NCBI GenBank assembly: GCA_001897855.1
Contig: MKUO01000004.1
Span: 186,001 to 250,000, forward strand
Direction: 5' to 3'
DNA length: 64,000 nucleotides
Source of the DNA: Bacteroidetes bacterium 43-93
GTDB taxonomy: Bacteria > Bacteroidota > Bacteroidia > Chitinophagales > Chitinophagaceae
Part shown: positions 1 to 64,000 of the stretch, piece by piece
How the letters are laid out: each line of letters opens with the position of its first letter
Position numbering within the stretch: position 1 is the first letter of the stretch
Notes under the pieces: model-generated
What the model was told of the DNA's origin: nothing
What the model saw: the letters and a program-made list of their open reading frames with translations, nothing else
Databases searched by the model: none
Position numbers and translations under genes: made by a program

Positions 1-2
1 CG

Positions 3-404
3 GCTACTGATAACATTGCTGATGATGGCCCTTTTTATCACGGCACGCGTGCCGATTTGCAGGTAGGTGATCTACTCACTGCAGGCCGCCTTTCCAATTA
101 CCACGCAGATGTCATTATGAACCATATTTACTTTACAGCCCAGGTCAATGGCGCGGGATTTGCTGCCGCGTTAGCCAAAGGTAATGGCCGCGAACGTGTG
201 TATATAGTAGAGCCTACCGGTAGCTTCGAGAACGACCCTAATGTTACCGATAAAAAATTCCCCGGCAATCCCACACGCTCCTATCGCACAAAGGACCCGT
301 TAAAGATCGTTGGCGAAGTAGAAGAATGGGTACGGCTGTCAGACGAAGACCTGCAGAAATTCCGCGAAAAACTGGTACAGAGTAAAGGCGAGATCATTAA
401 TTAG
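3..404 (+). CDS. arr: Rifampin ADP-ribosyltransferase (Arr), 5' truncated by window edge
   Basis: Family knowledge: Arr transfers ADP-ribose from NAD+ to a hydroxyl of rifamycins and inactivates the drug in the cytoplasm. The open frame runs in from the window edge with no start codon. It reads FYHGTRADLQVGDLL near the N-terminus, then YIVEPTGSFENDPNVT and KKFPGNPTRSYRT, which are hallmark blocks of this small family (usually about 140 residues). About 133 residues are visible, so only a few are missing. The TTG at 57 is internal and is not a start. It is followed by two RibD-like genes and a VOC gene on the same strand, with a 120-bp gap after it. Whether it confers resistance here is inference. 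Confidence 0.9.
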   Translation, partial: ATDNIADDGPFYHGTRADLQVGDLLTAGRLSNYHADVIMNHIYFTAQVNGAGFAAALAKGNGRERVYIVEPTGSFENDPNVTDKKFPGNPTRSYRTKDPLKIVGEVEEWVRLSDEDLQKFREKLVQSKGEIIN

Positions 405-524
405 TTTTTGCTGATATCATTGATTCGCGGCATCTGCGCATTTTGCCCTCAATATTGTCGTATTTCCCCCGCAATAGTATCTTATTTGTTGCCGAGATTT
501 GTGTCATAACAAACCTTCATTGAC

Positions 525-1133
525 ATGAGAAAAATAACGGTCATATCCATGATTTCATTAGACGGCGTATTACAGGCACCGGGCGGCCCGAAGGAAGATA
601 CATCAGGTGGCTTCAAATACAGTGGATGGAGCGCTACTTATAATGATGAGCTATTTGGCAAAGTAATGCAGGAAGAGCTGAAGCCTGCAGATTATTTGCT
701 CGGCAGAAATACTTACCAGATATGGGCCGGCTACTGGCCGCAGCATGGCGATTTCTGGCCCGGCATCAATGAGGGTACTAAGTATGTGTTTTCCAAAACC
801 CTTGGCAAGAAAGATCCAATGGTTACCGGCTGGAAAAACTCTGTGGTCCTCAAAACCGTCGCAGATATAAAAAAGCTCAAAAACTCTGAAGGTAGCGATA
901 TACAGGTATGGGGTAGTAGCGAGCTTATCCAGTTATTATTCAAGCACGATCTTGTAGATGAGCTCCGGTTAAAGATATATCCGCTTACGCTGGGCAAGGG
1001 CAAGAAGCTGTTTGGCAATGGCACCATCCCGGCTGCATTCAGGCTCACGGAGAGCATCGTTACCACCAAGGGCGTTATCATTGCAAACTACAAACGCGAC
1101 GGCGATGTAAAAACCGGATCTATTGAGGTATAG
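525..1133 (+). CDS. Dihydrofolate reductase family protein (RibD C-terminal domain), copy 1
   Basis: A 202-residue protein with the N-terminal MRKITVISMISLDGVLQAPG block and a later GRNTYQIWAGYW block, typical of the RibD_C/DHFR-like fold (YyaP/YwjB type). These proteins are predicted NADPH-dependent reductases of unknown substrate. A strand-rich C-terminus with LVDELRLKIYPLTLGKGKKLF fits the family. The next gene, 52 bp downstream, is a diverged paralogue, so this looks like an old tandem duplication. The start ATG is the first in frame after a non-coding spacer. It is not a true folate-pathway folA. Confidence 0.85.
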   Translation: MRKITVISMISLDGVLQAPGGPKEDTSGGFKYSGWSATYNDELFGKVMQEELKPADYLLGRNTYQIWAGYWPQHGDFWPGINEGTKYVFSKTLGKKDPMVTGWKNSVVLKTVADIKKLKNSEGSDIQVWGSSELIQLLFKHDLVDELRLKIYPLTLGKGKKLFGNGTIPAAFRLTESIVTTKGVIIANYKRDGDVKTGSIEV

Positions 1134-1185
1134 TCTTAAAAAACTTATTTTCATTTATAACCATACACAAAAAAGAAAAATTCAA

Positions 1186-1758
1186 ATGAGAAAAATAATT
1201 TCCTTCATGCACATTTCGCTCGATGGTTTTGTAGCAGGGCCCAATGGAGAAATGAACTGGATCAAAGTCGATCAGGAGATCTTCGATCACGTAGGCAAGC
1301 GCATCGGCGAAACCGATACCGCATTATACGGCCGGGTTACTTACGAAATGATGGAAAACTACTGGCCCTATGCCGGCAGCAAACCCAATGCCAGCAAGCA
1401 CGATGTAGAACATTCCGCCTGGTACAACAAAGCGCATAAGCTCGTGCTCTCACACACCATGAAGGGGCAGAACTTGCCCAACACTACTATTATCAGTGAT
1501 AACCTTGCCGATAGCATCAACGAAATAAAACAACAGCCCGGCAGCGAGATACTCCTTTTCGGCAGCCCCACGGCTACACATGCGCTCATGCAGCACAACT
1601 TAATAGATGGCTACTGGCTGTTTATTAATCCCATCATCCTGGGGCAGGGCATTCCTTTGTTTACAAACATCAAAGACAAGGTAAAATTAAACCTGCTGAG
1701 CAGCCAACAATTTACCAATGGCGTTACAGGGTTGTCCTATTCAGTAGATGGGCAATAA
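1186..1758 (+). CDS. Dihydrofolate reductase family protein (RibD C-terminal domain), copy 2
   Basis: A 190-residue paralogue of the preceding gene. It opens MRKIISFMHISLDGFVAGPN, the same N-terminal block as copy 1, and continues with ALYGRVTYEMMENYWP and LIDGYWLFINPIILGQGIPL. The frame stays open upstream to 1123, but ATG 1186 aligns with the family start and with copy 1, so it was chosen. Predicted cytoplasmic NADPH-dependent reductase of unknown substrate. A clear rho-independent terminator follows the stop codon, so the pair probably ends its transcript there. Confidence 0.85.
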   Translation: MRKIISFMHISLDGFVAGPNGEMNWIKVDQEIFDHVGKRIGETDTALYGRVTYEMMENYWPYAGSKPNASKHDVEHSAWYNKAHKLVLSHTMKGQNLPNTTIISDNLADSINEIKQQPGSEILLFGSPTATHALMQHNLIDGYWLFINPIILGQGIPLFTNIKDKVKLNLLSSQQFTNGVTGLSYSVDGQ

Positions 1759-1770
1759 CAACATACTTAT

Positions 1771-1803
1771 ACGCATCCCCTCGTTTGGGGATGCGTTATT
1801 ATT
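1771..1803 (+). terminator. Rho-independent terminator after the RibD-like pair
   Basis: The arms ACGCATCCCC and GGGGATGCGT enclose a short TCGTTT loop and are followed by TTATTATT. It lies 12 bp after the stop codon of the second RibD-like gene and 25 bp before the VOC gene. Confidence 0.8.
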
Positions 1804-1827
1804 AACAACGTATAAACAGATACAACC

Positions 1828-2280
1828 ATGGCAACACATAAACTGCCCCTGATGCACAATATCGGCATCGTAGTAGCCTCGCTCGATGATGCCATCGCTT
1901 TTTTCTCCGAACTCGGCATGGCCCTCGAAGGCCGTGGCATGGTAGAGGGCGAATGGGCCGGCCGTGTCACCGGCCTGGGCAATCAGTCGGTAGAGATTGC
2001 CATGATGGCTACCCCCGACGGCCACAACCGCATAGAGCTTTCACGGTTCATCACCCCTGCTGTCATTGCCGATCACCGCACGGCGCCGGTCAATTCCCTT
2101 GGCTACCTGCGCATGATGTTCACCGTCGAAGATCTCGACGATACCCTGGCAAGGCTTGCTAAGTATGGCGCCAGGCTCGAGGCTGAAGTAATGAACTACG
2201 AAAATGTGTACCGGCTCTGCTACATCCGCGGCGTTGAGGGGCTGCTCATCGGCCTGGCAGAAGAGCTGGTTGGTAAGTAA
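1828..2280 (+). CDS. VOC family protein (glyoxalase/bleomycin-resistance fold)
   Basis: A 150-residue single-unit VOC protein. The opening HNIGIVVASLDDAIAFFSELGM is the typical first beta-alpha-beta unit, and LGYLRMMFTVEDLDDTLARL is the second. Such proteins bind a divalent metal with His/Glu ligands and act as lyases, dioxygenases or drug-binding proteins; the substrate cannot be told from sequence. No metal-ligand assignment is made. It follows a terminator, so it is probably transcribed alone. GC-richer than the lipoprotein genes downstream. Confidence 0.85.
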   Translation: MATHKLPLMHNIGIVVASLDDAIAFFSELGMALEGRGMVEGEWAGRVTGLGNQSVEIAMMATPDGHNRIELSRFITPAVIADHRTAPVNSLGYLRMMFTVEDLDDTLARLAKYGARLEAEVMNYENVYRLCYIRGVEGLLIGLAEELVGK

Positions 2281-2592
2281 GCAACATAACCAACGTGTAT
2301 GCTTTGCAAAGTGGAAGGTTTTTTGCAGTAAGCGTTCACCTGTCTATCATCGTCCGTTGCGTCGCACACTTCAGGGTTCGGTGCGGTGACTTTTTCATCT
2401 TCAATATCTTACGGGGTGTTTTTAATATCCTGGTAAGTTAAAATTGGATTTGTTGTATCGCCCCATCCTCGTCCTCGTTTGCAACGAGGATGCCATGTCA
2501 CAGCGTTTTTAACGCCCAAAACAATGCTCCCGAAAAGAGGCAAATCGGGAGATTTGCGATAATGGTTGGCAATCTTTCTATGTCCGCTCATT
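2281..2592. other. Intergenic region with inverted repeats
   Basis: No gene seen. It contains an inverted repeat with arms CATCCTCGT (2464-2472) and ACGAGGATG (2484-2492), and a copy of the dispersed palindrome CAAATCGGGAGATTTG at 2541-2556, followed by CGATAATGGTTGGCA. The second motif recurs at 3921, 4018 and 7087 on the opposite strand. Both look like REP-type non-coding repeats. Confidence 0.55.
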
Positions 2593-3153
2593 CTATTTCA
2601 ACACCTTGCGCTTAATAGCCTCAGCTTTAAACCAGGGATCTAAAACATCTCTATGAGACTCTATATATTTCACAACCTCCGGTTGGATTGGATTACCTAG
2701 TCTACTCCCACAAGGTGACGGACACCATTCAGTTAGGTTCATAATTTCATTGGCATAATACAAAACTGAATCATGTTTAATATCATATGCCAATCCCCAA
2801 ATTGTAAGATGTGACCTAATTGTTTGATAACTGCATAGGACTGTATCATTGTAAAAATGAGCAAAATTTAATTCTAACGTGTCAGACCCAATCAATTTTA
2901 TGTATATTGGTTTAACTTTTAATTCTCCATAGGTAATATTCTTAGGAATTAAACCTTTGTTCTTCACATCAGGTATTACAGTATCATCACAATAATAGCA
3001 CGACATCAGCCATTTTCCATCATCATAATACTTTCTCAATGATAAAGAATCTATAAGCCTGGGATATGTATCTACCTTATAGGTGCTGCGCTTATGGCTT
3101 TGGGTGCAGCTATATATTAAACCGGCTAACAGCACCGCGATAAATAGTCTCAT
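2593..3153 (-). CDS. Putative lipoprotein, unknown function
   Basis: A 186-residue protein starting MRLFIAVLLAGLIYSCTQSH, a short lipoprotein signal with a lipobox ending at Cys16. The mature part has no domain I recognise; it contains CYYCDD and CPSPCGS cysteine pairs. The gene is visibly more AT-rich than the housekeeping genes in the window. It is the first of three small lipoprotein genes on the minus strand that share only the signal type, not sequence. It sits between copies of a dispersed palindromic repeat, so recent acquisition is plausible (inference). Confidence 0.7.
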   Translation of the reverse strand: MRLFIAVLLAGLIYSCTQSHKRSTYKVDTYPRLIDSLSLRKYYDDGKWLMSCYYCDDTVIPDVKNKGLIPKNITYGELKVKPIYIKLIGSDTLELNFAHFYNDTVLCSYQTIRSHLTIWGLAYDIKHDSVLYYANEIMNLTEWCPSPCGSRLGNPIQPEVVKYIESHRDVLDPWFKAEAIKRKVLK

Positions 3154-3358
3154 TACGCTTAAAGATATTCGTCAAGGATCTAAAGTACAAGCAACTTGGT
3201 ATTGGCTATTACTACGATCTCGGTATCGACCTCGGTTACCATTTTAATCTTGTGCACCGTAAGGTGGTGAGGTATTAAATAACCAAAATAAGATAAGGCA
3301 CAAGCACGCTAATCTCTGAAGCTAAACTGCATGCTTACGACAACTAAGTACTTAAACT

Positions 3359-3826
3359 CTAATTCTTCATATAGTTTTTATTTTTGTCCTTATTAAGCTT
3401 GACAAAAGCATATTCACCTTCACCGCCATTTACTCCAATAATTAAATCACCCATTTCATTGTCCAAGTTTGTATTTACTGACAACATCAAATTGGCTGTT
3501 TCATTACTATCTTCTGTAAATACTTTTTCCCGTCTTAACTTTAAGGGATAATTCTTAAGTGTAACTGTAACCCAATCATCTTTAAGAAAAGACCATTCCC
3601 CTGCATTTATGATAGTGTCCTTGTTCGGAACATAAATATAATCATAATAGTTATTATCCTTTAAAATCAACTTCTCTTTTTCATTTTCATAATTTACTTC
3701 ATATTCGCCTACAAAATAGGCTTTGTCTAATTTACTGACGTCCATTTGATTGGGCTTGCAACTAGCACAAGTAATTAAAAACAAGCAAAATAAATAACAG
3801 CCTACCCGCAAATTGAATAGTGACAT
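3359..3826 (-). CDS. Putative lipoprotein, unknown function
   Basis: A 155-residue protein with N-terminal MSLFNLRVGCYLFCLFLITC and a lipobox-like CASC, so probably lipid-anchored at about Cys23. The mature part reads FVGEYEVNYENEKEKLILKDNNYYDYIY and later GEWSFLKDDWVTVTLKNYP. This beta-rich pattern resembles small Bacteroidota lipoproteins that report how a value is displayed, but I assign no function. It is AT-rich and transcribed away from the T9SS gene. A composite palindromic repeat lies just upstream. Confidence 0.7.
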   Translation of the reverse strand: MSLFNLRVGCYLFCLFLITCASCKPNQMDVSKLDKAYFVGEYEVNYENEKEKLILKDNNYYDYIYVPNKDTIINAGEWSFLKDDWVTVTLKNYPLKLRREKVFTEDSNETANLMLSVNTNLDNEMGDLIIGVNGGEGEYAFVKLNKDKNKNYMKN

Positions 3827-3888
3827 AATATATCCGTTAATTGAAAATAGAATTATTTTTATTTGTCAAAAGGTAGCAAACCCGTTCG

Positions 3889-3938
3889 GCGTACTCTTCT
3901 GACTACGTGGTAAAAGGACACAAATCTCCCGATTTGCG
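3889..3938 (-). repeat. Composite dispersed palindromic repeat (copy b)
   Basis: Read on the minus strand it has CGCAAATCGGGAGATTTG followed by a spacer, then CGTAGTCAGAAGAGTACGCC and a CGAACG end. The same order (GCAAATC palindrome, then a CGTAGTC/GACTACG palindrome, then CGAGCGG) is found at 36347-36401 and 37104-37157, so this is one repeat family. Non-coding. Confidence 0.6.
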
Positions 3939-4017
3939 AATCCTCAAATGCCGCAATAAAATAAACGAAAATCTCCCCATCAGACAACCGCTAAAACACC
4001 CTCGCGGTCTAAAAGAA

Positions 4018-4053
4018 GCCAATCTCCCGATTTGCGATAATGTTTAGCAATAC
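4018..4053 (-). repeat. Dispersed palindromic repeat (copy c)
   Basis: Contains AATCTCCCGATTTGCGATAA followed by TGTTTAGCAA on the plus strand. It is nearly the same as the copy at 7087-7118 in the same orientation and as the copy at 2541-2574 in the opposite orientation. It lies just past the 3' end of the small lipoprotein gene at 4062-4409. Confidence 0.6.
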
Positions 4054-4061
4054 AATCTGTA

Positions 4062-4409
4062 TCAATCCCTGCAATCAATCATGATCGTTCCTGCCTGGCA
4101 TATATAAACCTTATTTACCCTTGCATCGCCTTTATAATGCCCTTCCAGGTCATCTTTCAGGTCTTCATATTCACCGTCGCCGGCTGCCTCCATTATTTTT
4201 ACATTGATCAATCGCCCGATCGGTGTTATTTTATATTTTCCGTCTTCCGTCGTTTTGGAATGTTCTGTACCGCCGAAGAGCCCATAGCTTTCATACGTTG
4301 TTGATAAAGACTCCACAAAAGAATCCGTCTCTTTATACAATTTACTTTTGCTTCGGGAACATCCTGCAATTAGTAATACGGTTAAAGTGTAGATAAGTAG
4401 TTTTTTCAT
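4062..4409 (-). CDS. Small putative lipoprotein, unknown function
   Basis: A 115-residue protein opening MKKLLIYTLTVLLIAGCSRS, a textbook lipoprotein signal with lipobox IAGC and lipidated Cys17. The mature part, about 98 residues, has no recognised domain; it contains EHSKTTEDGKYKITPIGRLI and ends with VYICQAGTIMIDCRD, so a disulfide is possible. It lies upstream of a duplicated leader sequence and is transcribed away from it. Function unknown. Confidence 0.7.
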   Translation of the reverse strand: MKKLLIYTLTVLLIAGCSRSKSKLYKETDSFVESLSTTYESYGLFGGTEHSKTTEDGKYKITPIGRLINVKIMEAAGDGEYEDLKDDLEGHYKGDARVNKVYICQAGTIMIDCRD

Positions 4410-4506
4410 TTTGCCAGCGAAGGTTCTTGTAAAGATACTAGTCGTCTAACATATATCAACCTTGCTCAGCCTAGTCTCCTCAACTATGCTGCAAAAAGAA
4501 CCAAGA

Positions 4507-4646
4507 TGATTAAACCATAAAACTCTAATCAACTTCTCAACAAACCAACCAATCAACCCATCTTTGAATTTTGCCTTTTTACTTTTAAATCCCTGGCTTT
4601 GTACAAATGTTCGATAAACTTTACGCATATGACAACCTTTAGCTAG
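4507..4646 (+). pseudogene. Decayed copy of the promoter/leader of the terminase-like gene at 7289
   Basis: This stretch matches 7154-7301 base for base with few changes. Both have four 8-bp units of type CNAATCAA (4525-4556 here, 7186-7217 there), then an A/T-rich block with TTTG, then TTTGTACAAATGTTC, then ATATGACA. The distance from the octads to ATG is 104 bases here and 103 there. Here the -7 box reads TGGCTTTG instead of TACCTTTG, and the ATG at 4629 reaches a TAG after five codons. It is therefore a non-functional duplicate with no gene behind it. The reverse-strand frame 4446-4628 across it is not a gene. The rest of 4410-4782 holds nothing else that I can see except the -7 box at 4736. 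Confidence 0.75.
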
Positions 4647-4782
4647 TCGTTTTTACACCTGTACTGTCATAAAAAAATTACACAATGATCTGGTTAATGA
4701 CAGAACATGGCATAGTTTATGGTTAAAGAAATCTATACGTTTGATTTGATGCGCTTGATAATACTACTGTAAAACTAAAATC

Positions 4783-7044
4783 ATGCGAGTTATTTTATTC
4801 TTTGTGGTATCCCTGATATCACTAAGTTGTTTTGCGCAAAGGAATAACGCTCATTGGTGTTTCGGAAAAAATTCAGGATTGATATTCCTCGGAAACAATT
4901 CAGGTACAGCGCCGGCTAATATTTTTGGGCCTTTCAATTTTTATCCCGTTATCAATACTATAGGAGGAGGCGCAACAGTAAGCCACACAAGTACAGGGAA
5001 CTTACTATTCTATTTCAATAAAGGAGACTTGTATGATCGGAACTATACACCTATGCCCAACGGTAAAGCTGTAAGTGCAGATACAACCGGTAACACTACA
5101 CAAGGTTCTTGCATCGTACCTGTTGTTCGTGATCCCAAGAAATTCTATGTTTTTACATTGGGTGGTGCAAATGGTTTGCTCGCATATTCGGTCGTTGATA
5201 CAGCATTACGCAGCGGGTTGGGTGATGTTGTACCTGGCCAAAAGTTTATCAAGATCGATAGCGGCTTTTCTGAAGCTATGACTGTTACAGAAGGATGTAA
5301 AGGTTATTGGCTTATTGTTTATAATAAACTTAACGCCAGTTTTTATTCTTATAAAATCACCTCGTCTGGCATTGATTTTAACCCTGTAGTTTCAGCAGCT
5401 ACCTATCCCCAACCACCGGGAAGTGTAGTCTCAATAAAAATATCACCTGATAGAAGGCTTTTAGGACTGGCGGCTATGACTGGAAGTTTTGTCGCAATGC
5501 ATGATTTTAATACGAAAACTGGATCCATTATAAATGCCAGGCTGATCGATACAGGCATGAGCAGTGCCGCCGGGTTTTATGGATGCGCATTTTCTCCCGA
5601 CAGCCGACGATTTTACACAACCGCATTCAATAAAAAAGATATTTACCAATACGATCTGACGCAGGTTACCACTAATGCAGTGATCGCTTCCAGGAATACT
5701 GTTCATCATGATACACTTGCCCCTGGTGGTATGCAGTTAGGCCCTGACGGAAATGTATATGTCGCATTGATCAACACGCAAAGAGTAGATAGAATTACTA
5801 ATGCTAACGACTTGTTTCCAGGCTGTGTTTATGGTCAGGATGTACCTTTAAATGCTTCCAGTGTTGTTCTATGGGGACTCCCCCAAAGAGTACCTCGTGC
5901 AATATTTCAAAGAGCCGATAGTGCTTTTGTTAGCGTTAAGGATAAGGTGGATTGTCTGAACCAGTCAACTGTTATACATGGCCCGGAAGGTATGGCTTGG
6001 TACCGATGGCAGGACGGAAGTAGGAGTGATAGCTTTGTAACAAATAGCTCGGGTGTATTTTGGGTTACAGCCTACGATGGATGTGCAATTTTTATTGATA
6101 CTATTTCAGTGGGAGGTTATTCGTCTTATGAAAACCACACAGTGAGGGATAGTATTTGTCCAAATAAAACTTTGATACTTTTTCATTATAGAGATCTGGA
6201 TCAAACAGGTGCAAGCTGGCATTGGAATACAGGTAGTACTAACGATAGTCTTACAATTTCGAAACCAGGGAAATATTGGGTTATTATGAACAACAAAACC
6301 TGCCACACGGCTATAGATACATTCGACATAAAAGGCATATTCACAAGCTATACTTTAGCGCCAGATACTATCATTTGTCCTGCGGATACCATAAATTTAC
6401 TTGCCGGTAGTTTCCCTAATGGCACGCAAATATTTTGGAGTAGCGGAGATACAGGAATGGTTACCAAAGCCTATAATAGTGGTAATTACCTTTTTGATGC
6501 CGTGTATCATGGGTGTAAGATTAGTGATAGTATTGGAGTTGCTGAATATCCTACACCTAAAATAGAATTAGGAGACGATACAGAAATATGTTATGGAGAA
6601 TTAATGCGTCTGCCTGTAAATGACACATCTGCAAATGATGATAAATATATATGGCAGGATGGTAGCACAGAACGGAGCTTTACTGTAGCAGAAACAGGTA
6701 TATATTATGTAGAAGTAGTCGGCCATTGCCAAATAGCCAGAGATACAGTAGAAATAACAGTAAATCCATGTAATATTTTCTTCCCATCAGCATTTTCGCC
6801 CAATGGTGACGGAAAAAACGATATAGCCCATCTTATGGGTGATATTGCCAATGTCAAAGACTTCGAACTACATATCTTCAATCGCTGGGGCCAGGAAGTC
6901 TATGGCGGTACAGATGTATATGCGGGTTGGGATGGAACTTTTAAGACAAAGCCGGCCGAAATGGGAGCTTATTACTACTATATGAAATTCAGGTATCGTG
7001 GTAAAAATGAAATGAAGAAAGGTGATATAACTCTGATAAAATAA
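4783..7044 (+). CDS. T9SS type-B sorted surface protein (gliding motility-associated C-terminal domain)
   Basis: A 753-residue protein. Signal peptide MRVILFFVVSLISLSCFAQ at residues 1-19. The N-terminal half (to about residue 370) reads as a beta-propeller-like cargo domain (SPDSRRFYTTAFN, LGPDGNVYVALIN). The middle has Ig/PKD-like segments ending in GDT/GK-Y-V motifs. The C-terminal 85 residues carry FFPSAFSPNGDGKNDIAHL, IFNRWGQEVYGG and GWDGTF, the type-B T9SS sorting domain. It is thus exported through the outer membrane and kept at the cell surface. A -7 box TACGTTTG lies at 4736-4743. The gene sits between two copies of one leader module (4507-4646 and 7154-7301). Confidence 0.9.
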   Translation: MRVILFFVVSLISLSCFAQRNNAHWCFGKNSGLIFLGNNSGTAPANIFGPFNFYPVINTIGGGATVSHTSTGNLLFYFNKGDLYDRNYTPMPNGKAVSADTTGNTTQGSCIVPVVRDPKKFYVFTLGGANGLLAYSVVDTALRSGLGDVVPGQKFIKIDSGFSEAMTVTEGCKGYWLIVYNKLNASFYSYKITSSGIDFNPVVSAATYPQPPGSVVSIKISPDRRLLGLAAMTGSFVAMHDFNTKTGSIINARLIDTGMSSAAGFYGCAFSPDSRRFYTTAFNKKDIYQYDLTQVTTNAVIASRNTVHHDTLAPGGMQLGPDGNVYVALINTQRVDRITNANDLFPGCVYGQDVPLNASSVVLWGLPQRVPRAIFQRADSAFVSVKDKVDCLNQSTVIHGPEGMAWYRWQDGSRSDSFVTNSSGVFWVTAYDGCAIFIDTISVGGYSSYENHTVRDSICPNKTLILFHYRDLDQTGASWHWNTGSTNDSLTISKPGKYWVIMNNKTCHTAIDTFDIKGIFTSYTLAPDTIICPADTINLLAGSFPNGTQIFWSSGDTGMVTKAYNSGNYLFDAVYHGCKISDSIGVAEYPTPKIELGDDTEICYGELMRLPVNDTSANDDKYIWQDGSTERSFTVAETGIYYVEVVGHCQIARDTVEITVNPCNIFFPSAFSPNGDGKNDIAHLMGDIANVKDFELHIFNRWGQEVYGGTDVYAGWDGTFKTKPAEMGAYYYYMKFRYRGKNEMKKGDITLIK

Positions 7045-7086
7045 ATATCAGCTCAGCATAACCTCCTTACCTCCTCAGTTAGAAAA

Positions 7087-7118
7087 GCCAATCTCCCGAT
7101 TTGCAACAATGGCTGGCA
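7087..7118 (-). repeat. Dispersed palindromic repeat (copy d)
   Basis: The plus strand reads GCCAATCTCCCGATTTGCAA followed by CAATGGCTGGCA. This is the same family as the copies at 2541 and 4018. It lies 43 bp after the T9SS gene. Confidence 0.6.
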
Positions 7119-7229
7119 TTACCGATCTGCATCATTACCCTGGTTATTCTGAAAAATGATTAAACAGAAGGTACCCCATAAAACACTAATCAACTACTCA
7201 ACAAATCAACCAATCAACCAATTTTTAAT

Positions 7230-7261
7230 TTTGACTTTTTACTTTCGAATTCCTACCTTTG
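7230..7261 (+). promoter_or_regulatory. Bacteroidetes-type promoter for the terminase-like gene
   Basis: TTTG at 7230-7233 and TACCTTTG at 7254-7261 with 20 bases between match the TTTG / TAnnTTTG consensus of the Bacteroidota primary sigma factor. Four 8-bp CNAATCAA units (7186-7217) stand just upstream and could be an UP-like or operator element. Confidence 0.75.
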
Positions 7262-7288
7262 TACAAATGTTCAACAAACCCTACACAT

Positions 7289-7858
7289 ATGACACCCTTC
7301 ATCAAAACCATCCTCGCAGAAGAGGATCCCGCCGCGCGCGACAAAGCCTACAACGAAGCAGTTAAAAAGTACAAAAAGCTATCTCCCCGCAAGCAACTCT
7401 TTATCGACCAGGTAGTACTTCATGGCAATCATACCGCTGCTTACCAAACTGCTTACCCCAATTGCTCCGCAGCCGCAGCAAAGTCCAGCGCCAGCCGCCT
7501 CATGGCTGATCCCGTAATTGCAGAGTGCATCACCAAAGGGCGCAACAAGGCCCGGGTCATGATCGGTGAATTCCTTCGTCAGCGGTGCCTCGCCAAGTTT
7601 GCCGATATTTCGGAGAAGCGCTCTGTGCTCACCCGCATCATCCGCGGAGATATTATGATAGAAAAAGAAGTGATCGACAAATTCGGTGAGAAGCAGGTCA
7701 TCAAAGTAAAGCCCGGTCTCGACGAGCGCATCCGCGCCATCACCGCAGACGAAAAACTCGAGGCTAAATGGGAGCGGCAACTGCCCCAGCTTATGAACCT
7801 CTTCAACATCCTCGATGATCCTTACCAAAGCCTCGAAGACTATGATGCGCTCGATTAG
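7289..7858 (+). CDS. Orphan phage terminase small subunit-like DNA-binding protein
   Basis: A 189-residue protein starting MTPFIKTILAEEDPAARDKA. The central block KLSPRKQLFIDQVVLHGNHTAAYQTAYPN with repeated Ala/Ser and SRLMADPVIAECI is the N-terminal helix-turn-helix signature of the terminase small subunit family (Terminase_2), which recognises pac/cos DNA in phages. The C-terminal half is acidic. The usual partners (large terminase, portal, capsid) are absent, so it is orphaned and may act as a DNA-binding regulator (inference). ATG 7289 was chosen because the promoter -7 box ends at 7261. Its stop codon runs straight into a cluster of GTTAGCAAA repeats. Confidence 0.75.
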   Translation: MTPFIKTILAEEDPAARDKAYNEAVKKYKKLSPRKQLFIDQVVLHGNHTAAYQTAYPNCSAAAAKSSASRLMADPVIAECITKGRNKARVMIGEFLRQRCLAKFADISEKRSVLTRIIRGDIMIEKEVIDKFGEKQVIKVKPGLDERIRAITADEKLEAKWERQLPQLMNLFNILDDPYQSLEDYDALD

Positions 7859-7997
7859 GTTAGCAAAGGTTAGCAAAAGATAGCAAACGTTAGCAAAGGT
7901 TAGCAGTAGCGCTGCTGTAATGCAGTAATGACGGTAGCCCTGCTGCTAACCTCCCCGTTAGCAACCCGTCAGCAATAGGTTAGCAAAAGTTAGCAAT
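7857..7997 (+). repeat. Iteron-like GTTAGCAAA repeat cluster
   Basis: Direct copies of GGTTAGCAAA or close variants start at 7858, 7868, 7879, 7888, 7898, 7957, 7978 and 7988, with an inverted GCTGCTAAC at 7942 and a weaker GTCAGCAAT at 7969. Between them is a GCAGTAGCGCTGCTG palindrome. Unit spacing is 9-11 bases, about one helical turn, as in protein-binding iterons. It lies directly after the terminase-like gene. Confidence 0.7.
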
Positions 7998-8135
7998 TCA
8001 GTTTACAGTAGGCAGTATGCAGTATGCAATTGGCATCAAATATCCAGTATCAACCATCCAGCATCCCGGAATCCTAAATCTAGTATCCAGCATCAAGCAT
8101 CACGTATCCAGTATCCAGCATCCGACACCCATTTT
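7998..8135 (+). repeat. Degenerate 7-bp repeat tract upstream of pyrR
   Basis: The tract reads as phased 7-mers: CAGTAGG, CAGTATG, CAGTATG, then ATCCAGT, ATCAACC, ATCCAGC and further ATCCAGY-like units up to the pyrR promoter. Its reading frame is open through pyrR, but it lies upstream of the promoter and is not part of the protein. Similar heptads occur at 43151 and 43562. Confidence 0.65.
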
Positions 8136-8163
8136 GACTTTCCGCCCCGAAATACTATTTTTG
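8133..8163 (+). promoter_or_regulatory. Bacteroidetes-type promoter for pyrR-pyrB
   Basis: TTTG at 8133-8136 and TATTTTTG at 8156-8163 with 19 bases between fit the consensus well. This fixes the transcription start near 8170 and excludes the upstream in-frame codons as coding. Confidence 0.75.
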
Positions 8164-8181
8164 CTAAAATCCCACGTACAG

Positions 8182-8715
8182 TTGAAGACCCTGCTTGATA
8201 ATAAGCAACTCGACATTACTCTGCAACGCCTGGCTCATCAATTAGTTGAGAACCACCTTCAATTTAAAGATACTGTGATCATTGGTATACAGCCCCGCGG
8301 CATCTGGCTGTCAGACCGTATTGCGGCCATTGTATCCCGTATTACCAAAGCGAAGGACATCCCATACGGCAAGCTGGATATTACCTTCTACCGCGACGAT
8401 GTGCACCAGGCAGGCCAGGAAATGAATGTGCCCTCATCCACCAATATAGATTTCAGCATAGAGAACAAGGACGTGATACTGGTAGACGATGTGCTGCATA
8501 CCGGCCGCACCATCCGCAGCGCTATGGATGCCCTCATCGATTTCGGCAGGCCCAAAAGCGTAGAGCTGCTGGTGCTGATAGACCGCCGCTTTAGCCGCGA
8601 GCTTCCTATACAACCCGATTACGTAGGCCAGACGGTAGACACCATCATCACCCAAAAGGTAAAAGTGCACTGGAAGGAAAAAGACGGTAAAGACGAAGTT
8701 GTATTGATCGATTAA
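8182..8715 (+). CDS. pyrR: Bifunctional pyr operon regulator / uracil phosphoribosyltransferase
   Basis: 177 residues from the TTG at 8182, the usual PyrR length. The PRPP-binding loop is VILVDDVLHTGRTIRSAMDA, and the N-terminal block IIGIQPRGIWLSDRIA is the family's second conserved region. In Firmicutes PyrR attenuates pyr mRNA and has weak UPRTase activity; in Bacteroidota the RNA-binding role is less certain. The frame is open to 8017, but the promoter at 8133-8163 rules that part out; no in-frame ATG exists near the true N-terminus, so TTG was chosen. It lies 10 bp upstream of pyrB in the same operon. Confidence 0.85.
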   Translation: MKTLLDNKQLDITLQRLAHQLVENHLQFKDTVIIGIQPRGIWLSDRIAAIVSRITKAKDIPYGKLDITFYRDDVHQAGQEMNVPSSTNIDFSIENKDVILVDDVLHTGRTIRSAMDALIDFGRPKSVELLVLIDRRFSRELPIQPDYVGQTVDTIITQKVKVHWKEKDGKDEVVLID

Positions 8716-8725
8716 AAAAATTGAA

Positions 8726-9655
8726 ATGTCGCTATCTGTAAAACATCTGTTAGGCATTAAAGAACTGCAGCCGGGGGATATCCAGACCATCTTCCGCACG
8801 GCAGATAATTTTAAACAGGTATTACAAAGGCAGATAAAGAAAGTACCTGCACTCAGGGATACTACCATAGCCAATATATTTTTTGAGAATTCTACCCGTA
8901 CCCGCATCTCTTTTGAGCTTGCAGAGAAAAGGCTCAGTGCAGATGTGGTCAATTTCTCAGCTTCCGGTTCTTCTGTTTCCAAAGGGGAGACCTTGATAGA
9001 TACCGTTCATAATATCCTGGCCATGAAGGTGGATATGATCGTGATGCGCCACTCGGCCAGCGGTGCGCCCTGGTTCCTGTCCAACCATACAGATGCCAGC
9101 ATCATCAATGCAGGTGATGGCATCAATGAGCATCCTACACAGGCCCTGCTCGATGCATTCTCCATCCGCGAGCGCCTCGGCGAGCTCAAAGGCAAGCGTA
9201 TCGCCATCATCGGCGATATCATGCACTCCCGCGTGGCACTGAGTAATATATATTGCCTCGGTAAGCTGGGGGCAGAGGTAATGGTGGCAGGCCCGCCAAC
9301 CCTCATACCAAAGCATATAGAAAAGATGGGCGTGAAGGTAGAGTATGATGTGAAGAAAGCCCTCAAGTGGTGCGAGGTAGCCAACGTGCTACGCATCCAG
9401 CTGGAACGCCAGCATAAACCATTATTTTCAACACTTAGAGAATACTCATTATACTACGGCATCAATAAACAAATGCTGGATGACCTGCAGAAAGAGATAC
9501 TCATCATGCACCCCGGTCCTATCAACCGTGGGGTAGAGTTAAACTCAGATGTGGCCGACAGCAAGCAGTCTATCATCCTCAACCAGGTAGAAAATGGCGT
9601 AGCCATCCGTATGGCTGTCATCTACCTGCTTTCCGGTAAAAGAGAGCTGGAATAG
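8726..9655 (+). CDS. pyrB: Aspartate carbamoyltransferase catalytic chain
   Basis: 309 residues, the standard length. It condenses carbamoyl phosphate and L-aspartate to N-carbamoyl-L-aspartate, the committed step of pyrimidine synthesis, in the cytoplasm. The carbamoyl-phosphate loop is FFENSTRTRISFELAEKRL. Other family motifs are MRHSASGAPWFL, INAGDGINEHPTQALLDAFS and HPGPINRGVELN. It follows pyrR by 10 bp. No regulatory chain pyrI is present, so this is the Bacillus-like PyrR-PyrB arrangement. Confidence 0.96.
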   Translation: MSLSVKHLLGIKELQPGDIQTIFRTADNFKQVLQRQIKKVPALRDTTIANIFFENSTRTRISFELAEKRLSADVVNFSASGSSVSKGETLIDTVHNILAMKVDMIVMRHSASGAPWFLSNHTDASIINAGDGINEHPTQALLDAFSIRERLGELKGKRIAIIGDIMHSRVALSNIYCLGKLGAEVMVAGPPTLIPKHIEKMGVKVEYDVKKALKWCEVANVLRIQLERQHKPLFSTLREYSLYYGINKQMLDDLQKEILIMHPGPINRGVELNSDVADSKQSIILNQVENGVAIRMAVIYLLSGKRELE

Positions 9656-9768
9656 CGGGTTACCCACATTGCTTTCCGCTTTGCGTACAAATCGTATCTT
9701 TGTAACCGTTTTGCCGTTTTTTTAGATAGAAAGATTGTCAAAGCTTATTTTTAACTAATATCAACAAC

Positions 9769-10626
9769 ATGTCCTCTACCTGGTTTCGTCGTATTAAGAA
9801 AGGCATTCTTACCAGTACGCATGAAAAGAAGGAAGCTCCGGATGGGGTATGGCACAAATGCCCCGAGTGTAAGGTAACCATCACGGTTAAGGAATTACAG
9901 GAACACCTGTACGTTTGCCCCAAATGCAATTATCATAACCGCATCAACGCTCCCGAATATTTCGATTTACTTTTCGATGATGATTCTGCAGAACTCCTGT
10001 TCGAGAATATAGCGCCTAAAGACAAGCTGGGCTTCGTAGACCTGAAGCCATACGCAGTAAGGCTGAAGGATGCGCAAAGAACTACAGGTTTATTAGATGC
10101 TATGACCGTAGGTGTGGGCGATATAGAAGGCCGCAAGATTGTCATCGCCTGTATGAACTTTAACTTTATTGGTGGTTCTATGGGTAGTGTAGTAGGGGAG
10201 AAGATTGCCCGTGGTATTGAATACGCTATCCAGCATAAGCTGCCATTTATGATCATCTCCAAATCAGGTGGTGCCCGTATGATGGAAAGCGCCTTCTCGC
10301 TGATGCAGATGGCAAAAACCTCGGCGAAGTTAACAAGGTTAGCAAAAGCCGGCCTGCCTTATATATCTTTTATTACAGATCCTACAACCGGTGGTGTTAC
10401 CGCTTCCTATGCTATGCTGGGCGATATCAATATCGCAGAGCCAAAAGCATTGATCGGTTTTGCCGGCCCGAGGGTTATTAAAGAAACCATCAAAAAGGAT
10501 CTTCCGCCGGGCTTCCAGCGCTCAGAGTTCCTGCTGGAGCATGGCTTCCTCGATTTTATAGTACAGCGTCAAAACCTGAAGGAAAAGCTGACTATGGTGA
10601 TCGACTGGTACATGAAGAATAAATAA
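9769..10626 (+). CDS. accD: Acetyl-CoA carboxylase carboxyltransferase subunit beta
   Basis: 285 residues. AccD joins AccA to move the carboxyl group from carboxybiotin to acetyl-CoA, giving malonyl-CoA for fatty acid synthesis. The N-terminal zinc ribbon has CPEC and CPKC pairs, about 20 residues apart. The crotonase-like core carries [20 protein letters not shown] and [21 protein letters not shown] -7 box TATCTTTG is at 9695-9702, so it has its own promoter after pyrB. smpB follows 21 bp later. Confidence 0.96.
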
Positions 10627-10647
10627 CTATTGTAAACCTACCCTCAC

Positions 10648-11106
10648 TTGGCCCAGGACAAAGTATATATTAAAAACCGTTCTGCTACTTTCGAGTACGC
10701 GATAGAGGACAAACTCACTGCCGGTATGGTACTTACCGGCTCCGAGATCAAGTCCATACGTGCCGGCAAGGTGAGCTTTAATGATAGTTATTGTCTTTTC
10801 AGTCATGGAGAGCTTTGGGTAAAAAGCCTGCACATATCTGAGTATGTCAATGCGGGTTATGCCGGCCATGACCCCACCCGCGAACGCAAACTGCTGCTAA
10901 ATAAGCGCGAACTGCGCAAATGGGAAACTAAAATAAAAGAAAAGGGTTATACGATTGTTCCACTCGCCGTTTTTATCAATGAAAATGGCTTTGCTAAAAT
11001 AGAAATAGGCCTCGGCAGGGGTAAAAAACTGCACGATAAACGCGAGACTATCAAATCGCGTGATGTTGATCGGGAAATTAAAAGGGAGCTATACAAAAAC
11101 CGCTGA
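10648..11106 (+). CDS. smpB: SsrA-binding protein SmpB
   Basis: 152 residues. SmpB binds tmRNA and brings it to stalled ribosomes for trans-translation. Family motifs: YIKNRSATFEYAIEDKLTAG, GSEIKSIRAGKVSF, ISEYVNAGYAGHDPTRERKL and the C-terminal basic tail GKKLHDKRETIKSRDVDREI. The start is TTG at 10648: an in-frame TAA at 10633 excludes anything upstream, and the family begins just before the YIxNRxA block. The tmRNA gene itself is not in the window. Probably co-transcribed with accD. Confidence 0.93.
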   Translation: MAQDKVYIKNRSATFEYAIEDKLTAGMVLTGSEIKSIRAGKVSFNDSYCLFSHGELWVKSLHISEYVNAGYAGHDPTRERKLLLNKRELRKWETKIKEKGYTIVPLAVFINENGFAKIEIGLGRGKKLHDKRETIKSRDVDREIKRELYKNR

Positions 11107-11270
11107 TAATCAATCTGCGGTTTTAACCGTTGATTAGTTTTGGGCATTTCACATTAAAATACGTGAATATCATGCCCAAATAGTTGAAAATAAAAACTAA
11201 TCATTCTATTTTTATCATACAATATTGTGTTAAAATTTTGAGCGGCTTTTCGCTGCTTGTGTAACCGCGT

Positions 11271-14200
11271 ATGATGAGACTTAAACCCTTATTATTTTTT
11301 ATTGTAACGCTCCTATTCGCACAAGGCCATCTTGCAGCGCAAAGTTTTTCTTGCCCATCTAACATTGATTTTGAGTTAGGTAACCTCTCTAACTGGAACT
11401 TGTATACCGGCAGTTGCTGTCCCATCAGTACGCCTACTCCCGGTGCAGTCAGTGGCAGGCATACCATCACATCGGGTACGGCTACAGACTTCTACGGTGG
11501 CTTCCCGGTAATATCTCCTGCTGTAGGTTTTTATTCCATGAAGCTTGGTAATGCCAGTACTAATTCTGAAGCTGAAAGAGCGCGCTATTATATACGCATA
11601 CCGGCTAATGCCAATAACTATAGTGTCTTTTACCGTTACGCAGTAGTATTCCAGGATCCTAATCACACACCCGCGCAGCAGCCGCGTTTCGAGGTTTCGG
11701 CTTTTGATTCTGCTACCGGCACCCCGATACCATGTACAGTGCGTAGTTATGTTGCATCGAGTAGTCTTCCGGGTTTTACACAATCAACAGTAGATGCTAC
11801 TGTTTGGTATTTGCCCTGGACAATATCGTCACTTAATTTATCAGGCAGTGCCGGTAAAACCATAGCCGTAGATTTTGCTTCGGGCGACTGCGCACTTGGT
11901 GGCCACTTTGGCTATGGATATATTGATATTAGCTGCGGCCTTTTTTCTATAAGCAACCAGGAGTGCAATCTTGGAGGCAATACAACCCTTTCTGCTCCTC
12001 CCGGTTTCAGGCTCTATACCTGGATGGATTCCAGTTTTACAACCACTATTGCAACAGGGCAAACGGTCTCTATACCAACCCCAAGCGTTACGACAAAATA
12101 TAAACTTATACTCACACCATATCAGGGTTTTGGTTGTGCAGATACGCTTACCAGCGTAATTACGGTATCAGATCTTGCCATTAAGGCTCCTAATGATACT
12201 ATGATCTGCCGGAATGCTTCCATCAAACTAATGAGCAATCACACCGGTGGTATAGCCCCATACTCATTCTCCTGGACACCTTCTGCAACTGTGAGTTGCA
12301 GCAATTGCGACACGACCAATGTAACTCCCGTGGCACCAACGGATTATTATATAACCGTCACCGATAGCACCGGCTGCTTCCGTAAAGACACAGTACATGT
12401 TATTCCTTCTCCTTACACAACACTAACCAAAAACGATGTGGCATGTTTTGGAGACTCTACGGGGTCTGTCACAGCCAATGTGTTGGGCATAAGTCCTTTT
12501 ACTTATAGCTGGAATACCACCCCTCCGAAAACTACAGCGACAATATCAAACCTTAAAATAGGCAGTTATACGGTGATAGTGACTGACAGCATCAGTTGTA
12601 AGGATACGCAAACAGTCGCCTTAACAGAGCCTACAGCTATAGCAATATCCACTACAAAAGTCAATGTTACCTGCCATGGCCTAAATAACGGTTCTATCAG
12701 TGCTACGGTGACAGGTGGCGTAGCACCTTATACTTATAGCTGGAATACGAGCCCTGCCCAGACTACGGCAAACATAACCGGCCTTTTTGAGGGTGTATAT
12801 ACATTAACTGTTACTGATGCTCACGGATGTGTTGCAATCCATGTTGATACGATCTCGGGCCCGCAGGTTTTGACAACGGTCAATCCCGGCATCACGAATG
12901 TTAGTTGCCATTCGGGTAACGATGGAGCCATAATCGCGGGTGCTACCGGCGGCACGGCGCCATATACCTATAGCTGGAATACTGTACCCGTTCAAACAAC
13001 AAGTAGTATTAGCGGATTAACTGCAGGGAATTATACGATTACTATTACGGACGATCATGGTTGTTCTGTTAGTGCCACCTATACTGTAACTGAACCAGCA
13101 TGGCTCACCACAACAATCACGTACAAAAAGGATATTGATTGTTACGATTCCAGTACGGGTATGGCCGTAGTAGTGGCTACCGGTGGTACGGGGCCTTATA
13201 CCTATAGCTGGAATAGTACTCCGGCCCAAACAACAGATACTGCAAGAAACCTTCATGCAGGTTTCTATAATGTTACAGTTACAGATTCAAAAGGCTGCAC
13301 TAATTCCTATGGATATGTTACTTTAAATCAAAATAGCAGAATTACAATAACGCCAACTGTAACTGATGCGAATTGTTATGGAGAAAATAATGGCGCTATT
13401 AGTACAAGTGTTTCAGGTGGGGTGCCAACCTATACTTATAGCTGGAACACCAGTCCTGTTCGTACAACTACTAATATCAATAATATAACTGCAGGCAACT
13501 ACACCTTAACAGTAACTGACAGCAAATCCTGCATCATGTCAAAAACGATAACAGTAGCAGAACCTGCTTTACTTGTTGCCACCATTGCTAAAACAGATGT
13601 TACCTGCAATGGAAAGGGAGATGGTATAGCTACTGCAAATGTTACAGGTGGTACTGCAGCCTATAGCTATAGCTGGAATACAACGCCCGTGCAGACTACA
13701 CAAAGCATCTCCGGCCTTGTTCCTGCTTCCTATACAGTTTCTGTAGCAGATGGCCATGGTTGTACTGCATCAGCCAGCACAACGATCACCGAGCCTGCAG
13801 TGCTTCGGAGTTCTATTACACATACGAATGTAAGCTGCTATGGCGGATCAGATGCTACAGCTACGGTAACGCCTACAGGTGGTAATAGTCCTTATACGTA
13901 TAGGTGGAATTCGTCACCTGTGCAAACGACTGCTAATGCCAATTCGCTGAATGCCGGTCCATATAATGTTATGGTAACCGATAGCAAAGGATGTACTTAC
14001 CAGGATACGGTAACGATAGGCCAGCCAACTGCCCTGGTTGTTACACCTTCTACTGTTAAGAATATTAGCTGCTATGGCAGGACAGACGGTTCTATAGTCA
14101 TAACAGCATCCGGCGGTACTTCTCCTTATAATTATCTATGGACAACTATTTCGCCACTTAATTTTACCGCAACAGCTACTAACCTGGCAGTAGGTACTTA

Positions 14201-15950
14201 TCCTGTAAAGGTTTCAGATGCAAAAGGCTGCAACCTTACGATATCAGTCCCTATTACCCAACCGGCGCAGCTCACGTCAAGCGCGACAAGTACCGACGTT
14301 ACCTGCTTTGGTGCCAATAATGGTACTGCTTCTGTAACCGCAAATGGGGGTACTACGCCTTATAGATATTCCTGGAATACTTATCCCGTGCAAACAACTG
14401 CAAACCCTACGGGAATAGGGCCCGGCTCTTACGCGGTGACCGTTACCGATACGAATGGCTGTACCAGTACTTCGAGGGTGAACATCGCACAGCCCGCCGC
14501 TCTGACAATTGCAGACAGTACAAAAAGCATTAACTGCTATGGTGGAAATGATGGTTATATCAATATCAAAGCATCAGGAGGGATTGCACCATATACATAT
14601 TCCTGGAACACCATACCGCCTCAAACAACGACGACGCTAACAGGTTTGAAGAGCGGCTCATATACCGTAACGCTGACAGATGCCAACAATTGTACATTAT
14701 TAAAGAGTTACAGCCTTACCCAGCCGGCCAAACTATCTGCCATTGTTCGTGCAGACAGCGGTACCTGTCGAGAAAATGCAAATGGATCAGGTTATGTTAA
14801 TGTATCAGGTGGTGTAAAACCTTATAAGATAATGTGGCGTGATCCGGCCAATTCTACCACCTCTGCTATTGCAAAGCTGAATGCAGGAAAATATGGGGTA
14901 GTAATAACTGACTCCAACGGCTGTGTACTGAAAGATACATTGACCATACCATTGCTGCCGTCGCCTGTATTATCTATTAAACTATCAGATACGGTGGTAT
15001 GTGCAGGCACTGCCGTAGTAATGACTGCAAATGGAGGTATACACTATAAATGGACACCACCCGCAGACTTGCTGTGCGATACCTGCGATACGAATGTGTT
15101 TACACTGCCCAATACCGCTACTTATACACTTACAGGCTATAATGCATTCGGTTGTAAAGACACTGCATCCGCCACCATCAAGGTCATCAACCGTTCTGCA
15201 GCTTCTGTTGGTGATGAAGTGAAAATATGTGTAGGCGACAAAGCGCAGTTGAGTGCTAATGGAGGTATCACTTATAACTGGTCTCCGGCGACAACACTAA
15301 ACGCGCCGGATAGTAGTAACCCAATAGCAAAACCGGATAGCACAACGATATACCGGGTGATCATAAAGGAGAACAAATGCTTTACCGATACCCTGCTGCA
15401 GCAGGTTACCGTTTATCCATACCCAACAGTAGATGCCGGGCCAGATGTAGTAGGTGTTCCCGGTGCTTCTATGCAGTTTACCGCTACTGCATTAAACGCA
15501 GAGCGCTATGAATGGACCCCTAATACATGGCTTGGTTGTGCAGACTGCCTTAACCCAATAGTGACACCTAAAGCCACGCAGAAATATACTTTAAAAGCTA
15601 TAAGCCCCGGTGGATGCTATGCAACAGATACCGTGACAGCACGAATAGCCTGTGATGGTAATACCGCATATCTGCCCAATACATTTTCACCAAACGGTGA
15701 CGGACAAAATGATATATTCTATCCAAGGGGTGATGGTTTCACAACCATCATGAACTTCAGGGTGATAGACAGGTGGGGAGAGATGCTCTTTTCAGCTAAT
15801 AATTTTCTTGCCAACGATAAGGCATTTGGGTGGGATGGAACCTATCATAACACGCCGGTGACACCGGGAGTGTATGTATATGTATTGGAAATTGGTTGCC
15901 CGAATAACACTACAAGTATCATTAAAGGAAATATTACATTATTACGATAA
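11271..15950 (+). CDS. Giant SprB-repeat surface protein with T9SS type-B sorting domain
   Basis: 1559 residues. Signal peptide at residues 1-24 (ends LFAQGHLAAQ); a second ATG at 11274 could be the true start. Residues 25-225 form a lectin-like/jelly-roll N-terminal domain (FELGNLSNWNLYTGSCC). About eleven SprB repeats follow (residues about 383-1225), each near 78 residues with cores such as GGTAPYTYSWNT, PVQTT and YTVTVTDxxGC. Two PKD/Ig-like segments precede the C-terminal sorting domain NTFSPNGDGQNDIFY / GWDGTYHNTPVTPGVYVYV. SprB of Flavobacterium is the moving surface adhesin of gliding. The PorP/SprF-type gene starts 3 bp after the stop, as sprF follows sprB, so adhesion or gliding is likely (inference). 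Confidence 0.92.
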   Translation: MMRLKPLLFFIVTLLFAQGHLAAQSFSCPSNIDFELGNLSNWNLYTGSCCPISTPTPGAVSGRHTITSGTATDFYGGFPVISPAVGFYSMKLGNASTNSEAERARYYIRIPANANNYSVFYRYAVVFQDPNHTPAQQPRFEVSAFDSATGTPIPCTVRSYVASSSLPGFTQSTVDATVWYLPWTISSLNLSGSAGKTIAVDFASGDCALGGHFGYGYIDISCGLFSISNQECNLGGNTTLSAPPGFRLYTWMDSSFTTTIATGQTVSIPTPSVTTKYKLILTPYQGFGCADTLTSVITVSDLAIKAPNDTMICRNASIKLMSNHTGGIAPYSFSWTPSATVSCSNCDTTNVTPVAPTDYYITVTDSTGCFRKDTVHVIPSPYTTLTKNDVACFGDSTGSVTANVLGISPFTYSWNTTPPKTTATISNLKIGSYTVIVTDSISCKDTQTVALTEPTAIAISTTKVNVTCHGLNNGSISATVTGGVAPYTYSWNTSPAQTTANITGLFEGVYTLTVTDAHGCVAIHVDTISGPQVLTTVNPGITNVSCHSGNDGAIIAGATGGTAPYTYSWNTVPVQTTSSISGLTAGNYTITITDDHGCSVSATYTVTEPAWLTTTITYKKDIDCYDSSTGMAVVVATGGTGPYTYSWNSTPAQTTDTARNLHAGFYNVTVTDSKGCTNSYGYVTLNQNSRITITPTVTDANCYGENNGAISTSVSGGVPTYTYSWNTSPVRTTTNINNITAGNYTLTVTDSKSCIMSKTITVAEPALLVATIAKTDVTCNGKGDGIATANVTGGTAAYSYSWNTTPVQTTQSISGLVPASYTVSVADGHGCTASASTTITEPAVLRSSITHTNVSCYGGSDATATVTPTGGNSPYTYRWNSSPVQTTANANSLNAGPYNVMVTDSKGCTYQDTVTIGQPTALVVTPSTVKNISCYGRTDGSIVITASGGTSPYNYLWTTISPLNFTATATNLAVGTYPVKVSDAKGCNLTISVPITQPAQLTSSATSTDVTCFGANNGTASVTANGGTTPYRYSWNTYPVQTTANPTGIGPGSYAVTVTDTNGCTSTSRVNIAQPAALTIADSTKSINCYGGNDGYINIKASGGIAPYTYSWNTIPPQTTTTLTGLKSGSYTVTLTDANNCTLLKSYSLTQPAKLSAIVRADSGTCRENANGSGYVNVSGGVKPYKIMWRDPANSTTSAIAKLNAGKYGVVITDSNGCVLKDTLTIPLLPSPVLSIKLSDTVVCAGTAVVMTANGGIHYKWTPPADLLCDTCDTNVFTLPNTATYTLTGYNAFGCKDTASATIKVINRSAASVGDEVKICVGDKAQLSANGGITYNWSPATTLNAPDSSNPIAKPDSTTIYRVIIKENKCFTDTLLQQVTVYPYPTVDAGPDVVGVPGASMQFTATALNAERYEWTPNTWLGCADCLNPIVTPKATQKYTLKAISPGGCYATDTVTARIACDGNTAYLPNTFSPNGDGQNDIFYPRGDGFTTIMNFRVIDRWGEMLFSANNFLANDKAFGWDGTYHNTPVTPGVYVYVLEIGCPNNTTSIIKGNITLLR
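12420..14950 (+). repeat. Tandem SprB-coding repeats
   Basis: About eleven in-frame units near 231-237 bp, visible at DNA level by the recurring TATAGCTGGAATA core for YSWNT. Units 8 and 11 are the most diverged (YNYLWTT and YKIMWRD in place of YTYSWNT). Confidence 0.8.
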
Positions 15951-15953
15951 CCC

Positions 15954-17027
15954 ATGAACAAAGTGAACATGAAAAGGCGAGTGTTACATATTAAAATAGT
16001 CCTGGGCATATTGCTCCTCGTAAGCGCAGAACAAGCTAGTGCTCAAGACCCTTATTTTTCTCAGTTTTATCAAACATCATTATACCGAAACCCGGCACTG
16101 ATTGGCGTGCTGGGAGGTTCTTATAGCGCGGGTGTAATATATCGCTCGCAATGGAATAGCCTGGGTACTGCGTTCAATACCATTATGGCATCGGCGGAGG
16201 GTAAGGTAATGATCAATAAAGAAGTGCATGATTATTTGAGTTTTGGCTTATGCGTAAACAGTGATAAAGCAGGAAGTATTGATTACAGCTCTACTGATGT
16301 ATATGCCGGTATCAACTATAACAAATCGCTGGAGGACAGGCACCATTCTTTCTTGTCAATGGGATTTACCGCGGCCTATAAACAAAACTCCTTCGACCCC
16401 AGCAAAATGACCGTTGACAACCAGTTTATCAATGGCGGGTTTGATAACAGCCTGGTTTCGGGCGAAAACTTTACGAGTAACAAGATCTCTTATATAGACC
16501 TAAGCGCCGGGATGAGTTATAACACATCTTTTGGAGCAAAAAACGAAAACGCGTTTTATATTGGCGCTGCTGCCTTTCACCTGCTGAGGCCATACTCAAG
16601 TTTTTATTCCAATACAGCAGTAAAAAGAAGCGTTCGCTGGTCGGCTAACCTGGGTTTTGTAGGACGTATTACTGAAAGGGTAGGCTGGCTTTATCATACA
16701 GATGTGCAGATAGAAAATCCGCATCAGCAAATAGTAACCGGTGGTATGCTTAGCTGGGTGGGATATAAAGATGGTGGCGATAAAAAGATGATCTTTTCGG
16801 CAGGGGCCTTTTACCGGTTTCAGGATGCGATCATACCAACCATAAAAATCGACTATAGCCATTGTGCAGTGACATTCTCTTACGATTATGCATCATCTGC
16901 CAAAATACTACACTCAGGAACTTTTGCATCCTACGAGATATCGTTCTATGTAAACGGCAACAGTAAGAATATACCCGTGAGCAATGGACTTACCTGCCCG
17001 CGCTTCTCTAATTTCGACGACTATTAG
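15954..17027 (+). CDS. PorP/SprF family type IX secretion system membrane protein
   Basis: 357 residues (352 if it starts at the second ATG, 15969). Signal peptide ends SAEQASAQ. The mature start DPYFSQFYQTSLYRNPALIGVLGG is the PorP/SprF hallmark, followed by the SQWNSLGTAFNT block and beta-barrel strands to the C-terminus. PorP/SprF proteins are outer-membrane barrels that hold type-B T9SS cargo such as SprB at the surface. It lies 3 bp after the SprB-repeat gene, so the two are translationally coupled and the cargo-anchor pairing is well supported. It is convergent with the saccharopine dehydrogenase-like gene, 7 bp away. Confidence 0.93.
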   Translation: MNKVNMKRRVLHIKIVLGILLLVSAEQASAQDPYFSQFYQTSLYRNPALIGVLGGSYSAGVIYRSQWNSLGTAFNTIMASAEGKVMINKEVHDYLSFGLCVNSDKAGSIDYSSTDVYAGINYNKSLEDRHHSFLSMGFTAAYKQNSFDPSKMTVDNQFINGGFDNSLVSGENFTSNKISYIDLSAGMSYNTSFGAKNENAFYIGAAAFHLLRPYSSFYSNTAVKRSVRWSANLGFVGRITERVGWLYHTDVQIENPHQQIVTGGMLSWVGYKDGGDKKMIFSAGAFYRFQDAIIPTIKIDYSHCAVTFSYDYASSAKILHSGTFASYEISFYVNGNSKNIPVSNGLTCPRFSNFDDY

Positions 17028-17034
17028 AATAACA

Positions 17035-18360
17035 TTATTCCACGTCTTCAACAAACTCGATACCGTGATGTCTCAACTCCGTTAGCACAGGGCGGTACAC
17101 CGATGGCATATTGGGAATGTGGACACCAAGAGGAGGAACAACCTTGCCGCTAAGTACAAAGCGCGCAAGGATAGCCATAGGCAGGCCTACTGTTTTTGCC
17201 ATAGCGCTGTGATGCCTGCTTTCGCCTTCCAGCACCATGCTGCTGGTTAATTTTATACGGCTGCCTTTGCGCATATATTCTACCTCGTGCTGCATTACCA
17301 CCATATCCTTATCGTGCGGCTTCATTTCCCATTTTTGTAATAGCAGATCCAGCAGTATATCCGGAGAAGAACGGAGATCGTCCTTAATTGGTGTATCATC
17401 AAAAAGCCCGAGCCATTCCAGCATTGGGATCACCTTATCATCTTCCAGCTTCAGGAACCTGGTGATATGCTCCTTAATACTTATCGAAGTATCGGTATAA
17501 CCGGTTTTATACTTGATCCAGTCTGCGTAAGTAAGATGGCCATTCGTCAACTCATCAGGCTGTGTAAGCCCCATTTGTATAATAGCCTGCCATCCCCTGC
17601 AAAATATAGGGTGCCTTAATGTAGCACGAATGAAAGTCTTGATATCGGGTACATCATACAACTCCAGGTAGCGGAGGGAATCGCGGTTGGGGTAGTAGGC
17701 GAGATTGCCAAGCCCTTCTACCTTTATCTTTTTACAATTGTCAAAGATGCTCTCATACGGTACAAATACCTCTTTGCCATTTAGCAGGTAGTGAGCCCCG
17801 CCCTGGCCTGCAGTAATAATATTCTTTGGGTTCCAGCTAAATTTATAATGCCATGGATTGTCATCCGATCCGGGAGCTATCAACCCGCCGCAGTAAGATT
17901 TGAAGGAAAGAATGCTCGACGCTACTTTCTGAATGCTATGAATGATCTGGTTGGCAGTCATGTGGTCAATACCCGGATCCAGGCCCATTTCGCACATGAA
18001 CATCAGGCCTGCATCTTTCACGTCTTTATCCATTGCCTTTATTTCCGGAGAAACATAGGACGATGTAATAAGATTTTTTTTGTGTTTCAGGCAGTCGTGC
18101 GCCAGGTGGATGTGAAGATGCGGCGGCATTAACGACACAACTATATCTGCGCGTTTTACCAATGGTTCGCGTTCTTCTATATTGGTGATATCTATAACCG
18201 CAGTTTCTGCGTATGGGCTATTATTGGTTTTCTCTTCAATTGCTTCTTTGCTTCCGTCCGCTACAATTACTTTCCATTTGTGTTTAGGCGCATTGTTTAT
18301 CAGATACTCAATAAGGTATATTGATGACTTGCCAGCGCCGGCCACTAAAATTGTCTGCAT
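17035..18360 (-). CDS. Saccharopine dehydrogenase family protein
   Basis: 441 residues. An N-terminal Rossmann fold begins MQTILVAGAGKSSIYLIEYL and has SLMPPHLHIHLAHDCLKHKK; the C-terminal part (from about residue 130) carries MCEMGLDPGIDHMTANQIIH, the LYS9-type catalytic domain signature. Family members reduce or oxidise saccharopine or carboxynorspermidine-type imines with NAD(P). In Bacteroidota these genes are widespread and may act in lysine degradation, but substrate is inferred only. It is divergent from the thioesterase gene with a 121-bp AT-rich promoter gap. Confidence 0.85.
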   Translation of the reverse strand: MQTILVAGAGKSSIYLIEYLINNAPKHKWKVIVADGSKEAIEEKTNNSPYAETAVIDITNIEEREPLVKRADIVVSLMPPHLHIHLAHDCLKHKKNLITSSYVSPEIKAMDKDVKDAGLMFMCEMGLDPGIDHMTANQIIHSIQKVASSILSFKSYCGGLIAPGSDDNPWHYKFSWNPKNIITAGQGGAHYLLNGKEVFVPYESIFDNCKKIKVEGLGNLAYYPNRDSLRYLELYDVPDIKTFIRATLRHPIFCRGWQAIIQMGLTQPDELTNGHLTYADWIKYKTGYTDTSISIKEHITRFLKLEDDKVIPMLEWLGLFDDTPIKDDLRSSPDILLDLLLQKWEMKPHDKDMVVMQHEVEYMRKGSRIKLTSSMVLEGESRHHSAMAKTVGLPMAILARFVLSGKVVPPLGVHIPNMPSVYRPVLTELRHHGIEFVEDVE

Positions 18361-18481
18361 AACCCCGAAATATTAAACCCGTAATAATGTACTTTCAACC
18401 TCAAAAGTAATAGGAAAGTTGGTATATACAAAGATTAATAAATATATATTTGAGCAATAATTATTTAATTATCATTAGATT

Positions 18482-18916
18482 ATGTCTGCAATCTGGAAAC
18501 AATATGGAACAACCATTGAGATACTTAACGCACGCAGTATCAATACAATGGCAGAAATATTAGATATACAGTTTACCGAAATTGGCAATAATTATCTGAA
18601 AGCTACCATGCCGGTAGATAGCAGAACACACCAGCCATATGGATTGCTGCACGGTGGGGCATCTGCGGCGCTTGCAGAAACAGTAGGAAGTGTTGCATCT
18701 TCTCTATGCATAGATATAGAAAAGCAAATATGTGTAGGTATCGAGATCAACTGCAACCATATACGTGGCACCAGGCAGGGTATAGTAGTAGCTACCGCGG
18801 AACCCTTGCACATAGGCGCTACCACACATGTATGGGATATAAAAATACATGATGAAAAACAGCGCCTGATATGCGCGAGCAGGCTTACCGTTGCGATATT
18901 GAAAAAGCCTGTTTAA
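18482..18916 (+). CDS. Hotdog-fold acyl-CoA thioesterase (PaaI/EntH-like)
   Basis: 144 residues. The PYGLLHGGASAALAETVGSVA helix is the hotdog signature with the HGG loop and the catalytic Glu in the following helix. VGIEINCNHIRGTRQGIV and HVWDIKIHDEKQRLICASRL complete the fold. Such enzymes hydrolyse acyl-CoA or aroyl-CoA thioesters; the fold resembles DHNA-CoA thioesterase (MenI) and EntH, so a menaquinone role is possible but unproven. A -7 box TATATTTG lies at 18445-18452. Confidence 0.85.
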   Translation: MSAIWKQYGTTIEILNARSINTMAEILDIQFTEIGNNYLKATMPVDSRTHQPYGLLHGGASAALAETVGSVASSLCIDIEKQICVGIEINCNHIRGTRQGIVVATAEPLHIGATTHVWDIKIHDEKQRLICASRLTVAILKKPV

Positions 18917-18921
18917 AAAGA

Positions 18922-18930
18922 TTATCCACA
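18922..18930 (+). promoter_or_regulatory. Perfect DnaA-box sequence upstream of gyrA
   Basis: TTATCCACA matches the consensus DnaA box exactly. It is a single box, 5 bp after the thioesterase stop codon and about 100 bp upstream of gyrA. A gyrA -7 box TATATTTG is at 19000-19007. One box can occur by chance. Confidence 0.35.
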
Positions 18931-19031
18931 ATTTGTTGCAAGATGTTAAAAACCTTGATTTACAAGCTATTTCACCCAAAAACTTCCACCCCAAAAACGT
19001 ATATTTGCCATTCTATTTTCAATAGCCAGAT

Positions 19032-21677
19032 ATGGATCAAAACAACGGCGAATTAACACCGCAGGACGGTAACCAGGAAACCAATAAGATCATCCAGGTA
19101 AATATCGAAGAGCAAATGAAAACGGCCTACATCGACTATTCGATGTCCGTTATCGTAGGCCGCGCACTGCCGGATGTAAGAGATGGTTTGAAGCCCGTAC
19201 ACCGCAGGGTGTTGTTCGCAATGCATGAATTAGGCATCAACTATAACAAACCTTATAAAAAGTCTGCCCGTATCGTGGGTGAGGTGCTGGGTAAATATCA
19301 CCCGCACGGCGATAGCTCTGTATATGATGCAATGGTGCGTATGGCCCAGCCATGGAGCATGCGTTATATGATGGTAGACGGCCAGGGTAACTATGGCAGC
19401 CAGGACGGTGACGGACCGGCCGCAATGCGTTACACAGAGGCACGCCTGCAGCGCCTTGCAGAAAGCATGATGGAAGACCTGGACAAAGAGACTGTTGACT
19501 TCTCCCTGAACTTTGACGACTCTTTGCAAGAGCCGACAGTAATGCCTACCCGCATACCGCAACTGTTACTGAACGGATCATCAGGTATCGCAGTAGGTAT
19601 GGCTACCAACATGATGCCTCACAACCTGTCTGAAGTAGTGGATGGCTGTATCGCGTATGTAGATAACAGGGACATCACTATTGATGAGCTGATGAAGCAT
19701 GTGAAAGCTCCTGATTTTCCAACCGGCGGTATCATATACGGTATTGACGGCATCAAAGCAGGTATGCATACCGGCAGGGGACGTGTAGTATTGCGTGGCC
19801 GCGTGAATGTAGAAACTACCAAGAGCGGTAAGGAGATGATCGTGATAACGGAAGTGCCTTACCAGGTGAGCCGTGATGCACTGGCAGAAAAAATAGGTTA
19901 CCTGGTAAATAATAAGATCATAGAAGGCATCACACACGTTGCCAACGAATCTAATAAAGATGGTACCCGTATAGTAGTAGAGCTCCGCAGGGATGCGGTA
20001 GCACAGGTTATTATCAACCAGCTATATAAGTACAGCGAACTGCAGACATCTTATGGTATCAATAACGTAGCGCTGGTAAATGGCCGCCCACGTATATTGA
20101 ACCTGAAAGACCTGATATCTGAGTTTATCATCTTCCGCCACGAAGTAGTGGTACGCCGTACCCAGTTTGAATTGAGGGAAGCAGAAAAACGCGCCCATAT
20201 ACTGGAAGGCTACCTGATAGCGCTGGATCACCTGGATGAAGTGATCGCATTGATACGCCAATCGATCAACCCGGAAGAAGCCAAGACAGGCCTGATAGAA
20301 AAATTCGGCATGACCGAGATACAGGCAAAAGCAGTGCTGGAACTGCGCCTGCAACGCCTTACAGGCATGGAGCGCGATAAGATACGCGAAGAACATGCGG
20401 AGCTGATGAAGCTGATAGGCCACTTGAGAGAGATACTGGCAAACGAAGGCATGCGTTACGACATCATCAAAGAAGAGCTGCTGGATGTGAAGAAGAAGTT
20501 TGGTGATGAGCGTAAATCAGAAATACAATACCTGGCCAATGAAATGCGCATTGAAGACCTGATAGAAGAGGAAGATGTGGTGATCACTATTTCTCACCTG
20601 GGGTATATCAAACGCACATCTGCGGCAGAATACCGTGCACAAAGGCGCGGTGGCCGTGGCGCTATGGGTGGCCGCACACGCGACGAAGATTACCTGGAGC
20701 ACCTGTTCATAGCATCTACACACCATACGCTGATGTTCTTCACAGAAAAAGGAAGATGCTATTGGCTGAAAGTGTACGAGATACCTGAAGCAGATAAAAA
20801 CGCTAAAGGACGCGCGATACAGAACCTGATACAATTACCACCGGATGATAAGATACGTACGGTGATAGATATACCAAACCTGGAAGATAAGGAGTACATA
20901 GAAAGACATAACATTGTACTCTGCACCAAGAAAGGTATCATCAAAAAAACTTCATTAGAAGACTTTAGCCGCCCGCGTACCAATGGTATCAATGCCATTA
21001 CCATACAAGACGGCGACCAGTTGCTGGACGTATCGCTTACAGATGGGGAAAGCTACATCATGATGGCGGTACGCAGCGGACGCGCTATATGCTTTGAAGA
21101 AAACAAAGTGCGTACAACAGGGCGTGGCGCTATTGGCGTATTTGGTATAGAGCTGGAAGGTGACAGTGACGAAGTAATAGGTATGATATGCCTGCCGAAA
21201 GAAGATATATCCAAACAGATACTTGTAGTGTCTGAAAAAGGCCTGGGTAAGCGTACACAGTTCCTCGAACCATTGAGTGACACTGCTACCGAAGAAGATA
21301 AAGCGAAAGCCATCCGCCTGAAGGATGCTGAAGGTAACGAGCAATTGTTTGAACTGTCTTACCGCATCACCAACCGCGGTGGTAAAGGTGTAAGGACCAT
21401 CAACATTACCGAGAAGACCGGCGCACTGGTAGGTTTGCTGGCTGTAGAAAAAACAGATGACCTGATGATCACCTGCAAATCAGGTATCACCATCCGTATG
21501 AAGGTGGAAAACATCCGCGAAGCAGGCAGGGCTACACAAGGCGTAAGGCTGATAAACCTGGATGAAGGCGATGAAATAGCAGCTATTGCACGTATCGAAG
21601 AGCAAGAGGACGAAGGTGAAGACCAGTTAGATACAGATAATGCAAATGATGCAACTGAACCTGCAACGGAAGCATAA
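19032..21677 (+). CDS. gyrA: DNA gyrase subunit A
   Basis: 881 residues. GyrA cuts and rejoins DNA in the A2B2 gyrase that introduces negative supercoils. The QRDR reads [20 protein letters not shown], with Ser and Asp at the positions equal to E. coli 83 and 87, the usual fluoroquinolone-sensitive state. The active-site Tyr lies in [10 protein letters not shown]. The GyrA box QRRGGRG appears in the C-terminal beta-pinwheel, which marks gyrase rather than ParC. An acidic tail ends the protein. ATG 19032 lies about 25 bases after the -7 box. Confidence 0.97.
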
Positions 21678-21710
21678 ATTGTAAATGGAAAGCAATATTA
21701 ACATTAAGAA

Positions 21711-21742
21711 ACGCCCGAAATTATCTTCGGGTGTTTTCTTTT
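21711..21742 (+). terminator. Rho-independent terminator after gyrA
   Basis: Arms ACGCCCGAA and TTCGGGTGT around a short loop, followed by TTTCTTTT. It ends 37 bp before the TPR gene. Confidence 0.8.
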
Positions 21743-21778
21743 AAATAACTTCGCATAAATTTTTAAAAAAGTAACTGA

Positions 21779-23077
21779 ATGAAAAAGATCATCCTGGTTG
21801 CAGCGGCATTTGCCTTTACTACTACAGCGTGGGCACAAAAGCAAAACATCCAGACTGCAAGTAATTATCTGAACGATAAGGATTATGACAAGGCAGTTGA
21901 ATACATTAACATGGCAGTCAATGATCCTTCTACAAAAGATAATCCTAAAGCATGGTATGTAAAAAGCCGTATTTACATGGCTATGCAACAAGATGCATCC
22001 AAGAAAGCAAACAATCCGTATCGCGAGGCTGCTACATCGCTGATGAAAGTAGTGCAATTGGATACCAAGTATGAGAAAGAAGATGTGAACACAGCATTAA
22101 CCATCTGTGCCTACAATTTCTATAACGATGCGGTGGCTAACTATAATAAAAAGATGTATGATGAAGCATACACACTTGCAAAAGGAACCGTAGATATACA
22201 CGACCTGGAAGGTGGTAAACGCTTTGCAGGCAATAAATCTTTTGATACGGTAGCTGCGCAGGCGATGGTTATGGAAGCATTCAGTGCATACTATGCCAAG
22301 AAATATGATGAGGCACAACCTGTACTGGAAGCGCTGAAGAATAACCCTATTGGTAAAAGCGCAAATGTGTACCTGACGCTATCTGATATATACAACAGGC
22401 AAGGCAAACCGGATCAGCAGATAGCGATGCTGGAAGAAGGCCGCGCACAGTTTCCTGACAATGCTAACCTGAGAAATGAGGAACTGAACTATTATATACG
22501 CACCGGCAAGCAAGACGTGCTGATGAAAAAACTGGAAGAAGCTGCAGCGAAAGAACCTAATAATGCAGAACTGCAGTTTAACCTTGCTAACGGTTATGCT
22601 AATATGGCCATACCTAAAGACGCGAATGGTAAAGAATTGCCAAAGCCAGATAATTATACGGACCTGTTAGCAAAAGCAGAAGCCGCGTATGCTAAAGCGA
22701 TAGCTATAGACGGTAACAACGGTGGCTATAATTATAACGCAGGTGTATTGTATTATAATGAAGGTACGGAGCTGAATAAGCAAATGAATAAAGAAGCTGA
22801 CCTGTCTAACAGCGCGAAAGTGGCTGCAGAAAAGAAAAAGCATGAAGATGCCTACAACAAACTGACTGCACAAAGAGACGTACTGTTTGATAAGGCTGTA
22901 CCTTATTTTGAAAAGACAGTAAGTACACTTGGTGCTAACGTAGGTTCACTGAACGCAGATGATAAATTTTCTTACCAATCTTCATTAATAGCATTGAAAG
23001 AAATTTATGCACGTAAGAACCAGCTGGATAAATCTGAGGAAATGAAAAAGAAGATTGAAGCGCTGAGAAGTAAATAG
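21779..23077 (+). CDS. Secreted tetratricopeptide-repeat protein
   Basis: 432 residues. Signal peptide MKKIILVAAAFAFTTTAWAQ. Several TPR units follow: ASNYLNDKDYDKAVEYINMAV, SDIYNRQGKPDQQIAMLEEG, and KALYAKAIAID-type helices near residue 300. The C-terminus is a charged helix. TPR proteins of this sort in Bacteroidota are periplasmic or outer-membrane-associated scaffolds; no partner can be named. It stands alone between two terminators. Confidence 0.85.
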   Translation: MKKIILVAAAFAFTTTAWAQKQNIQTASNYLNDKDYDKAVEYINMAVNDPSTKDNPKAWYVKSRIYMAMQQDASKKANNPYREAATSLMKVVQLDTKYEKEDVNTALTICAYNFYNDAVANYNKKMYDEAYTLAKGTVDIHDLEGGKRFAGNKSFDTVAAQAMVMEAFSAYYAKKYDEAQPVLEALKNNPIGKSANVYLTLSDIYNRQGKPDQQIAMLEEGRAQFPDNANLRNEELNYYIRTGKQDVLMKKLEEAAAKEPNNAELQFNLANGYANMAIPKDANGKELPKPDNYTDLLAKAEAAYAKAIAIDGNNGGYNYNAGVLYYNEGTELNKQMNKEADLSNSAKVAAEKKKHEDAYNKLTAQRDVLFDKAVPYFEKTVSTLGANVGSLNADDKFSYQSSLIALKEIYARKNQLDKSEEMKKKIEALRSK

Positions 23078-23103
23078 TTATAACAAGTCACTTAGTTTTT
23101 TAT

Positions 23104-23137
23104 AGAGCAGTCGTTATTACGGCTGCTCTTTTTATTT
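23104..23137 (+). terminator. Rho-independent terminator after the TPR gene
   Basis: Arms AGAGCAG and CTGCTCT with an inner TCG/CGG-type extension, then TTTTTATTT. Confidence 0.8.
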
Positions 23138-23177
23138 GTTAATATTGGTGCAGCAGATATATGATTATTCTCATACA

Positions 23178-24329
23178 ATGCAAAAAAATCATCATAATAG
23201 TTTAAATTCGCAAAAAATATTTTTGCAATTGTCACAAATTAAAAAGCTTGATATAGTACGCTTCGCACCGCGTAATGGTGAAGGATTTTACGATACGCTA
23301 AAAAAGAAAGTAGACGCTTATTTTACTGAAAATAAAATTGATCCGCATGGTAATGCTTCTATGGTAGCAAAAACAGTTGCCATGGTATCTATGTACCTGC
23401 TGCCTTACCTGGTGATGGTATCTGGTGTGGCTACTAACCTGTGGGTATTCTACGGACTGTGGCTGATGATGGGCGTGGGCATGGTAGGCATAGGATGCTC
23501 TGTAATGCACGACTCCAATCACGGATCTTATTCAGATAACAAAGTGCTGAACAAATACCTGGGCAAGATCATTGCTATGGTGGGCGGCTATGAAGTAACC
23601 TGGAAGATACAGCACAACATACTGCACCATACCTATACTAACATAGAAGGACTGGATGATGATATTAACGCGGGCGTATTCCTGCGTTTTTCTCCGCATT
23701 CAAAGAAATATAAAATGCACCGTTTTCAGCATTGGTATGCATGGTTCCTTTATGGACTGCTGACATTGCAGTGGGCTACCATCAAAGACTTCCGCCAGGT
23801 GTATGACTATCATAAAAAAGACCTGCTGAAAAAAGAGAAACTTACATTGCGCCAGGCGATGCTGCAATTAAGCCTTTACAAAGTACTATACTATATAATG
23901 CTGTTTGTAATACCGATAGCTATTACCGGTATCCCATGGCAGAATGTATTGATAGGATTCCTGATCATGCACTTTGTTGCCGGGCTGGCATTGTCCTGCA
24001 TCTTTCAGTTGGCACACGTTATCGAAGAATGTGAATTCCCTATGCCATCTGACGACAGGAAAATGGAGAATAACTGGGCAGTGCATCAGCTGATGAATAC
24101 TGCTAACTTCTCACCAAAGAGCCGTATAATGAACTGGTTCATCGGCGGGCTGAACAGGCAGATAGAACACCACCTGTTTCCTCACATTTGCCATGTACAC
24201 TATAAAAAGATAGCCGGTTTAGTAAAGCAGACAGCATATGAATACGGGCTTCCTTACCAGGAGCAAAAGAACTTTGTGTATGCGCTTATTAACCACGGCA
24301 AAATGCTGAAAAAGTTAGGTAACGAATAA
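23178..24329 (+). CDS. Membrane fatty acid desaturase (acyl-lipid/acyl-CoA, front-end type)
   Basis: 383 residues from ATG 23178. It has the three histidine boxes of membrane diiron desaturases: HDSNH near residue 113, HNILHH near 148, and QIEHH near 325. The Gln in the third box is typical of front-end (delta-5/6-like) desaturases; no cytochrome b5 domain is fused. Hydrophobic spans YLLPYLVMVSGVATNLWVFY and VLYYIMLFVIPIAITGI fit membrane helices. The enzyme would insert double bonds into membrane lipids, with unknown electron donor. The frame is open to 23136, but that overlaps the preceding terminator. The cold-shock gene directly downstream suggests a shared cold-adaptation theme (inference). 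Confidence 0.9.
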   Translation: MQKNHHNSLNSQKIFLQLSQIKKLDIVRFAPRNGEGFYDTLKKKVDAYFTENKIDPHGNASMVAKTVAMVSMYLLPYLVMVSGVATNLWVFYGLWLMMGVGMVGIGCSVMHDSNHGSYSDNKVLNKYLGKIIAMVGGYEVTWKIQHNILHHTYTNIEGLDDDINAGVFLRFSPHSKKYKMHRFQHWYAWFLYGLLTLQWATIKDFRQVYDYHKKDLLKKEKLTLRQAMLQLSLYKVLYYIMLFVIPIAITGIPWQNVLIGFLIMHFVAGLALSCIFQLAHVIEECEFPMPSDDRKMENNWAVHQLMNTANFSPKSRIMNWFIGGLNRQIEHHLFPHICHVHYKKIAGLVKQTAYEYGLPYQEQKNFVYALINHGKMLKKLGNE

Positions 24330-24344
24330 AAAATACTTTAAGTA

Positions 24345-24374
24345 TTTGATTATATTTATGAAATATTACCTTTG
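24345..24374 (+). promoter_or_regulatory. Promoter of the cold-shock gene
   Basis: TTTG at 24345-24348 and TACCTTTG at 24367-24374, 18 bases apart. An AAATACT...AGTATTT hairpin (24331-24347) overlaps the -33 box and may end the desaturase transcript or act as an operator. Confidence 0.65.
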
Positions 24375-24404
24375 GGTATAATTAATCTTTAAATTTCATT
24401 TTGA

Positions 24405-24611
24405 GTGCAAACACAAAAATTAACGGGAACTGTAAAGTTCTTCAATGAAGGCAAGGGATTTGGCTTCATTAAACACGACGACTCTAACCAGGAGACTTTT
24501 GTACACGTGACGGGACTGAAAGAGCAGGTTAAAGAAAATGATCGTGTAGAGTTTGAATTACAGCAAGGAAGAAAGGGCATGAACGCGGTAAACGTTCGTG
24601 TTATACGATAA
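24405..24611 (+). CDS. Cold-shock protein (CspA family RNA chaperone)
   Basis: 68 residues starting at GTG 24405. The RNP1 motif is GKGFGFIKH and RNP2 is TFVHV, in a single cold-shock domain of normal length. It binds single-stranded nucleic acid and melts RNA structure. GTG was chosen since TGTVKFFN begins six residues later as in the family and no ATG exists. It has its own promoter and terminator. Confidence 0.95.
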   Translation: MQTQKLTGTVKFFNEGKGFGFIKHDDSNQETFVHVTGLKEQVKENDRVEFELQQGRKGMNAVNVRVIR

Positions 24612-24631
24612 GTAAAAGAGTTTCAGATTGC

Positions 24632-24660
24632 AAAAAGACCGTCCTGTACGGTCTTTTTTT
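24632..24660 (+). terminator. Rho-independent terminator after the cold-shock gene
   Basis: Arms AAAGACCGT and ACGGTCTTT around CCTGT, then a run of T. Its T-tract overlaps TATTTTTG (24660-24667), the likely -7 box of miaE. Confidence 0.85.
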
Positions 24661-24684
24661 ATTTTTGCACCTTCATAGTTTTTC

Positions 24685-25287
24685 ATGAGCACTTCAGATA
24701 ATTCTATACTGGGCCTTAAAATGCCTACAGACCCAAGGTGGGTAGATCTTGCATCTATATCGCTGGAAGAGATACTTACCGACCATGCTTTTTGTGAACA
24801 AAAAGCCGCTACACAATGCATCAGCCTGATACAGCGCTACCCCGATAAACCCGAACTGGTAAATGCGCTATCGCCCATCGTTACAGAAGAGTGGGGGCAC
24901 TTCCGCATGGTATGGGCAGAGATGAAGAAACACGGCTTTTCGCTGGGTAAGCAACGTAAGGACGATTATGTGAACTTATTACTGCAAAACGAACCGAAGA
25001 ACATCCCCGGTGATAAAAAGCTGCTGCATAAACTGATGATCTGCGCATTGATAGAAGCGCGTAGCTGTGAGCGTTTCCGACTATTGTCTGAGAACCTGGA
25101 AGATGAGGGGCTGCGAAAGTTTTATTACAAGTTCATGATATCAGAAGCCGGTCATTACCGCCTGTTCATAGACCTTGCCAACAGCTATTATGCTGAGGAT
25201 GAAGTAAAACTAGCCTGGCAGCAGTGGTTAAAAACCGAAGAACGAATATTGCAAGAGCTGACTCCCCGAGGCGATCGTATGCATTGA
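24685..25287 (+). CDS. miaE: tRNA-(ms2io6A37) hydroxylase
   Basis: 200 residues. MiaE is a ferritin-like diiron monooxygenase that hydroxylates the isopentenyl chain of ms2i6A37 in tRNA. The diiron ligand helices are visible as TEEWGHFRMV, IEARSCERFR and ISEAGHYRLF, with an additional DHAFCEQKAA helix near the N-terminus. Length and order match the MiaE family. It is monocistronic after the csp terminator. Confidence 0.92.
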   Translation: MSTSDNSILGLKMPTDPRWVDLASISLEEILTDHAFCEQKAATQCISLIQRYPDKPELVNALSPIVTEEWGHFRMVWAEMKKHGFSLGKQRKDDYVNLLLQNEPKNIPGDKKLLHKLMICALIEARSCERFRLLSENLEDEGLRKFYYKFMISEAGHYRLFIDLANSYYAEDEVKLAWQQWLKTEERILQELTPRGDRMH

Positions 25288-25480
25288 TATTACATATCTG
25301 TAAGTGGCTGATACACTTTTGCATATAACCCGACAGTGGCGGAAGCCGCAATAATACTGTTATATATTTAATTATTTTAATTAAATATTTTATCTATTTG
25401 CATTTCTTTATGCATTATGGCACCAATTTATTTGTAGTTAGTTGACAATGTTGATTGACGAACTAAAAAAAGGAGGAGTT

Positions 25481-25885
25481 ATGAATGCAAGGACATTGAG
25501 GGTAGGTAACTACATTAGAGCTGGCGGATTTATCAGCGAGGTAGTGGCCATATCCAAAGATGAGATCAGTTTTGTACACGTGAGGAATCATACCAATGAT
25601 ATCCTTACGATACCAGCGAACGAAATTGAATCTATCTCCTTGAACAAAAATGTGCTGATAGAATGTTGTGGCTTTGGAACCGACAAGCGGATTGCAGCAA
25701 AAGATATGTATCTGCAATACACACCGGAAAAAGACCACTACATCATCCTGGAAAATGCAAAGCGTGAGGCGCTGATACATTTCTGGGACATCAAAGCACT
25801 GCACCAGTTGCAGAACCTATACTTTGCTTTGGCAGGTATAGAAATGGTGATAGCACTGGACTGTCTTGTTAGTGTTATTAAATAA
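25481..25885 (+). CDS. Phage/mobile-element-type small protein of Bacteroidota
   Basis: 134 residues. MNARTLRVGNYIRAGG at the N-terminus and HQLQNLYFALAGIEM at the C-terminus match, from memory, a protein common in Bacteroidota prophages and conjugative elements (xxLRIGNxV ... HQLQNLYFALTGxE). Its function is unknown. The start was placed at ATG 25481 because a strong Shine-Dalgarno GGAGGAG lies at 25472-25478, unusual for this phylum; the frame is open upstream to 25442. No other phage gene is adjacent, so it is a lone or domesticated copy. Confidence 0.75.
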   Translation: MNARTLRVGNYIRAGGFISEVVAISKDEISFVHVRNHTNDILTIPANEIESISLNKNVLIECCGFGTDKRIAAKDMYLQYTPEKDHYIILENAKREALIHFWDIKALHQLQNLYFALAGIEMVIALDCLVSVIK

Positions 25886-25908
25886 AATACAACGAGAACG
25901 GATAGATG

Positions 25909-25936
25909 ACGGCTGCATTATGTGCAGCCGTTTATC
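25909..25936. terminator. Bidirectional terminator between convergent genes
   Basis: Arms ACGGCTGCA and TGCAGCCGT around TTATG. It lies between the stop codons of the plus-strand gene at 25481 and the minus-strand gene at 25938 and can serve both. Confidence 0.75.
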
Positions 25937-25937
25937 T

Positions 25938-26630
25938 TTATCGCTGATTGGGATAGATAGAAGGTATAGCACTAGCCTTCATCATTTGGTAGCCTGCGTG
26001 CATCAGGCATATACCAATAAACTCTGTAAGATATAATACCTGTATATAGCCAAACTTGGAAGCCGTGCCCCCAATACCGGGTAACAATGCCCCAACGGCT
26101 ATGAGTATGTTTCCCCATGCCCGGCTCTTATCTATCATCGTGCGATAATAAAGTACGGCAGAATAGATTGCTCCGCCACAAAGGAATAGAAAAGCATAGA
26201 TATTGATAAAAGGGACTATAGCCCTGATGAAGCCCCATTCGAGTATCTGCCCGCTGAGTTTTGCATCCGGGTCTGTAACCGGCCTTAAAGGGGATAACAG
26301 TATCAACACAGCCCCTACTATTATTGCCAGGCCCACAATAACGGATAATATATTAGCGATACGCCGCGATAGCAGAAGATACACAGTACCCTGCGCCAGT
26401 GGTGCACCACCCAGTAATGCGCCAAAAATATACCATAACCTGAAGTTAAGCGGGATATACCCGGCAACTGCGTGAATGCTTTCTGTAATAGTACCGGCAC
26501 CATAAAAGAAAATCCCCACCATCCACCAAAGGATGTGTGCGGAATTGGGCGTATTTCGCCAATGCTGCCATAACTCAATAAAGAAGAAGGCAGAGAATAA
26601 AGTGGTCGCTATGGGTAAGAAATAGATCAA
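25938..26630 (-). CDS. Integral membrane protein, unknown function
   Basis: 230 residues with about seven hydrophobic helices: IYFLPIATTLFSAFFFIEL, ILWWMVGIFFYGAGT, LWYIFGALLGGAPLA, NILSVIVGLAIIVGAVLILL, FINIYAFLFLCGGAIYSAVL, ILIAVGALLPGIGG and VLYLTEFIGICLMHAGYQMM. It is a hepta-helical arrangement, but there is no retinal-binding Lys pattern in the last helix. No enzyme motif is seen. It is a single gene with a bidirectional terminator at its 3' end. I cannot name a function. Confidence 0.75.
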   Translation of the reverse strand: MIYFLPIATTLFSAFFFIELWQHWRNTPNSAHILWWMVGIFFYGAGTITESIHAVAGYIPLNFRLWYIFGALLGGAPLAQGTVYLLLSRRIANILSVIVGLAIIVGAVLILLSPLRPVTDPDAKLSGQILEWGFIRAIVPFINIYAFLFLCGGAIYSAVLYYRTMIDKSRAWGNILIAVGALLPGIGGTASKFGYIQVLYLTEFIGICLMHAGYQMMKASAIPSIYPNQR

Positions 26631-26810
26631 AAAAACAGCCTTTCTATAAAGTTATAGAATGCTGCAGGTAAGGTCATAAGGTGATTGTCATACTTCCGTC
26701 AATTAAGTATTATATCTCCATGTCCTGGATGTGTTGGATAGTAAAGGTCACTGAGCTTACAAATATCCCTATCAGCAATGCGAGTACCATGTCCATTGAT
26801 TTTAGAAGAT

Positions 26811-26852
26811 AAAAAAATGAAAGTGTGCTATCTGAAACAGAACAGCACACTT
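26811..26852 (-). terminator. Rho-independent terminator of the 27354-26885 gene pair
   Basis: Read on the minus strand, AAGTGTGCT and AGCACACTT arms (26821-26852) are followed by a T-run at 26811-26817. Thirty-two bases downstream of the 78-residue gene. Confidence 0.8.
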
Positions 26853-26884
26853 CCTGTTATAACCGAAAACCGGATCATAGATTT

Positions 26885-27121
26885 TTAGATACCACGTCCG
26901 GGAGTTTGGGACGGATTGGGATTTTTGCTGTCGTTGCTTTCTTCCGATTCCGTGTTCAATTCCCGCTGTTCCCTGTTCACTTCCTGTTGTTCGCGATTGG
27001 GATCGTATCCGTTAGCACCGCCTGCAGCCTGTGTTGATTGGTCAACACCTTCCTGGCGGGATGGTGCCTGTTGTGGTGTGTGTTGTTGCTCTTGCTGTGA
27101 TTGATTCTTTTGATTTTCCAT
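26885..27121 (-). CDS. Small disordered hydrophilic protein
   Basis: 78 residues, MENQKNQSQQEQQHTPQQAP then a GYDPNREQQEVNREQRELNT stretch. It is made almost only of Gln, Asn, Glu, Ser, Pro and Arg, has no hydrophobic core and is probably disordered. Proteins of this composition are common in Bacteroidota and often linked to stress; no function is assigned. A real terminator follows it on the same strand, which supports it as a gene. A 56-residue frame lies 62 bp upstream on the same strand. Confidence 0.65.
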   Translation of the reverse strand: MENQKNQSQQEQQHTPQQAPSRQEGVDQSTQAAGGANGYDPNREQQEVNREQRELNTESEESNDSKNPNPSQTPGRGI

Positions 27122-27183
27122 AACGGTTCTGTTTTACAGATAATTATTAAAATGCTGTGCCAGCAAGTGCGAAATGATATAAC

Positions 27184-27354
27184 CTACGCTGCATTAAGTG
27201 TTTGCAGTGTTGCTGAAATATGGCGACGTACTATATTGCTGCGTGAAAGCTCCATTGAAGCAGTTAAAAGTGTAGAAAGATCTGCTACTGCTGCGTTGCA
27301 AAAAACTTTTAATGCGCGGTTCTTTTTGAAATATGCAAGTGTTCTCTTCTTCAT
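27184..27354 (-). CDS. Possible 56-residue basic protein
   Basis: Short frame starting MKKRTLAYFKKNRALKVFCN and ending HISATLQTLNAA. It is basic at the N-terminus and then amphipathic. It lies on the same strand as, and 62 bp upstream of, the 78-residue gene, so the two could form a small operon. There is no Shine-Dalgarno and no homologue I recognise. An overlapping plus-strand frame (27101-27370) is less convincing. Apart from this ORF nothing is seen in 27122-27483. Confidence 0.4.
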   Translation of the reverse strand: MKKRTLAYFKKNRALKVFCNAAVADLSTLLTASMELSRSNIVRRHISATLQTLNAA

Positions 27355-27483
27355 AACTATCGGTTTTTGATTACGCTAAAATTAAAACCGTGCCATGCGG
27401 ATGGGAAATCGAAAAAAAATTATTTATGCTGCTGGTATTGTTTTGTAATTGGCTTTAAAATAAGCAATTATAAAACACTGTAC

Positions 27484-28605
27484 ATGCAAAAAAAATATCC
27501 CTTCTATATCCAGGCTACCACCGTGTTACTGGGTCTTACCTTATTTGTGCTGGCAATAGTGACCCTACGCGAAGTATTAGTGCCTCTTTCCCTGTCGCTG
27601 GTACTGGCCATTTTATTAAACCCGCTGGTAAACAGGTTTGAAAAATGGCATATGTCAAAAATATGGGCTATTGTCGTGTCCTTGTTGTTATCCTTTATCC
27701 TGCTTAGTTTAATAGGCTACTTTTTTACGAAGCAGATAGCCAGCTTCAGCGACCAGGCGCCTGTGCTGAGGCAACAACTCGCCAAGTCTTCCAACGCATT
27801 TCAGAACATGCTATCGAGAGAAATGCATATTACCCGCCAGCAGCAGCATAGTGTGATACAGCGCGCCCAGGGAAACATGGAACCTATGGCCACACATGCC
27901 GTAGGTACGGTAGTGGGGTCTATTGCCATGATATTTTTGCTGCCGGTGTACACCTTCCTGTTCCTGTTTTACAAAAACCTGATCCTTAATTTTCTCTATG
28001 ATGTATTTGACAATAAAAAGTCGGCGGCAGTAACGGAAGTGCTGGTAGAAACAAAATCGGCCATACAAAGCTATATGATAGGGCTGCTGCTGGAGGCATT
28101 GCTTGTAGCCGTACTGAACTCTACCGCTTTGCTGATACTGGGTGTAAAATACGCGATACTGATAGGTGTGCTGGGGGCTTTGCTGAATATGATCCCCTAC
28201 ATAGGCGGTATAATAGCCATTGCCATGCCCATGATAATGGCCCTGATAACCAAGGGAGGCTATGAAGTGCAACTAGGAATTTTGGGTTCTTACGCGGTAA
28301 TACAATTTATAGATAATCACTTTTTTGTCCCTTATATAGTATCATCCAAAGTGCGTATCAATGCCCTGATGTCTATTGTGATCGTGTTCCTGGGCGGTAT
28401 GGCATGGGGTGTATCGGGGATGTTCCTGTCCATACCTTTTATTGGTATCCTGAAAATTGTATTTGACCGCGTGGATGAGTTAAAGCCATGGGGCAGGCTG
28501 CTGGGTGACCAGGTGCCTACACGCCACAAAGGGCAACTGTGGTACAGACGCATCAAAAAGCCAAGTGCTGTATCGGAGAAAATAGTCGGAGATAAAGAAC
28601 CGTAG
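27484..28605 (+). CDS. AI-2E family transporter (PerM/YhhT-like)
   Basis: 373 residues from ATG 27484. About eight membrane helices, two at the N-terminus (TVLLGLTLFVLAIVTLREV, VPLSLSLVLAILLNPL), a soluble segment near residues 95-150, and then the conserved block LIGVLGALLNMIPYIGGIIA and FVPYIVSSKVRINALMSIV, which mark the family. Members export various small solutes; AI-2 transport is proved for only a few. The frame is open upstream to 27367, but ATG 27484 gives the proper N-terminus. Monocistronic as far as seen. Confidence 0.88.
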   Translation: MQKKYPFYIQATTVLLGLTLFVLAIVTLREVLVPLSLSLVLAILLNPLVNRFEKWHMSKIWAIVVSLLLSFILLSLIGYFFTKQIASFSDQAPVLRQQLAKSSNAFQNMLSREMHITRQQQHSVIQRAQGNMEPMATHAVGTVVGSIAMIFLLPVYTFLFLFYKNLILNFLYDVFDNKKSAAVTEVLVETKSAIQSYMIGLLLEALLVAVLNSTALLILGVKYAILIGVLGALLNMIPYIGGIIAIAMPMIMALITKGGYEVQLGILGSYAVIQFIDNHFFVPYIVSSKVRINALMSIVIVFLGGMAWGVSGMFLSIPFIGILKIVFDRVDELKPWGRLLGDQVPTRHKGQLWYRRIKKPSAVSEKIVGDKEP

Positions 28606-28627
28606 ATGAACGTTTGTGCAATTTTAA

Positions 28628-28657
28628 TTTGTACAATTGTCTAAAATGGGTAATTTG
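28628..28657 (+). promoter_or_regulatory. Promoter of the Y-family polymerase operon
   Basis: TTTG at 28628-28631 and TAATTTG at 28651-28657 with 19 bases between. It gives a short leader to ATG 28681. No LexA-like operator is evident. Confidence 0.65.
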
Positions 28658-28680
28658 CCATAACAAATAAGCGTAGCGTT

Positions 28681-30117
28681 ATGGCACTGATGAACCAAAA
28701 CACCTCGGAAAGCGGCATTGAAGCGGCCATCATGTATGTGGACATGAATAGCTTTTTTGCCAGTTGCGAACAGCAGGAACGTAAAGAATTGAGGGGAAAG
28801 CCTATAGGAGTAATTACCCATCCCAGTAAATTTGCCTGTGTGATAGCCCCCTCTGTAGAAGCAAAACGATATGGCGTGAAAACAGGAATGCGGCTGCCGG
28901 AGTGTAAAGCACTGTGCCCGCAGATGATACCTGTAGTAGCCCGGCCATATATATACAGGCTATACCATGTGCGGATACTGAACGTGCTGAAATCTTACTG
29001 CGATGATGTGATACCGAAGAGTATAGATGAAGCGGTACTCAACTTCACCACCTACAGGCTGGTATATAAAGACCTGAAAGAAGTAGCCCTGAAAATCAAG
29101 GCTGATCTTGCAGATACAGAAAAAGGCTGTGGCCCTTTTGTAAAATGCAGCATTGGCATAGCGCCTAATTCATTCCTGGCGAAGCTGGCCACCGAGATAC
29201 AAAAGCCCGATGGCCTGATAGAAATAACCCGCGACAATATAGACGACTACCTAAAGAACATGAAGCTGACCGACCTGCCCGGTATAGCCCGTGCCAATGA
29301 ACGCCGGCTGCAGATGATAGGCATCAAAACCCCATACGATATGCGCCATTCATCAGAGGCATTGTTACGTAAAGCATTTGGGGGCGTAGTGGGCAACTAC
29401 TGGCACCGCAGGCTCAACTTCAGGGAAGTGGATTTTTACCAGAGCGATTACAAAGCCATGAGCGCCACACGTATGGTGTCAAGACTGCAGCGGGAAGACC
29501 CGCAGGCATTGGAGTCATTGTTTATATCATTATGCACCAGGCTGGAGCAAAGGATGGTGAAACAAAATGTGTATTGCAAAACGGTGAGCTTCTACATGCG
29601 TTACCACGATATACCTACATGGGAAACCACCATCCACCTGAACGATGCTACACAGGATGCGGTAGAGATGCGCCTGTATATTATGCAGCAGGTAGATCAG
29701 TTTGAGCAATCAAGAAACTTTAAAATTTTCAATAATAAGGTGCAGAGCATGGGCGTCATTATTACAGGCTTCATCAAAGGAGACCGTGTACAGTTTAGTC
29801 TTTTTGACAATAAGATGAAGCAGGATAAAGCCCGCAAAACACTTTATCATATAAAAGATAAATATGGCCGCGATGTAGTGCGTAAGGCATCGGAAACGAT
29901 ACGGGCACACGAGATGCGCGATGCAATTGGCTTTGGATCCGTAAAAGATTTTAACGGGGTGGTGGGTGCCCCTGATGCAGGTAGCATGAACCAATATTTG
30001 CTGGAAAATGATGGGCCGAGGCCTGTTCCTAAACACGTACTGGAAATAAGAGCACGAAAACAAAAACAAAAAATAGCAGAACAATTAACACAAACCGGCC
30101 ATGATCATACAACATAG
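28681..30117 (+). CDS. Y-family translesion DNA polymerase (DinB/Pol IV-like)
   Basis: 478 residues. The palm motif is MYVDMNSFFASCEQQER with the first catalytic Asp, and the second is PKSIDEAVLNF. The fingers have GVKTGMRLPECKALCP. The little-finger domain spans roughly residues 250-380, and a longer tail than E. coli DinB (351) carries a basic end (RARKQKQKIAEQ). It copies past DNA lesions. Its last 17 bases overlap the radical SAM gene, so the two are co-translated. That pairing suggests a joint damage response (inference). Confidence 0.9.
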   Translation: MALMNQNTSESGIEAAIMYVDMNSFFASCEQQERKELRGKPIGVITHPSKFACVIAPSVEAKRYGVKTGMRLPECKALCPQMIPVVARPYIYRLYHVRILNVLKSYCDDVIPKSIDEAVLNFTTYRLVYKDLKEVALKIKADLADTEKGCGPFVKCSIGIAPNSFLAKLATEIQKPDGLIEITRDNIDDYLKNMKLTDLPGIARANERRLQMIGIKTPYDMRHSSEALLRKAFGGVVGNYWHRRLNFREVDFYQSDYKAMSATRMVSRLQREDPQALESLFISLCTRLEQRMVKQNVYCKTVSFYMRYHDIPTWETTIHLNDATQDAVEMRLYIMQQVDQFEQSRNFKIFNNKVQSMGVIITGFIKGDRVQFSLFDNKMKQDKARKTLYHIKDKYGRDVVRKASETIRAHEMRDAIGFGSVKDFNGVVGAPDAGSMNQYLLENDGPRPVPKHVLEIRARKQKQKIAEQLTQTGHDHTT

Positions 30118-31174
30118 CAATGAGCGATTTGAAAAAGGAAGAGGGGCACAGTTTAACCCCAAAAACAAATTTCTGAAGGGCGAATATGTACAGGAGCATA
30201 CGGAAGGTATAGACGACTGGGAACAGGAAGAGCGAAAGACCGAGTATATATATGACGAGAGCAAGACCCTTGTAAATAAGATAACCAGCCCCGATGTGGG
30301 CATGATGTATAGTGCCAACCCCTACCAGGGCTGCGAGCACGGATGCATCTATTGCTACGCGCGCAACAGCCATGAATATTGGGGGTATAGCGCGGGGATA
30401 GATTTTGAAAGCAGGATAGTGGTAAAGAAAAATGCGCCCGCATTGCTGAAGAAATTCTTTGAGAACAAGAACTGGGAGCCTGCGGTCATATCCTTATCGG
30501 GCAATACGGATTGTTACCAACCAATAGAGCGGAAAATGAGGATCACCAGGAAGCTGCTGGAAATATGCCTGGAATACCGCAACCCTGTGGGGATACTTAC
30601 CAAGAATGCGCTCGTATTAAGAGATACTGATATATTACAGGAGCTGAACAAGCACAACCTGGTAAGGGTATTTTCGTCCATCACATCGCTGGATGAAGAC
30701 CTGCGCCGGGTGTTGGAGCCAAGGACGGCATCTTACCGCAGCAGGCTGAAAGTGCAGGAGACCCTGTCGAAGGCAGGGATACCTACCGGCATTATGAATG
30801 CTCCGCTGATACCCGGACTGAACGATACCCATATGCACGATGTGCTAAAGGCAGCATCAGAGGCAGGGGCGAAATGGGCAGGGTACACCATAGTGCGACT
30901 GAATGGTGCGATAGGTCCTATATTTAAAGATTGGCTATATAAGACCTATACCGACAGGGCAGAAAAAGTATGGAACCTGATCAGTAATTGCCACGAAGGG
31001 AAGGTGAATGACAGTCGCTGGGGTAACCGTATGACGGGTGATGGCAAGTTTGCTGAGCTCATCAAGACCCAATTTGCTATTTATTGTAAGAAATATGGTT
31101 TAAATGAGACTACCAAACCATTGAATATCAATGATTTTAGACGTATAAAAAACAGCCAATTGCCGTTGTTTTAG
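30101..31174 (+). CDS. PA0069-family radical SAM protein (spore photoproduct lyase-like)
   Basis: 357 residues. The 4Fe-4S cluster motif is CEHGCIYCYA (CX3CX2C) near residue 75, preceded by SANPYQG. Further family blocks are SLSGNTDCYQPIERKMRITR and NAPLIPGLNDT. It belongs to the Rv2578c/PA0069 group, related to spore photoproduct lyase, with unknown reaction. Its start overlaps the polymerase stop by 17 bp. The link with a lesion-bypass polymerase hints at a role with damaged DNA, but the substrate is open. Confidence 0.88.
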   Translation: MIIQHSNERFEKGRGAQFNPKNKFLKGEYVQEHTEGIDDWEQEERKTEYIYDESKTLVNKITSPDVGMMYSANPYQGCEHGCIYCYARNSHEYWGYSAGIDFESRIVVKKNAPALLKKFFENKNWEPAVISLSGNTDCYQPIERKMRITRKLLEICLEYRNPVGILTKNALVLRDTDILQELNKHNLVRVFSSITSLDEDLRRVLEPRTASYRSRLKVQETLSKAGIPTGIMNAPLIPGLNDTHMHDVLKAASEAGAKWAGYTIVRLNGAIGPIFKDWLYKTYTDRAEKVWNLISNCHEGKVNDSRWGNRMTGDGKFAELIKTQFAIYCKKYGLNETTKPLNINDFRRIKNSQLPLF

Positions 31175-31266
31175 GGAGCTTGTCAGACAGTTTGTCAGTA
31201 TGTAAATTTTTTGATTAAGTAAGTAGTTTTAATATTCTGATAACCAGTTTGTAATGATGTTTATTT

Positions 31267-33093
31267 TTACTGCGAAGGGATTTGAATGGTAACTACGGTT
31301 CCTTTGCCGGGTGATGAATCCCATTCTACCGTTCCCTTAAGATATTCTACCCGGGTACGGATGTTTTGCAGGCCTATGCCATCGTACCTGGATCTGTCCC
31401 TGGTGTCGAAACCCTTGCCGTTGTCCTCTATAGTAACGCTGATACCGTCTGCATCTTTTATCAAAGAAATATCTAATTGGTTGGCACCTGAATGTTTGAT
31501 CACGTTATTAACACATTCCTGTATTACCCGGTATAATACCGACTCGGTATTACCCTCCATGCGTTCATTGATGCCCTCGGTAAACAGGTTTACTTTTAGC
31601 ACCCGGTGATCTATCTTATCAATAAACTCCCGGATGGCCGACGTGAGTCCTGCTTTCAATAACGCATTTGGCATAATGTTATGTGAAACCGTGCGTACCT
31701 CCTTGCAACTCTCATCTACCAGGGTCATCACTTTATCGAAAGATTGTTTTTGCTGTTCGTCGCTAAACCGCAGTTCGTTGCCTATTACGGACAGGTTGAG
31801 CCGGGCAGCGCTCATTAGCTGGCCTACGCCATCGTGCAGATCCCCGGCAATGCGTTTGCGCTCGTTTTCCTCTGCATCTATCACAGCTTTGGTAGCCAAC
31901 TCCTGCTGACGGATAATTTCTTTTTGTAATACGGATTGTTGTTTCAGCCTGTAGCGGCGATAGGAGGATACTCCCAGTAAAAGGCCCAAAGCCATTATGC
32001 CACTAACACCACCTATGATATAATTTTTGCGTGTGATATCTGCCTGCTGCAGCACTATCTGTTGTTCCTTCTTGCTGGTTTCGTACTTCGTTTGTAATTC
32101 TGATAGTTGCTGCTGGGTATCTTCATTGAGAATAGAATCCTTGATAGCCATGGATAAGCGCTGCAATTCAAGGGCACGGGGGTAGTTATGTCTTTTCTCC
32201 TCTAAAACCGCCCAACGGTAAGTGATATCCATGCGTTCGCGCCTCAGATTTTCCTTGATTGCTATGCGATCGGCAGAATCCATGTACAAGGCAGCCTCGT
32301 CTGCTTTTCCTAATATATCCAAGGCTTCCGCTATATGAAAGTAGGAGGCAGTCATGCCATAGAAATCTTCATTTTGTTTATCATAGCCCAGGCAGCGTTT
32401 AAATATCTGCAGTGCTTCCGGTACACGTTTCGTATTCATATAGCAGTCACCAATATTTGTAAGCAGGGTAGCAAGCAAATCGGGCTCCTGTAGTTTTTCC
32501 GCCACTGCGAGTCCGCGGTCAAGATTGACTGTAACAGAATCCCACATTGCTTTTTCTTCGTAAATGGTACCGATATTGTTATAAGTATTTGCAAGTGCGC
32601 GGGCGTTATTTAGCTTTTGAGCGAGAGCGTTCGATTTTTTATAATACATCAGCGCCTCATCCCAGCGTTTCATTTTTTTGTAGACGATACCGATGTCATT
32701 ATAAGAACTTAGGAGGCCCTTTTCGTCATGAAATTTTTCTTTTATATCCTTGCCTTTCAGCTGATAATCCAGCGCCCTGGTATAGTTTCCTTTGTTCTTC
32801 TCTATGGCACCCAGTATGCCATAATCTTCTGCCAGATATATAGGCTTATTATATTTTCGAGCATAAGGCATAGAACGCTGCGCGTACATGCCAGACGAGT
32901 CTGTGGATATGTGCAGGTATTCCTTAGCCAAGCGATAATAAAGATAGGGTAGCCCACTATCCGGAACAGGCTGTTTCAATACTGTTAAAATGCTGTCAAT
33001 GATGCGGCGTTGTGCAAATAGTTTTTGCGGGCAACACACTTGTAGTAACAATAGAAGTAAGGGCAAATAATGCCTAATGCTGAAACGTAACAT
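31267..33093 (-). CDS. TPR-containing sensor histidine kinase (NarL-type, HisKA_3)
   Basis: 608 residues. Signal-like hydrophobic N-terminus (LLLLLLQVCCPQ). TPR repeats fill about residues 60-330 (SYNDIGIVYKKMKRWDEALM, NTYNNIGTIYEEKAMWD). One membrane helix follows (IIGGVSGIMALGLLLGVSSY), then a coiled coil and the HisKA_3 motif AGDLHDGVGQLMSAARLNLS with the phospho-acceptor His. The HATPase has CVNNVIKHSGA and GISVTIEDNGKGF. It would sense a periplasmic signal through the TPRs. No response regulator is next to it, so it is an orphan kinase. Confidence 0.9.
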   Translation of the reverse strand: MLRFSIRHYLPLLLLLLQVCCPQKLFAQRRIIDSILTVLKQPVPDSGLPYLYYRLAKEYLHISTDSSGMYAQRSMPYARKYNKPIYLAEDYGILGAIEKNKGNYTRALDYQLKGKDIKEKFHDEKGLLSSYNDIGIVYKKMKRWDEALMYYKKSNALAQKLNNARALANTYNNIGTIYEEKAMWDSVTVNLDRGLAVAEKLQEPDLLATLLTNIGDCYMNTKRVPEALQIFKRCLGYDKQNEDFYGMTASYFHIAEALDILGKADEAALYMDSADRIAIKENLRRERMDITYRWAVLEEKRHNYPRALELQRLSMAIKDSILNEDTQQQLSELQTKYETSKKEQQIVLQQADITRKNYIIGGVSGIMALGLLLGVSSYRRYRLKQQSVLQKEIIRQQELATKAVIDAEENERKRIAGDLHDGVGQLMSAARLNLSVIGNELRFSDEQQKQSFDKVMTLVDESCKEVRTVSHNIMPNALLKAGLTSAIREFIDKIDHRVLKVNLFTEGINERMEGNTESVLYRVIQECVNNVIKHSGANQLDISLIKDADGISVTIEDNGKGFDTRDRSRYDGIGLQNIRTRVEYLKGTVEWDSSPGKGTVVTIQIPSQ

Positions 33094-33384
33094 ATAAGGG
33101 GCAATGATTTACGTTGAACGATTTTTCGAATATAAAAAATCTGTTTTTTATTGTCTAATAAGCGTCAAAAAAATCTTAGAAATGTCATAAAATTTTAATA
33201 AAAAAAATTTGCTAATGCGTGAGTTTAGGCTTAGATTTACATACATACACAGTAGGCGTTTGGGATAGATAAGAAATAAGGGATAAGACAAATCACATAC
33301 AGTTTTATTGCTATTGGTGAAAACATAGTTTATGTGTACGAATATTATATTCCATTACAACAAACTATAAAAAACTTTCCTGTT

Positions 33385-33678
33385 ATGAAGAGCTACCAAA
33401 ACAAATTGGACAGATTTCGCAGTATTGCGAAGAAACTGGTGGATGAGCATTCTGCTGAATACTTCAGCAACCAGCAGGTCTATAACGATCTTGGAGTGGA
33501 TGATACCAGCGCGGCCTATAAAAGCCACCTGGATAGCTTAAGCAAGCAACTGGAAGAGCAGGCGCAGTATTTTGTGATGACGGCACGTGCCGGTGCAGAA
33601 GCAATCAAGCAGGAGATATCGGGATTGTGCCGTAAGTACATGGATCAGTTTGTACAAAGAAATCAACCAACTTATTAA
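33385..33678 (+). CDS. Small helical protein, unknown function
   Basis: 97 residues from ATG 33385: MKSYQNKLDRFRSIAKKLVD, then YSNQQVYNDLG-type turns and a long heptad-like helix (DSLSKQLEEQAQYFVMTARA). Probably cytoplasmic and helical, possibly coiled coil. No motif is recognised. The frame is open to 33334, but ATG 33385 follows the TTCCTGTT spacer and gives a normal start. A strong terminator stands 60 bp after the stop. Confidence 0.65.
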   Translation: MKSYQNKLDRFRSIAKKLVDEHSAEYFSNQQVYNDLGVDDTSAAYKSHLDSLSKQLEEQAQYFVMTARAGAEAIKQEISGLCRKYMDQFVQRNQPTY

Positions 33679-33740
33679 AGAGCTTATACACTCGCACCAC
33701 GGAAGCAACAAGCTCAACCACAAACGAATGAACAATATTT

Positions 33741-33769
33741 AAAGGGCTATGCATCATGCATAGCCCTTT
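33741..33769. terminator. Bidirectional terminator between the helical-protein gene and lepB
   Basis: Perfect arms AAAGGGCTATGCAT and ATGCATAGCCCTTT around a one-base loop region; runs of A and T flank it. It serves both convergent transcripts. Confidence 0.8.
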
Positions 33770-33805
33770 GCTGTATATGTTTGTAAGACCGGGGAGTATT
33801 GACTT

Positions 33806-34999
33806 CTAATTTTCCAGCGCATGGATGCCCCTGAGCAGACGACCCCAACGCATATCTGTAAGCATACCACCATCTCCATAGCTCAGCCATACAAACCAGG
33901 CTTTGCCAACAACATGATCCTCCGGTACAAAACCCCAGTAACGGCTGTCTAAAGAATTATCGCGGTTATCACCCATCATAAAGTAATAGTTCATCTTAAA
34001 CGTATAACTATTTGTTTCTTTATCGTTTATGAAAATATTTCCATCCCTTTCATCGAGCGCATTATGCTCATAGTTACGAATTATACGGCGGTAGAGAGCT
34101 ATGTTCTGCGAGGTGAGCCTCACAGTTGTACCGGCTCTTGGGATGGTAAGCGGACCGTAATTATCGCGGTTCCATTTATAATTGACCGTATCTAAAGGGA
34201 AGACCCAATTAGCAGGGTGCTGCGGTGCCTGACCTTTATTATCAGTTAAATAAACATTTACAGAAAGCACATTACCATCATGTTGCATTTCTGATAGCTG
34301 ATCGTTCTGCAAGTTGTATATGTAAGTACTGTTGTTGATCGTCTTTAATAATTCCGGGTCGCCATCTATCATTGGTGCCCTGCCGTTGGTGATAACCAGG
34401 TAGTTTTTCTTGGTATGTGGATAGTCGGTTTCCGGTTGACCATTAATAAATACCCGTGCATCCCTGATCTCCAGCACATCGCCCGGAATAGCCACACAAC
34501 GTTTGATGAGGTTCTCTTTTTTATCTACAGGATGGGTAACGATGGTATAATTAGATAATATAACATCACGCCCATAAGCACGGCAAGCCTGGTAATAATT
34601 CAGCTCCGGGTTTTCGGCAATAGCCGTGTCTCCGTCCGGGCCGTTGAATACCACCACATCATTGCGTTGTACAGACCCGAAACCGGGCAGGCGGTGATAA
34701 CCCCATTGTATGGCATCGGTATAAGATTTGGTATTGACCAGCGGCAGGGTATTGTGGACTAAAGGCAGGGCGAGGGGCGTATTGGGAATGCGTGGCCCAT
34801 AAGCCAGCTTGTTTACGAACAAGTGATCATTAATGAGCATGCTGCCCTCCATAGAGCCGGACGGGATGGCGTAGGCCTCGAAGATAAAGGCGCGCAGCAG
34901 GCTGGCCGCTATCAGGGCAAACAGGCCGGCATCGAGCCATTCGCGAAGGAGGGATTTCTTTTTTCTTTCTTCTACGGGTTTCTTTTTCCTGAAAAACAT
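33806..34999 (-). CDS. lepB: Signal peptidase I
   Basis: 397 residues from the ATG at 34999. One N-terminal membrane helix (LDAGLFALIAASLLRAFIFE) is followed by the catalytic serine box IPSGSMEGSML. The Lys region is represented by VQRNDVVVFNGPDGD, and the C-terminal GDNRDNSLDSRYWGFVPEDH box is complete. It removes signal peptides from exported proteins at the inner membrane. The large insert between boxes is usual for Bacteroidota. The frame stays open to 35050 (GTG), but MFFRKKK gives the usual cytoplasmic basic start. Confidence 0.93.
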   Translation of the reverse strand: MFFRKKKPVEERKKKSLLREWLDAGLFALIAASLLRAFIFEAYAIPSGSMEGSMLINDHLFVNKLAYGPRIPNTPLALPLVHNTLPLVNTKSYTDAIQWGYHRLPGFGSVQRNDVVVFNGPDGDTAIAENPELNYYQACRAYGRDVILSNYTIVTHPVDKKENLIKRCVAIPGDVLEIRDARVFINGQPETDYPHTKKNYLVITNGRAPMIDGDPELLKTINNSTYIYNLQNDQLSEMQHDGNVLSVNVYLTDNKGQAPQHPANWVFPLDTVNYKWNRDNYGPLTIPRAGTTVRLTSQNIALYRRIIRNYEHNALDERDGNIFINDKETNSYTFKMNYYFMMGDNRDNSLDSRYWGFVPEDHVVGKAWFVWLSYGDGGMLTDMRWGRLLRGIHALEN

Positions 35000-35106
35000 A
35001 GTTCTGTCATTGATGTATATTATTAGTAGAAAAAATGACGATTTCATCACACTCAGGTACTATGAATTAGCATTTAAATGTTATAGATTTGTTAAAAGCT
35101 CATTTT

Positions 35107-35298
35107 ATGGCAAGGTTTATAAAAATCCCTAATACAGAACAGTTTCTAAATGTGGATGCTATAGCGACGGTGAAAGCTTATAAGACCCGCCATTTTGTGG
35201 GCACGATGATACAGCTGATAGGCCAGGAAGAACCGATCGTTACAGAATATCCGCTTGAAGAATTCCTGGAGATGATAGGTATTATGCAGCTGCAATAA
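35107..35298 (+). CDS. Small conserved-looking protein, unknown function
   Basis: 63 residues from ATG 35107, MARFIKIPNTEQFLNVDAIA followed by TVKAYKTRHFVGTMIQLIGQ. It looks like a small beta-rich protein; no motif is recognised. A TTG at 35089 would add six residues but gives no better context. Divergent from lepB, with a gap of about 100 bp. Confidence 0.55.
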   Translation: MARFIKIPNTEQFLNVDAIATVKAYKTRHFVGTMIQLIGQEEPIVTEYPLEEFLEMIGIMQLQ

Positions 35299-35414
35299 AA
35301 TCTCCTTATATTGTATAACGAGTTGGCTGCAGGAAGTGAAATCTGTGGGCGGTACCTGATTTAACCCTTGTTGGGCTCACCAAAAGCACCGACGAGTACA
35401 TTATTGAAAACTAT

Positions 35415-36233
35415 ATGAGAATAATCACTACACTATTACTCTGTTGCTGCACACAACTGGCGGCAAATGCAAAAGAAAACTGGTACCTCGGCGCACATGT
35501 TGGATACGGCATCACCACGATAGCGAGTAAAGAGGATAAAAGCTCTTCCAGCTGGCTGAAGTATGTGCAGACATATAAACCTAATGCAGGTATTGCTCTT
35601 GGATATGCTTTTAAACAGCCATTGGGCCTGCATACTATCGAGCTGGGTTTTGACTACGTAACCATCGGGCAAAAATATGTAGGTAGTAGTAAGAGCCGGG
35701 TAAGTGATCTTTCGGCGCAAACCAATTTGACCTATTTAAGAATACCGGTAAAACTATCTTTCAGCCTGCCACGTATTTTAAATATGACACCCTTAGTAAC
35801 AGTTGGAGGTTATTACGGATATCTATTAGATGCTAAAGATGAAATGACGGCAAAAAGTTATCTATCGCAGGTTAACGATGTTAACTACAGGGTGCATAAC
35901 AAAAGCTATTATAACGAATTTACAGCGCAGTATAAAGTAGAGGGCACCATGACAGATCCGTACTTTAATAAAAATGATATAGGAGTGCTCTTGGGAATAG
36001 GCCTGGAGAAGCGTTTTAGCAAACATTTTGTAATGAATGCCGGAATAAACATCTCTTATGGATTGACAAATAATGAAAACGAATCGAGCAGTTTACATAC
36101 CACCCAAAGAAATAGATATTTTAATCCTTCATTCTTTATTGTGAGGGCCCAACGTCCGCCGTCTCATAATATTATGTACACTTTTAATGTGGGTGTTTCG
36201 TATTTTCCGTTTCATAGGCACAAAGAAGAGTAA
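35415..36233 (+). CDS. Outer-membrane beta-barrel protein (PorT/OmpA-like barrel)
   Basis: 272 residues. Signal peptide MRIITTLLLCCCTQLAANA, then AKENWYLGAHVGYGITTIAS. Alternating strands with aromatic ends (IELGFDYVTIGQKYVG, TYLRIPVKLSFSLP, VTVGGYYGYLLDAKDE, LLGIGLEKRFSKHFVMNAGI) make an eight-to-ten-strand barrel. The final strand ends FNVGVSYFPFHRHKEE. The fold matches Bacteroidota outer-membrane beta-barrel (OMP_b-brl) proteins; no specific function. Single gene. Confidence 0.8.
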   Translation: MRIITTLLLCCCTQLAANAKENWYLGAHVGYGITTIASKEDKSSSSWLKYVQTYKPNAGIALGYAFKQPLGLHTIELGFDYVTIGQKYVGSSKSRVSDLSAQTNLTYLRIPVKLSFSLPRILNMTPLVTVGGYYGYLLDAKDEMTAKSYLSQVNDVNYRVHNKSYYNEFTAQYKVEGTMTDPYFNKNDIGVLLGIGLEKRFSKHFVMNAGINISYGLTNNENESSSLHTTQRNRYFNPSFFIVRAQRPPSHNIMYTFNVGVSYFPFHRHKEE

Positions 36234-36250
36234 GAAGACTCTATATAGTC

Positions 36251-36295
36251 ATCCTTAAGTTTGGCTCAGTATGTCGCCTTGGTTTGGCGTGTAGG
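36251..36295 (+). repeat. Dispersed intergenic repeat (R2, copy 1)
   Basis: The block from CCTTAAGTTTGGCTCAGTAT through GGTTTGGCGTGTAGGG lines up with 37990-38032 (CCTTAGTTGGCGAAAGCATG through CGTTTAGCGTGTTAGG). Both copies are non-coding and stand after the stop codon of a plus-strand gene. Confidence 0.5.
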
Positions 36296-36346
36296 GGTCT
36301 GTTTTATTGCTAATAATGAGCTATTTTTGGTAGCGTAACTATACTC

Positions 36347-36401
36347 GCAAATCTGAAGATTTGCTACCTTGTACGACGTAGTCAGAGACTACGCCGAGCG
36401 G
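36347..36401 (+). repeat. Composite dispersed palindromic repeat (copy e)
   Basis: GCAAATCTGAAGATTTGC, a short spacer, then CGTAGTCAGAGACTACG and CGAGCGG. It has the same two-palindrome order as 37104-37157 and, inverted, 3889-3938. Beyond these repeats, 36234-36547 holds only a -7-like TAATCTTG box for the GNAT gene. Confidence 0.6.
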
Positions 36402-36547
36402 CAACCCCAGAAAATTGTTACCCTCTGCGATGACATCTGGAGACTACGCAGTAGGTAAATAAAATACAGTAATTACTGAAGCTATTGTTTTGGTAGTTGT
36501 TCCTTTTTGGCTATAAACCAGTTGATTGTAAAAATTAATCTTGCTTC

Positions 36548-37081
36548 GTGCTACAAACCAATTTTGACCCGTTTCCCATCCTCACCACCGAAAGGCTGAT
36601 ATTAAGACCGCTGAAAATCAGTGATGCAGAGGATATCTTCATCCACCGGAACGACGAGGTGGTGAACACATACCTGGACAACTTCAGGCACCTAAGCATA
36701 GAAGATAGTATAGCATTTATAGAACGTGTGCAGCGGGAAACAGCCGAAGGCCGGACTATTATGTGGGTACTGAGCCTGAAGGAAAACGACCGGTTTATGG
36801 GTACCGTTTGCTTCTGGCGGATATACAAAGAAGCGCATACTGCAGAAACAGGATATACCTTACTATCTGAATTTCATGGTAAGGGATATATGAACGAGGC
36901 GCTGGCCCGGATCATTAATTATGGGCTGGATGTAATGGGGTTGCGCTATATAGATGCCTATACGCATCAGGAGAATATTGCATCTGCTAAGCTATTGGTG
37001 AAGAATGGTTTTAAACCCGGCAAACCGCAAAAGGAAGTGAGTGCAAATAGAGTGTATTATTATATGGAAGTGGGTGAGTGA
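36548..37081 (+). CDS. GNAT family N-acetyltransferase (RimJ/RimL type)
   Basis: 177 residues from GTG 36548. The N-terminal block FPILTTERLILRPLKISDAE is the RimJ/RimL start, and the acetyl-CoA-binding region reads GYTLLSEFHGKGYMNEALARI (motif A), followed by GLRYIDAYTHQENIASAKLLVKNGF. It acetylates an amine, often a ribosomal protein N-terminus or a small molecule; substrate unknown. It lies between two copies of a palindromic repeat. No operon partner. Confidence 0.88.
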   Translation: MLQTNFDPFPILTTERLILRPLKISDAEDIFIHRNDEVVNTYLDNFRHLSIEDSIAFIERVQRETAEGRTIMWVLSLKENDRFMGTVCFWRIYKEAHTAETGYTLLSEFHGKGYMNEALARIINYGLDVMGLRYIDAYTHQENIASAKLLVKNGFKPGKPQKEVSANRVYYYMEVGE

Positions 37082-37103
37082 TAAGATAGGTGTATGTATA
37101 ATT

Positions 37104-37157
37104 GCAAATCAGGAGATCTGCTACGTGTGTGGCATAGTCGGAGACTATGTTGAGCGG
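37104..37157 (+). repeat. Composite dispersed palindromic repeat (copy f), overlaps the doxX 3' end
   Basis: GCAAATCAGGAGATCTGC, spacer, then GCATAGTCGGAGACTATG and GAGCGG. Because it runs into 37145, it supplies the last codons (RST) and the stop codon of the DoxX-type gene on the other strand. Confidence 0.6.
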
Positions 37158-37528
37158 GGTCTTCCCCATGCAACGAAGACGGCAAGCGATAGCATAAAAA
37201 TATTAAAGCCAATGTCTTTGGCTTCGCCACGTGAAATATGAAATATCGTGGCCAGGGTCATCAAAGCAATAATTCCATAGGCGGCAAAAACCGTCAGCCT
37301 CGGCTGTATACGAAGCATTGCCGGCAATACTATTCCCAGTCCGCCCAAGAGATCAACCACCCCGGTTAGGACAACAAGATCGGGGTGGTCTTTTACCCAT
37401 GGGAACGGCAGATCTTCAGGCTTGAATAGTTTCATGGCTCCTGCCCAAATGAAAGTTACGGCTAAAATCCCTTGTGTTACCCAAATGAGGATATTCATTG
37501 TTTTAGATATTCTTCGTTGTGCGCTCAT
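37145..37528 (-). CDS. DoxX family membrane protein
   Basis: 127 residues from ATG 37528. Four membrane helices: ILIWVTQGILAVTFIWAGAM, VVLTGVVDLLGGLGIVLPAM, LTVFAAYGIIALMTLATIFH and IGFNIFMLSLAVFVAWG. The FIWAGAMKLF block is the DoxX/DoxD-like start. DoxX proteins are quinone- or redox-linked membrane proteins of uncertain activity. The frame is open to 37660, but that would overlap the divergent HxlR gene and its operator. It is divergent from an HxlR regulator, a pairing typical of redox or electrophile response. The last residues come from a palindromic repeat. Confidence 0.8.
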   Translation of the reverse strand: MSAQRRISKTMNILIWVTQGILAVTFIWAGAMKLFKPEDLPFPWVKDHPDLVVLTGVVDLLGGLGIVLPAMLRIQPRLTVFAAYGIIALMTLATIFHISRGEAKDIGFNIFMLSLAVFVAWGRPRST

Positions 37529-37573
37529 CGCGATAATGATTTTGCGGTGCAAAGTAGTTAGATTTGCTATCCA

Positions 37574-37625
37574 AATGATAGTACTTCCCATTTGGAAAGC
37601 ACTATCCCAAATGGAAGTAACGTAA
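37574..37625. promoter_or_regulatory. Likely HxlR operator in the doxX/hxlR divergent gap
   Basis: Between the genes stand CCAAATGATAGTACTTCCCA and GGAAAGCACTATC. GATAGT and ACTATC form an inverted pair, and GTACTTCC / GGAAAGCAC is a near-palindrome like known HxlR sites. A further CCCAAATGGAAGT repeats the core. Autoregulation and doxX control by the HxlR protein are inferred. Confidence 0.55.
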
Positions 37626-37635
37626 ACCACAAGAT

Positions 37636-37974
37636 ATGTTGTCAAAAGCCGGTTGCCCAAAGACCATGCTTTCTATTAAGGATGCACTTGATGCATTGGA
37701 AGGAAGATGGAAGCTACTTATTTTGTTTACACTTGCAGAAGCGCCCAAGCGGTTTGGGCAGATAGCAAAGGAAGTTAGTGGAATTACTGATAAAACACTA
37801 TCCAAAGAATTGAAAAGCCTGGAGGCCAATAAACTGGTGCGAAGAACTGTTCATGATACTTTTCCGCCAACGGTCGAGTATTCTATAACATCACATGGCT
37901 TGTCCCTGGAAAAAGTCCTGGATGAACTTCATTTCTGGGGTTTGGCACATCGCAAAGAAGTTATTGGCAAATAA
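37636..37974 (+). CDS. HxlR-type winged-helix transcriptional regulator
   Basis: 112 residues. The KDALDALEGRWKLLILFTLA block is the HxlR signature, with recognition helix at GITDKTLSKELKSLEANKLV and a wing of VHDTFPPTVEYSITSHG. Cys7 just before the fold could be a redox sensor as in HypR/YodB relatives (inference). Divergent from a DoxX gene across a palindrome-rich gap. A terminator and a dispersed repeat follow. Confidence 0.9.
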   Translation: MLSKAGCPKTMLSIKDALDALEGRWKLLILFTLAEAPKRFGQIAKEVSGITDKTLSKELKSLEANKLVRRTVHDTFPPTVEYSITSHGLSLEKVLDELHFWGLAHRKEVIGK

Positions 37975-37989
37975 GGGAAGCTGCTTTCC

Positions 37990-38057
37990 TTAGTTGGCGA
38001 AAGCATGCCGCCTTCGTTTAGCGTGTTAGGCGATAATGTTGCTGTACCTATTATCGC
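37990..38057 (+). repeat. Dispersed intergenic repeat (R2, copy 2) with hairpin
   Basis: It pairs with 36251-36295, and ends GCGTGTTAGG. The hairpin GCGATAAT (38030-38037) / ATTATCGC (38050-38057) follows directly. GTTAGGC at 38025-38031 resembles the integron core site GTTRRRY, but no full attC fold is seen. Confidence 0.5.
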
Positions 38058-38069
38058 AAACTGAATGAC

Positions 38070-38094
38070 AAAACCCGTTCTCAAAGCGGGTTTT
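38070..38094 (+). terminator. Terminator-like hairpin after the HxlR gene
   Basis: Arms AAAACCCG and CGGGTTTT, then TATTTGC. It occupies the same place relative to the next repeat as the hairpins at 38897, 39646 and 41297. Confidence 0.7.
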
Positions 38095-38100
38095 ATTTGC

Positions 38101-38165
38101 TTGTGAACTCTATTGGACTTACATCGAACCGGATTATTGAGGATTTTGGCTGCATAAAAGTTTGT
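38101..38165 (+). repeat. tRNA-3'-end-like island repeat (copy 1)
   Basis: TTGTGAACTCTATTGGACTT then ACATCGAACCGG, then TTGAGGATTTTGGCTG. It lines up with 38929-39000 and 39675-39745. The core TTGGA...TCGAACC is a diverged form of TTGGATTCGAACC at 41228 and 41337, which is a tRNA T-arm read backwards. Confidence 0.6.
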
Positions 38166-38226
38166 TTAAGGAAATATTTCCCAAATTGCATTCTATAATT
38201 TGGTAGACTAACCACTTGTCGAGATA

Positions 38227-38787
38227 ATGAATAAACTTTCGTTTAAAATATTACCTAGTGAAGAAACTAACGACCATGAGGCTAGAATTCTAATTGATGG
38301 GCAAGATTATTTAGGTAAAGATTATTTAGGAGTAGACCCGGTATCTTTTTTTGCTCAAACCCTTGAGAAGAATGGAGAAATCCTTGTAGGACGTTGCACT
38401 TGTGGTGTAGAAGGCTGTTGTGATCTCTCTTTAACAGTCAGTGATATAAATAATACAATATTGTGGACGAATAATGACGGACTTAACCTATCATTTGACA
38501 AAAGTGAATACGTGGCCTCCATTCATCAGGCTAGAAATGATCATAGTTGGGAAGATCTCAAAAGAAAAGTCGAACGTTTAGTAACTAATATACTTAGAGA
38601 TTCACAAACAAAAGACAATTACAAATTTGATTGGGCATCAGCACGAATAAAAGATAATCAAATCACTTTAAGTTATATTAAAAATGATGACCAGAAATTA
38701 TTTTACATTTCTTGGGATGGTATTACAGAGGACAATGTTGTTATAAAAGCTCAAAAATTCCATGAAGAAAGACTTAGTTCGGGATAG
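38227..38787 (+). CDS. Unknown protein with a CxCGxxGCC motif
   Basis: 186 residues. The notable motif GRCTCGVEGCCDLSL puts Cys57, Cys59, Cys64 and Cys65 close together and could bind a metal. The flanks look like a small alpha/beta protein (ILIDGQDYLGKDYLGVDPVS, ISWDGITEDNVVIKAQKFHE). I do not recognise the family; the cysteine cluster recalls small uncharacterised proteins and immunity-type proteins. The gene is AT-rich and bounded on both sides by island repeats, so it looks like a single-gene insertion. Confidence 0.65.
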   Translation: MNKLSFKILPSEETNDHEARILIDGQDYLGKDYLGVDPVSFFAQTLEKNGEILVGRCTCGVEGCCDLSLTVSDINNTILWTNNDGLNLSFDKSEYVASIHQARNDHSWEDLKRKVERLVTNILRDSQTKDNYKFDWASARIKDNQITLSYIKNDDQKLFYISWDGITEDNVVIKAQKFHEERLSSG

Positions 38788-38828
38788 TGTCACTGGTAGT
38801 CGCCTGACAAGCAACTTGCAGAAATCTT

Positions 38829-38990
38829 TTCGAACTCGAACCACTTAATAATTGAAAACGAACACTTTATAAAAGCTCGAAAATACTACCAAAAACAAAA
38901 GCCACTGATAATCAGTGGCTTTTGTTGTTTTGTGAAGTCTGTTGGAGTTAGGTCGAACCAAGTTTTTGATGAATTGAAACTATTAGCTGT
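38829..38990 (+). repeat. Island attachment-like module (copy 2)
   Basis: Three parts: TCGAACTCGAACCACTTAAT with TGAAAACGAACACTTTATAA; the hairpin GCCACTGATAATCAGTGGC with A and T flanks (38897-38923); and TGTGAAGTCTGTTGGAGTTA then GGTCGAACCA. The same three-part order occurs at 41228-41352, with the same spacing type. Confidence 0.65.
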
Positions 38991-39018
38991 TTGAGTTATT
39001 GTGTTTTTATACCAGTTT

Positions 39019-39477
39019 TTAAAGAAATTTCCCTTTTAAAGCTTCAACAATTATTTTGTGATCTTCTTCATCAGGCAGACCGGAAACCGTAATTGTCGCT
39101 ACCATTCCTACGTTCTTTATAAGTATAGGTATTGAACCTCCTCTAGCAATAAAATCTTTATCATCGAGACCAAAAGTCTTTTCTAAGGTCATATTACCTT
39201 CTTTTAAGTCATTTTTTACACTTAGAGAACTTTCTTCAAATTGCTTCGCAACATTCGCTTTCCGTCTAAGCCAATTATGTTTGTCTGCAGGAAGGTTGTC
39301 ATCAACGTAAAGGAACACCGTATGGTTGAGCCTGCATATTTCAACAGCTATATGTTGATTTCGCTTTTTTGCTAAGTCGATAATCCTTGAAGCCATTTCG
39401 AATGCTGTCCTGTTAGAAAAACTATCTAATTCTATCATCTTTATTATTGATCCGGTTTCAATATTCTTCTTAGCCAT
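39019..39477 (-). CDS. UPF0303/GlcG-type heme-binding domain protein
   Basis: 152 residues. The block ASRIIDLAKKRNQHIAVEIC and LPADKHNWLRRKANVAKQFE, then FIARGGSIPILIKNVGMVAT and TVSGLPDEEDHKIIVEALKG match the UPF0303 (YBR137W-like) family, related to GlcG/HbpS and sometimes named heme-degrading domain. The biochemical role is unsettled: some relatives bind heme, others act as chaperone partners. The start is ATG 39477. AT-rich, alone between island repeats. Confidence 0.8.
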   Translation of the reverse strand: MAKKNIETGSIIKMIELDSFSNRTAFEMASRIIDLAKKRNQHIAVEICRLNHTVFLYVDDNLPADKHNWLRRKANVAKQFEESSLSVKNDLKEGNMTLEKTFGLDDKDFIARGGSIPILIKNVGMVATITVSGLPDEEDHKIIVEALKGKFL

Positions 39478-39645
39478 TGATGATTCGTTTGAAATTTAAT
39501 GAGTATTAAAAATAGATATTTCATTGTTTTTATTTAGAGTGGATTTAGTGCATTGTAGAAAATACGTGCTCATCTTCAGCTAATAAAACCAATACTCATT
39601 AATGAAAGTAGACTTTGGTCCGATATCCAATCGGGATATAACGAT

Positions 39646-39745
39646 GAAAGCCGCTACTGTAGCGGCTTTCTTTTTCTGTGAACCGGATTGGACCTTTTTC
39701 GAACCAGGTTGTTGAGGATCTGAAGATTTTGGCTGTTTAAAGAAT
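39646..39745 (+). repeat. Hairpin plus tRNA-3'-end-like island repeat (copy 3)
   Basis: Hairpin GAAAGCCGCTACTGTAGCGG with CTTTC (39646-39670), then CTGTGAACCGGATTGGACCT and TTTTCGAACCAGGTTGTTGA, and a shared tail GAAGATTTTGGCTGTTTAAAG-like to 39742. It aligns with copies 1 and 2. Confidence 0.6.
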
Positions 39746-39783
39746 AAACGGTCTCATGTGTTGGATCAGCGGGAACGTTAAAC

Positions 39784-39893
39784 GTATTGCTGTCAGTGCG
39801 GGTGTTTATTGCACTTCAGCTCCACCAATGTACAACAGCTTGGTAGAACTAAGAAGTTCAGCACCTGTTCTTTAGCCCGCATTGCAGCAATAC
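39784..39893 (-). repeat. 110-bp imperfect inverted-repeat element after the HEPN gene
   Basis: Left arm GTATTGCTGTCAGTGCGGGT (39784-39803) and right arm GCCCGCATTGCAGCAATAC (39875-39893) are complementary except for one insertion and two mismatches. The 70-bp loop holds CTTCAGCTCC and GTTCAGCACC direct repeats and a GAACT/AGTTC hairpin. GTTAAAC (39777-39783), a GTTRRRY-type heptamer, abuts the left arm. It lies 20 bp 3' of the HEPN gene, as an attC lies 3' of a cassette gene. The rest of 39478-39912 holds no other clear feature. Confidence 0.5.
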
Positions 39894-39912
39894 ACTTTTG
39901 GCAGCAGGTGGC

Positions 39913-40953
39913 TTACCTTTTTAAATTTCGCCCATACAAGTCAGTGAATAATTCAATATTCAAGTGATAATTGTTAATCAGTAATTCCTTGTTTATTAGT
40001 TTATCGTCTCTGATATCAATTAATGCCAATAGTAAGTAGTAGGCTAAAAGAAAACTGAAACCACAATGCGCATATGTCCTAAGAGTGGCTTTGCTGCTTC
40101 GAAACGGCGAGAATACTCCTCCGTGTGCCCTGTCATTACGAAGCGTATACAGTATGCCATTAATGCAAAAATTCAATTGCTGTGCAAGATTGGCAGATAT
40201 CGTTTTACTTAACGCTCCATCACTAACAGTAAGTTCATCTCCTTTAATATATCTAAACAAAAATCTACTTCCTTTCCTTCTTGATATCATACCGTCGTAG
40301 GGATAGTTCTGTCTAATCAACTCGATTACCTGTTTTGCTTCTAAGTTTCTCGCTGCACCACCATCAAACGCTATTAGTCGTGATATTTCCTTGTTGGGGT
40401 TATTGGGTTTTGACGCGTCATAATTTGCGTATAATCTCTTAAACAAATATTCACAAGATTGGACAGGCACGCATTGAATTAACTTAAGAAAACAAGCATT
40501 CAAGATTGGATTAGTTTTAAAATAATTTGTCCATAGTGTATCCACAGAAGCTCTCAAGATATCCTTATCATTATTGCAACTAATGCCTTGTTCAGAAACA
40601 GTTTGACTTGTCAAGAAATCAATCGCTCTCCAAATAAAGTCGAAAGCCAAGTCAGGTCTATACGGCAAGAAATCAAGAGCGTCCAGCATGTAAGCAATTG
40701 AACGTTGGAAAAATTTTTCGTTTGAATAGTTTAAAGAAACTGGCCTGAAAGCTTCTGGTATACTTAGCGATTGTAGTTTTTCTGAAAAAATTTTCTCTAT
40801 TTCAAACTGAGCTTTGGACGGCCAAGAATGCACTATTTCAATCCGTCGACGTTTAGACTGTTCGGTGTCATTAACAAGTGAATTTACTTCTTCGTCTGCT
40901 TTATCTAAGCCTGTGTCGGCTTCATTATTTTCCTTTAAATGATTTTCTTCCAT
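39913..40953 (-). CDS. HEPN-motif protein of unknown function, possible defence nuclease
   Basis: 346 residues from ATG 40953. A charged N-terminus (residues 1-35) is followed by a long helical region. Near the C-terminus, YTLRNDRAHGGVFSPFRSSK has Arg272 and His277 in an Rx4H arrangement, the HEPN RNase signature, inside a helical segment followed by hydrophobic TLRTYAHCGFSFLLAYYLLL. HEPN proteins are often metal-independent RNases of toxin-antitoxin or defence systems; no antitoxin partner lies next to it. The frame reaches 41004, but a -7-like TATATTTG on the minus strand just upstream makes ATG 40953 more likely. AT-rich. The family is not recognised. Confidence 0.65.
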   Translation of the reverse strand: MEENHLKENNEADTGLDKADEEVNSLVNDTEQSKRRRIEIVHSWPSKAQFEIEKIFSEKLQSLSIPEAFRPVSLNYSNEKFFQRSIAYMLDALDFLPYRPDLAFDFIWRAIDFLTSQTVSEQGISCNNDKDILRASVDTLWTNYFKTNPILNACFLKLIQCVPVQSCEYLFKRLYANYDASKPNNPNKEISRLIAFDGGAARNLEAKQVIELIRQNYPYDGMISRRKGSRFLFRYIKGDELTVSDGALSKTISANLAQQLNFCINGILYTLRNDRAHGGVFSPFRSSKATLRTYAHCGFSFLLAYYLLLALIDIRDDKLINKELLINNYHLNIELFTDLYGRNLKR

Positions 40954-41126
40954 AAAATTGGTATGAGTAATTGTTTTTTGAGAGCCGGGTTCACTTGCCG
41001 CCAACTCTCAAATATACGCAACGAATGTTAACAGTCTGTAATATGGCTGTTTTACCTTACAAACCATTCCAGTCAAGGATCAAAGCTGCCCACAATATTT
41101 GAACCGTCAGCAACACAAAATACGCA

Positions 41127-41285
41127 ATGAGTTTTCCTGAATGGATCGGACAGATTACCCAGCCGGGCGAGCACCACGAAAACGGTTATCTGGTTTCGTT
41201 TTCTTATGATGCTGAAAAAACTAACTTAATTGGATTCGAACCACCTAACACTGAAAATGAGCAGTTTGCAAAGTCAATAAATTAA
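41127..41285 (+). CDS. Possible 52-residue ORF overlapping the attachment repeat
   Basis: Starts MSFPEWIGQITQPGEHHENG and ends with GFEPPNTENEQFAKSIN. The last third is encoded by the repeat unit (41228-41270) that also occurs, broken by a TGA, at 38829. It may be the tail of a lost gene carried with the island rather than a live gene. Confidence 0.25.
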   Translation: MSFPEWIGQITQPGEHHENGYLVSFSYDAEKTNLIGFEPPNTENEQFAKSIN

Positions 41286-41352
41286 TAGCAAAACAAAAGC
41301 CACTGAATTTCAGTGGCTTAAATATAAAGTGAGCCAAATTGGATTCGAACCA
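41228..41352 (+). repeat. Island attachment-like module (copy 4) with exact 16-bp direct repeats
   Basis: AATTGGATTCGAACCA is found exactly at 41228-41243 and at 41337-41352. Between them lie ACTGAAAATGAGCAGTTTGC and the hairpin AAGCCACTGAATTTCAGTGG with CTT (41297-41319). The order is the same as in copy 2 at 38829-38990. It looks like the 3' end of a tRNA, its terminator, and a second tRNA end. Confidence 0.7.
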
Positions 41353-41378
41353 ATGATCTTCAGTTGGCCAACGGTGGT
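41330..41378 (-). tRNA. tRNA 3'-end fragment (T-arm and acceptor strand only)
   Basis: On the minus strand ATTGG-TTCGAAT-CCAAT forms a perfect T-arm (41338-41354), followed by a TTGGCTC acceptor strand and an A discriminator. No matching 5' acceptor (GAGCCAA) or D-arm is seen upstream on that strand, and the anticodon region cannot be folded. It is therefore a partial tRNA, as left at an attachment site. The remaining stretch 41379-41635 has a GCAGCTTGCTAAGCTGC hairpin and AT-rich sequence and no gene. Confidence 0.55.
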
Positions 41379-41635
41379 AACAAGTATTCTTATCATACCC
41401 TCGCAGCTTGCTAAGCTGCAACAGCGATAGCTGTTCTTATGGGTTAAGTTTCTTTTTTAAAACCTTTCTTAATATCTTATTGAATACCTTTATTAAGTAT
41501 CTTATTTAAGCTGTCGTAGTGTTGCACTATGTGTTGCAGTGTTTGTAGCAACACATTTTCATAGGAGGTTTAAACAGAGTGTGCTATCGCTTATTTAAGC
41601 TGCTGTTTATTTGCTGCCTTAAAATAGTAAGCATT

Positions 41636-42241
41636 TTACAGTTGAGTTAACAGGATCTGCAGCAAGCCTATCATAAAGCCGAGCACACCACCTATTATCT
41701 CTACAAAACGGAATTCTTTGCTCATGATGGCTACCAGTATCTGCTCCAGTTTGTCGGACGAGAAGTTAGCGACCTTTTCTGTCACCATCTTTTCAATATC
41801 CACTTTCTCAGCAAGGCCCTCGGTATATTTTCCTATTACCTGGGGCAGGAGCGTATTGATCTCTTCCATCATGCCTTCTTTCAGCTGGCCGATGGTCTTT
41901 TCACCCACAAACATAGCTATCATGGGTATCTTCTCTGCCAGGCGAACCCTCAGGAATGTATCAATATGCGTTTCTATTACCGGGCTCACCGCAGCCAATT
42001 GTTGCGGGTCTTTTAGTTTACTTGCGATCTCGTCAAAATGTATCAGCTCGCTCGCTACCAGCACGCCCAGCTTTTGGGCGAATTGTTGCTGCCTTTTAGG
42101 AAAAATACCCTGTATGGTGAACCCAAGGATCTTTACAGGGTTCCTTGGATGGAATAGCATTTTGATAGCTATCCAGTTGGTAAACCAACCAATAAAGGCT
42201 GAGATAATTGGTAATAATAAAAGCTTCAGGTCAAAACCCAT
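41636..42241 (-). CDS. DUF445 family membrane protein
   Basis: 201 residues. The N-terminal helix LLLLPIISAFIGWFTNWIAIKMLFHP and the GIFPKRQQQFAQKLGVLVAS block are the DUF445 (YheB-type) signature. A C-terminal helix GGVLGFMIGLLQILLTQL closes it, with a long amphipathic middle. Function unknown; membrane-bound. It lies 22 bp downstream of rfbA on the same strand, probably in the same transcript, although no link to dTDP-sugar synthesis is known. Confidence 0.88.
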   Translation of the reverse strand: MGFDLKLLLLPIISAFIGWFTNWIAIKMLFHPRNPVKILGFTIQGIFPKRQQQFAQKLGVLVASELIHFDEIASKLKDPQQLAAVSPVIETHIDTFLRVRLAEKIPMIAMFVGEKTIGQLKEGMMEEINTLLPQVIGKYTEGLAEKVDIEKMVTEKVANFSSDKLEQILVAIMSKEFRFVEIIGGVLGFMIGLLQILLTQL

Positions 42242-42263
42242 TATTAGTAAACTGTTATTTTGA

Positions 42264-43130
42264 TTATTGTTCGTTGGCTATCATCGATAAGTAGGCACCG
42301 TACCCGCTCTTCATATATTTATCGGCAAGGCCCAGCAGTTGTTCCTTATTTATATAGCCCATGCGGTAGGCAATCTCTTCGATGCAGCCTATCTTCAATC
42401 CCTGGCGTTTTTCTATTACTTCTATAAAGTTGCCGGCTTCCTGCAGCGAGTCAAAAGTACCGGTATCGAGCCAGGCTGTTCCCCTGTCGAGCACGCCCAC
42501 TTCCAGTTTACCATTTTGCAGGTATATCTTATTTACGTCGGTTATCTCCAGTTCGCCACGTGGGGATGGTTTCATGGCTTTAGAAATAGCTACCACCTCG
42601 TTATCATAAAAATATAAGCCCGGTACCGCATAGTGCGATTTTGGCTTCTCCGGTTTTTCCTCAATGCTGAGTACTTTAAAGTCTTTGTCAAATTCCACCA
42701 CACCGTATCTTTCCGGGTCGTGCACCTGGTAAGCGAATACTACAGCACCGTCGGGGTTTACCTTCTTTTGCAGCAAAGTGCCCATGCCGGAACCATAAAA
42801 TATATTATCGCCCAATACCAGGGCTACGCTATCATTACCGATGAATTCCTCGCCTAATATAAATGCCTGCGCCAGTCCTTCAGGTCTTGGCTGCACTACG
42901 TATTCAAACCGGCAACCGATCTGGCTTCCGTCGCCCAGCAGCTTTTTAAAACCTGCCTGGTCTTCGGGCGTGGTTATTATCAGTATCTCACGGATGCCTG
43001 CCAGCAATAGGGTTGACAAAGGATAATAGATCATTGGTTTGTCGTACACCGGCATCAGCTGTTTGCTTACAGCAATAGTAAGTGGATACAGGCGTGTACC
43101 GGATCCGCCGGCAAGGATAATTCCTTTCAT
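42264..43130 (-). CDS. rfbA: Glucose-1-phosphate thymidylyltransferase
   Basis: 288 residues. It makes dTDP-glucose from glucose-1-phosphate and dTTP, the first step to dTDP-rhamnose and other dTDP-sugars. The nucleotide-binding loop is [20 protein letters not shown], and further blocks are [15 protein letters not shown] and [12 protein letters not shown]. Length is standard for RmlA. It lies downstream of rfbB, with a four-helix-bundle gene between them. The sugar feeds O-antigen or surface polysaccharide. Confidence 0.95.
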
Positions 43131-43150
43131 TTTATTTGAGTCTTAAGGAG

Positions 43151-43171
43151 TGAGTCATGAGTCGTGAGTTG
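43151..43171 (-). repeat. Heptad repeats on the rfbA side of the S23 gene
   Basis: Three 7-mers TGAGTCA, TGAGTCG, TGAGTTG in phase. On the other strand they read TGACTCA-like, matching the CATGACT and CAAGACT units at 43562-43617. The tract stops 5 bp before the S23 gene's stop codon. Confidence 0.6.
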
Positions 43172-43176
43172 CGAAA

Positions 43177-43527
43177 TTAATTTAATGATTTAATTAGACC
43201 TCGTATTATGGCCGAAACTTCATTGGATTGTTTCACAAACTGTTCTTTTTTCAGGTCATCAATATAGCCAAGCCTGTTTGCAAGGTATAGCATCGACCTG
43301 GTTTCACTGGAAGAACTGATAGCTATATATAGAAATCGTGAAAAATCTGCATCTGTATTTCTGTCAAATCCTTCAGCAATATTATTAGATATAGATACGC
43401 AGGCTCTGCATATCTGGTCTTTAAACGAAAAGTCTTTTAGTTCCCTGAACGTTTGGTAAATATCTATTGCCAGATCCTGCGCTTTTTGCCAGGCGATGAT
43501 ATCTTCAAATTTTTGTATTCCGCCCAT
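43177..43527 (-). CDS. Four-helix-bundle protein (S23/IVS family)
   Basis: 116 residues. FEDIIAWQKAQDLAIDIYQT, DQICRACVSISNNIAEGFDR and FSRFLYIAISSSSETRSML are the S23 (TIGR02436) signature, first seen in intervening sequences of 23S rRNA. Function is not known; such genes are often found in Bacteroidota as mobile-looking single genes. Here it is inserted between rfbB and rfbA, and 7-bp repeats border both sides. It is on the same strand as rfbB and rfbA. Confidence 0.9.
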   Translation of the reverse strand: MGGIQKFEDIIAWQKAQDLAIDIYQTFRELKDFSFKDQICRACVSISNNIAEGFDRNTDADFSRFLYIAISSSSETRSMLYLANRLGYIDDLKKEQFVKQSNEVSAIIRGLIKSLN

Positions 43528-43561
43528 AATATAACTTCGCTAGGGTGTAGTTAAACTCATT

Positions 43562-43617
43562 CATGCCTCAAGCCTCAAGCCTCAAGCCTCATGCCTCAAG
43601 CCTCAAGACTCATGACT
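43562..43617 (-). repeat. Eight-unit heptad repeat on the rfbB side of the S23 gene
   Basis: Phased 7-mers CATGCCT, CAAGCCT x3, CATGCCT, CAAGCCT, CAAGACT and CATGACT. The last units extend past 43603, so they supply the final codons (SHES) and the stop codon of rfbB. Confidence 0.75.
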
Positions 43618-44661
43618 ATATTGCGTAACATAATAATTTTGATAATCACCTGAAGTTACATGATCCAGCCATTCCTGGTTGTTCAGATACCAGTCAATGG
43701 TAATCTCGAGACCTTGCTCAAAAGTTACTGATGGTTCCCATCCAAGCTCCGTCTTAATTTTAGTAGCGTCGATGGCATAACGCCTGTCGTGGCCCGGGCG
43801 ATCTTTGATATAGGTAATCAGTTGTGCAGATGTGCCCGGCTCACGGCCAAGTTTCTCATCCATCTTAGTGCAAAGCAGCTTTACCAGTTCTATATTCTGC
43901 CATTCGTTGAAGCCACCTATATTATAGGTCTCGCCGTTTTTGCCGGTATGGAATACCATATCTATAGCACGCGCATGATCTACTACATATAACCAGTCAC
44001 GGGTATATTTACCGTCACCATACACAGGCAACGGTTTATTGTTGCGGATGTTATTAATAAAAAGGGGAATCAGTTTTTCGGGAAAATGGTTAGGGCCGTA
44101 GTTGTTAGAGCAATTGGTAAGCACAAAAGGCAAGCCATAGGTATTGCCATAAGCCCTTACAAAATGATCTGAAGCAGCTTTGGACGCAGAGTAGGGCGAT
44201 TGGGGATCGTAAGGCGTAGTCTCCAGGAAAAAGCCTGTTTCGCCCAATGAGCCATAAACCTCATCTGTAGATACATGGTAGAAGCGCTTTCCTTCAAAAT
44301 TCCCCTTCCAGCTTTCTTTTGCTGCGTTAAGCAGGTTAGCCGTGCCCATTACATTGGTTTGTATAAATGCATTAGGGTTAGTGATAGAGCGGTCTACATG
44401 GCTCTCTGCTGCCAGATGTATTACTCCATCAATATTATATGTGTTAAATATTTTATTTATTTCTTCAGCATCTGTGATATCTGCCTTAAGAAAGGTATAG
44501 TTAGGGGCGTTTTCAATATCCTTCAGGTTCTCCAGGTTGCCGGCATAAGTAAGCGCATCCAGGTTCAGTATCCGGTAATCAGGGTATTTGTTTACAAACA
44601 GGCGCACTACATGCGAGCCGATGAAGCCGGCGCCTCCTGTTATCAGCAGTGTTTTCTTCAT
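43603..44661 (-). CDS. rfbB: dTDP-glucose 4,6-dehydratase
   Basis: 352 residues. RmlB uses tightly bound NAD+ to convert dTDP-glucose to dTDP-4-keto-6-deoxyglucose. The N-terminal GGAGFIGSHVVRLFVNKYPD is the Rossmann motif, HLAAESHVDRSI and the YSASKAASDHFVRAYGNTYG YxxxK catalytic block follow, then NCSNNYGPNHFPEKLIPLFI. Length is normal except that the very end is rewritten by the heptad repeat. It is first in the rfbB-S23-rfbA-DUF445 set; rfbC and rfbD are not here. Divergent from fusA. Confidence 0.96.
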   Translation of the reverse strand: MKKTLLITGGAGFIGSHVVRLFVNKYPDYRILNLDALTYAGNLENLKDIENAPNYTFLKADITDAEEINKIFNTYNIDGVIHLAAESHVDRSITNPNAFIQTNVMGTANLLNAAKESWKGNFEGKRFYHVSTDEVYGSLGETGFFLETTPYDPQSPYSASKAASDHFVRAYGNTYGLPFVLTNCSNNYGPNHFPEKLIPLFINNIRNNKPLPVYGDGKYTRDWLYVVDHARAIDMVFHTGKNGETYNIGGFNEWQNIELVKLLCTKMDEKLGREPGTSAQLITYIKDRPGHDRRYAIDATKIKTELGWEPSVTFEQGLEITIDWYLNNQEWLDHVTSGDYQNYYVTQYSHES

Positions 44662-44838
44662 GGCGCAAAAGTAGCTTAATAGTTCTAAAAAAGCAGATGT
44701 ATAACGTTATTGACATGTCAATGTTTCTATTTTGTTAATGCTTTTTTCACATGCGTAAATTTTCCCATTTTGACAATATTTACTTACCTTTGCCGCTCAT
44801 TTGAAGAAAACTAATAGTATAATTTATAATTCTTAACA

Positions 44839-46989
44839 ATGGCAGACTTACGCTATCAGCGCAACTTCGGTATTGCAGCGCACATTGATGCGGGTAAAAC
44901 CACAACAACAGAACGTATTCTTTATTACACCGGCGTAAACCACAAAATTGGTGAGGTACACGAAGGTGCTGCTACCATGGACTGGATGGCGCAGGAGCAA
45001 GAGCGTGGTATCACCATCACTTCAGCAGCTACAACCTGCTTCTGGCAATTCCCTACAGTACAGGGTAAGCCAACACCTGATGCTAAAAAATACAAATTCA
45101 ACATCATTGATACTCCGGGCCACGTGGACTTTACCGTAGAGGTAGAGCGTTCTATGCGTGTACTGGATGGCCTTGTTGCCCTGTTCTCTGCGGTTGACGG
45201 TGTAGAACCTCAATCTGAAACTGTATGGCGCCAGGCAAACCGCTACCGTGTACCACGTATCGGTTTCGTAAACAAAATGGACCGTATCGGTGCTGACTTC
45301 CTGATGGTAGTACAGCAGGTGCGCGAAATGCTGGGTGCTAAATCTGTACCTCTGCAATTACCAATAGGTGCTGAAGACAGCTTTAAAGGTGTGGTTGACC
45401 TGATCCGTATGAAATCAGTAATATGGGATGACGCTACACAAGGTATGACCTATACAGAAGGTGAGATCCCTGCTGATATGGTAGAGGAAGCTAACCACTG
45501 GCGCGCTCAGCTGGTAGAAGCTGTTGCTGAATACGATGATCATTTGATGGAGAAATTCTTCGAAGATCCAAACAGCATTTCTGAAGAAGAAATACACGAA
45601 GCAGTACGTAAAGCAACTATCGACCTGAGCATTATCCCAATGCTTTGCGGTAGCGCTTATAAAAATAAAGGTGTGCAAACTGCCCTGGATGCAGTTATCC
45701 GTTACCTGCCTGCCCCGGTAGATATCGAGGCAATCAAAGGTACAGATCCTGATACAGGCGCTGAACTGATCCGTAAACCTGATGCAAAAGAACCATTCGC
45801 AGCATTGGCGTTCAAGATCATGACCGATCCTTTCGTAGGCCGCCTGGCGTTCTTCCGTGCATACTCTGGCCACCTGGATGCAGGTAGCTATGTACTGAAC
45901 GTACGTAGTGGTAAAAACGAGCGTATCAGCCGTATCATGCAGATGCACGCTAACAAGCAAAACCCTATCGACTTCATCGAAGCAGGTGATATCGGTGCTG
46001 CTGTTGGTTTTAAAGACATCAAAACAGGTGATACTCTTTGTGATGAGAAACACCCGATCGTCCTGGAAAACATGTTCATACCAGAACCGGTTATCTCGTT
46101 AGCTGTTGAGCCTAAAACTCAGGCAGACGTAGAGAACATGGGTAAAGCGATTGCTAAACTGGTAGAAGAAGATCCTACACTGCGCGTTAAAACGGACGAA
46201 GATACCGGCCAGACTATCCTGAGCGGTATGGGTGAATTGCACCTGGAAATCATCGTTGACCGTATGCGTCGCGAGTTTAAAGTAGAAATTAACCAGGGTG
46301 CTCCCCAGGTTGCTTATAAAGAAGCATTTACCCTGAAAGTAGAACACCGTGAAATATTCAAAAAGCAAACGGGTGGTCGCGGTAAATTCGCTGACGTTCA
46401 GTTCGAGATCGGACCTGCTGATGAAGAATTCCTGAAAGAAGGTAAAGGTAACTTCCAGTTTATCAATGATATCTTTGGTGGTTCTATTCCGAAAGAATTT
46501 CACTCTTCTATTGCAAAAGGTTTTGAAACTTCAATGACTACCGGCGTTCTTGCAGGTTTCCCTGTAGAAAGCATGAAGGTGCGTATATTCGACGGATCAT
46601 TCCACCAGGTTGACTCTGATGCGATGTCTTTCGAATTGTGTGCTAAATCAGGTTATCGTGAAGCCGGCCGTAAGGCTAAGCCAATCATCCTGGAACCAAT
46701 CATGAAGGTAGAAGTAGTAACTCCTGACCAGTACATGGGTGATGTAACAGGTGACCTGAACCGTCGTCGTGCTATGCTGGAAGGTATGGATAGCCGTAAC
46801 AACCTGCAGGTGATCAAAGCTAAAGTTCCACTGAGCGAAATGTTCGGTTATGTAACTCAGCTTCGTTCCCTGTCTTCAGGCCGTGCATCTTCTACCATGG
46901 AGTTTAGCCACTATGCTCCTGCTCCTCGTAACATCGAAGAAGAAGTAGTAGCAAAAGCTAAAGGCGGCAAGAAAGTTGGCGCTGAATAA
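44839..46989 (+). CDS. fusA: Elongation factor G
   Basis: 716 residues. EF-G is the GTPase that drives ribosomal translocation. G1 is [20 protein letters not shown]2 region [15 protein letters not shown]3 [17 protein letters not shown]4 NKMD; domain IV tip and domain V ([19 protein letters not shown]) are complete. A -7 box TACCTTTG lies at 44785-44792, giving a 40-base leader. It stands alone, without rpsL/rpsG/tuf, so it may be one of two EF-G copies (inference). A terminator follows. Confidence 0.97.
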
Positions 46990-47014
46990 TTAGCAATAAC
47001 ATACTGATAATAGT

Positions 47015-47045
47015 AATGCCCGGTTTTGCCGGGCATTATTCATTT
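47015..47045 (+). terminator. Rho-independent terminator after fusA
   Basis: Arms AATGCCCGG and CCGGGCATT around TTTTG, then TATTCATTTT. Confidence 0.85.
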
Positions 47046-47063
47046 TATTGGACTCCATCAGCA

Positions 47064-47381
47064 TTACCAATATGGTTCCATCATGTCTTTGAGCATGGTT
47101 ACCAATTCCTCATCCATGTATTCGTATTCATCCGGTATATCCAGTATCATTATAGTCTTGTCTGCGAGCAAATCGCCAAACTGATATTGTAATTTATCCT
47201 TGTGAACTTTTTCCATTACAAAGATCATATCTGCATGGGAGATCATTTTTTCGCTTACCCGCACAACGGCATTGGCTTCTGTACCCGCAGACCATACTTT
47301 GTGGCCCAGTACATCACGAAATATCATTTCCGCAGTACGGCTGCGTTTCTTATTCCTGCTGCAGATGAAAAGCATGTTCAT
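47064..47381 (-). CDS. Low-molecular-weight protein tyrosine phosphatase-like protein
   Basis: 105 residues from ATG 47381. The P-loop FICSRNKKRSRTAEMIF has the CxxNxxRS pattern of LMW-PTP. The C-terminal general-acid region is LDIPDEYEYMDEEL. At about 105 residues it is shorter than classic LMW-PTPs (about 150) and belongs to a short subgroup often next to small membrane proteins. The start at 47396 (TTG) would overlap the upstream gene; ATG 47381 is better. It is 11 bp downstream of the 47393-47950 gene and likely co-transcribed. Confidence 0.75.
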   Translation of the reverse strand: MNMLFICSRNKKRSRTAEMIFRDVLGHKVWSAGTEANAVVRVSEKMISHADMIFVMEKVHKDKLQYQFGDLLADKTIMILDIPDEYEYMDEELVTMLKDMMEPYW

Positions 47382-47392
47382 AACAAGGCGGA

Positions 47393-47950
47393 TCAACGTA
47401 ATTTAGGATCCATAAAGAAAGGCTTCCTCGGGTTTTCTTTCATGTTTTTCTCAATACGTTCTGCCAGCCATTGAAAGTATTCTCCCAGGTAGGGATCAGG
47501 CTGCTTCATGCGGATATCCTCGAACATAGCTTTATACTTATTCCATGTAGAGGTAACGAAGATGCCCAGCGTTTTATCTACCAGGTCCATATTAATATGC
47601 CGCTCGGCCACCAGCATACCCAGCGCTTCCATTTGCTGTGCAAACTGAAATAGCATTACCTGCTCATTAACAGGCAGCGCACGCATACCTTCCTGTGTAT
47701 CGGGTAGTGTAGTGGTATTGATATACAGGGCTATCTCTGAGAACTCGCGTGAATCAAAAGTCCTGAGTGTTTCCAGCGTCAGCCTTTCCCGCCGGTCTCT
47801 CTCAGCGGTTTTAACCTGGGCTATACCAAAGATCAAAGCCACAATAAAAGAAAGTGTAAGCGCCACATTGGCGATCATTGTAATTAACTCGGTCATATAG
47901 ATGGAGGTTTGTAGAACTAAGATAATGACAAAAAACGCTATTGTAATCAT
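47393..47950 (-). CDS. Membrane-anchored protein, DUF4760-like, unknown function
   Basis: 185 residues from ATG 47950 (167 if the start is ATG 47896). Two hydrophobic helices near the N-terminus, ITIAFFVIILVLQTSIYMTE and MIANVALTLSFIVALIFGIA, then a basic linker KTAERDRRERLTLETLRTF and a helical cytoplasmic domain (EMEALGMLVAERHINMDLVD, WNKYKAMFEDIRMKQPDPYL). This arrangement matches DUF4760-type proteins. Function not known. Divergent from xth, followed by the phosphatase-like gene. Confidence 0.65.
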   Translation of the reverse strand: MITIAFFVIILVLQTSIYMTELITMIANVALTLSFIVALIFGIAQVKTAERDRRERLTLETLRTFDSREFSEIALYINTTTLPDTQEGMRALPVNEQVMLFQFAQQMEALGMLVAERHINMDLVDKTLGIFVTSTWNKYKAMFEDIRMKQPDPYLGEYFQWLAERIEKNMKENPRKPFFMDPKLR

Positions 47951-48030
47951 GCTAATTGACGTGGTGATGATATTTGCAGTATTAGGTTTGTGGCTTGGTT
48001 TTAGTAATCTTGCTACAATATTATGCATCT

Positions 48031-48807
48031 ATGAAAATTGCAACCTACAATGTAAACGGGGTTAATGGCAGATTGCCCGTACTGCTTCGATGGCTCGGGG
48101 AATCTGCACCGGATGTTGTGTGCCTGCAGGAGTTAAAAGCACCGAACGAAAAATTTCCTGAGAAGGCAATTGCTGATGCCGGCTATAATGCTATATGGCA
48201 TGGACAAAAAAGCTGGAACGGAGTAGCCATACTTGCCCGCGACAGGGATATAGAAGAAATAGGAAGGGTATTGCCGGGTGATGAAGAAGATGCACACAGC
48301 CGGTATATAGAGGCTATGGTTTCGGGTGTTCATATCGGATGTCTTTACCTGCCCAATGGTAACCCGGCACCGGGGCCTAAGTTTGATTATAAACTAAAAT
48401 GGTTTGAGCGGCTTACCATACATGCTGCCGGACTGTTTAAAGAGAAGCACCCGGTAGTACTGGCCGGAGATTATAATGTGATGCCTACAGAGCTGGATGT
48501 ATATAAACCGGAGCGCTGGGTAGATGATGCCCTGTTTCGCCCGGAAACAAGAGATGCATTTAAAACCCTTGTATCACAAGGCTGGACAGATGCCATCAGA
48601 AAATTATATCCGGATGAGGTCATCTATACCTTCTGGGACTACTTTCGCAATGCATACCAGCGAAATGCAGGTTTACGAATTGATCATTTTTTGCTGAATA
48701 AACCAATGGACAAAAGGTTAGTTGCCGCGGGTGTAGATAAAGACGTAAGAGGTTGGGAGAAAACAAGCGATCATGCGCCTGTATGGATAGAGGTTAAAGA
48801 TGCATAG
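48031..48807 (+). CDS. xth: Exodeoxyribonuclease III
   Basis: 258 residues from ATG 48031. It is an AP endonuclease/3'-5' exonuclease of base excision repair. Motifs: IATYNVNGVNGR, VVCLQELKAP (catalytic Glu), AGDYNVMPTELDVYKP, GLRIDHFLLNKPM and SDHAPVWIEV (catalytic Asp-His). The frame is open to 47995, but the family starts at MKIA. A -7 box TAATCTTG at 48005-48012 supports the start. It is divergent from the DUF4760-like gene. Confidence 0.94.
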   Translation: MKIATYNVNGVNGRLPVLLRWLGESAPDVVCLQELKAPNEKFPEKAIADAGYNAIWHGQKSWNGVAILARDRDIEEIGRVLPGDEEDAHSRYIEAMVSGVHIGCLYLPNGNPAPGPKFDYKLKWFERLTIHAAGLFKEKHPVVLAGDYNVMPTELDVYKPERWVDDALFRPETRDAFKTLVSQGWTDAIRKLYPDEVIYTFWDYFRNAYQRNAGLRIDHFLLNKPMDKRLVAAGVDKDVRGWEKTSDHAPVWIEVKDA

Positions 48808-48865
48808 ATTATACCTGCCTGATTACAAACACAAAATCTTTGTATTTTGAGCCAAAATCAAGATC

Positions 48866-49429
48866 ATGCCCCATATTGTTATACTTTCAGCAAGCGTTCG
48901 AACCGGTAGGGCCAGTCACAGAGTAGCTTTATTTTTCGAAAAGTATTTCGCAACTCATACAGATGCTACTACGGAGATATTGGATCTTAATGCCTACAAG
49001 TTCCCCATCTTTGAGGAAAGGCTTCAATATATGCCCGATCCTTCGGCCGATGTATTGGAAGTATCAGAAAAGATAAAAAAAGCGGATGGCGTGCTCATTG
49101 TTACGCCTGAATATAATGGCGGGTATCCTGCCAGCCTTAAGAATTTTATAGATCTGCTGTACAGCGAATGGAGGCGCAAACCTTTGGCTATATCTACAGT
49201 ATCTAACGGCAATTTCGGTGGCACGCAGGTGATCACATCTTTACTCTTCTCTTTATGGAAAATAGGCTCCTGGATAGCACCGGCTATGTTTCCTGTGCCT
49301 AATGTACACCAATCATTTACAGAAGAAGGTAATGCAACAGACGCGGAGGCCACGGAAAAACGGGCTAAACGTTTTGTAGATGAATTGCTCTGGTGCATCG
49401 AGGCGCATCATAGAATGGAGGCTCAGTGA
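48866..49429 (+). CDS. NADPH-dependent FMN reductase
   Basis: 187 residues of flavodoxin-like fold. ILSASVRTGRASHRVALFFE is the FMN phosphate loop, and VTPEYNGGYPASLKNFIDLL with ISTVSNGNFGGTQ complete the FMN site. These enzymes reduce quinones, azo dyes or supply FMNH2; the physiological substrate is unknown. It stands 58 bp after xth and 99 bp before the peroxiredoxin gene, so a small oxidative-stress group is plausible. Confidence 0.9.
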   Translation: MPHIVILSASVRTGRASHRVALFFEKYFATHTDATTEILDLNAYKFPIFEERLQYMPDPSADVLEVSEKIKKADGVLIVTPEYNGGYPASLKNFIDLLYSEWRRKPLAISTVSNGNFGGTQVITSLLFSLWKIGSWIAPAMFPVPNVHQSFTEEGNATDAEATEKRAKRFVDELLWCIEAHHRMEAQ

Positions 49430-49528
49430 TTTGCTGACGAACATCATATTCCTTGATAGCGATTGTCATTGAAGCTGTTGCTGTTATCTATCAACTTTAC
49501 TTAGTTAACCACTAAAAAAGAATAGATA

Positions 49529-50224
49529 ATGGAAACAATGGAAAACATAATACCCATGCCACGCATAGGTGACAAGGCTCCCGAGTTTAAAGCTGTAACC
49601 ACACAAGGCGATATCAATTTTCCGGCAGATTATAAAGGCAAATGGATCATCCTGTTTAGCCATCCGGCAGACTTTACACCGGTGTGTACATCTGAGTTCA
49701 TGACATTCGCCAAAATGGAATCTGAGTTTGCAGCGCTCAACTGTCAGCTGGTAGGGTTATCTGTAGATGGGCTTTACAGCCATATTGCCTGGCTGCGTAC
49801 CATAAAGGATAAGATAGAGTATAAGGGGATGAAGAATATAGAAGTGAAATTTCCGCTGATAGAAGATATTACCATGCAGGTGGCCAAGAAATATGGCATG
49901 ATACAGCCGGGTGAGAGTTCTACCAAGGCGGTGCGTGCGGTGTTCTTTATAGATCCGAACGGTGTGATCCGTGCCATGATATATTATCCGCTTTCCACCG
50001 GCAGGAATTTTGATGAGCTAAAGCGTGCATTGATAGCCATGCAAACCGCTGATAAGTTTGCTATAGCTACCCCTGCAGACTGGCGTCCCGGTGATGATGT
50101 GATCGTACCTACGGCAGGCTCTTGTGGTGTTGCTAAGGAAAGGATGGAACACCAGGATGGCATGACCTGCCACGACTGGTTCTTCTGCACCAAACCACTA
50201 CCTAAGGAACAAGTAATGGAATAA
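49529..50224 (+). CDS. Peroxiredoxin (Prx6/1-Cys type)
   Basis: 231 residues. The active site is FSHPADFTPVCTSEFMTFAK with peroxidatic Cys53. RAVFFIDPNGVIRAMIYYPL is the family strand, and the long C-terminal part has VIVPTAGSCGVAKERM and CHDWFFCTKPL, normal for Prx6-type enzymes of this length. It reduces H2O2 and alkyl hydroperoxides with thiols. A second ATG, MENIIPMPRIG, is three codons on and is also possible. It is convergent with the lipoprotein gene of the efflux operon. Confidence 0.93.
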   Translation: METMENIIPMPRIGDKAPEFKAVTTQGDINFPADYKGKWIILFSHPADFTPVCTSEFMTFAKMESEFAALNCQLVGLSVDGLYSHIAWLRTIKDKIEYKGMKNIEVKFPLIEDITMQVAKKYGMIQPGESSTKAVRAVFFIDPNGVIRAMIYYPLSTGRNFDELKRALIAMQTADKFAIATPADWRPGDDVIVPTAGSCGVAKERMEHQDGMTCHDWFFCTKPLPKEQVME

Positions 50225-50237
50225 TTGAAACTGATAC

Positions 50238-50274
50238 AGCGGCATCACTATTCTGTATAAATAGTGATGTCGCT
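50238..50274. terminator. Bidirectional hairpin between convergent genes
   Basis: AGCGGCATCACTATT (50238-50252) pairs with AATAGTGATGTCGCT (50260-50274) with one mismatch. It includes the stop codon and last codons of the minus-strand lipoprotein gene and lies 14 bp after the peroxiredoxin stop. Confidence 0.65.
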
Positions 50275-50592
50275 ATGATCAAACCCGCCCGTTCTGCCAA
50301 TATCAACGATGGCAGTGCCACGAGCCGGCTTATTGTCTGCTACATTTCCTTCTGCTTTTAAATAATAACGACCGGGGGCAAGTTCATCAAAGTAGGCCTC
50401 TCCTTTAGCATCGGCCTTTCTTTGATCCAAAGGGCTGCCAATGCTGTCCACATCAAGATAGATATCTGCGTAGGGCAGGGCCGCGTTATTATATATTACA
50501 TGTACCAATATTGAGTTATTATTGATGCCTGTCTTCTCGCAGGAACTAAACGCAGCTATTGTCAATAGCAATATGATTATCCTAGTCTTCAT
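50248..50592 (-). CDS. Small lipoprotein of the metal-efflux operon
   Basis: 114 residues. MKTRIIILLLTIAAFSSCEK is a lipoprotein signal with the lipidated Cys18. The mature part reads ILVHVIYNNAALPYADIYLD and AKGEAYFDELAPGRYYLKAE, a carboxypeptidase-regulatory/SpaA-like beta fold. It overlaps the 3' end of the adaptor gene by 11 bp, so it is translated with it. A role as an accessory of the efflux complex is inferred from position only. Confidence 0.75.
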   Translation of the reverse strand: MKTRIIILLLTIAAFSSCEKTGINNNSILVHVIYNNAALPYADIYLDVDSIGSPLDQRKADAKGEAYFDELAPGRYYLKAEGNVADNKPARGTAIVDIGRTGGFDHSDITIYTE

Positions 50593-51709
50593 TTGCTGTG
50601 TTTTTTAACTTCATTAATAATGTATAAGCGTTTTTCTTCACCACGTTGGCATTAATAAGGTCGATGCCATTAGCCGTAACGGCCACATACCCGTTTTCTG
50701 TAGCGCCTGTAGTCACTTCTTTCATTTCGAAGCGTTTATCGCCTGCAGGTACAAATATGTAATGCTTGTTCTCATAATTTACGATGGCGTCTTCCGGCAG
50801 TGCTATCGCGTCGTCCGATTTTGTTTCGATCTCTGCATTCATATACATACCCGGCACCAGCGTATGGTCGTATTGCTCGAAATGGCAATGCACCTGTACA
50901 GACCGCTCCGCACTTACATCTTTGCCTATCAAAATGATCTCGCATGGATATTTCTTATCAGGATTGGCATTGCTGTAGGCCACCAGTTTTTGACCTATAT
51001 AAAGTTTGTCGAGGTCTTTTTCAAAAACCGTGAGCGCCAGGTGAATGTCTGTAGGGTTTACCAGTTCAAACAATACATCAGATGGGGTAACATATTTGCC
51101 AATATTCACATCCACCTGCGATACAAATCCGTCTATGGGTGAAAATACATTGACCGTTCGTGATATATTATTCTCATCCAGCCGCGAGGGATTGATACCA
51201 ATGAGCAGTAGCTTTTGCTGCAGGCTGCTGATCAATATTTTATTGCTACGGTAGTCCGCCTCTGACTGTTGGTACACCTTGTCGCTGGTAGCTTTGGTTT
51301 TGTTGAGATCTTTTTGCCTGAGGTATTCTTTCTCCAGGTAATCCTGCCGCGCTTTAGCAGTTAGGTAATCCTGCTGCAGCTGTATATACTGCGGGTCTTC
51401 CATAATGGCTATTACCTCGCCCTTGCTTACATGCATGCCCGGCAGCAGCTTGGTAGATTTCAGATATCCGCCCAGCGGAAAGCTTACCGATACCATGTTC
51501 TGCGGAGGAACATCTATTTTACCCGTCACTTTAATGATATTGGTGATGGTCTTTTTTTCTGCATGTCCTATTTCAAGGCCTGCGTTTTTATACTGCTGAT
51601 CGGTAAGCACTACTGTGTTGCCATTGTCTTTTTGTACTGCTGCTTCCTGCTTTTTAGGTTGGCTGCAGGCAACAATGAAAAGACTTAATATGACGAATGT
51701 ATATTTCAT
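50582..51709 (-). CDS. RND efflux periplasmic adaptor lipoprotein (CusB/CzcB type)
   Basis: 375 residues. Lipoprotein signal MKYTFVILSLFIVACSQ with lipidated Cys15. Lipoyl halves NMVSVSFPLGGYLKSTKLLP and VFSPIDGFVSQVDVNIGKYV flank a helical hairpin (QQDYLTAKARQDYLEKEYLR). The barrel and membrane-proximal domains follow. The adaptor bridges the inner-membrane pump and outer channel. Its start codon overlaps the stop of the pump gene (TAATG, 51707-51711). It is the heavy-metal class by operon context. Confidence 0.92.
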   Translation of the reverse strand: MKYTFVILSLFIVACSQPKKQEAAVQKDNGNTVVLTDQQYKNAGLEIGHAEKKTITNIIKVTGKIDVPPQNMVSVSFPLGGYLKSTKLLPGMHVSKGEVIAIMEDPQYIQLQQDYLTAKARQDYLEKEYLRQKDLNKTKATSDKVYQQSEADYRSNKILISSLQQKLLLIGINPSRLDENNISRTVNVFSPIDGFVSQVDVNIGKYVTPSDVLFELVNPTDIHLALTVFEKDLDKLYIGQKLVAYSNANPDKKYPCEIILIGKDVSAERSVQVHCHFEQYDHTLVPGMYMNAEIETKSDDAIALPEDAIVNYENKHYIFVPAGDKRFEMKEVTTGATENGYVAVTANGIDLINANVVKKNAYTLLMKLKNTANED

Positions 51710-54700
51710 TAATTATTGTTTTTTGTCAGGTAGTTCAATTGTAATACGGATTCATTTAATTTCCTTAATGCCTCATAATAATTGCTGCGTATGGTGATCG
51801 ATTGGTTGATGAGCATAATATATTCCAGGTAGCCTATCTCGCCACCATAGTATTGCTGTGATGCAACATCTTTTATAGAGTATGCATTTGGTAACGCTGT
51901 TTGCTCATAATAACTCAACTCCTTAGCCGCAAGTGTATAGGAGGCCAGTGCCTGCTGATATTGCATGGCAAGATCGTTTTTAGCATCCTGCAACTGCGAT
52001 GCTGCAATTGACCTGTTTATGGACATTGCCTTGATCCTTGCCTGCTGCCCTGTAAAAAGTATAGGTATGCCAACGCCTACCTGCACAGAATTGAACCTGT
52101 CTGAAGTAGTATAGTAACGCTCTACATTGTTTACATTTTGCCAGCCTGCAAAGCTCTGGTTATAATACCCAGCCATGAGTGAAGGCAACAGTTTCGATTT
52201 TTCGAGCTGGTACTGCGTCTTCGCCAGTTGTTGCTGTAGCTGCATATATTGTATAAAAGGATGCAGGCTTAGTCCGTCTTGCTGCAAATTGCCGGGGTTT
52301 AGTTTTAGCAGGCTGGTATCAGGCACCAGGGTGGCATTGGTATTCAATATATAATTAAACAGGTCGTTTAGCTGCTGAATGCTTGTCTCTATTTGCTGTA
52401 ATTGCAGGTTTATCTGCAGGCTTTGGTTTTCTGCCGCTATTTTTTCCAGCACATTCGATTCTCCAAGTTTCAATCTTAGTTCCGACTTCCTGAGAAACTC
52501 TGCATACATACTATCAGCATCTGTCAGCAATTTTCTTTTTTGATAAAGGTTATTGATCTCATTGTATAAAACGCTTACCTGTTTTTCCAGTTCCTTTTCT
52601 ATGAGTGTAGCCTGTGCCGTTGCAGATTTCCATTCTGTGCGTAATACGGCATGTTGCCGGTTATATACAAGCGGAAAGGAGATGCTTTGAGTAATACCGA
52701 TCTTGTTATCTGTATAGGCGCTGTTTACGTGCCCTAATTCGGCAGTAACAGATGTTTGCCCGGGATCGAAAGCAGTACCTTTCATTTTTTTGTAGTAATC
52801 TGCTGTAAGCCTTGCGGTTCTCAGCTTCATGTTGTTCTTCCTGGCAGAATCTATCGCATCATCCAGGCCAATGCTTGTTTGCGCGTGAGATGCAAAGGGC
52901 AGTGCCAGTAACAGCAGGAGGAGAGCAGTTGGTGCTTTCATATTATTCTTCCTTTTTTCGAACACGGTAAATAATATTGGCAACAGGAACAAGGTAAGCA
53001 GGGTAGCGGTGAGTAAACCTCCTATCACTACAGTAGCTAATGGCCTTTGCACTTCTGCACCTGCGCCATTACTTAAAGCCATAGGGAGGAAGCCAAGAGA
53101 GGCTACCGCAGCGGTCATTAATACAGGGCGCAGCCTAACGCTTGTTCCTTTTAGAACGATTTCCCTAAGATCTGTAAGCCCGTCTTTTTGTAAACGCCGG
53201 AACTCAGAAATCAACACAATACCATTCAATACAGCCACACCAAATAAGGCGATGAACCCAACACCTGCGCTAATGCTGAAAGGCATACCTCTTGCAGCCA
53301 GTGCAAATGTGCCGCCAATTGCCGATAATGGAATAGCCGTGTAAATGATAAGGCTATGCTTCACAGAACGGAATGCAAAGTAGAGCATCAGGAATATCAA
53401 GCCCAACGCTATAGGCACTACAATCGATAATCTTTTCTTTGCAGCTTCGAGGTTTTCGAATGCACCGCCGTAAGTGATATAATAACCGGCAGGCAGCTTT
53501 ATAGATGCTGCTTTTTGCTGTAACTCCTTCACAATGCTTTGTACATCCCTGCCGCGCACGTTGAAACCTACAATGATCCGTCGTTTCGCATCTTCTCTTT
53601 GTATCTGGTTAGGCCCCTCTTTGATAGTAACGGTTGCCAATTGGCTTAGTGGTATCTCTGCGCCGCGGGCAGTAGGGATCAATAGATTTTGCACATCGGC
53701 CACATTCTTTTTCTGATCGCCTGCCAGGCGCACCACCATATCAAACCTCTTTTCGCCTTCATATACCAGTCCGGTACTTTGCCCGCCAAATGCTGTGTTG
53801 ACAATATTATTTACTGTTTCTATATCCAATCCATATTGGGCGATCATTGCACGGTTGTAATCGATCACTATTTGCGGCAGGCCCGTGACAGCTTCCACAT
53901 ACAGATCTTTTGCACCCTGCACAGTGGTGGTAAGCCTGCCCAGTTTATTAGCAAGGCTGGCGAGGGTATCCAGGTCTTCGCCAAATATTTTGCACACCAC
54001 ATCCTGCCTTGCCCCGGTCATCAGTTCATTAAACCTCATTTGCACCGGGAACTGAAACCCTGTAGTGATACCGGGTACTTCATTCAATGCAGCTCCCATC
54101 TTTTCTGCCATTTCAGGAAAGGTGCGGGCACTGGTCCATTCCTTTTTGTCTTTTAATATTACCATCATATCGCAGGCCTCCATAGGCATGGGATCTGTTG
54201 GTATCTCGCCGCTGCCTATCTTGGTCACAACTTTTTCTACCTCAGGAAATCTATTGAGCAATATAGAAGATGCTTTTTGTGTAGCATTAATAGTAGTATG
54301 CAGATTGCTGCCTGTAAGCACACGGGTATCTACCGCAAAGTCACCTTCTTCCAATTGCGGAATGAATTCGCCACCCAGCGATAACAATATCACCATTGCA
54401 ACAGCAAATAAGCCTACTGCCGTAGCGATGGCAATTTTAGGGTAGTGGAGTGCTTTTTCCAGCATACGTTTGTACCTATGTTCTATGCTGCGCATTGCTC
54501 TTGCCGAGAAGCCTTCTTTGTCTGTTATCTTCTTACTCAATACCACAGAGCTCATCATAGGGATATAAGTAAGCGATAATATAAATGCCCCCAACAAGGC
54601 AAATGCTACCGTCTCAGCCATCGGGCGGAACATCTTACCTTCTATGCCTCTTAACGAAAAGATGGGCAGGTACACAATGAGAATGATCACCTGGCCAAAT

Positions 54701-56058
54701 ACGCTGCTATTCATCATACGAGATGCAGATGTATTTACCTCGGCATCCATTTGTGGCTGAGATAGTTTTGAGATCCCACTGAACCTATCCTTCTCATGCA
54801 GCCGGTGCATTACAGCTTCTACAATGATCACCGCACCATCCACGATCAGGCCGAAATCCAGCGCACCCAGGCTCATCAGGTTGCCACTTACGCCAAACAG
54901 GTTCATCATGATGATAGCGAACAGCATCGCTAATGGTATAATGGAAGCCACCAGCAAACCTGCACGGAAATTGCCCAGGAATAATACGAGTACAAATATG
55001 ACTATCAGCGATCCTTCCAGGAGGTTTTTCTCAACTGTGCCGATTGCATGATCTACCATCTTGGTCCTGTCGAGGAAAGGTTCTATCACTACACCTTCCG
55101 GTAAGGTCTTTTGTATCTGCGCTACACGTGATTTGATGTTCTTGATCACCTGGCCGCTATTGGCGCCCTTCAGCATCATTACTACTGCGCCCGAGACCTC
55201 TCCTTTATCGTTATAGCACATGGCGCCATATCTTATGGCAGAACCTATATGCACTTCTGCAACATCTCTTATAAATATGGGCGTGCCATTTGCCGTATAT
55301 TTTACCGCAATGTTCTCTATATCGTCGATGCTTTTAGTAAGCCCTTCACTGCGTATATACAGCACCGTAGGCCCCTTCTCGATATAGGCGCCACCTGTAT
55401 TGCCGTTGTTTTTTTCCAATACATCAAAGATCTCGCGGATGCTTACGTGCAAGGCAGCAAGCTTTGCAGTATTTACGGCTACCTCGTACTGTTTCAGATA
55501 GCCGCCAAAGCTGCTTACGTCTGCTACACCTGCTACCCCCAGCAATTGCCTGCGGACGATCCAGTCTTGTATGGTACGCAATTGCATGGCATCATACTTT
55601 CCTTCGTAGCCGGGTTTGGCCCTAACCACATATTGGTATACTTCTCCCAGCCCGGTAGTTACCGGCGCCAGCGATGGGGAACCAATACCTTTGGGTATCT
55701 GGTCTTGCACAGACAGCAGCCTTTCTGATACCTGCTGCCTTGCCCAGTACACATCTACATCGTCTTTGAATACAACAGTAACCAATGACAAGCCAAACCT
55801 GGAAAAACTGCGTATCTCCTTTATGCCCGGTATGTTGCTATTGGCGAGTTCTATTGGGAAGGTGATGAGCCGCTCCACATCAGGGGCGCCTAATGATGGT
55901 GTGACGGTAATTATCTGTACCTGGTTATCAGTAATGTCAGGTACTGCATCGATAGGCAGGCGCGTGAGTTCATAACTACCATAACCTATCAGTGCAAGAA
56001 TAAATAATAATATGATGAGTTTATTCCTTACGGAAAACTCTATGATCTTATTGAGCAT
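51709..56058 (-). CDS. Heavy-metal RND pump fused to a TolC-like outer-membrane channel (CusA/CzcA-OMF fusion)
   Basis: 1449 residues. Residues 1 to about 1039 are a complete HME-type RND pump: IGYGSYELTRLPIDAVPDIT at the start, the proton-relay block LDFGLIVDGAVIIVEAVMH in TM4, and a second repeat with FAFRSVKHSLIIYTAIPL. Residues 1040 to 1449 are a TolC-family channel (QTSIGLDDAIDSARKNNMKL, LEKSKLLPSLMAGYYNQSF). Between them lies MKAPTALLLLLLALPFASHA, a classic signal peptide, with no stop codon. Such fusions occur in Bacteroidota, where cleavage at the signal peptide could free the channel. ATG 52941 has an AGGAAG-type site before it. Metal specificity is not fixed. Confidence 0.92.
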   Translation of the reverse strand: MLNKIIEFSVRNKLIILLFILALIGYGSYELTRLPIDAVPDITDNQVQIITVTPSLGAPDVERLITFPIELANSNIPGIKEIRSFSRFGLSLVTVVFKDDVDVYWARQQVSERLLSVQDQIPKGIGSPSLAPVTTGLGEVYQYVVRAKPGYEGKYDAMQLRTIQDWIVRRQLLGVAGVADVSSFGGYLKQYEVAVNTAKLAALHVSIREIFDVLEKNNGNTGGAYIEKGPTVLYIRSEGLTKSIDDIENIAVKYTANGTPIFIRDVAEVHIGSAIRYGAMCYNDKGEVSGAVVMMLKGANSGQVIKNIKSRVAQIQKTLPEGVVIEPFLDRTKMVDHAIGTVEKNLLEGSLIVIFVLVLFLGNFRAGLLVASIIPLAMLFAIIMMNLFGVSGNLMSLGALDFGLIVDGAVIIVEAVMHRLHEKDRFSGISKLSQPQMDAEVNTSASRMMNSSVFGQVIILIVYLPIFSLRGIEGKMFRPMAETVAFALLGAFILSLTYIPMMSSVVLSKKITDKEGFSARAMRSIEHRYKRMLEKALHYPKIAIATAVGLFAVAMVILLSLGGEFIPQLEEGDFAVDTRVLTGSNLHTTINATQKASSILLNRFPEVEKVVTKIGSGEIPTDPMPMEACDMMVILKDKKEWTSARTFPEMAEKMGAALNEVPGITTGFQFPVQMRFNELMTGARQDVVCKIFGEDLDTLASLANKLGRLTTTVQGAKDLYVEAVTGLPQIVIDYNRAMIAQYGLDIETVNNIVNTAFGGQSTGLVYEGEKRFDMVVRLAGDQKKNVADVQNLLIPTARGAEIPLSQLATVTIKEGPNQIQREDAKRRIIVGFNVRGRDVQSIVKELQQKAASIKLPAGYYITYGGAFENLEAAKKRLSIVVPIALGLIFLMLYFAFRSVKHSLIIYTAIPLSAIGGTFALAARGMPFSISAGVGFIALFGVAVLNGIVLISEFRRLQKDGLTDLREIVLKGTSVRLRPVLMTAAVASLGFLPMALSNGAGAEVQRPLATVVIGGLLTATLLTLFLLPILFTVFEKRKNNMKAPTALLLLLLALPFASHAQTSIGLDDAIDSARKNNMKLRTARLTADYYKKMKGTAFDPGQTSVTAELGHVNSAYTDNKIGITQSISFPLVYNRQHAVLRTEWKSATAQATLIEKELEKQVSVLYNEINNLYQKRKLLTDADSMYAEFLRKSELRLKLGESNVLEKIAAENQSLQINLQLQQIETSIQQLNDLFNYILNTNATLVPDTSLLKLNPGNLQQDGLSLHPFIQYMQLQQQLAKTQYQLEKSKLLPSLMAGYYNQSFAGWQNVNNVERYYTTSDRFNSVQVGVGIPILFTGQQARIKAMSINRSIAASQLQDAKNDLAMQYQQALASYTLAAKELSYYEQTALPNAYSIKDVASQQYYGGEIGYLEYIMLINQSITIRSNYYEALRKLNESVLQLNYLTKNNN

Positions 56059-56159
56059 AATATGCGTTCATCTTATTGATACCAGCGTGTAGTATGCGTG
56101 TTATCAAAAAATCAGTAAATGAAATTAGGATCTAAGCCACTTAGGGCTAACAGGATAGA

Positions 56160-56543
56160 TTAATAGCGCGGCGGCTGCCAGATATTGGATAAGGCCTCAG
56201 CGGTATGAAAAGGTGTGCTGTAGGCGGAAAGTGGTTTTACAATATCGGGAAAGTACGTAGGCTGCTTCCAGTTGTAAACCGTGGTATGCTCAAAGTAAGT
56301 AAACAGGAGGCCTAAATGACTGCAATGTTTGAATGGTAATTGCATGTCCCTGTTGTAATCAGCATGTTTCACATCATCGTGCGCATAATGCATTTCCAGG
56401 AATCCCCAGAAACTTATCTCGCTGTTCAGGTTTTTATGCTCATAATAATGCTCTACCAAGGTACCAAGCTTCAGGAACTGGTGTACAGGTGTCTGTATCA
56501 TCAGTACGGTACCGAGCATTAATATGGCAATAAACCTTGTCAC
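56160..56543 (-). CDS. Conserved small protein upstream of the metal RND pump
   Basis: 127 residues with an N-terminal hydrophobic helix (FIAILMLGTVLMIQTPVH) and His-rich blocks LVEHYYEHKNLNSEISFWGF, EMHYAHDDVKHADYNRDMQL and PFKHCSHLGLL. Bacteroidota carry such His-rich small proteins next to CusA-like genes (recognised from memory). A periplasmic metal-binding role is inferred from the many His/Asp residues. It precedes the pump by 101 bp on the same strand and is probably co-regulated. Confidence 0.7.
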   Translation of the reverse strand: MTRFIAILMLGTVLMIQTPVHQFLKLGTLVEHYYEHKNLNSEISFWGFLEMHYAHDDVKHADYNRDMQLPFKHCSHLGLLFTYFEHTTVYNWKQPTYFPDIVKPLSAYSTPFHTAEALSNIWQPPRY

Positions 56544-56618
56544 AGGTGCAAATCTATGAAAACTAACTTAGTAAACTATATGACCGTTATCACTAATAAC
56601 TATGACGTTCGTAATGGG

Positions 56619-57881
56619 TTATATACGATTATCTGTGCCAAAACCGGCAGGTATTGCTTTTTTACTATAGATGCGCTCCACGAGGTCTAATAACGGGCCG
56701 GTCATAAAAGTAGTTACCAGTGCCATGATCACCATCATGGTAAATACTTCGTTGCTCAATATCTTTAGTTCATATCCTATATTCAGGATAATCAATTCCA
56801 TCAATCCGCGGGTGTTCATCAATACTCCTATTACTAAGCTATTGTAGTTAGACTCCCCTGAGAATTTGGCAGCAAGTGCCCCGCCGCCCAGTTTGCCAAT
56901 AATAGCAACAATTGTTATGAGTAAGCATATACCCCAAAGCATCGGCGTATTCAGTGCTTCTATTTGCGTTCTTAAACCTGTGATCACAAAGAATAGGGGC
57001 AGTAATAGAATTAATGCCACATCTTCTATCTTATCTATAATAACTTTCCGGATACTCCATTCTGCCGGCATTACGAGACCTGCTATGAAGGCGCCAAACA
57101 AAGCATGTATGCCAATAAGCTCTGTAGCAAGTGCACTGATAAGTAATGTAATGAAGATAATTGCGGTGGTAGATTGCTTGATGATCTGGTTTTGTTGGTG
57201 ATTGACGAGTTTCTTTAATACAGGGCGCACAATGAACACCATGGCTAACATATAACCAAGGGTTTCCAGCAATACTATGAAAGAACTGCTGATAGAGCCT
57301 GCCTGTACTATTGCTACTACAAAAGCGAGTAAACACCATCCCGTCACATCATTAATGGCGGCACTGGCCAGTGCTATAGAGCCAAGCCTGTTACCCGACA
57401 ACCCCCTCTCTTTAGTGATCCTTGCCAATACGGGGAAGGCCGTAATGCTCATGGCAACACCCATAAACAAGGCAAACGCATAATAGGGTGTATGCGGCAA
57501 CCCGTAATCCTCATAAAGGAAATAGGAGAGTGCGATGCCTAAAAGGAAAGGGAAAATAATACTGGCATTGCTTATAGTAATAGCAGTACGTGCCTTTTGC
57601 CTGATGATGGAAAGATCGAGTTCCATCCCTATTACGAACATGAACAGGATCAAACCTATCTGGCTAAGTATGCGCATATTCCCAAGCGAATTGGGAGGAA
57701 ATACGAAATTGAGGTATGCGGGAAACATACTGCCCAGCATGGAAGGACCTAGTACAATACCTGCCACTATCTCGCCCATTACCGTCGGCTGCTTCATCAG
57801 CTTGAACAAATAGCCAAATATCCTGGAAGCGATAACGATGACTATCAGTTGTATGAGGAAAATGGACAAGTGTTGTGTCAT
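56619..57881 (-). CDS. Cation:proton antiporter (Na+/H+ exchanger, CPA2/KefB-like)
   Basis: 420 residues with about twelve membrane helices. The core reads LIVIVIASRIFGYLFKLMKQ, PTVMGEIVAGIVLGPSMLG, AINDVTGWCLLAFVVAIVQ (ND motif of CPA2 carriers) and ALFGAFIAGLVMPAEWSIRK. It lacks the RCK/TrkA-N domain of KefB. It exchanges K+ or Na+ for H+. It is downstream of the paa/CMD set on the same strand, 59 bp apart, so it may be in the same transcript by read-through; its role in that pathway is not obvious. Confidence 0.9.
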   Translation of the reverse strand: MTQHLSIFLIQLIVIVIASRIFGYLFKLMKQPTVMGEIVAGIVLGPSMLGSMFPAYLNFVFPPNSLGNMRILSQIGLILFMFVIGMELDLSIIRQKARTAITISNASIIFPFLLGIALSYFLYEDYGLPHTPYYAFALFMGVAMSITAFPVLARITKERGLSGNRLGSIALASAAINDVTGWCLLAFVVAIVQAGSISSSFIVLLETLGYMLAMVFIVRPVLKKLVNHQQNQIIKQSTTAIIFITLLISALATELIGIHALFGAFIAGLVMPAEWSIRKVIIDKIEDVALILLLPLFFVITGLRTQIEALNTPMLWGICLLITIVAIIGKLGGGALAAKFSGESNYNSLVIGVLMNTRGLMELIILNIGYELKILSNEVFTMMVIMALVTTFMTGPLLDLVERIYSKKAIPAGFGTDNRI

Positions 57882-57940
57882 CCGTCAAGTTTATAACATG
57901 AAGATATAAACTTTATATAACCGTCATGTTATTAAATCTA

Positions 57941-58246
57941 TTAAGACTGTTCAAAGAACTTAACAGCTAACGGAATGGCGTTGGCTACACCCTTTATACC
58001 GCAAACAGTCAGGCTCACCAGTATCGCGTCTATTACTTCTGCTTTTGTGGCTCCCAGTTCCTTCGCAGCAGGTATATGATATTGCAGCGCCAGGCTATCA
58101 CCTTCTACGGTTTTCAATGCTATGTAGATGAGTTGCTTAGTCTTCTCATCTAAACCTTTAGATGCAACAATAGATTGGATGAGGCCATTGAAAGCCTGTG
58201 CTACTTCGGGCGCTTCTTTTTGGAATAATTCTAATGGATTACTCAT
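57941..58246 (-). CDS. Carboxymuconolactone decarboxylase family protein
   Basis: 101 residues of the CMD/AhpD all-helix fold: DEKTKQLIYIALKTVEGDSL and HIPAAKELGATKAEVIDAIL. The CxxC dyad of AhpD peroxidases is absent; only one Cys (VCG) remains, so peroxidase activity is unlikely. It lies 12 bp after paaD in the same operon. Its function in phenylacetate metabolism is unknown. Confidence 0.88.
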   Translation of the reverse strand: MSNPLELFQKEAPEVAQAFNGLIQSIVASKGLDEKTKQLIYIALKTVEGDSLALQYHIPAAKELGATKAEVIDAILVSLTVCGIKGVANAIPLAVKFFEQS

Positions 58247-58258
58247 GATGATAATTAT

Positions 58259-58750
58259 TTAGTGACATTTAAAATATTCGAAAGGCTCTTTACAATCTTC
58301 GCATTTATATAACGATTTGCAGGCAGTAGCGCCAAACCTGCTAATGAGTTCGGTGTGTTTCGATCCGCAGTAGGGACAAGGCACATGCATTTCTGCAATT
58401 GCAATATTTCCACAAGAGCTATGTTCGGGCGGAGCAATACCATAACGCTGCATCTTCAGCTTTGCCTCTTCGGTCATCCAGTCGGTTGTCCATGCAGGGC
58501 TGTAGATAAGGGATACCTTCACAGGAGATATCCCTTTTGTTTCCAGTAAAGCTTTGATATCCGCCTCAATGATCCCCATGGCGGGGCAACCTGTGTAGGT
58601 AGGCGTTAATATCACTTCATACCCATTATTAGTTATATGTACATCGCGCAGCATACCAATGTCCTGTATACTCAATACCGGTATTTCAGGATCTTTGATT
58701 TCCTGCAGCAGCGCCAGTATCTCTTCTTTAGTATGTGTTTCCGTTACCAT
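58259..58750 (-). CDS. paaD: 1,2-phenylacetyl-CoA epoxidase subunit PaaD
   Basis: 163 residues. The N-terminal DUF59/MIP18 domain (PEIPVLSIQDIGMLRDVHIT, YTGCPAMGIIEADI) is followed by a four-cysteine C-terminal domain with CPYC and CEDC. PaaD is thought to help Fe-S or iron assembly for the epoxidase. Its start overlaps the 3' end of paaC by 7 bp. It is sometimes called PaaJ. Confidence 0.93.
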   Translation of the reverse strand: MVTETHTKEEILALLQEIKDPEIPVLSIQDIGMLRDVHITNNGYEVILTPTYTGCPAMGIIEADIKALLETKGISPVKVSLIYSPAWTTDWMTEEAKLKMQRYGIAPPEHSSCGNIAIAEMHVPCPYCGSKHTELISRFGATACKSLYKCEDCKEPFEYFKCH

Positions 58751-59502
58751 TCTGCATCAGGATATGCGCGTTGCAGGTACTGCATTTCGCTTAATAAATG
58801 ACCCAGGTGTTCTGTATGGATGCCCTTTCGGCTGCCTGTTTGCATATAGCCGCTTACAGGCACATCCAGGCTTGCAGCTTTTAGTGTATCAGTTACTGCT
58901 TGCAGCCAGGCAGGGTATAGCGCTTTCAGATCAGGTACAATGCCGTCCTTCACCAATTGCTCATCAGTTTCGTCCATCTCGAACAATTCAGAAGTGTACA
59001 TCCACCAATCGTTTACAGCGTTTTGAACCCGTTGCTTACTTTCTTCGGTACCCATACCGAGACGTACAACCCAATCATGTGCATGTGCAAAATGATATTT
59101 AATCTCCTTAAGTGTTTTAGCAGCTATGGCAGCCAATGTGCTGTCCGCACTGTTCTGTAAGGCTGCGTAGTACTCTTTTTCGAACGCAGATACAAACAGC
59201 AACCTGGCGATCGTATAGGCGAAATCTGTATTAGGTAACTCTACCAGCAGGTTGTTATAATATTGCCTTTCAGACCGGCGGTAAGCAAGTGTATCTTCTG
59301 TACGTCCTTTTCCTTCTACACTGCCGGCATACTGTAGCAATGCCTGTGCACGGCCTATCATATCCAGCGCAAGGTTGGTAAGCGCCAGGTCTTCTTCGAG
59401 GAAAGGCGCATTGCTGCACCATTCAGACAGGCGATGCGAGTGTATGAGCGCATTATCACCCAATCGTAGTATATATTTAAATAAAGCTTCCTGTTGTGTC
59501 AT
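58744..59502 (-). CDS. paaC: 1,2-phenylacetyl-CoA epoxidase subunit PaaC
   Basis: 252 residues of ferritin-like fold without diiron ligands. PaaC is the structural partner of PaaA. Motifs LALTNLALDMIGRAQALLQY, DFAYTIARLLFVSAFEKEYY and HLGHLLSEMQYLQRAYPDAEW match. It starts 2 bp after the paaB stop and overlaps paaD by 7 bp, so translation is coupled. Confidence 0.94.
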   Translation of the reverse strand: MTQQEALFKYILRLGDNALIHSHRLSEWCSNAPFLEEDLALTNLALDMIGRAQALLQYAGSVEGKGRTEDTLAYRRSERQYYNNLLVELPNTDFAYTIARLLFVSAFEKEYYAALQNSADSTLAAIAAKTLKEIKYHFAHAHDWVVRLGMGTEESKQRVQNAVNDWWMYTSELFEMDETDEQLVKDGIVPDLKALYPAWLQAVTDTLKAASLDVPVSGYMQTGSRKGIHTEHLGHLLSEMQYLQRAYPDAEW

Positions 59503-59504
59503 AG

Positions 59505-59795
59505 CTATATTTGTTTTGCACCTTCCGGCATGGTATAGAATGTTGGCAGCCTGTATATCTTATCATTAGAAGGATCAAAGAGCATCTCTGCATCATCCGG
59601 ATTGGATGCTGCTATTTCATCCGTAGGTACTACCCAAATGCTGGTGCCCTCACCTCTGCGGGAATAGGTATCCCTTGCATTTTGCAATGCCATCTTTCTA
59701 TCAGATGCATGTACACTGCCCTGGTGTATATAGTTAGCTCCGGGCCTTGCCTGCATAAATACTTCCCAGGAATCTAATTGATTATTATGAGCCAT
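59505..59795 (-). CDS. paaB: 1,2-phenylacetyl-CoA epoxidase subunit PaaB
   Basis: 96 residues. SWEVFMQARPGANYIHQGSV and ALQNARDTYSRRGEGTSIWV are the PaaB fold. PaaB binds the PaaAC core and is needed for activity. It lies 11 bp after paaA and 2 bp before paaC. Confidence 0.94.
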   Translation of the reverse strand: MAHNNQLDSWEVFMQARPGANYIHQGSVHASDRKMALQNARDTYSRRGEGTSIWVVPTDEIAASNPDDAEMLFDPSNDKIYRLPTFYTMPEGAKQI

Positions 59796-59806
59796 AAGTT
59801 TAGTTT

Positions 59807-60769
59807 TTAATTGGATGATTGATTGTTTGTTCTTGCTTTATAAGCCTCCGCGGCTTCTCTTACCCAGGCACCATTATCATGCACCTGTTTGTGGTGTTGC
59901 AGCCTTTGTTTATTGCAAGGGCCGTTACCGTTGATCACCTGTTTGAATTCATCCCAGTTGATCTCCCCATGGTCGTAACCGCCTTTTTCATCATTCCATT
60001 TCAGATCGGGGTCAGGAACGGTAAGCCCGATTAGTTCTGCCTGCGGAACTGTTTTGTCAATGAATTTTTGGCGAAGCTCGTCATTTGTATGCCTTTTAAT
60101 CTTCCAGCGGAAGGCGTCTGCCGCATGCGGAGAGTCGCTATCGTGTGGACCGAACATCATTAGTGATGGCCACCACCAGCGGTTCATAGCATCCTGTGCC
60201 ATTTCTTTTTGTTCTGCTGTCCCTTTCATCATCTTCGCCATGATCTCATATCCCTGGCGCTGGTGAAAACTTTCTTCTTTGCAGATGCGTACCATAGCCC
60301 TGCTGTATGGGGCATAGGAGGTTCGCTGCAGCGATACCTGGTTTACTATGGCGGCACCGTCCACCAACCAGCCAATAGCGCCGATATCGGCCCATGTAAG
60401 GGTAGGGTAGTTAAATATGTTGGAATACTTTGCTTTGCCCGTATGCAGTTGCCCGATCATCTCCGTTCTTGTAATGCCTAGTGTTTCGGCTGCGCTATAC
60501 AAATACAATCCATGACCGCCCTCGTCCTGTATTTTGGCAAGCAATATTTGTTTTGCCCGCAGGCTAGGGGCGCGTGTTATCCAGTTGCCTTCCGGCTGCA
60601 TGCCTATTACTTCCGAATGTGCATGTTGCGATATCTGCCGGATGAGATGCTTCCGGTACGCCTCCGGCATCCAATCCCGTGGCTCTACAGCATCGCCTGC
60701 CTGTACGCGTTCTTCAAACCTGGCAAGCATCGCCCGGTCTTTTGATACTATATCCTGAACTTGATCCAT
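59807..60769 (-). CDS. paaA: 1,2-phenylacetyl-CoA epoxidase catalytic subunit PaaA
   Basis: 320 residues from ATG 60769 (the TTG at 60775 is two codons upstream). PaaA carries the diiron centre that epoxidises phenylacetyl-CoA. [20 protein letters not shown] and [20 protein letters not shown] show the ExxH iron ligands. It follows hpd by 20 bp, so it is in the same operon. The reductase PaaE that feeds electrons is not seen in the window. Confidence 0.95.
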
Positions 60770-60789
60770 AATCAATGGTTTTAATAATG

Positions 60790-61947
60790 TTATAGTGTAC
60801 CGCGTTTTGCCTGTTCAGCTTCGATAGATTCAAACAATGCTTTGAAATTGCCTTTACCGAAAGACTTGGCTCCCTTGCGTTGTATGATCTCATAAAAAAG
60901 GGTAGGGCGATCCTCAACCGGTTTGGTAAATATCTGCAGCAGGTAACCTTCTTCGTCCCTGTCAACCATAATACCCAGGTCTTTTAATTGACGCAGGTCT
61001 TCTGCTATTTCTCCTACGCGGTCTTTTACGGTATCATAATAATTGCCCGGCACATGCAGGAATTCCACACCACGTTTGCGCATTTCTGATACAGTAAATA
61101 CAATATCGTCAGTAGCCACTGCAATATGCTGGCAACCGGGGCCTTCGTAGAAATCGAGATATTCTTCTATCTGAGATTTTTTTAAACCATGTGCAGGCTC
61201 GTTGATGGGGAACTTGATTCGGCCATTACCATTGGTCATCACCTTGCTCATAAGGGCAGTGTATTGGGTAGAGATATCTTTATCGTCGAATGTTACCAGG
61301 TTGGCAAAGCCCATGATCTTCTCATAAAATTCCGCCCACTTGTTCATACCACCCAGCTCTACATTACCTACCATGTGGTCTATATACTTTAAACCCGTTG
61401 GTGTGGGATTGTAATCTGATTCCCATGCAATATATCCCGGCAGGAATATGCCATTATAGTTTTTTCTTTCGATGAACAGGTGCACGGTATCTCCGTAAGT
61501 ATGTATGCCCGAACGCACGATCTCTCCATGTGCATCTTTTATTACTTCGGGAACTATATAAGATATGGCACCACGCTTTACAGTTTCATCATATGCTTTG
61601 CGCGCATCATCTACCCACAGGGCTATTACTTTAATACCATCGCCATGGCGGTGTATATGATCTGATATAGCATTGGTTGATTTAAGTGGTGTGGTCAATA
61701 CCAGTTTTATTTTATCCTGTACCAATACATAAGATACCTGGTCGCGGGCACCGGTCTCGAGCCCTGCATAAGCCAGCGATTGGAAACCCAATGCAGTCTT
61801 ATAAAAGTGCGCAGCCTGTTTGGCATTGCCTACATAAAACTCTACATAGTCAGTACCATTTATGGGCAGGAAATCCTGGGCCTTATCAAATATTTTTTCA
61901 AGCCCGTAGTTGTAATTGGTATTTTCTTTTAAAGCAGTTGTGGACAT
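60790..61947 (-). CDS. hpd: 4-hydroxyphenylpyruvate dioxygenase
   Basis: 385 residues of two VOC-like domains. It turns 4-hydroxyphenylpyruvate to homogentisate with Fe(II) and O2. The C-terminal active part has [40 protein letters not shown] and [20 protein letters not shown], which includes the His and Glu iron ligands. It follows hmgA by 27 bp and precedes paaA. The order suggests joint induction by aromatic amino acids. Confidence 0.95.
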
Positions 61948-61974
61948 ATAATATGTTTTAGAATTAATATTTGT

Positions 61975-63138
61975 TTATGCTTCCTGCGGCAACCATGATT
62001 TGTAATAATCTTTTACTTCAATATCCAGCGCTTCCTTGGTTATCATTACCGGGCTGAAGGGATCTATCATCACGGCTACTTCCTTCGTTTCTTTTTGGCC
62101 AATACTGCGTTCAATAGCACCCGGATGCGGACCGTGGGGTATACCACCGGGATGCAGCGTCAACTGCCCTTTTTGTATATTGTTTCGGCTCATAAAATCA
62201 CCATCTACATAATAGAGTATCTCATCAGAATCTATGTTACTGTGGTGGTATGGGGCAGGTATTGCCTGCGGATGGTAGTCATATAACCTGGGCACGAACG
62301 AACACACTACGAAGCCAGCGGCTTCAAAGCTCTGGTGTATGGGTGGCGGCATGTGTATGCGGCCTGTGAGCGGCTCGAAATTGAAGATGGAGAATGTGTA
62401 AGGATAGAGATAACCATCCCAGCCTACAATATCAAACGGGTGATATAGGTAGACGTAAGGAAATATCATTCCTTTTTTCTTGATGAGAATGTCAAACTCT
62501 CCCTTTTCATCTATTGTTTGTAAATTCTGTGGCCTCTTAATATCCCGTTCACAGAAGGGCGCATGTTCCTGCAACTGTCCAAACTCATTCCTGTATCGTT
62601 TGGGTGTATATATCGGGCTAAATGATTCTACGATCAATAACCGGTTCTCTTTAGTTTCAAATTCTATTTTATATACTGTACCGCGTGGTATCAATACATA
62701 GTCGCCATACTTAAATGGTAGCTGGCCGAACATGGTATGCAGGGTGCCGCTGCCTTTATGAACAAACAACAATTCATCTGCATCTGCATTTTTAAAAAAG
62801 TAGCCGGGTGATTTTGTAGGTGCCGCAAGGCCAATAGTCAATTGGCTATTTACAAACAATGTCTTCCTGCTCTCTAAATAGTCGTCAGCAGGTTTTATAT
62901 CAAAGCCGCTAAAGCTCATGGCATTGAGACTATTTTCTATGGCTACCTCGGGTTTTACAGAATAGGGCTTGCCTTTTTGCTTTACACATGTTGGCGGATG
63001 GATATGATACACAAGGGAAGAAAGGCTGCTGAATCCCTGCGTACCTACCAGTTCTTCCTGGTACAATTGATGATCCTCATTACGAAATACAACATGTCTT
63101 TTTTCGGGTATGGTTCCTAATGAATGGTATATTGGCAT
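61975..63138 (-). CDS. hmgA: Homogentisate 1,2-dioxygenase
   Basis: 387 residues from ATG 63138 (the frame is open to 63165). It opens the homogentisate ring to maleylacetoacetate. PIYHSLGTIPEKRHVVFRNE, FVHKGSGTLHTMFGQLPFKY and HPGGIPHGPHPGAIERSI match the family, with the His/Glu iron region in the C-terminal part. It is the first gene of the aromatic cluster; fahA and maiA are not in view. The gap upstream to the divergent antiporter holds a CCTGA/TCAGG hairpin at 63213-63228. Confidence 0.93.
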   Translation of the reverse strand: MPIYHSLGTIPEKRHVVFRNEDHQLYQEELVGTQGFSSLSSLVYHIHPPTCVKQKGKPYSVKPEVAIENSLNAMSFSGFDIKPADDYLESRKTLFVNSQLTIGLAAPTKSPGYFFKNADADELLFVHKGSGTLHTMFGQLPFKYGDYVLIPRGTVYKIEFETKENRLLIVESFSPIYTPKRYRNEFGQLQEHAPFCERDIKRPQNLQTIDEKGEFDILIKKKGMIFPYVYLYHPFDIVGWDGYLYPYTFSIFNFEPLTGRIHMPPPIHQSFEAAGFVVCSFVPRLYDYHPQAIPAPYHHSNIDSDEILYYVDGDFMSRNNIQKGQLTLHPGGIPHGPHPGAIERSIGQKETKEVAVMIDPFSPVMITKEALDIEVKDYYKSWLPQEA

Positions 63139-63329
63139 TATTTGTTCAATTTTTAAGCTCAACAAGTCTATTACAATTTGCTGCGCAGGAATATGACAGC
63201 CATTATCTAAAAACCTGATATTTCTCAGGAAATGAAATGACGTGTGAGGGCCGTTTTAAACCATTTGTGTATTTCTCACTATTTTAGCCACCGGAGGCAG
63301 GATAATTAATAGAGTATAAGAATATAAGT

Positions 63330-64000
63330 ATGGGATTATATAACCTTTTTGCCATTATTGTTTTATTAGCTGCGGTTTTCAGCTATTTCAATCACCGGGT
63401 ATTGAAATGGCCGCAAACTATTGGTGTAATGGCATTGTCTCTGCTGGTATCTATACTCATTGTGTTTACAGGTTCGTTTTTCCCATTCTTACAGGAGTTT
63501 GGCAAGAAAGTATCTGAGTTAGATTTCAATACTTTATTGATGAAAGCCATGCTGGGTTTCCTGCTTTTTGCAGGGGGCTTTCATATCAACGCACAGCAGT
63601 TAAAAAAGCAGGGGTTGTCCATATTTGTACTTTCCACTTTGGGGACTATTCTTTCTACATTCATCGTCGGTGGGCTCACTTATTTTGCTTTTAAACTATT
63701 CCATGCACCGATACCATTTGTTTATTGCCTTTTATTCGGTTCCCTTATATCACCTACAGATCCTATTGCGGTGCTGGGCATTTTAAAACAATCTAAAATG
63801 CCGTCGTCACTGGAGCTTAAGATATCCGGGGAGTCTTTATTTAACGATGGGGTAGCGGTGGTAATATTTCTTACACTATTCGAGGTGTCAGCAAACGGTA
63901 TTGAAGATTTTTCGTTCTCCAAAACCATTATGCTATTCCTGCAGGAGGCCGTAGGCGGTGTCGCCTATGGCTTTGCATTGGGTAGCCTTGGTTACTGGGC
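63330..64000 (+). CDS. Cation:proton antiporter (Na+/H+ exchanger, CPA1-like), 3' truncated by window edge
   Basis: About 223 residues visible from ATG 63330, no stop before the window end. [20 protein letters not shown] begins the first helix, followed by [40 protein letters not shown] and [20 protein letters not shown]. The SPTDP and FNDGVAV blocks mark NhaP/CPA1 exchangers. It is a different family from the antiporter at 56619. It is divergent from hmgA; no short frame could be fully scored because the gene leaves the window. Confidence 0.9.

Follow-up and report, generated by a model that had tools for sequence, protein, structure and literature searches.

Recombinase-less cassettes between tRNA-end-like modules in a Chitinophagaceae genome: a putative array with serine-recombinase junctions

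Modules and cassettes in the window

The window is a stretch of 64 kb from Bacteroidetes bacterium 43-93, and all coordinates given here are its own; between 38.0 and 41.4 kb it holds four modules, W1 to W4, with three cassettes between them. Regarding the anatomy read from these sequences, the order is a terminator, an antisense tRNA 3' end (GTGAnCC..TTGGAC), five extra bases, TCGAACC, and a coding-like tail (SNxIIEDLKxLAV and a stop); compared with a tRNA, the T-loop carries the five additional bases in W1, W2 and W3, whereas W4 lacks them. W1 (38070..38130, + strand), the outermost junction of the array, consists of a hairpin at 38070-38094, a tRNA-3'-end-like half at 38103-38118, the insert TTACA at 38119-38123 and TCGAACC at 38124-38130. 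The corresponding parts of W2 (38898..38959, + strand) are at 38898-38922, 38932-38947, 38948-38952 (TTAGG) and 38953-38959, and its tail, SNQVFDELKLLAV with a stop, reaches 38994; those of W3 (39647..39705, + strand) are at 39647-39669, 39678-39693, 39694-39698 (CTTTT) and 39699-39705, with the tail SNQVVEDLKILAV and its stop reaching 39740. W4 (41296..41378, + strand), the anchor of the array, has a hairpin at 41296-41319 and a tRNA 3' end at 41329-41351, followed, up to about 41378, by what is probably the decayed body of a tRNA. The module cores lie at 38113-38130, 38942-38959, 39688-39705 and 41339-41351.

That the four modules share one orientation, as the original prediction had it, was borne out by repeat analysis and by a covariance model, R2, built from 16 modules with the window sequence excluded: E-values were 1.1e-16 for W1, 7.3e-19 for W2, 1.7e-23 for W3 and 9.1e-6 for W4. 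R2 had eight matches in the 64 kb at E ≤ 10, all within 38.0-41.4 kb, namely the four modules and four minus-strand matches, the best two of which are at 39571-39674 (E 1.1e-6) and 38831-38927 (E 0.0016); with Rfam, no match at the gathering score occurred in the window. Left of the terminators there are further motifs: a direct one, B, at 38829..38890 (+ strand; TCGAACCACTTAATAATTGAAAA and onward), a second B motif at 41228..41290 (+ strand), made of the first copy of AATTGGATTCGAACCA and the stretch after it, and an inverted core copy, C, at 39615..39640, reading TTGGATATCGGACC on the minus strand. The exact duplication of AATTGGATTCGAACCA noticed earlier is real, with one copy at 41228 and the other 109 bp further on, at 41337. 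Around their hairpins, C-type modules form imperfect, asymmetrically bulged inverted repeats. The B motif resembles by eye a decayed 3' end of a large serine recombinase (LSR) gene; this origin is not supported by a nucleotide profile of 17 LSR 3' ends, whose best E-value in the window was 1.5.

As for the cassettes, the first extends from the left junction to the next tRNA-end half (38119..38947, + strand), and the second and third occupy 38948..39693 and 39694..41344 (both + strand); with G+C contents of 0.34, 0.34 and 0.38, compared with 0.434 in the window as a whole, they agree with the earlier description of AT-rich genes between the modules. Cargo gene 1 (38227..38787, + strand) encodes 186 aa without a Pfam, PADLOC or NCBIfam match, cargo gene 2 (39019..39477, - strand) an HbpS-like protein with a haem-degrading domain (PF03928), and cargo gene 3 (39913..41004, - strand) 363 aa from a TTG start without a family match. 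The cassettes appear free of recombinase genes: the predicted absence of an integrase held, since none of the PF00589 or PF07508 matches of this genome falls in the window, and no cassette there bears a terminal gene for Resolvase (PF00239) plus Recombinase (PF07508). Finally, cassette 3 matches left ends in G014 and UBA1947 over its first 79-95 nt, beyond which the similarity breaks off.

Arrays and serine recombinases in related genomes

A second model, R1, with 17 rows including the window modules, matched 13 of 15 genomes of the genus at E ≤ 0.01 (10 at E ≤ 1e-6) and 42 of 117 genomes of the family at E ≤ 0.001 (24 at E ≤ 1e-6); some of the weak matches are plain tRNA ends with terminators. 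Correctly oriented arrays end at an intact tRNA-Lys, tRNA-Arg or tRNA-Leu in L034, L097, L103, L108, L112, L116, L119, L123 and L128, and at most other arrays examined no intact tRNA was seen. In two relatives, G010 and G011, an identity of 96.1% extends over 7.58 kb and ends 43 nt beyond the 3' end of tRNA-Lys; in the 2.3 kb compared past this break nothing more was common, and similar breaks occur in other tRNA-Lys and tRNA-Arg pairs. The tRNA-Lys, tRNA-Arg and tRNA-Asn loci of relatives thus lend support to the prediction that insertions recurred at a tRNA 3' end and that every one of them left behind an attachment repeat and a terminator.

The original prediction pointed to a tyrosine recombinase as the enzyme, and this part has to be replaced: antisense-tRNA reading frames, far junctions and the tail frame implicate an LSR. 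Full elements of relatives carry, at one end, a gene that combines Resolvase (PF00239) and Recombinase (PF07508), and those at tRNAs measure about 18-42 kb. Thirty LSR loci were examined from 33 matches; 19 have an antisense tRNA at the LSR 3' end, which the reading frame enters in 18. In 11 of these the frame has its stop within the tRNA, and in 7 it traverses the tRNA completely. The target tRNAs are those for Lys, Asn, Arg, Ser, Leu, Val and Asp. In NCBIfam, CcrB and CcrC are among the best matches for the LSR, far below their cut-offs, and LSR relatives on plasmids are all less than 60% identical.

At the far end of five of the 19 elements, the 3' end of the same tRNA appears behind a hairpin, followed by 5 nt and a TCGAAC-like core; when up to three mismatches were allowed, the far-end match was obtained in 3/19, against 0/19 on the wrong strand and 2/316 with the wrong tRNA. 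For the other 14 no far junction was found, some of them being on contigs that end within 5-11 kb; for G004 tRNA-Ser, G000 tRNA-Ser, G008 tRNA-Lys and others, none was seen in about 40-60 kb scanned. An intact border tRNA and a displaced 3' fragment in the same orientation are present at G013 tRNA-Asn, G005 tRNA-Arg and G004 tRNA-Lys. In G013 the far end, at a distance of about 18 kb, matches exactly, and its terminator is similar, at 90% and 87%, to the terminators that immediately follow tRNA-Asn in G001 and G003, two genomes outside the LSR search; the G013 flank match in G001 begins at the terminator, about 2.4 kb from tRNA-Asn, which leaves the proof by an empty site partial.

The window junctions are the same in kind as those of LSR elements: a tRNA end, 5 nt, TCGAACC and an in-frame tail. 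Far ends with a matching tRNA end and a tail number five on sequence evidence; the tail frame was testable in four pairs and equals the LSR frame in all four. The tRNA half, the 5-nt insert and the tail are conserved together, and tail variation at the three codon positions (0.455/0.287/0.602) is highest at the third. The tail is accordingly read here, from sequence alone, as the putative native C-terminus of the LSR, displaced from its gene. Searches with the tail pattern gave 15 stretches in GTDB contigs, two of which (L214 and L222) look like chance, and no matches in viral contigs. The latter contain five LSR relatives, none with the native tail end and at least two ending in antisense-tRNA-like codons; a free circle or an unsplit LSR-attP was not seen.

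Origin of the array

The island is best explained, with a probability of about 0.78, as an accretion array, in which three recombinase-less integrative cassettes were stacked at a tRNA gene that has since decayed, probably tRNA-Arg(TCT), through junctions made by an LSR. Each module would then be an attachment junction. The element would carry a terminator and a tRNA 3' end on one side and, on the other, five bases, TCGAACC and the last codons of the recombinase gene; when the LSR joins it to a tRNA T-loop, the 3' end and terminator of the element would become those of the tRNA, whose old 3' end and terminator would be displaced to the far side, ahead of the tail. In full elements the LSR gene would span the attachment site, so that integration would replace its native C-terminus with one coded by antisense tRNA. 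The crossover point and this swap, relative to a free circle, are inferred; movement of the cassettes in trans by such an LSR is likewise an inference and has not been demonstrated.

It is also possible, though judged to be distinctly the weaker proposition, that the cassettes never moved singly and are stumps of full LSR elements that integrated themselves and then lost most of their genes. LSR 3'-end profile matches do persist just upstream of three modules (L113_19242, L107_5153 and L097_5884), the nucleotide profile being below 1e-4 for 3/38 module upstream regions, and the range of delimited element lengths, 0.1 to 11.8 kb (n = 33), together with the full elements at tRNAs, would suit loss by deletion. 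Against this, 18 of the 33 delimited elements are shorter than 2 kb with both ends kept, many, among those listed, with one main open frame, and the left ends from three genomes, compared over 400 bases, are 85-87% alike for 79-95 of them and diverge after that. With the LSR-3'-end profile nothing significant was found in the window, so that only the junctions speak for a descent of its cassettes from LSR elements.

An improbable source of the modules, as in ordinary tRNA islands, would be tyrosine integrases of the Bacteroidota type (Arm-DNA-bind_5 plus SAM_5). Such enzymes do occur nearby: a 415-aa integrase adjoins the decayed module L016 in this genome, a 437-aa one stands beside its tRNA-Arg(TCT), and two in tandem lie between tRNA-Ser and a module in G005; direct neighbours of modules were seen twice (L016 and L115), without a systematic count. 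However, none of the 33 delimited elements overlaps a PF00589 match (nor a PF07508 match, these being the tyrosine and serine recombinase domains), and the tail, which by eye resembles an integrase C-terminus, did not lead to one: with a profile of 49 peptides against 2372 ORFs, the integrase motif was absent from the top 25. An unsplit tyrosine integrase, with its motif joined to TCGAAC, was found in 0/394 genomes by a DNA pattern that was one codon too long; with the right spacing and one mismatch there were matches in 43/195 genomes, which does not exceed the control with the pattern reversed; among the loci of the DNA pattern that were translated, not one had an integrase context. Far less credible is an integron-like system, with the modules as folded attC-type sites exchanged by an integron integrase elsewhere; the bulged inverted repeats of the C-type modules and the often single-gene cassettes recall it, but the boxes are by inspection GGTTCGA/TCGAACC and not the attC consensus GTTRRRY/RYYYAAC, the orientation misfits too, arrays end at tRNAs, and the far junctions of LSR elements share the module anatomy. 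That the modules are only dispersed, terminator-linked repeats with a chance likeness to a T-arm can practically be dismissed: hairpins of the AAAGCC..GGCTTT type are indeed recurrent in the genus, but the joint conservation of half, insert and tail, the far-end halves that match the tRNA at the element's other end, and the agreement of LSR and tail frames are against it.

Returning to LSR-made junctions at tRNAs, cassettes are present in G011, which has no PF07508 match, and those of some relatives carry CBASS, Septu-like, TIR and GmrSD-like genes, suggesting that defence genes may travel unnoticed by way of cassettes. A tentative extension, held with less than even confidence, is that throughout the Chitinophagaceae tRNA T-loops dock an LSR-driven, integron-like economy of recombinase-less one-gene cassettes, which bring along a terminator and a tRNA end of their own and are stacked in trans, and that integration of a full element swaps the recombinase C-terminus, which may switch between integration and excision. 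Several tRNAs appear to be used at their T-loop by this serine recombinase family, whose reading frame overlaps the target, and enzymes that read the near-universal T-loop motif would be of interest as integration tools.

Known systems and the anchor tRNA

By analogy, the closest known systems appear to be staphylococcal SCC and the ssrA islands of Dehalococcoides. In SCC/Ccr and in the Enterococcus cassette chromosome, an LSR drives serial insertion at a gene 3' end, and recombinase-less composites exist; the SCC target is a protein gene, whereas here it is a tRNA T-loop. Integron gene cassettes form arrays of mostly single recombinase-less genes with recombination sites between them; in contrast, no integron-type boxes were seen here, and the docking site is a tRNA.

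The ssrA-specific islands of Dehalococcoides, with the serine recombinase DsiB, share T-loop insertion and tandem arrangement with the present arrays; they are separated by 3'-end direct repeats, and 15 are without an integration module (PMC3146451). They differ in having a single target, ssrA, and a 6-gene module, against several tRNAs and often one-gene cassettes here, where moreover each module has a terminator and the LSR frame enters the tRNA (PMC3146451). The tRNA and tmRNA islands of Islander and TIGER are alike in that the tRNA is restored and a displaced 3' fragment is left (PMC4383910 and PMC12424338). Islander (2014) states that only tyrosine recombinases were known to target tRNA and tmRNA genes (PMC4383910), and the Dehalococcoides tmRNA-gene serine recombinase had been published before, in 2011 (PMC3146451). 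TIGER requires an integrase and excludes islands below 2 kb, so that short recombinase-less cassettes would be missed (PMC12424338). Tycheposons and the additive tRNA-anchored islands of Methylophilaceae are also cargo islands at a tRNA; unlike the window cassettes, the Methylophilaceae tycheposons carry a tyrosine recombinase (xerD) (PMC10872708).

Regarding the anchor, the original prediction of a T-arm and acceptor strand without the rest of the tRNA agrees with the sequence: 41329-41351 does read as an antisense acceptor and T-arm. ARAGORN found no tRNA in the window, and an intact tRNA ending TTGGCTCA, looked for elsewhere, was not found. Sequence comparison makes a decayed tRNA-Arg(TCT) the most likely candidate. 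The relic in W4 itself is weak (126 of 2000 shuffles were as good); for two copies in the relative G014 the counts were 0/2000 and 55/2000. The W3 tRNA-end half agrees with tRNA-Arg(TCT) at 14/17 positions, and the left halves of W1 and W2 agree with tRNA-Arg at no more than 11/17 and 9/17, values that other tRNAs reach as well. Between the tRNA-Arg locus of this genome and those of G002 and G010, similarity is confined to the tRNA and a few bases beside it. Regarding an empty site at the window locus, none of its left-flank genes was found within 12 kb near DUF445 in seven relatives of the genus; in G014 its gene order is kept, and the cargo there is different.

Junction modules of the window and their relatives

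The original prediction of four modules in the same orientation within the island at about 38.0-41.4 kb was confirmed, at the positions proposed, from the sequence and a repeat analysis of the window, whose genome is a 4.0-Mb draft. A covariance model built without window sequence (R2; 16 modules, other loci only), and so free of circularity, recovered the third, second and first modules (W3, W2, W1) with E-values of 1.7e-23, 7.3e-19 and 1.1e-16, and the anchor module W4 (41296-41378), a probable tRNA-Arg(TCT) relic, with 9.1e-6; all eight R2 matches in the 64-kb window (E<=10) fall in the island. An exact 18-base pattern, consisting of the core with its insert, occurs at 16 places in 10 of the 15 genus genomes, W1-W3 being three of them, versus 2 places for the reversed-pattern control.

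On the plus strand, antisense to the tRNA, each module runs from a terminator-type hairpin through a tRNA 3' end (GTGAnCC..TTGGAC), five bases and TCGAACC to a tail of ~40 codon-like bases. The five-base insert is mostly A/T across modules, and it is absent from the true tRNA T-loop and from W4, the last module of the window array. A script laid out 56 modules, 54 of them with a recognisable core; the tail reads S-N-[QRH]-[IFL]-[ILV]-[ED]-D-L-[KR]-x-L-A-[VI]-stop, and 25 of the 54 share the codon position of the stop. Pairwise differences at codon positions 1, 2 and 3 are 0.455, 0.287 and 0.602 among these 25 tails and 0.489, 0.378 and 0.624 over all 54, which is a coding pattern. Modules at three loci of other MAGs (L215, L219, L224) differ in their left half, which is TAGCCCC..CCTCC-like, and have the word GTTCGA about 60 bases past TCGAACC.

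As for distribution, a second model (R1; 17 rows, W1-W3 included, E-values per genome) matched 13 of 15 genomes of the genus at E<=0.01 and 10 at <=1e-6; in the family sample it matched 42 of 117 genomes at E<=0.001 and 24 at <=1e-6. These counts take in some weak matches that are merely tRNA ends with terminators.

Two further repeats lie close to the outer modules. The palindromic stretch GATAATGTTGCTGTACCTATTATCGCAAA at 38031-38060 (GCGATAAT..ATTATCGC) is found again, exact, on the left side of the island of the related genome G014, and is a separate dispersed repeat; the ~190 bases that separate DUF445 from the anchor module (41415-41608) have a second copy in the same genome (C4:273035-273227, minus strand, 80% identity).

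Synteny breaks behind tRNA genes

Some arrays terminate, correctly oriented, at an intact tRNA-Lys (loci L108, L112, L116, L119, L123), tRNA-Arg (L034, L097, L103) or tRNA-Leu (L128); an intact tRNA was not seen at most other arrays examined. Among relatives, synteny extends as far as the tRNA 3' end and is lost just behind it: G010 and G011 share 96.1% identity over 7,583 aligned bases and diverge 43 bases past the tRNA-Lys gene, with nothing more in common in the 2.3 kb of G010 available beyond, and further tRNA-Lys and tRNA-Arg pairs break similarly. At its tRNA-Arg locus, the genome of the window has only the tRNA and a few adjacent bases in common with G002 and G010. When nine relatives were compared side by side behind tRNA-Lys(TTT), a large serine recombinase (LSR) was common to G002 and G004, similar terminators started G006 and G009, and the rest differed; in G007, similarity to G006 and G012 returns several kilobases further out, as expected for inserts between the tRNA and the old flank. 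At the window locus, G014 has the same neighbours with different cargo between them, and its right border is likewise marked by a similar module.

Tyrosine integrases were also encountered. Behind the intact tRNA-Arg(TCT) in the genome of the window (G000:C4:346.9 kb; L020, 4881-8937) lies a 437-aa tyrosine integrase, then an HNH-like protein and an ATPase, Septu-like by eye (no PADLOC scan). Such integrases directly adjoin modules at L115 (14791-17624; two in tandem behind tRNA-Ser) and L016 (4700-6114).

Serine recombinases reading into antisense tRNAs

The protein behind tRNA-Lys in G002 and G004 has 525-528 residues and reads toward the tRNA; that of G004 carries Resolvase and Recombinase domains. 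A PF07508 search of 13 genomes gave 33 matches in 12 of them, and 30 of these loci were examined. An antisense tRNA (Lys, Asn, Arg, Ser, Leu, Val or Asp) lies at the 3' end of the LSR gene in 19 of the 30, and in 18 of these the frame enters the tRNA, stopping inside it in 11 and reading through in 7; the single exception is a gene broken by Ns. One further LSR (L246) ends in what looks by eye like a tmRNA, and ARAGORN called none there. The genome of the window carries an LSR at tRNA-Ser(TGA) and two more away from tRNAs; activity of any of them on window-type sites is not established.

Beyond the 19 LSRs, the available sequence was searched for the matching tRNA 3' end with five bases and then TCGAAC behind it. 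At a looser limit, without control, five elements had such a far end, each behind a hairpin: exact for G013 tRNA-Asn, with 2 mismatches for G005 tRNA-Arg, 3 and 4 for tRNA-Lys of G004 and G002, and 5 for G007 tRNA-Arg, counting the core; with these ends the elements measure roughly 18 to 42 kb. The stricter limit left 3/19, against 0/19 on the wrong strand and 2/316 with other tRNAs. No far end was found for 14 of the 19; four contigs stop within 5-11 kb, but other elements were scanned over 40-60 kb. Because the G013 far-end terminator is similar to the ones immediately behind tRNA-Asn in G001 (90% over 50) and G003 (87% over 47), the old tRNA end and terminator seem to have been displaced ~18 kb by integration.

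In all four testable pairs the far-end tail is in frame with the LSR leaving the tRNA end. Judged from sequence alone, the tail is most simply read as the LSR's own C-terminus, severed by integration; the intact gene with its tail in a free circle is inferred and was never seen. At L245 (G008:C9:216.9 kb), an LSR without an adjacent called tRNA runs on in frame into TCGAACC plus a tail resembling ISNQLKDF; this may be an LSR element behind which a later one has stacked.

Inside LSR genes, TTGGTTCGATAT and TATCGAACC are found repeatedly, at 3' ends such as those of L227, L232, L238, L240 and L228. They resemble an inverted core copy and a direct motif left of the module terminator, and possibly serve as DNA sites. 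TCGAAC falls within the final 170 bases of 15/17 LSR 3' ends and GGTTCGA within those of 7/17, despite CGA making up only 13.6% of the Arg codons there.

In the most likely mechanism, the attP of an LSR recombines with a tRNA T-loop. Because the incoming element would supply both a fresh tRNA 3' end and a terminator, the tRNA would remain whole; the restored tRNA would be the entry point for the next element, and elements would thus stack, the oldest outermost. The nearest match in mechanism is the Dehalococcoides ssrA islands, where the serine recombinase DsiB inserts mid tmRNA T-loop and the islands are tandem, 15 of them without an integration module (PMC3146451). According to Islander, tyrosine recombinases are the only ones known to act on tRNA and tmRNA genes (PMC4383910), and TIGER requires an integrase and leaves out islands shorter than 2 kb (PMC12424338). 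The open-licence literature, itself available only in part, yielded no report of a tRNA-docked LSR family with cassettes.

Cassettes without a recombinase

Modules delimit 33 elements in recombinase-searched genomes, 18 of them under 2 kb; no PF00589 or PF07508 match overlaps any of the 33, the PF07508 search not having included G091, the source of one. Elements that lack an LSR and keep both ends could, under the proposed mechanism, be acted on by an LSR encoded elsewhere. Alternatively, each cassette may be merely a shrunken full element, and this stays open. One element (L113_E) keeps an LSR 3' remnant ahead of its right module. The left end of cassette 3 of the window matches those of G014 and MAG UBA1947 at 85-87% for 79-95 of the 400 bases compared, where the match ends, and the G014 cargo behind it differs from that of cassette 3.

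Regarding cargo, the window cassettes encode an HbpS-like protein and two unknown proteins of 186 and 363 residues. Of 20 cargo proteins given to PADLOC, 18 from loci outside the window and chosen partly for a defence-like look, 12 matched below 1e-10, including CBASS cyclases, E1-E2, phospholipases, PtuA, PDC-M62, TIR, GmrSD-like proteins and a type I specificity subunit; the two window proteins tested had no match. Ordinary cargo at other loci comprises fasciclin, metallophosphoesterase, fatty acid hydroxylase and a beta-lactamase-fold hydrolase. Finally, G011 has stacked cassettes at tRNA-Lys and no PF07508 match in its genome, and helper recombinases may therefore be gained and lost over time.
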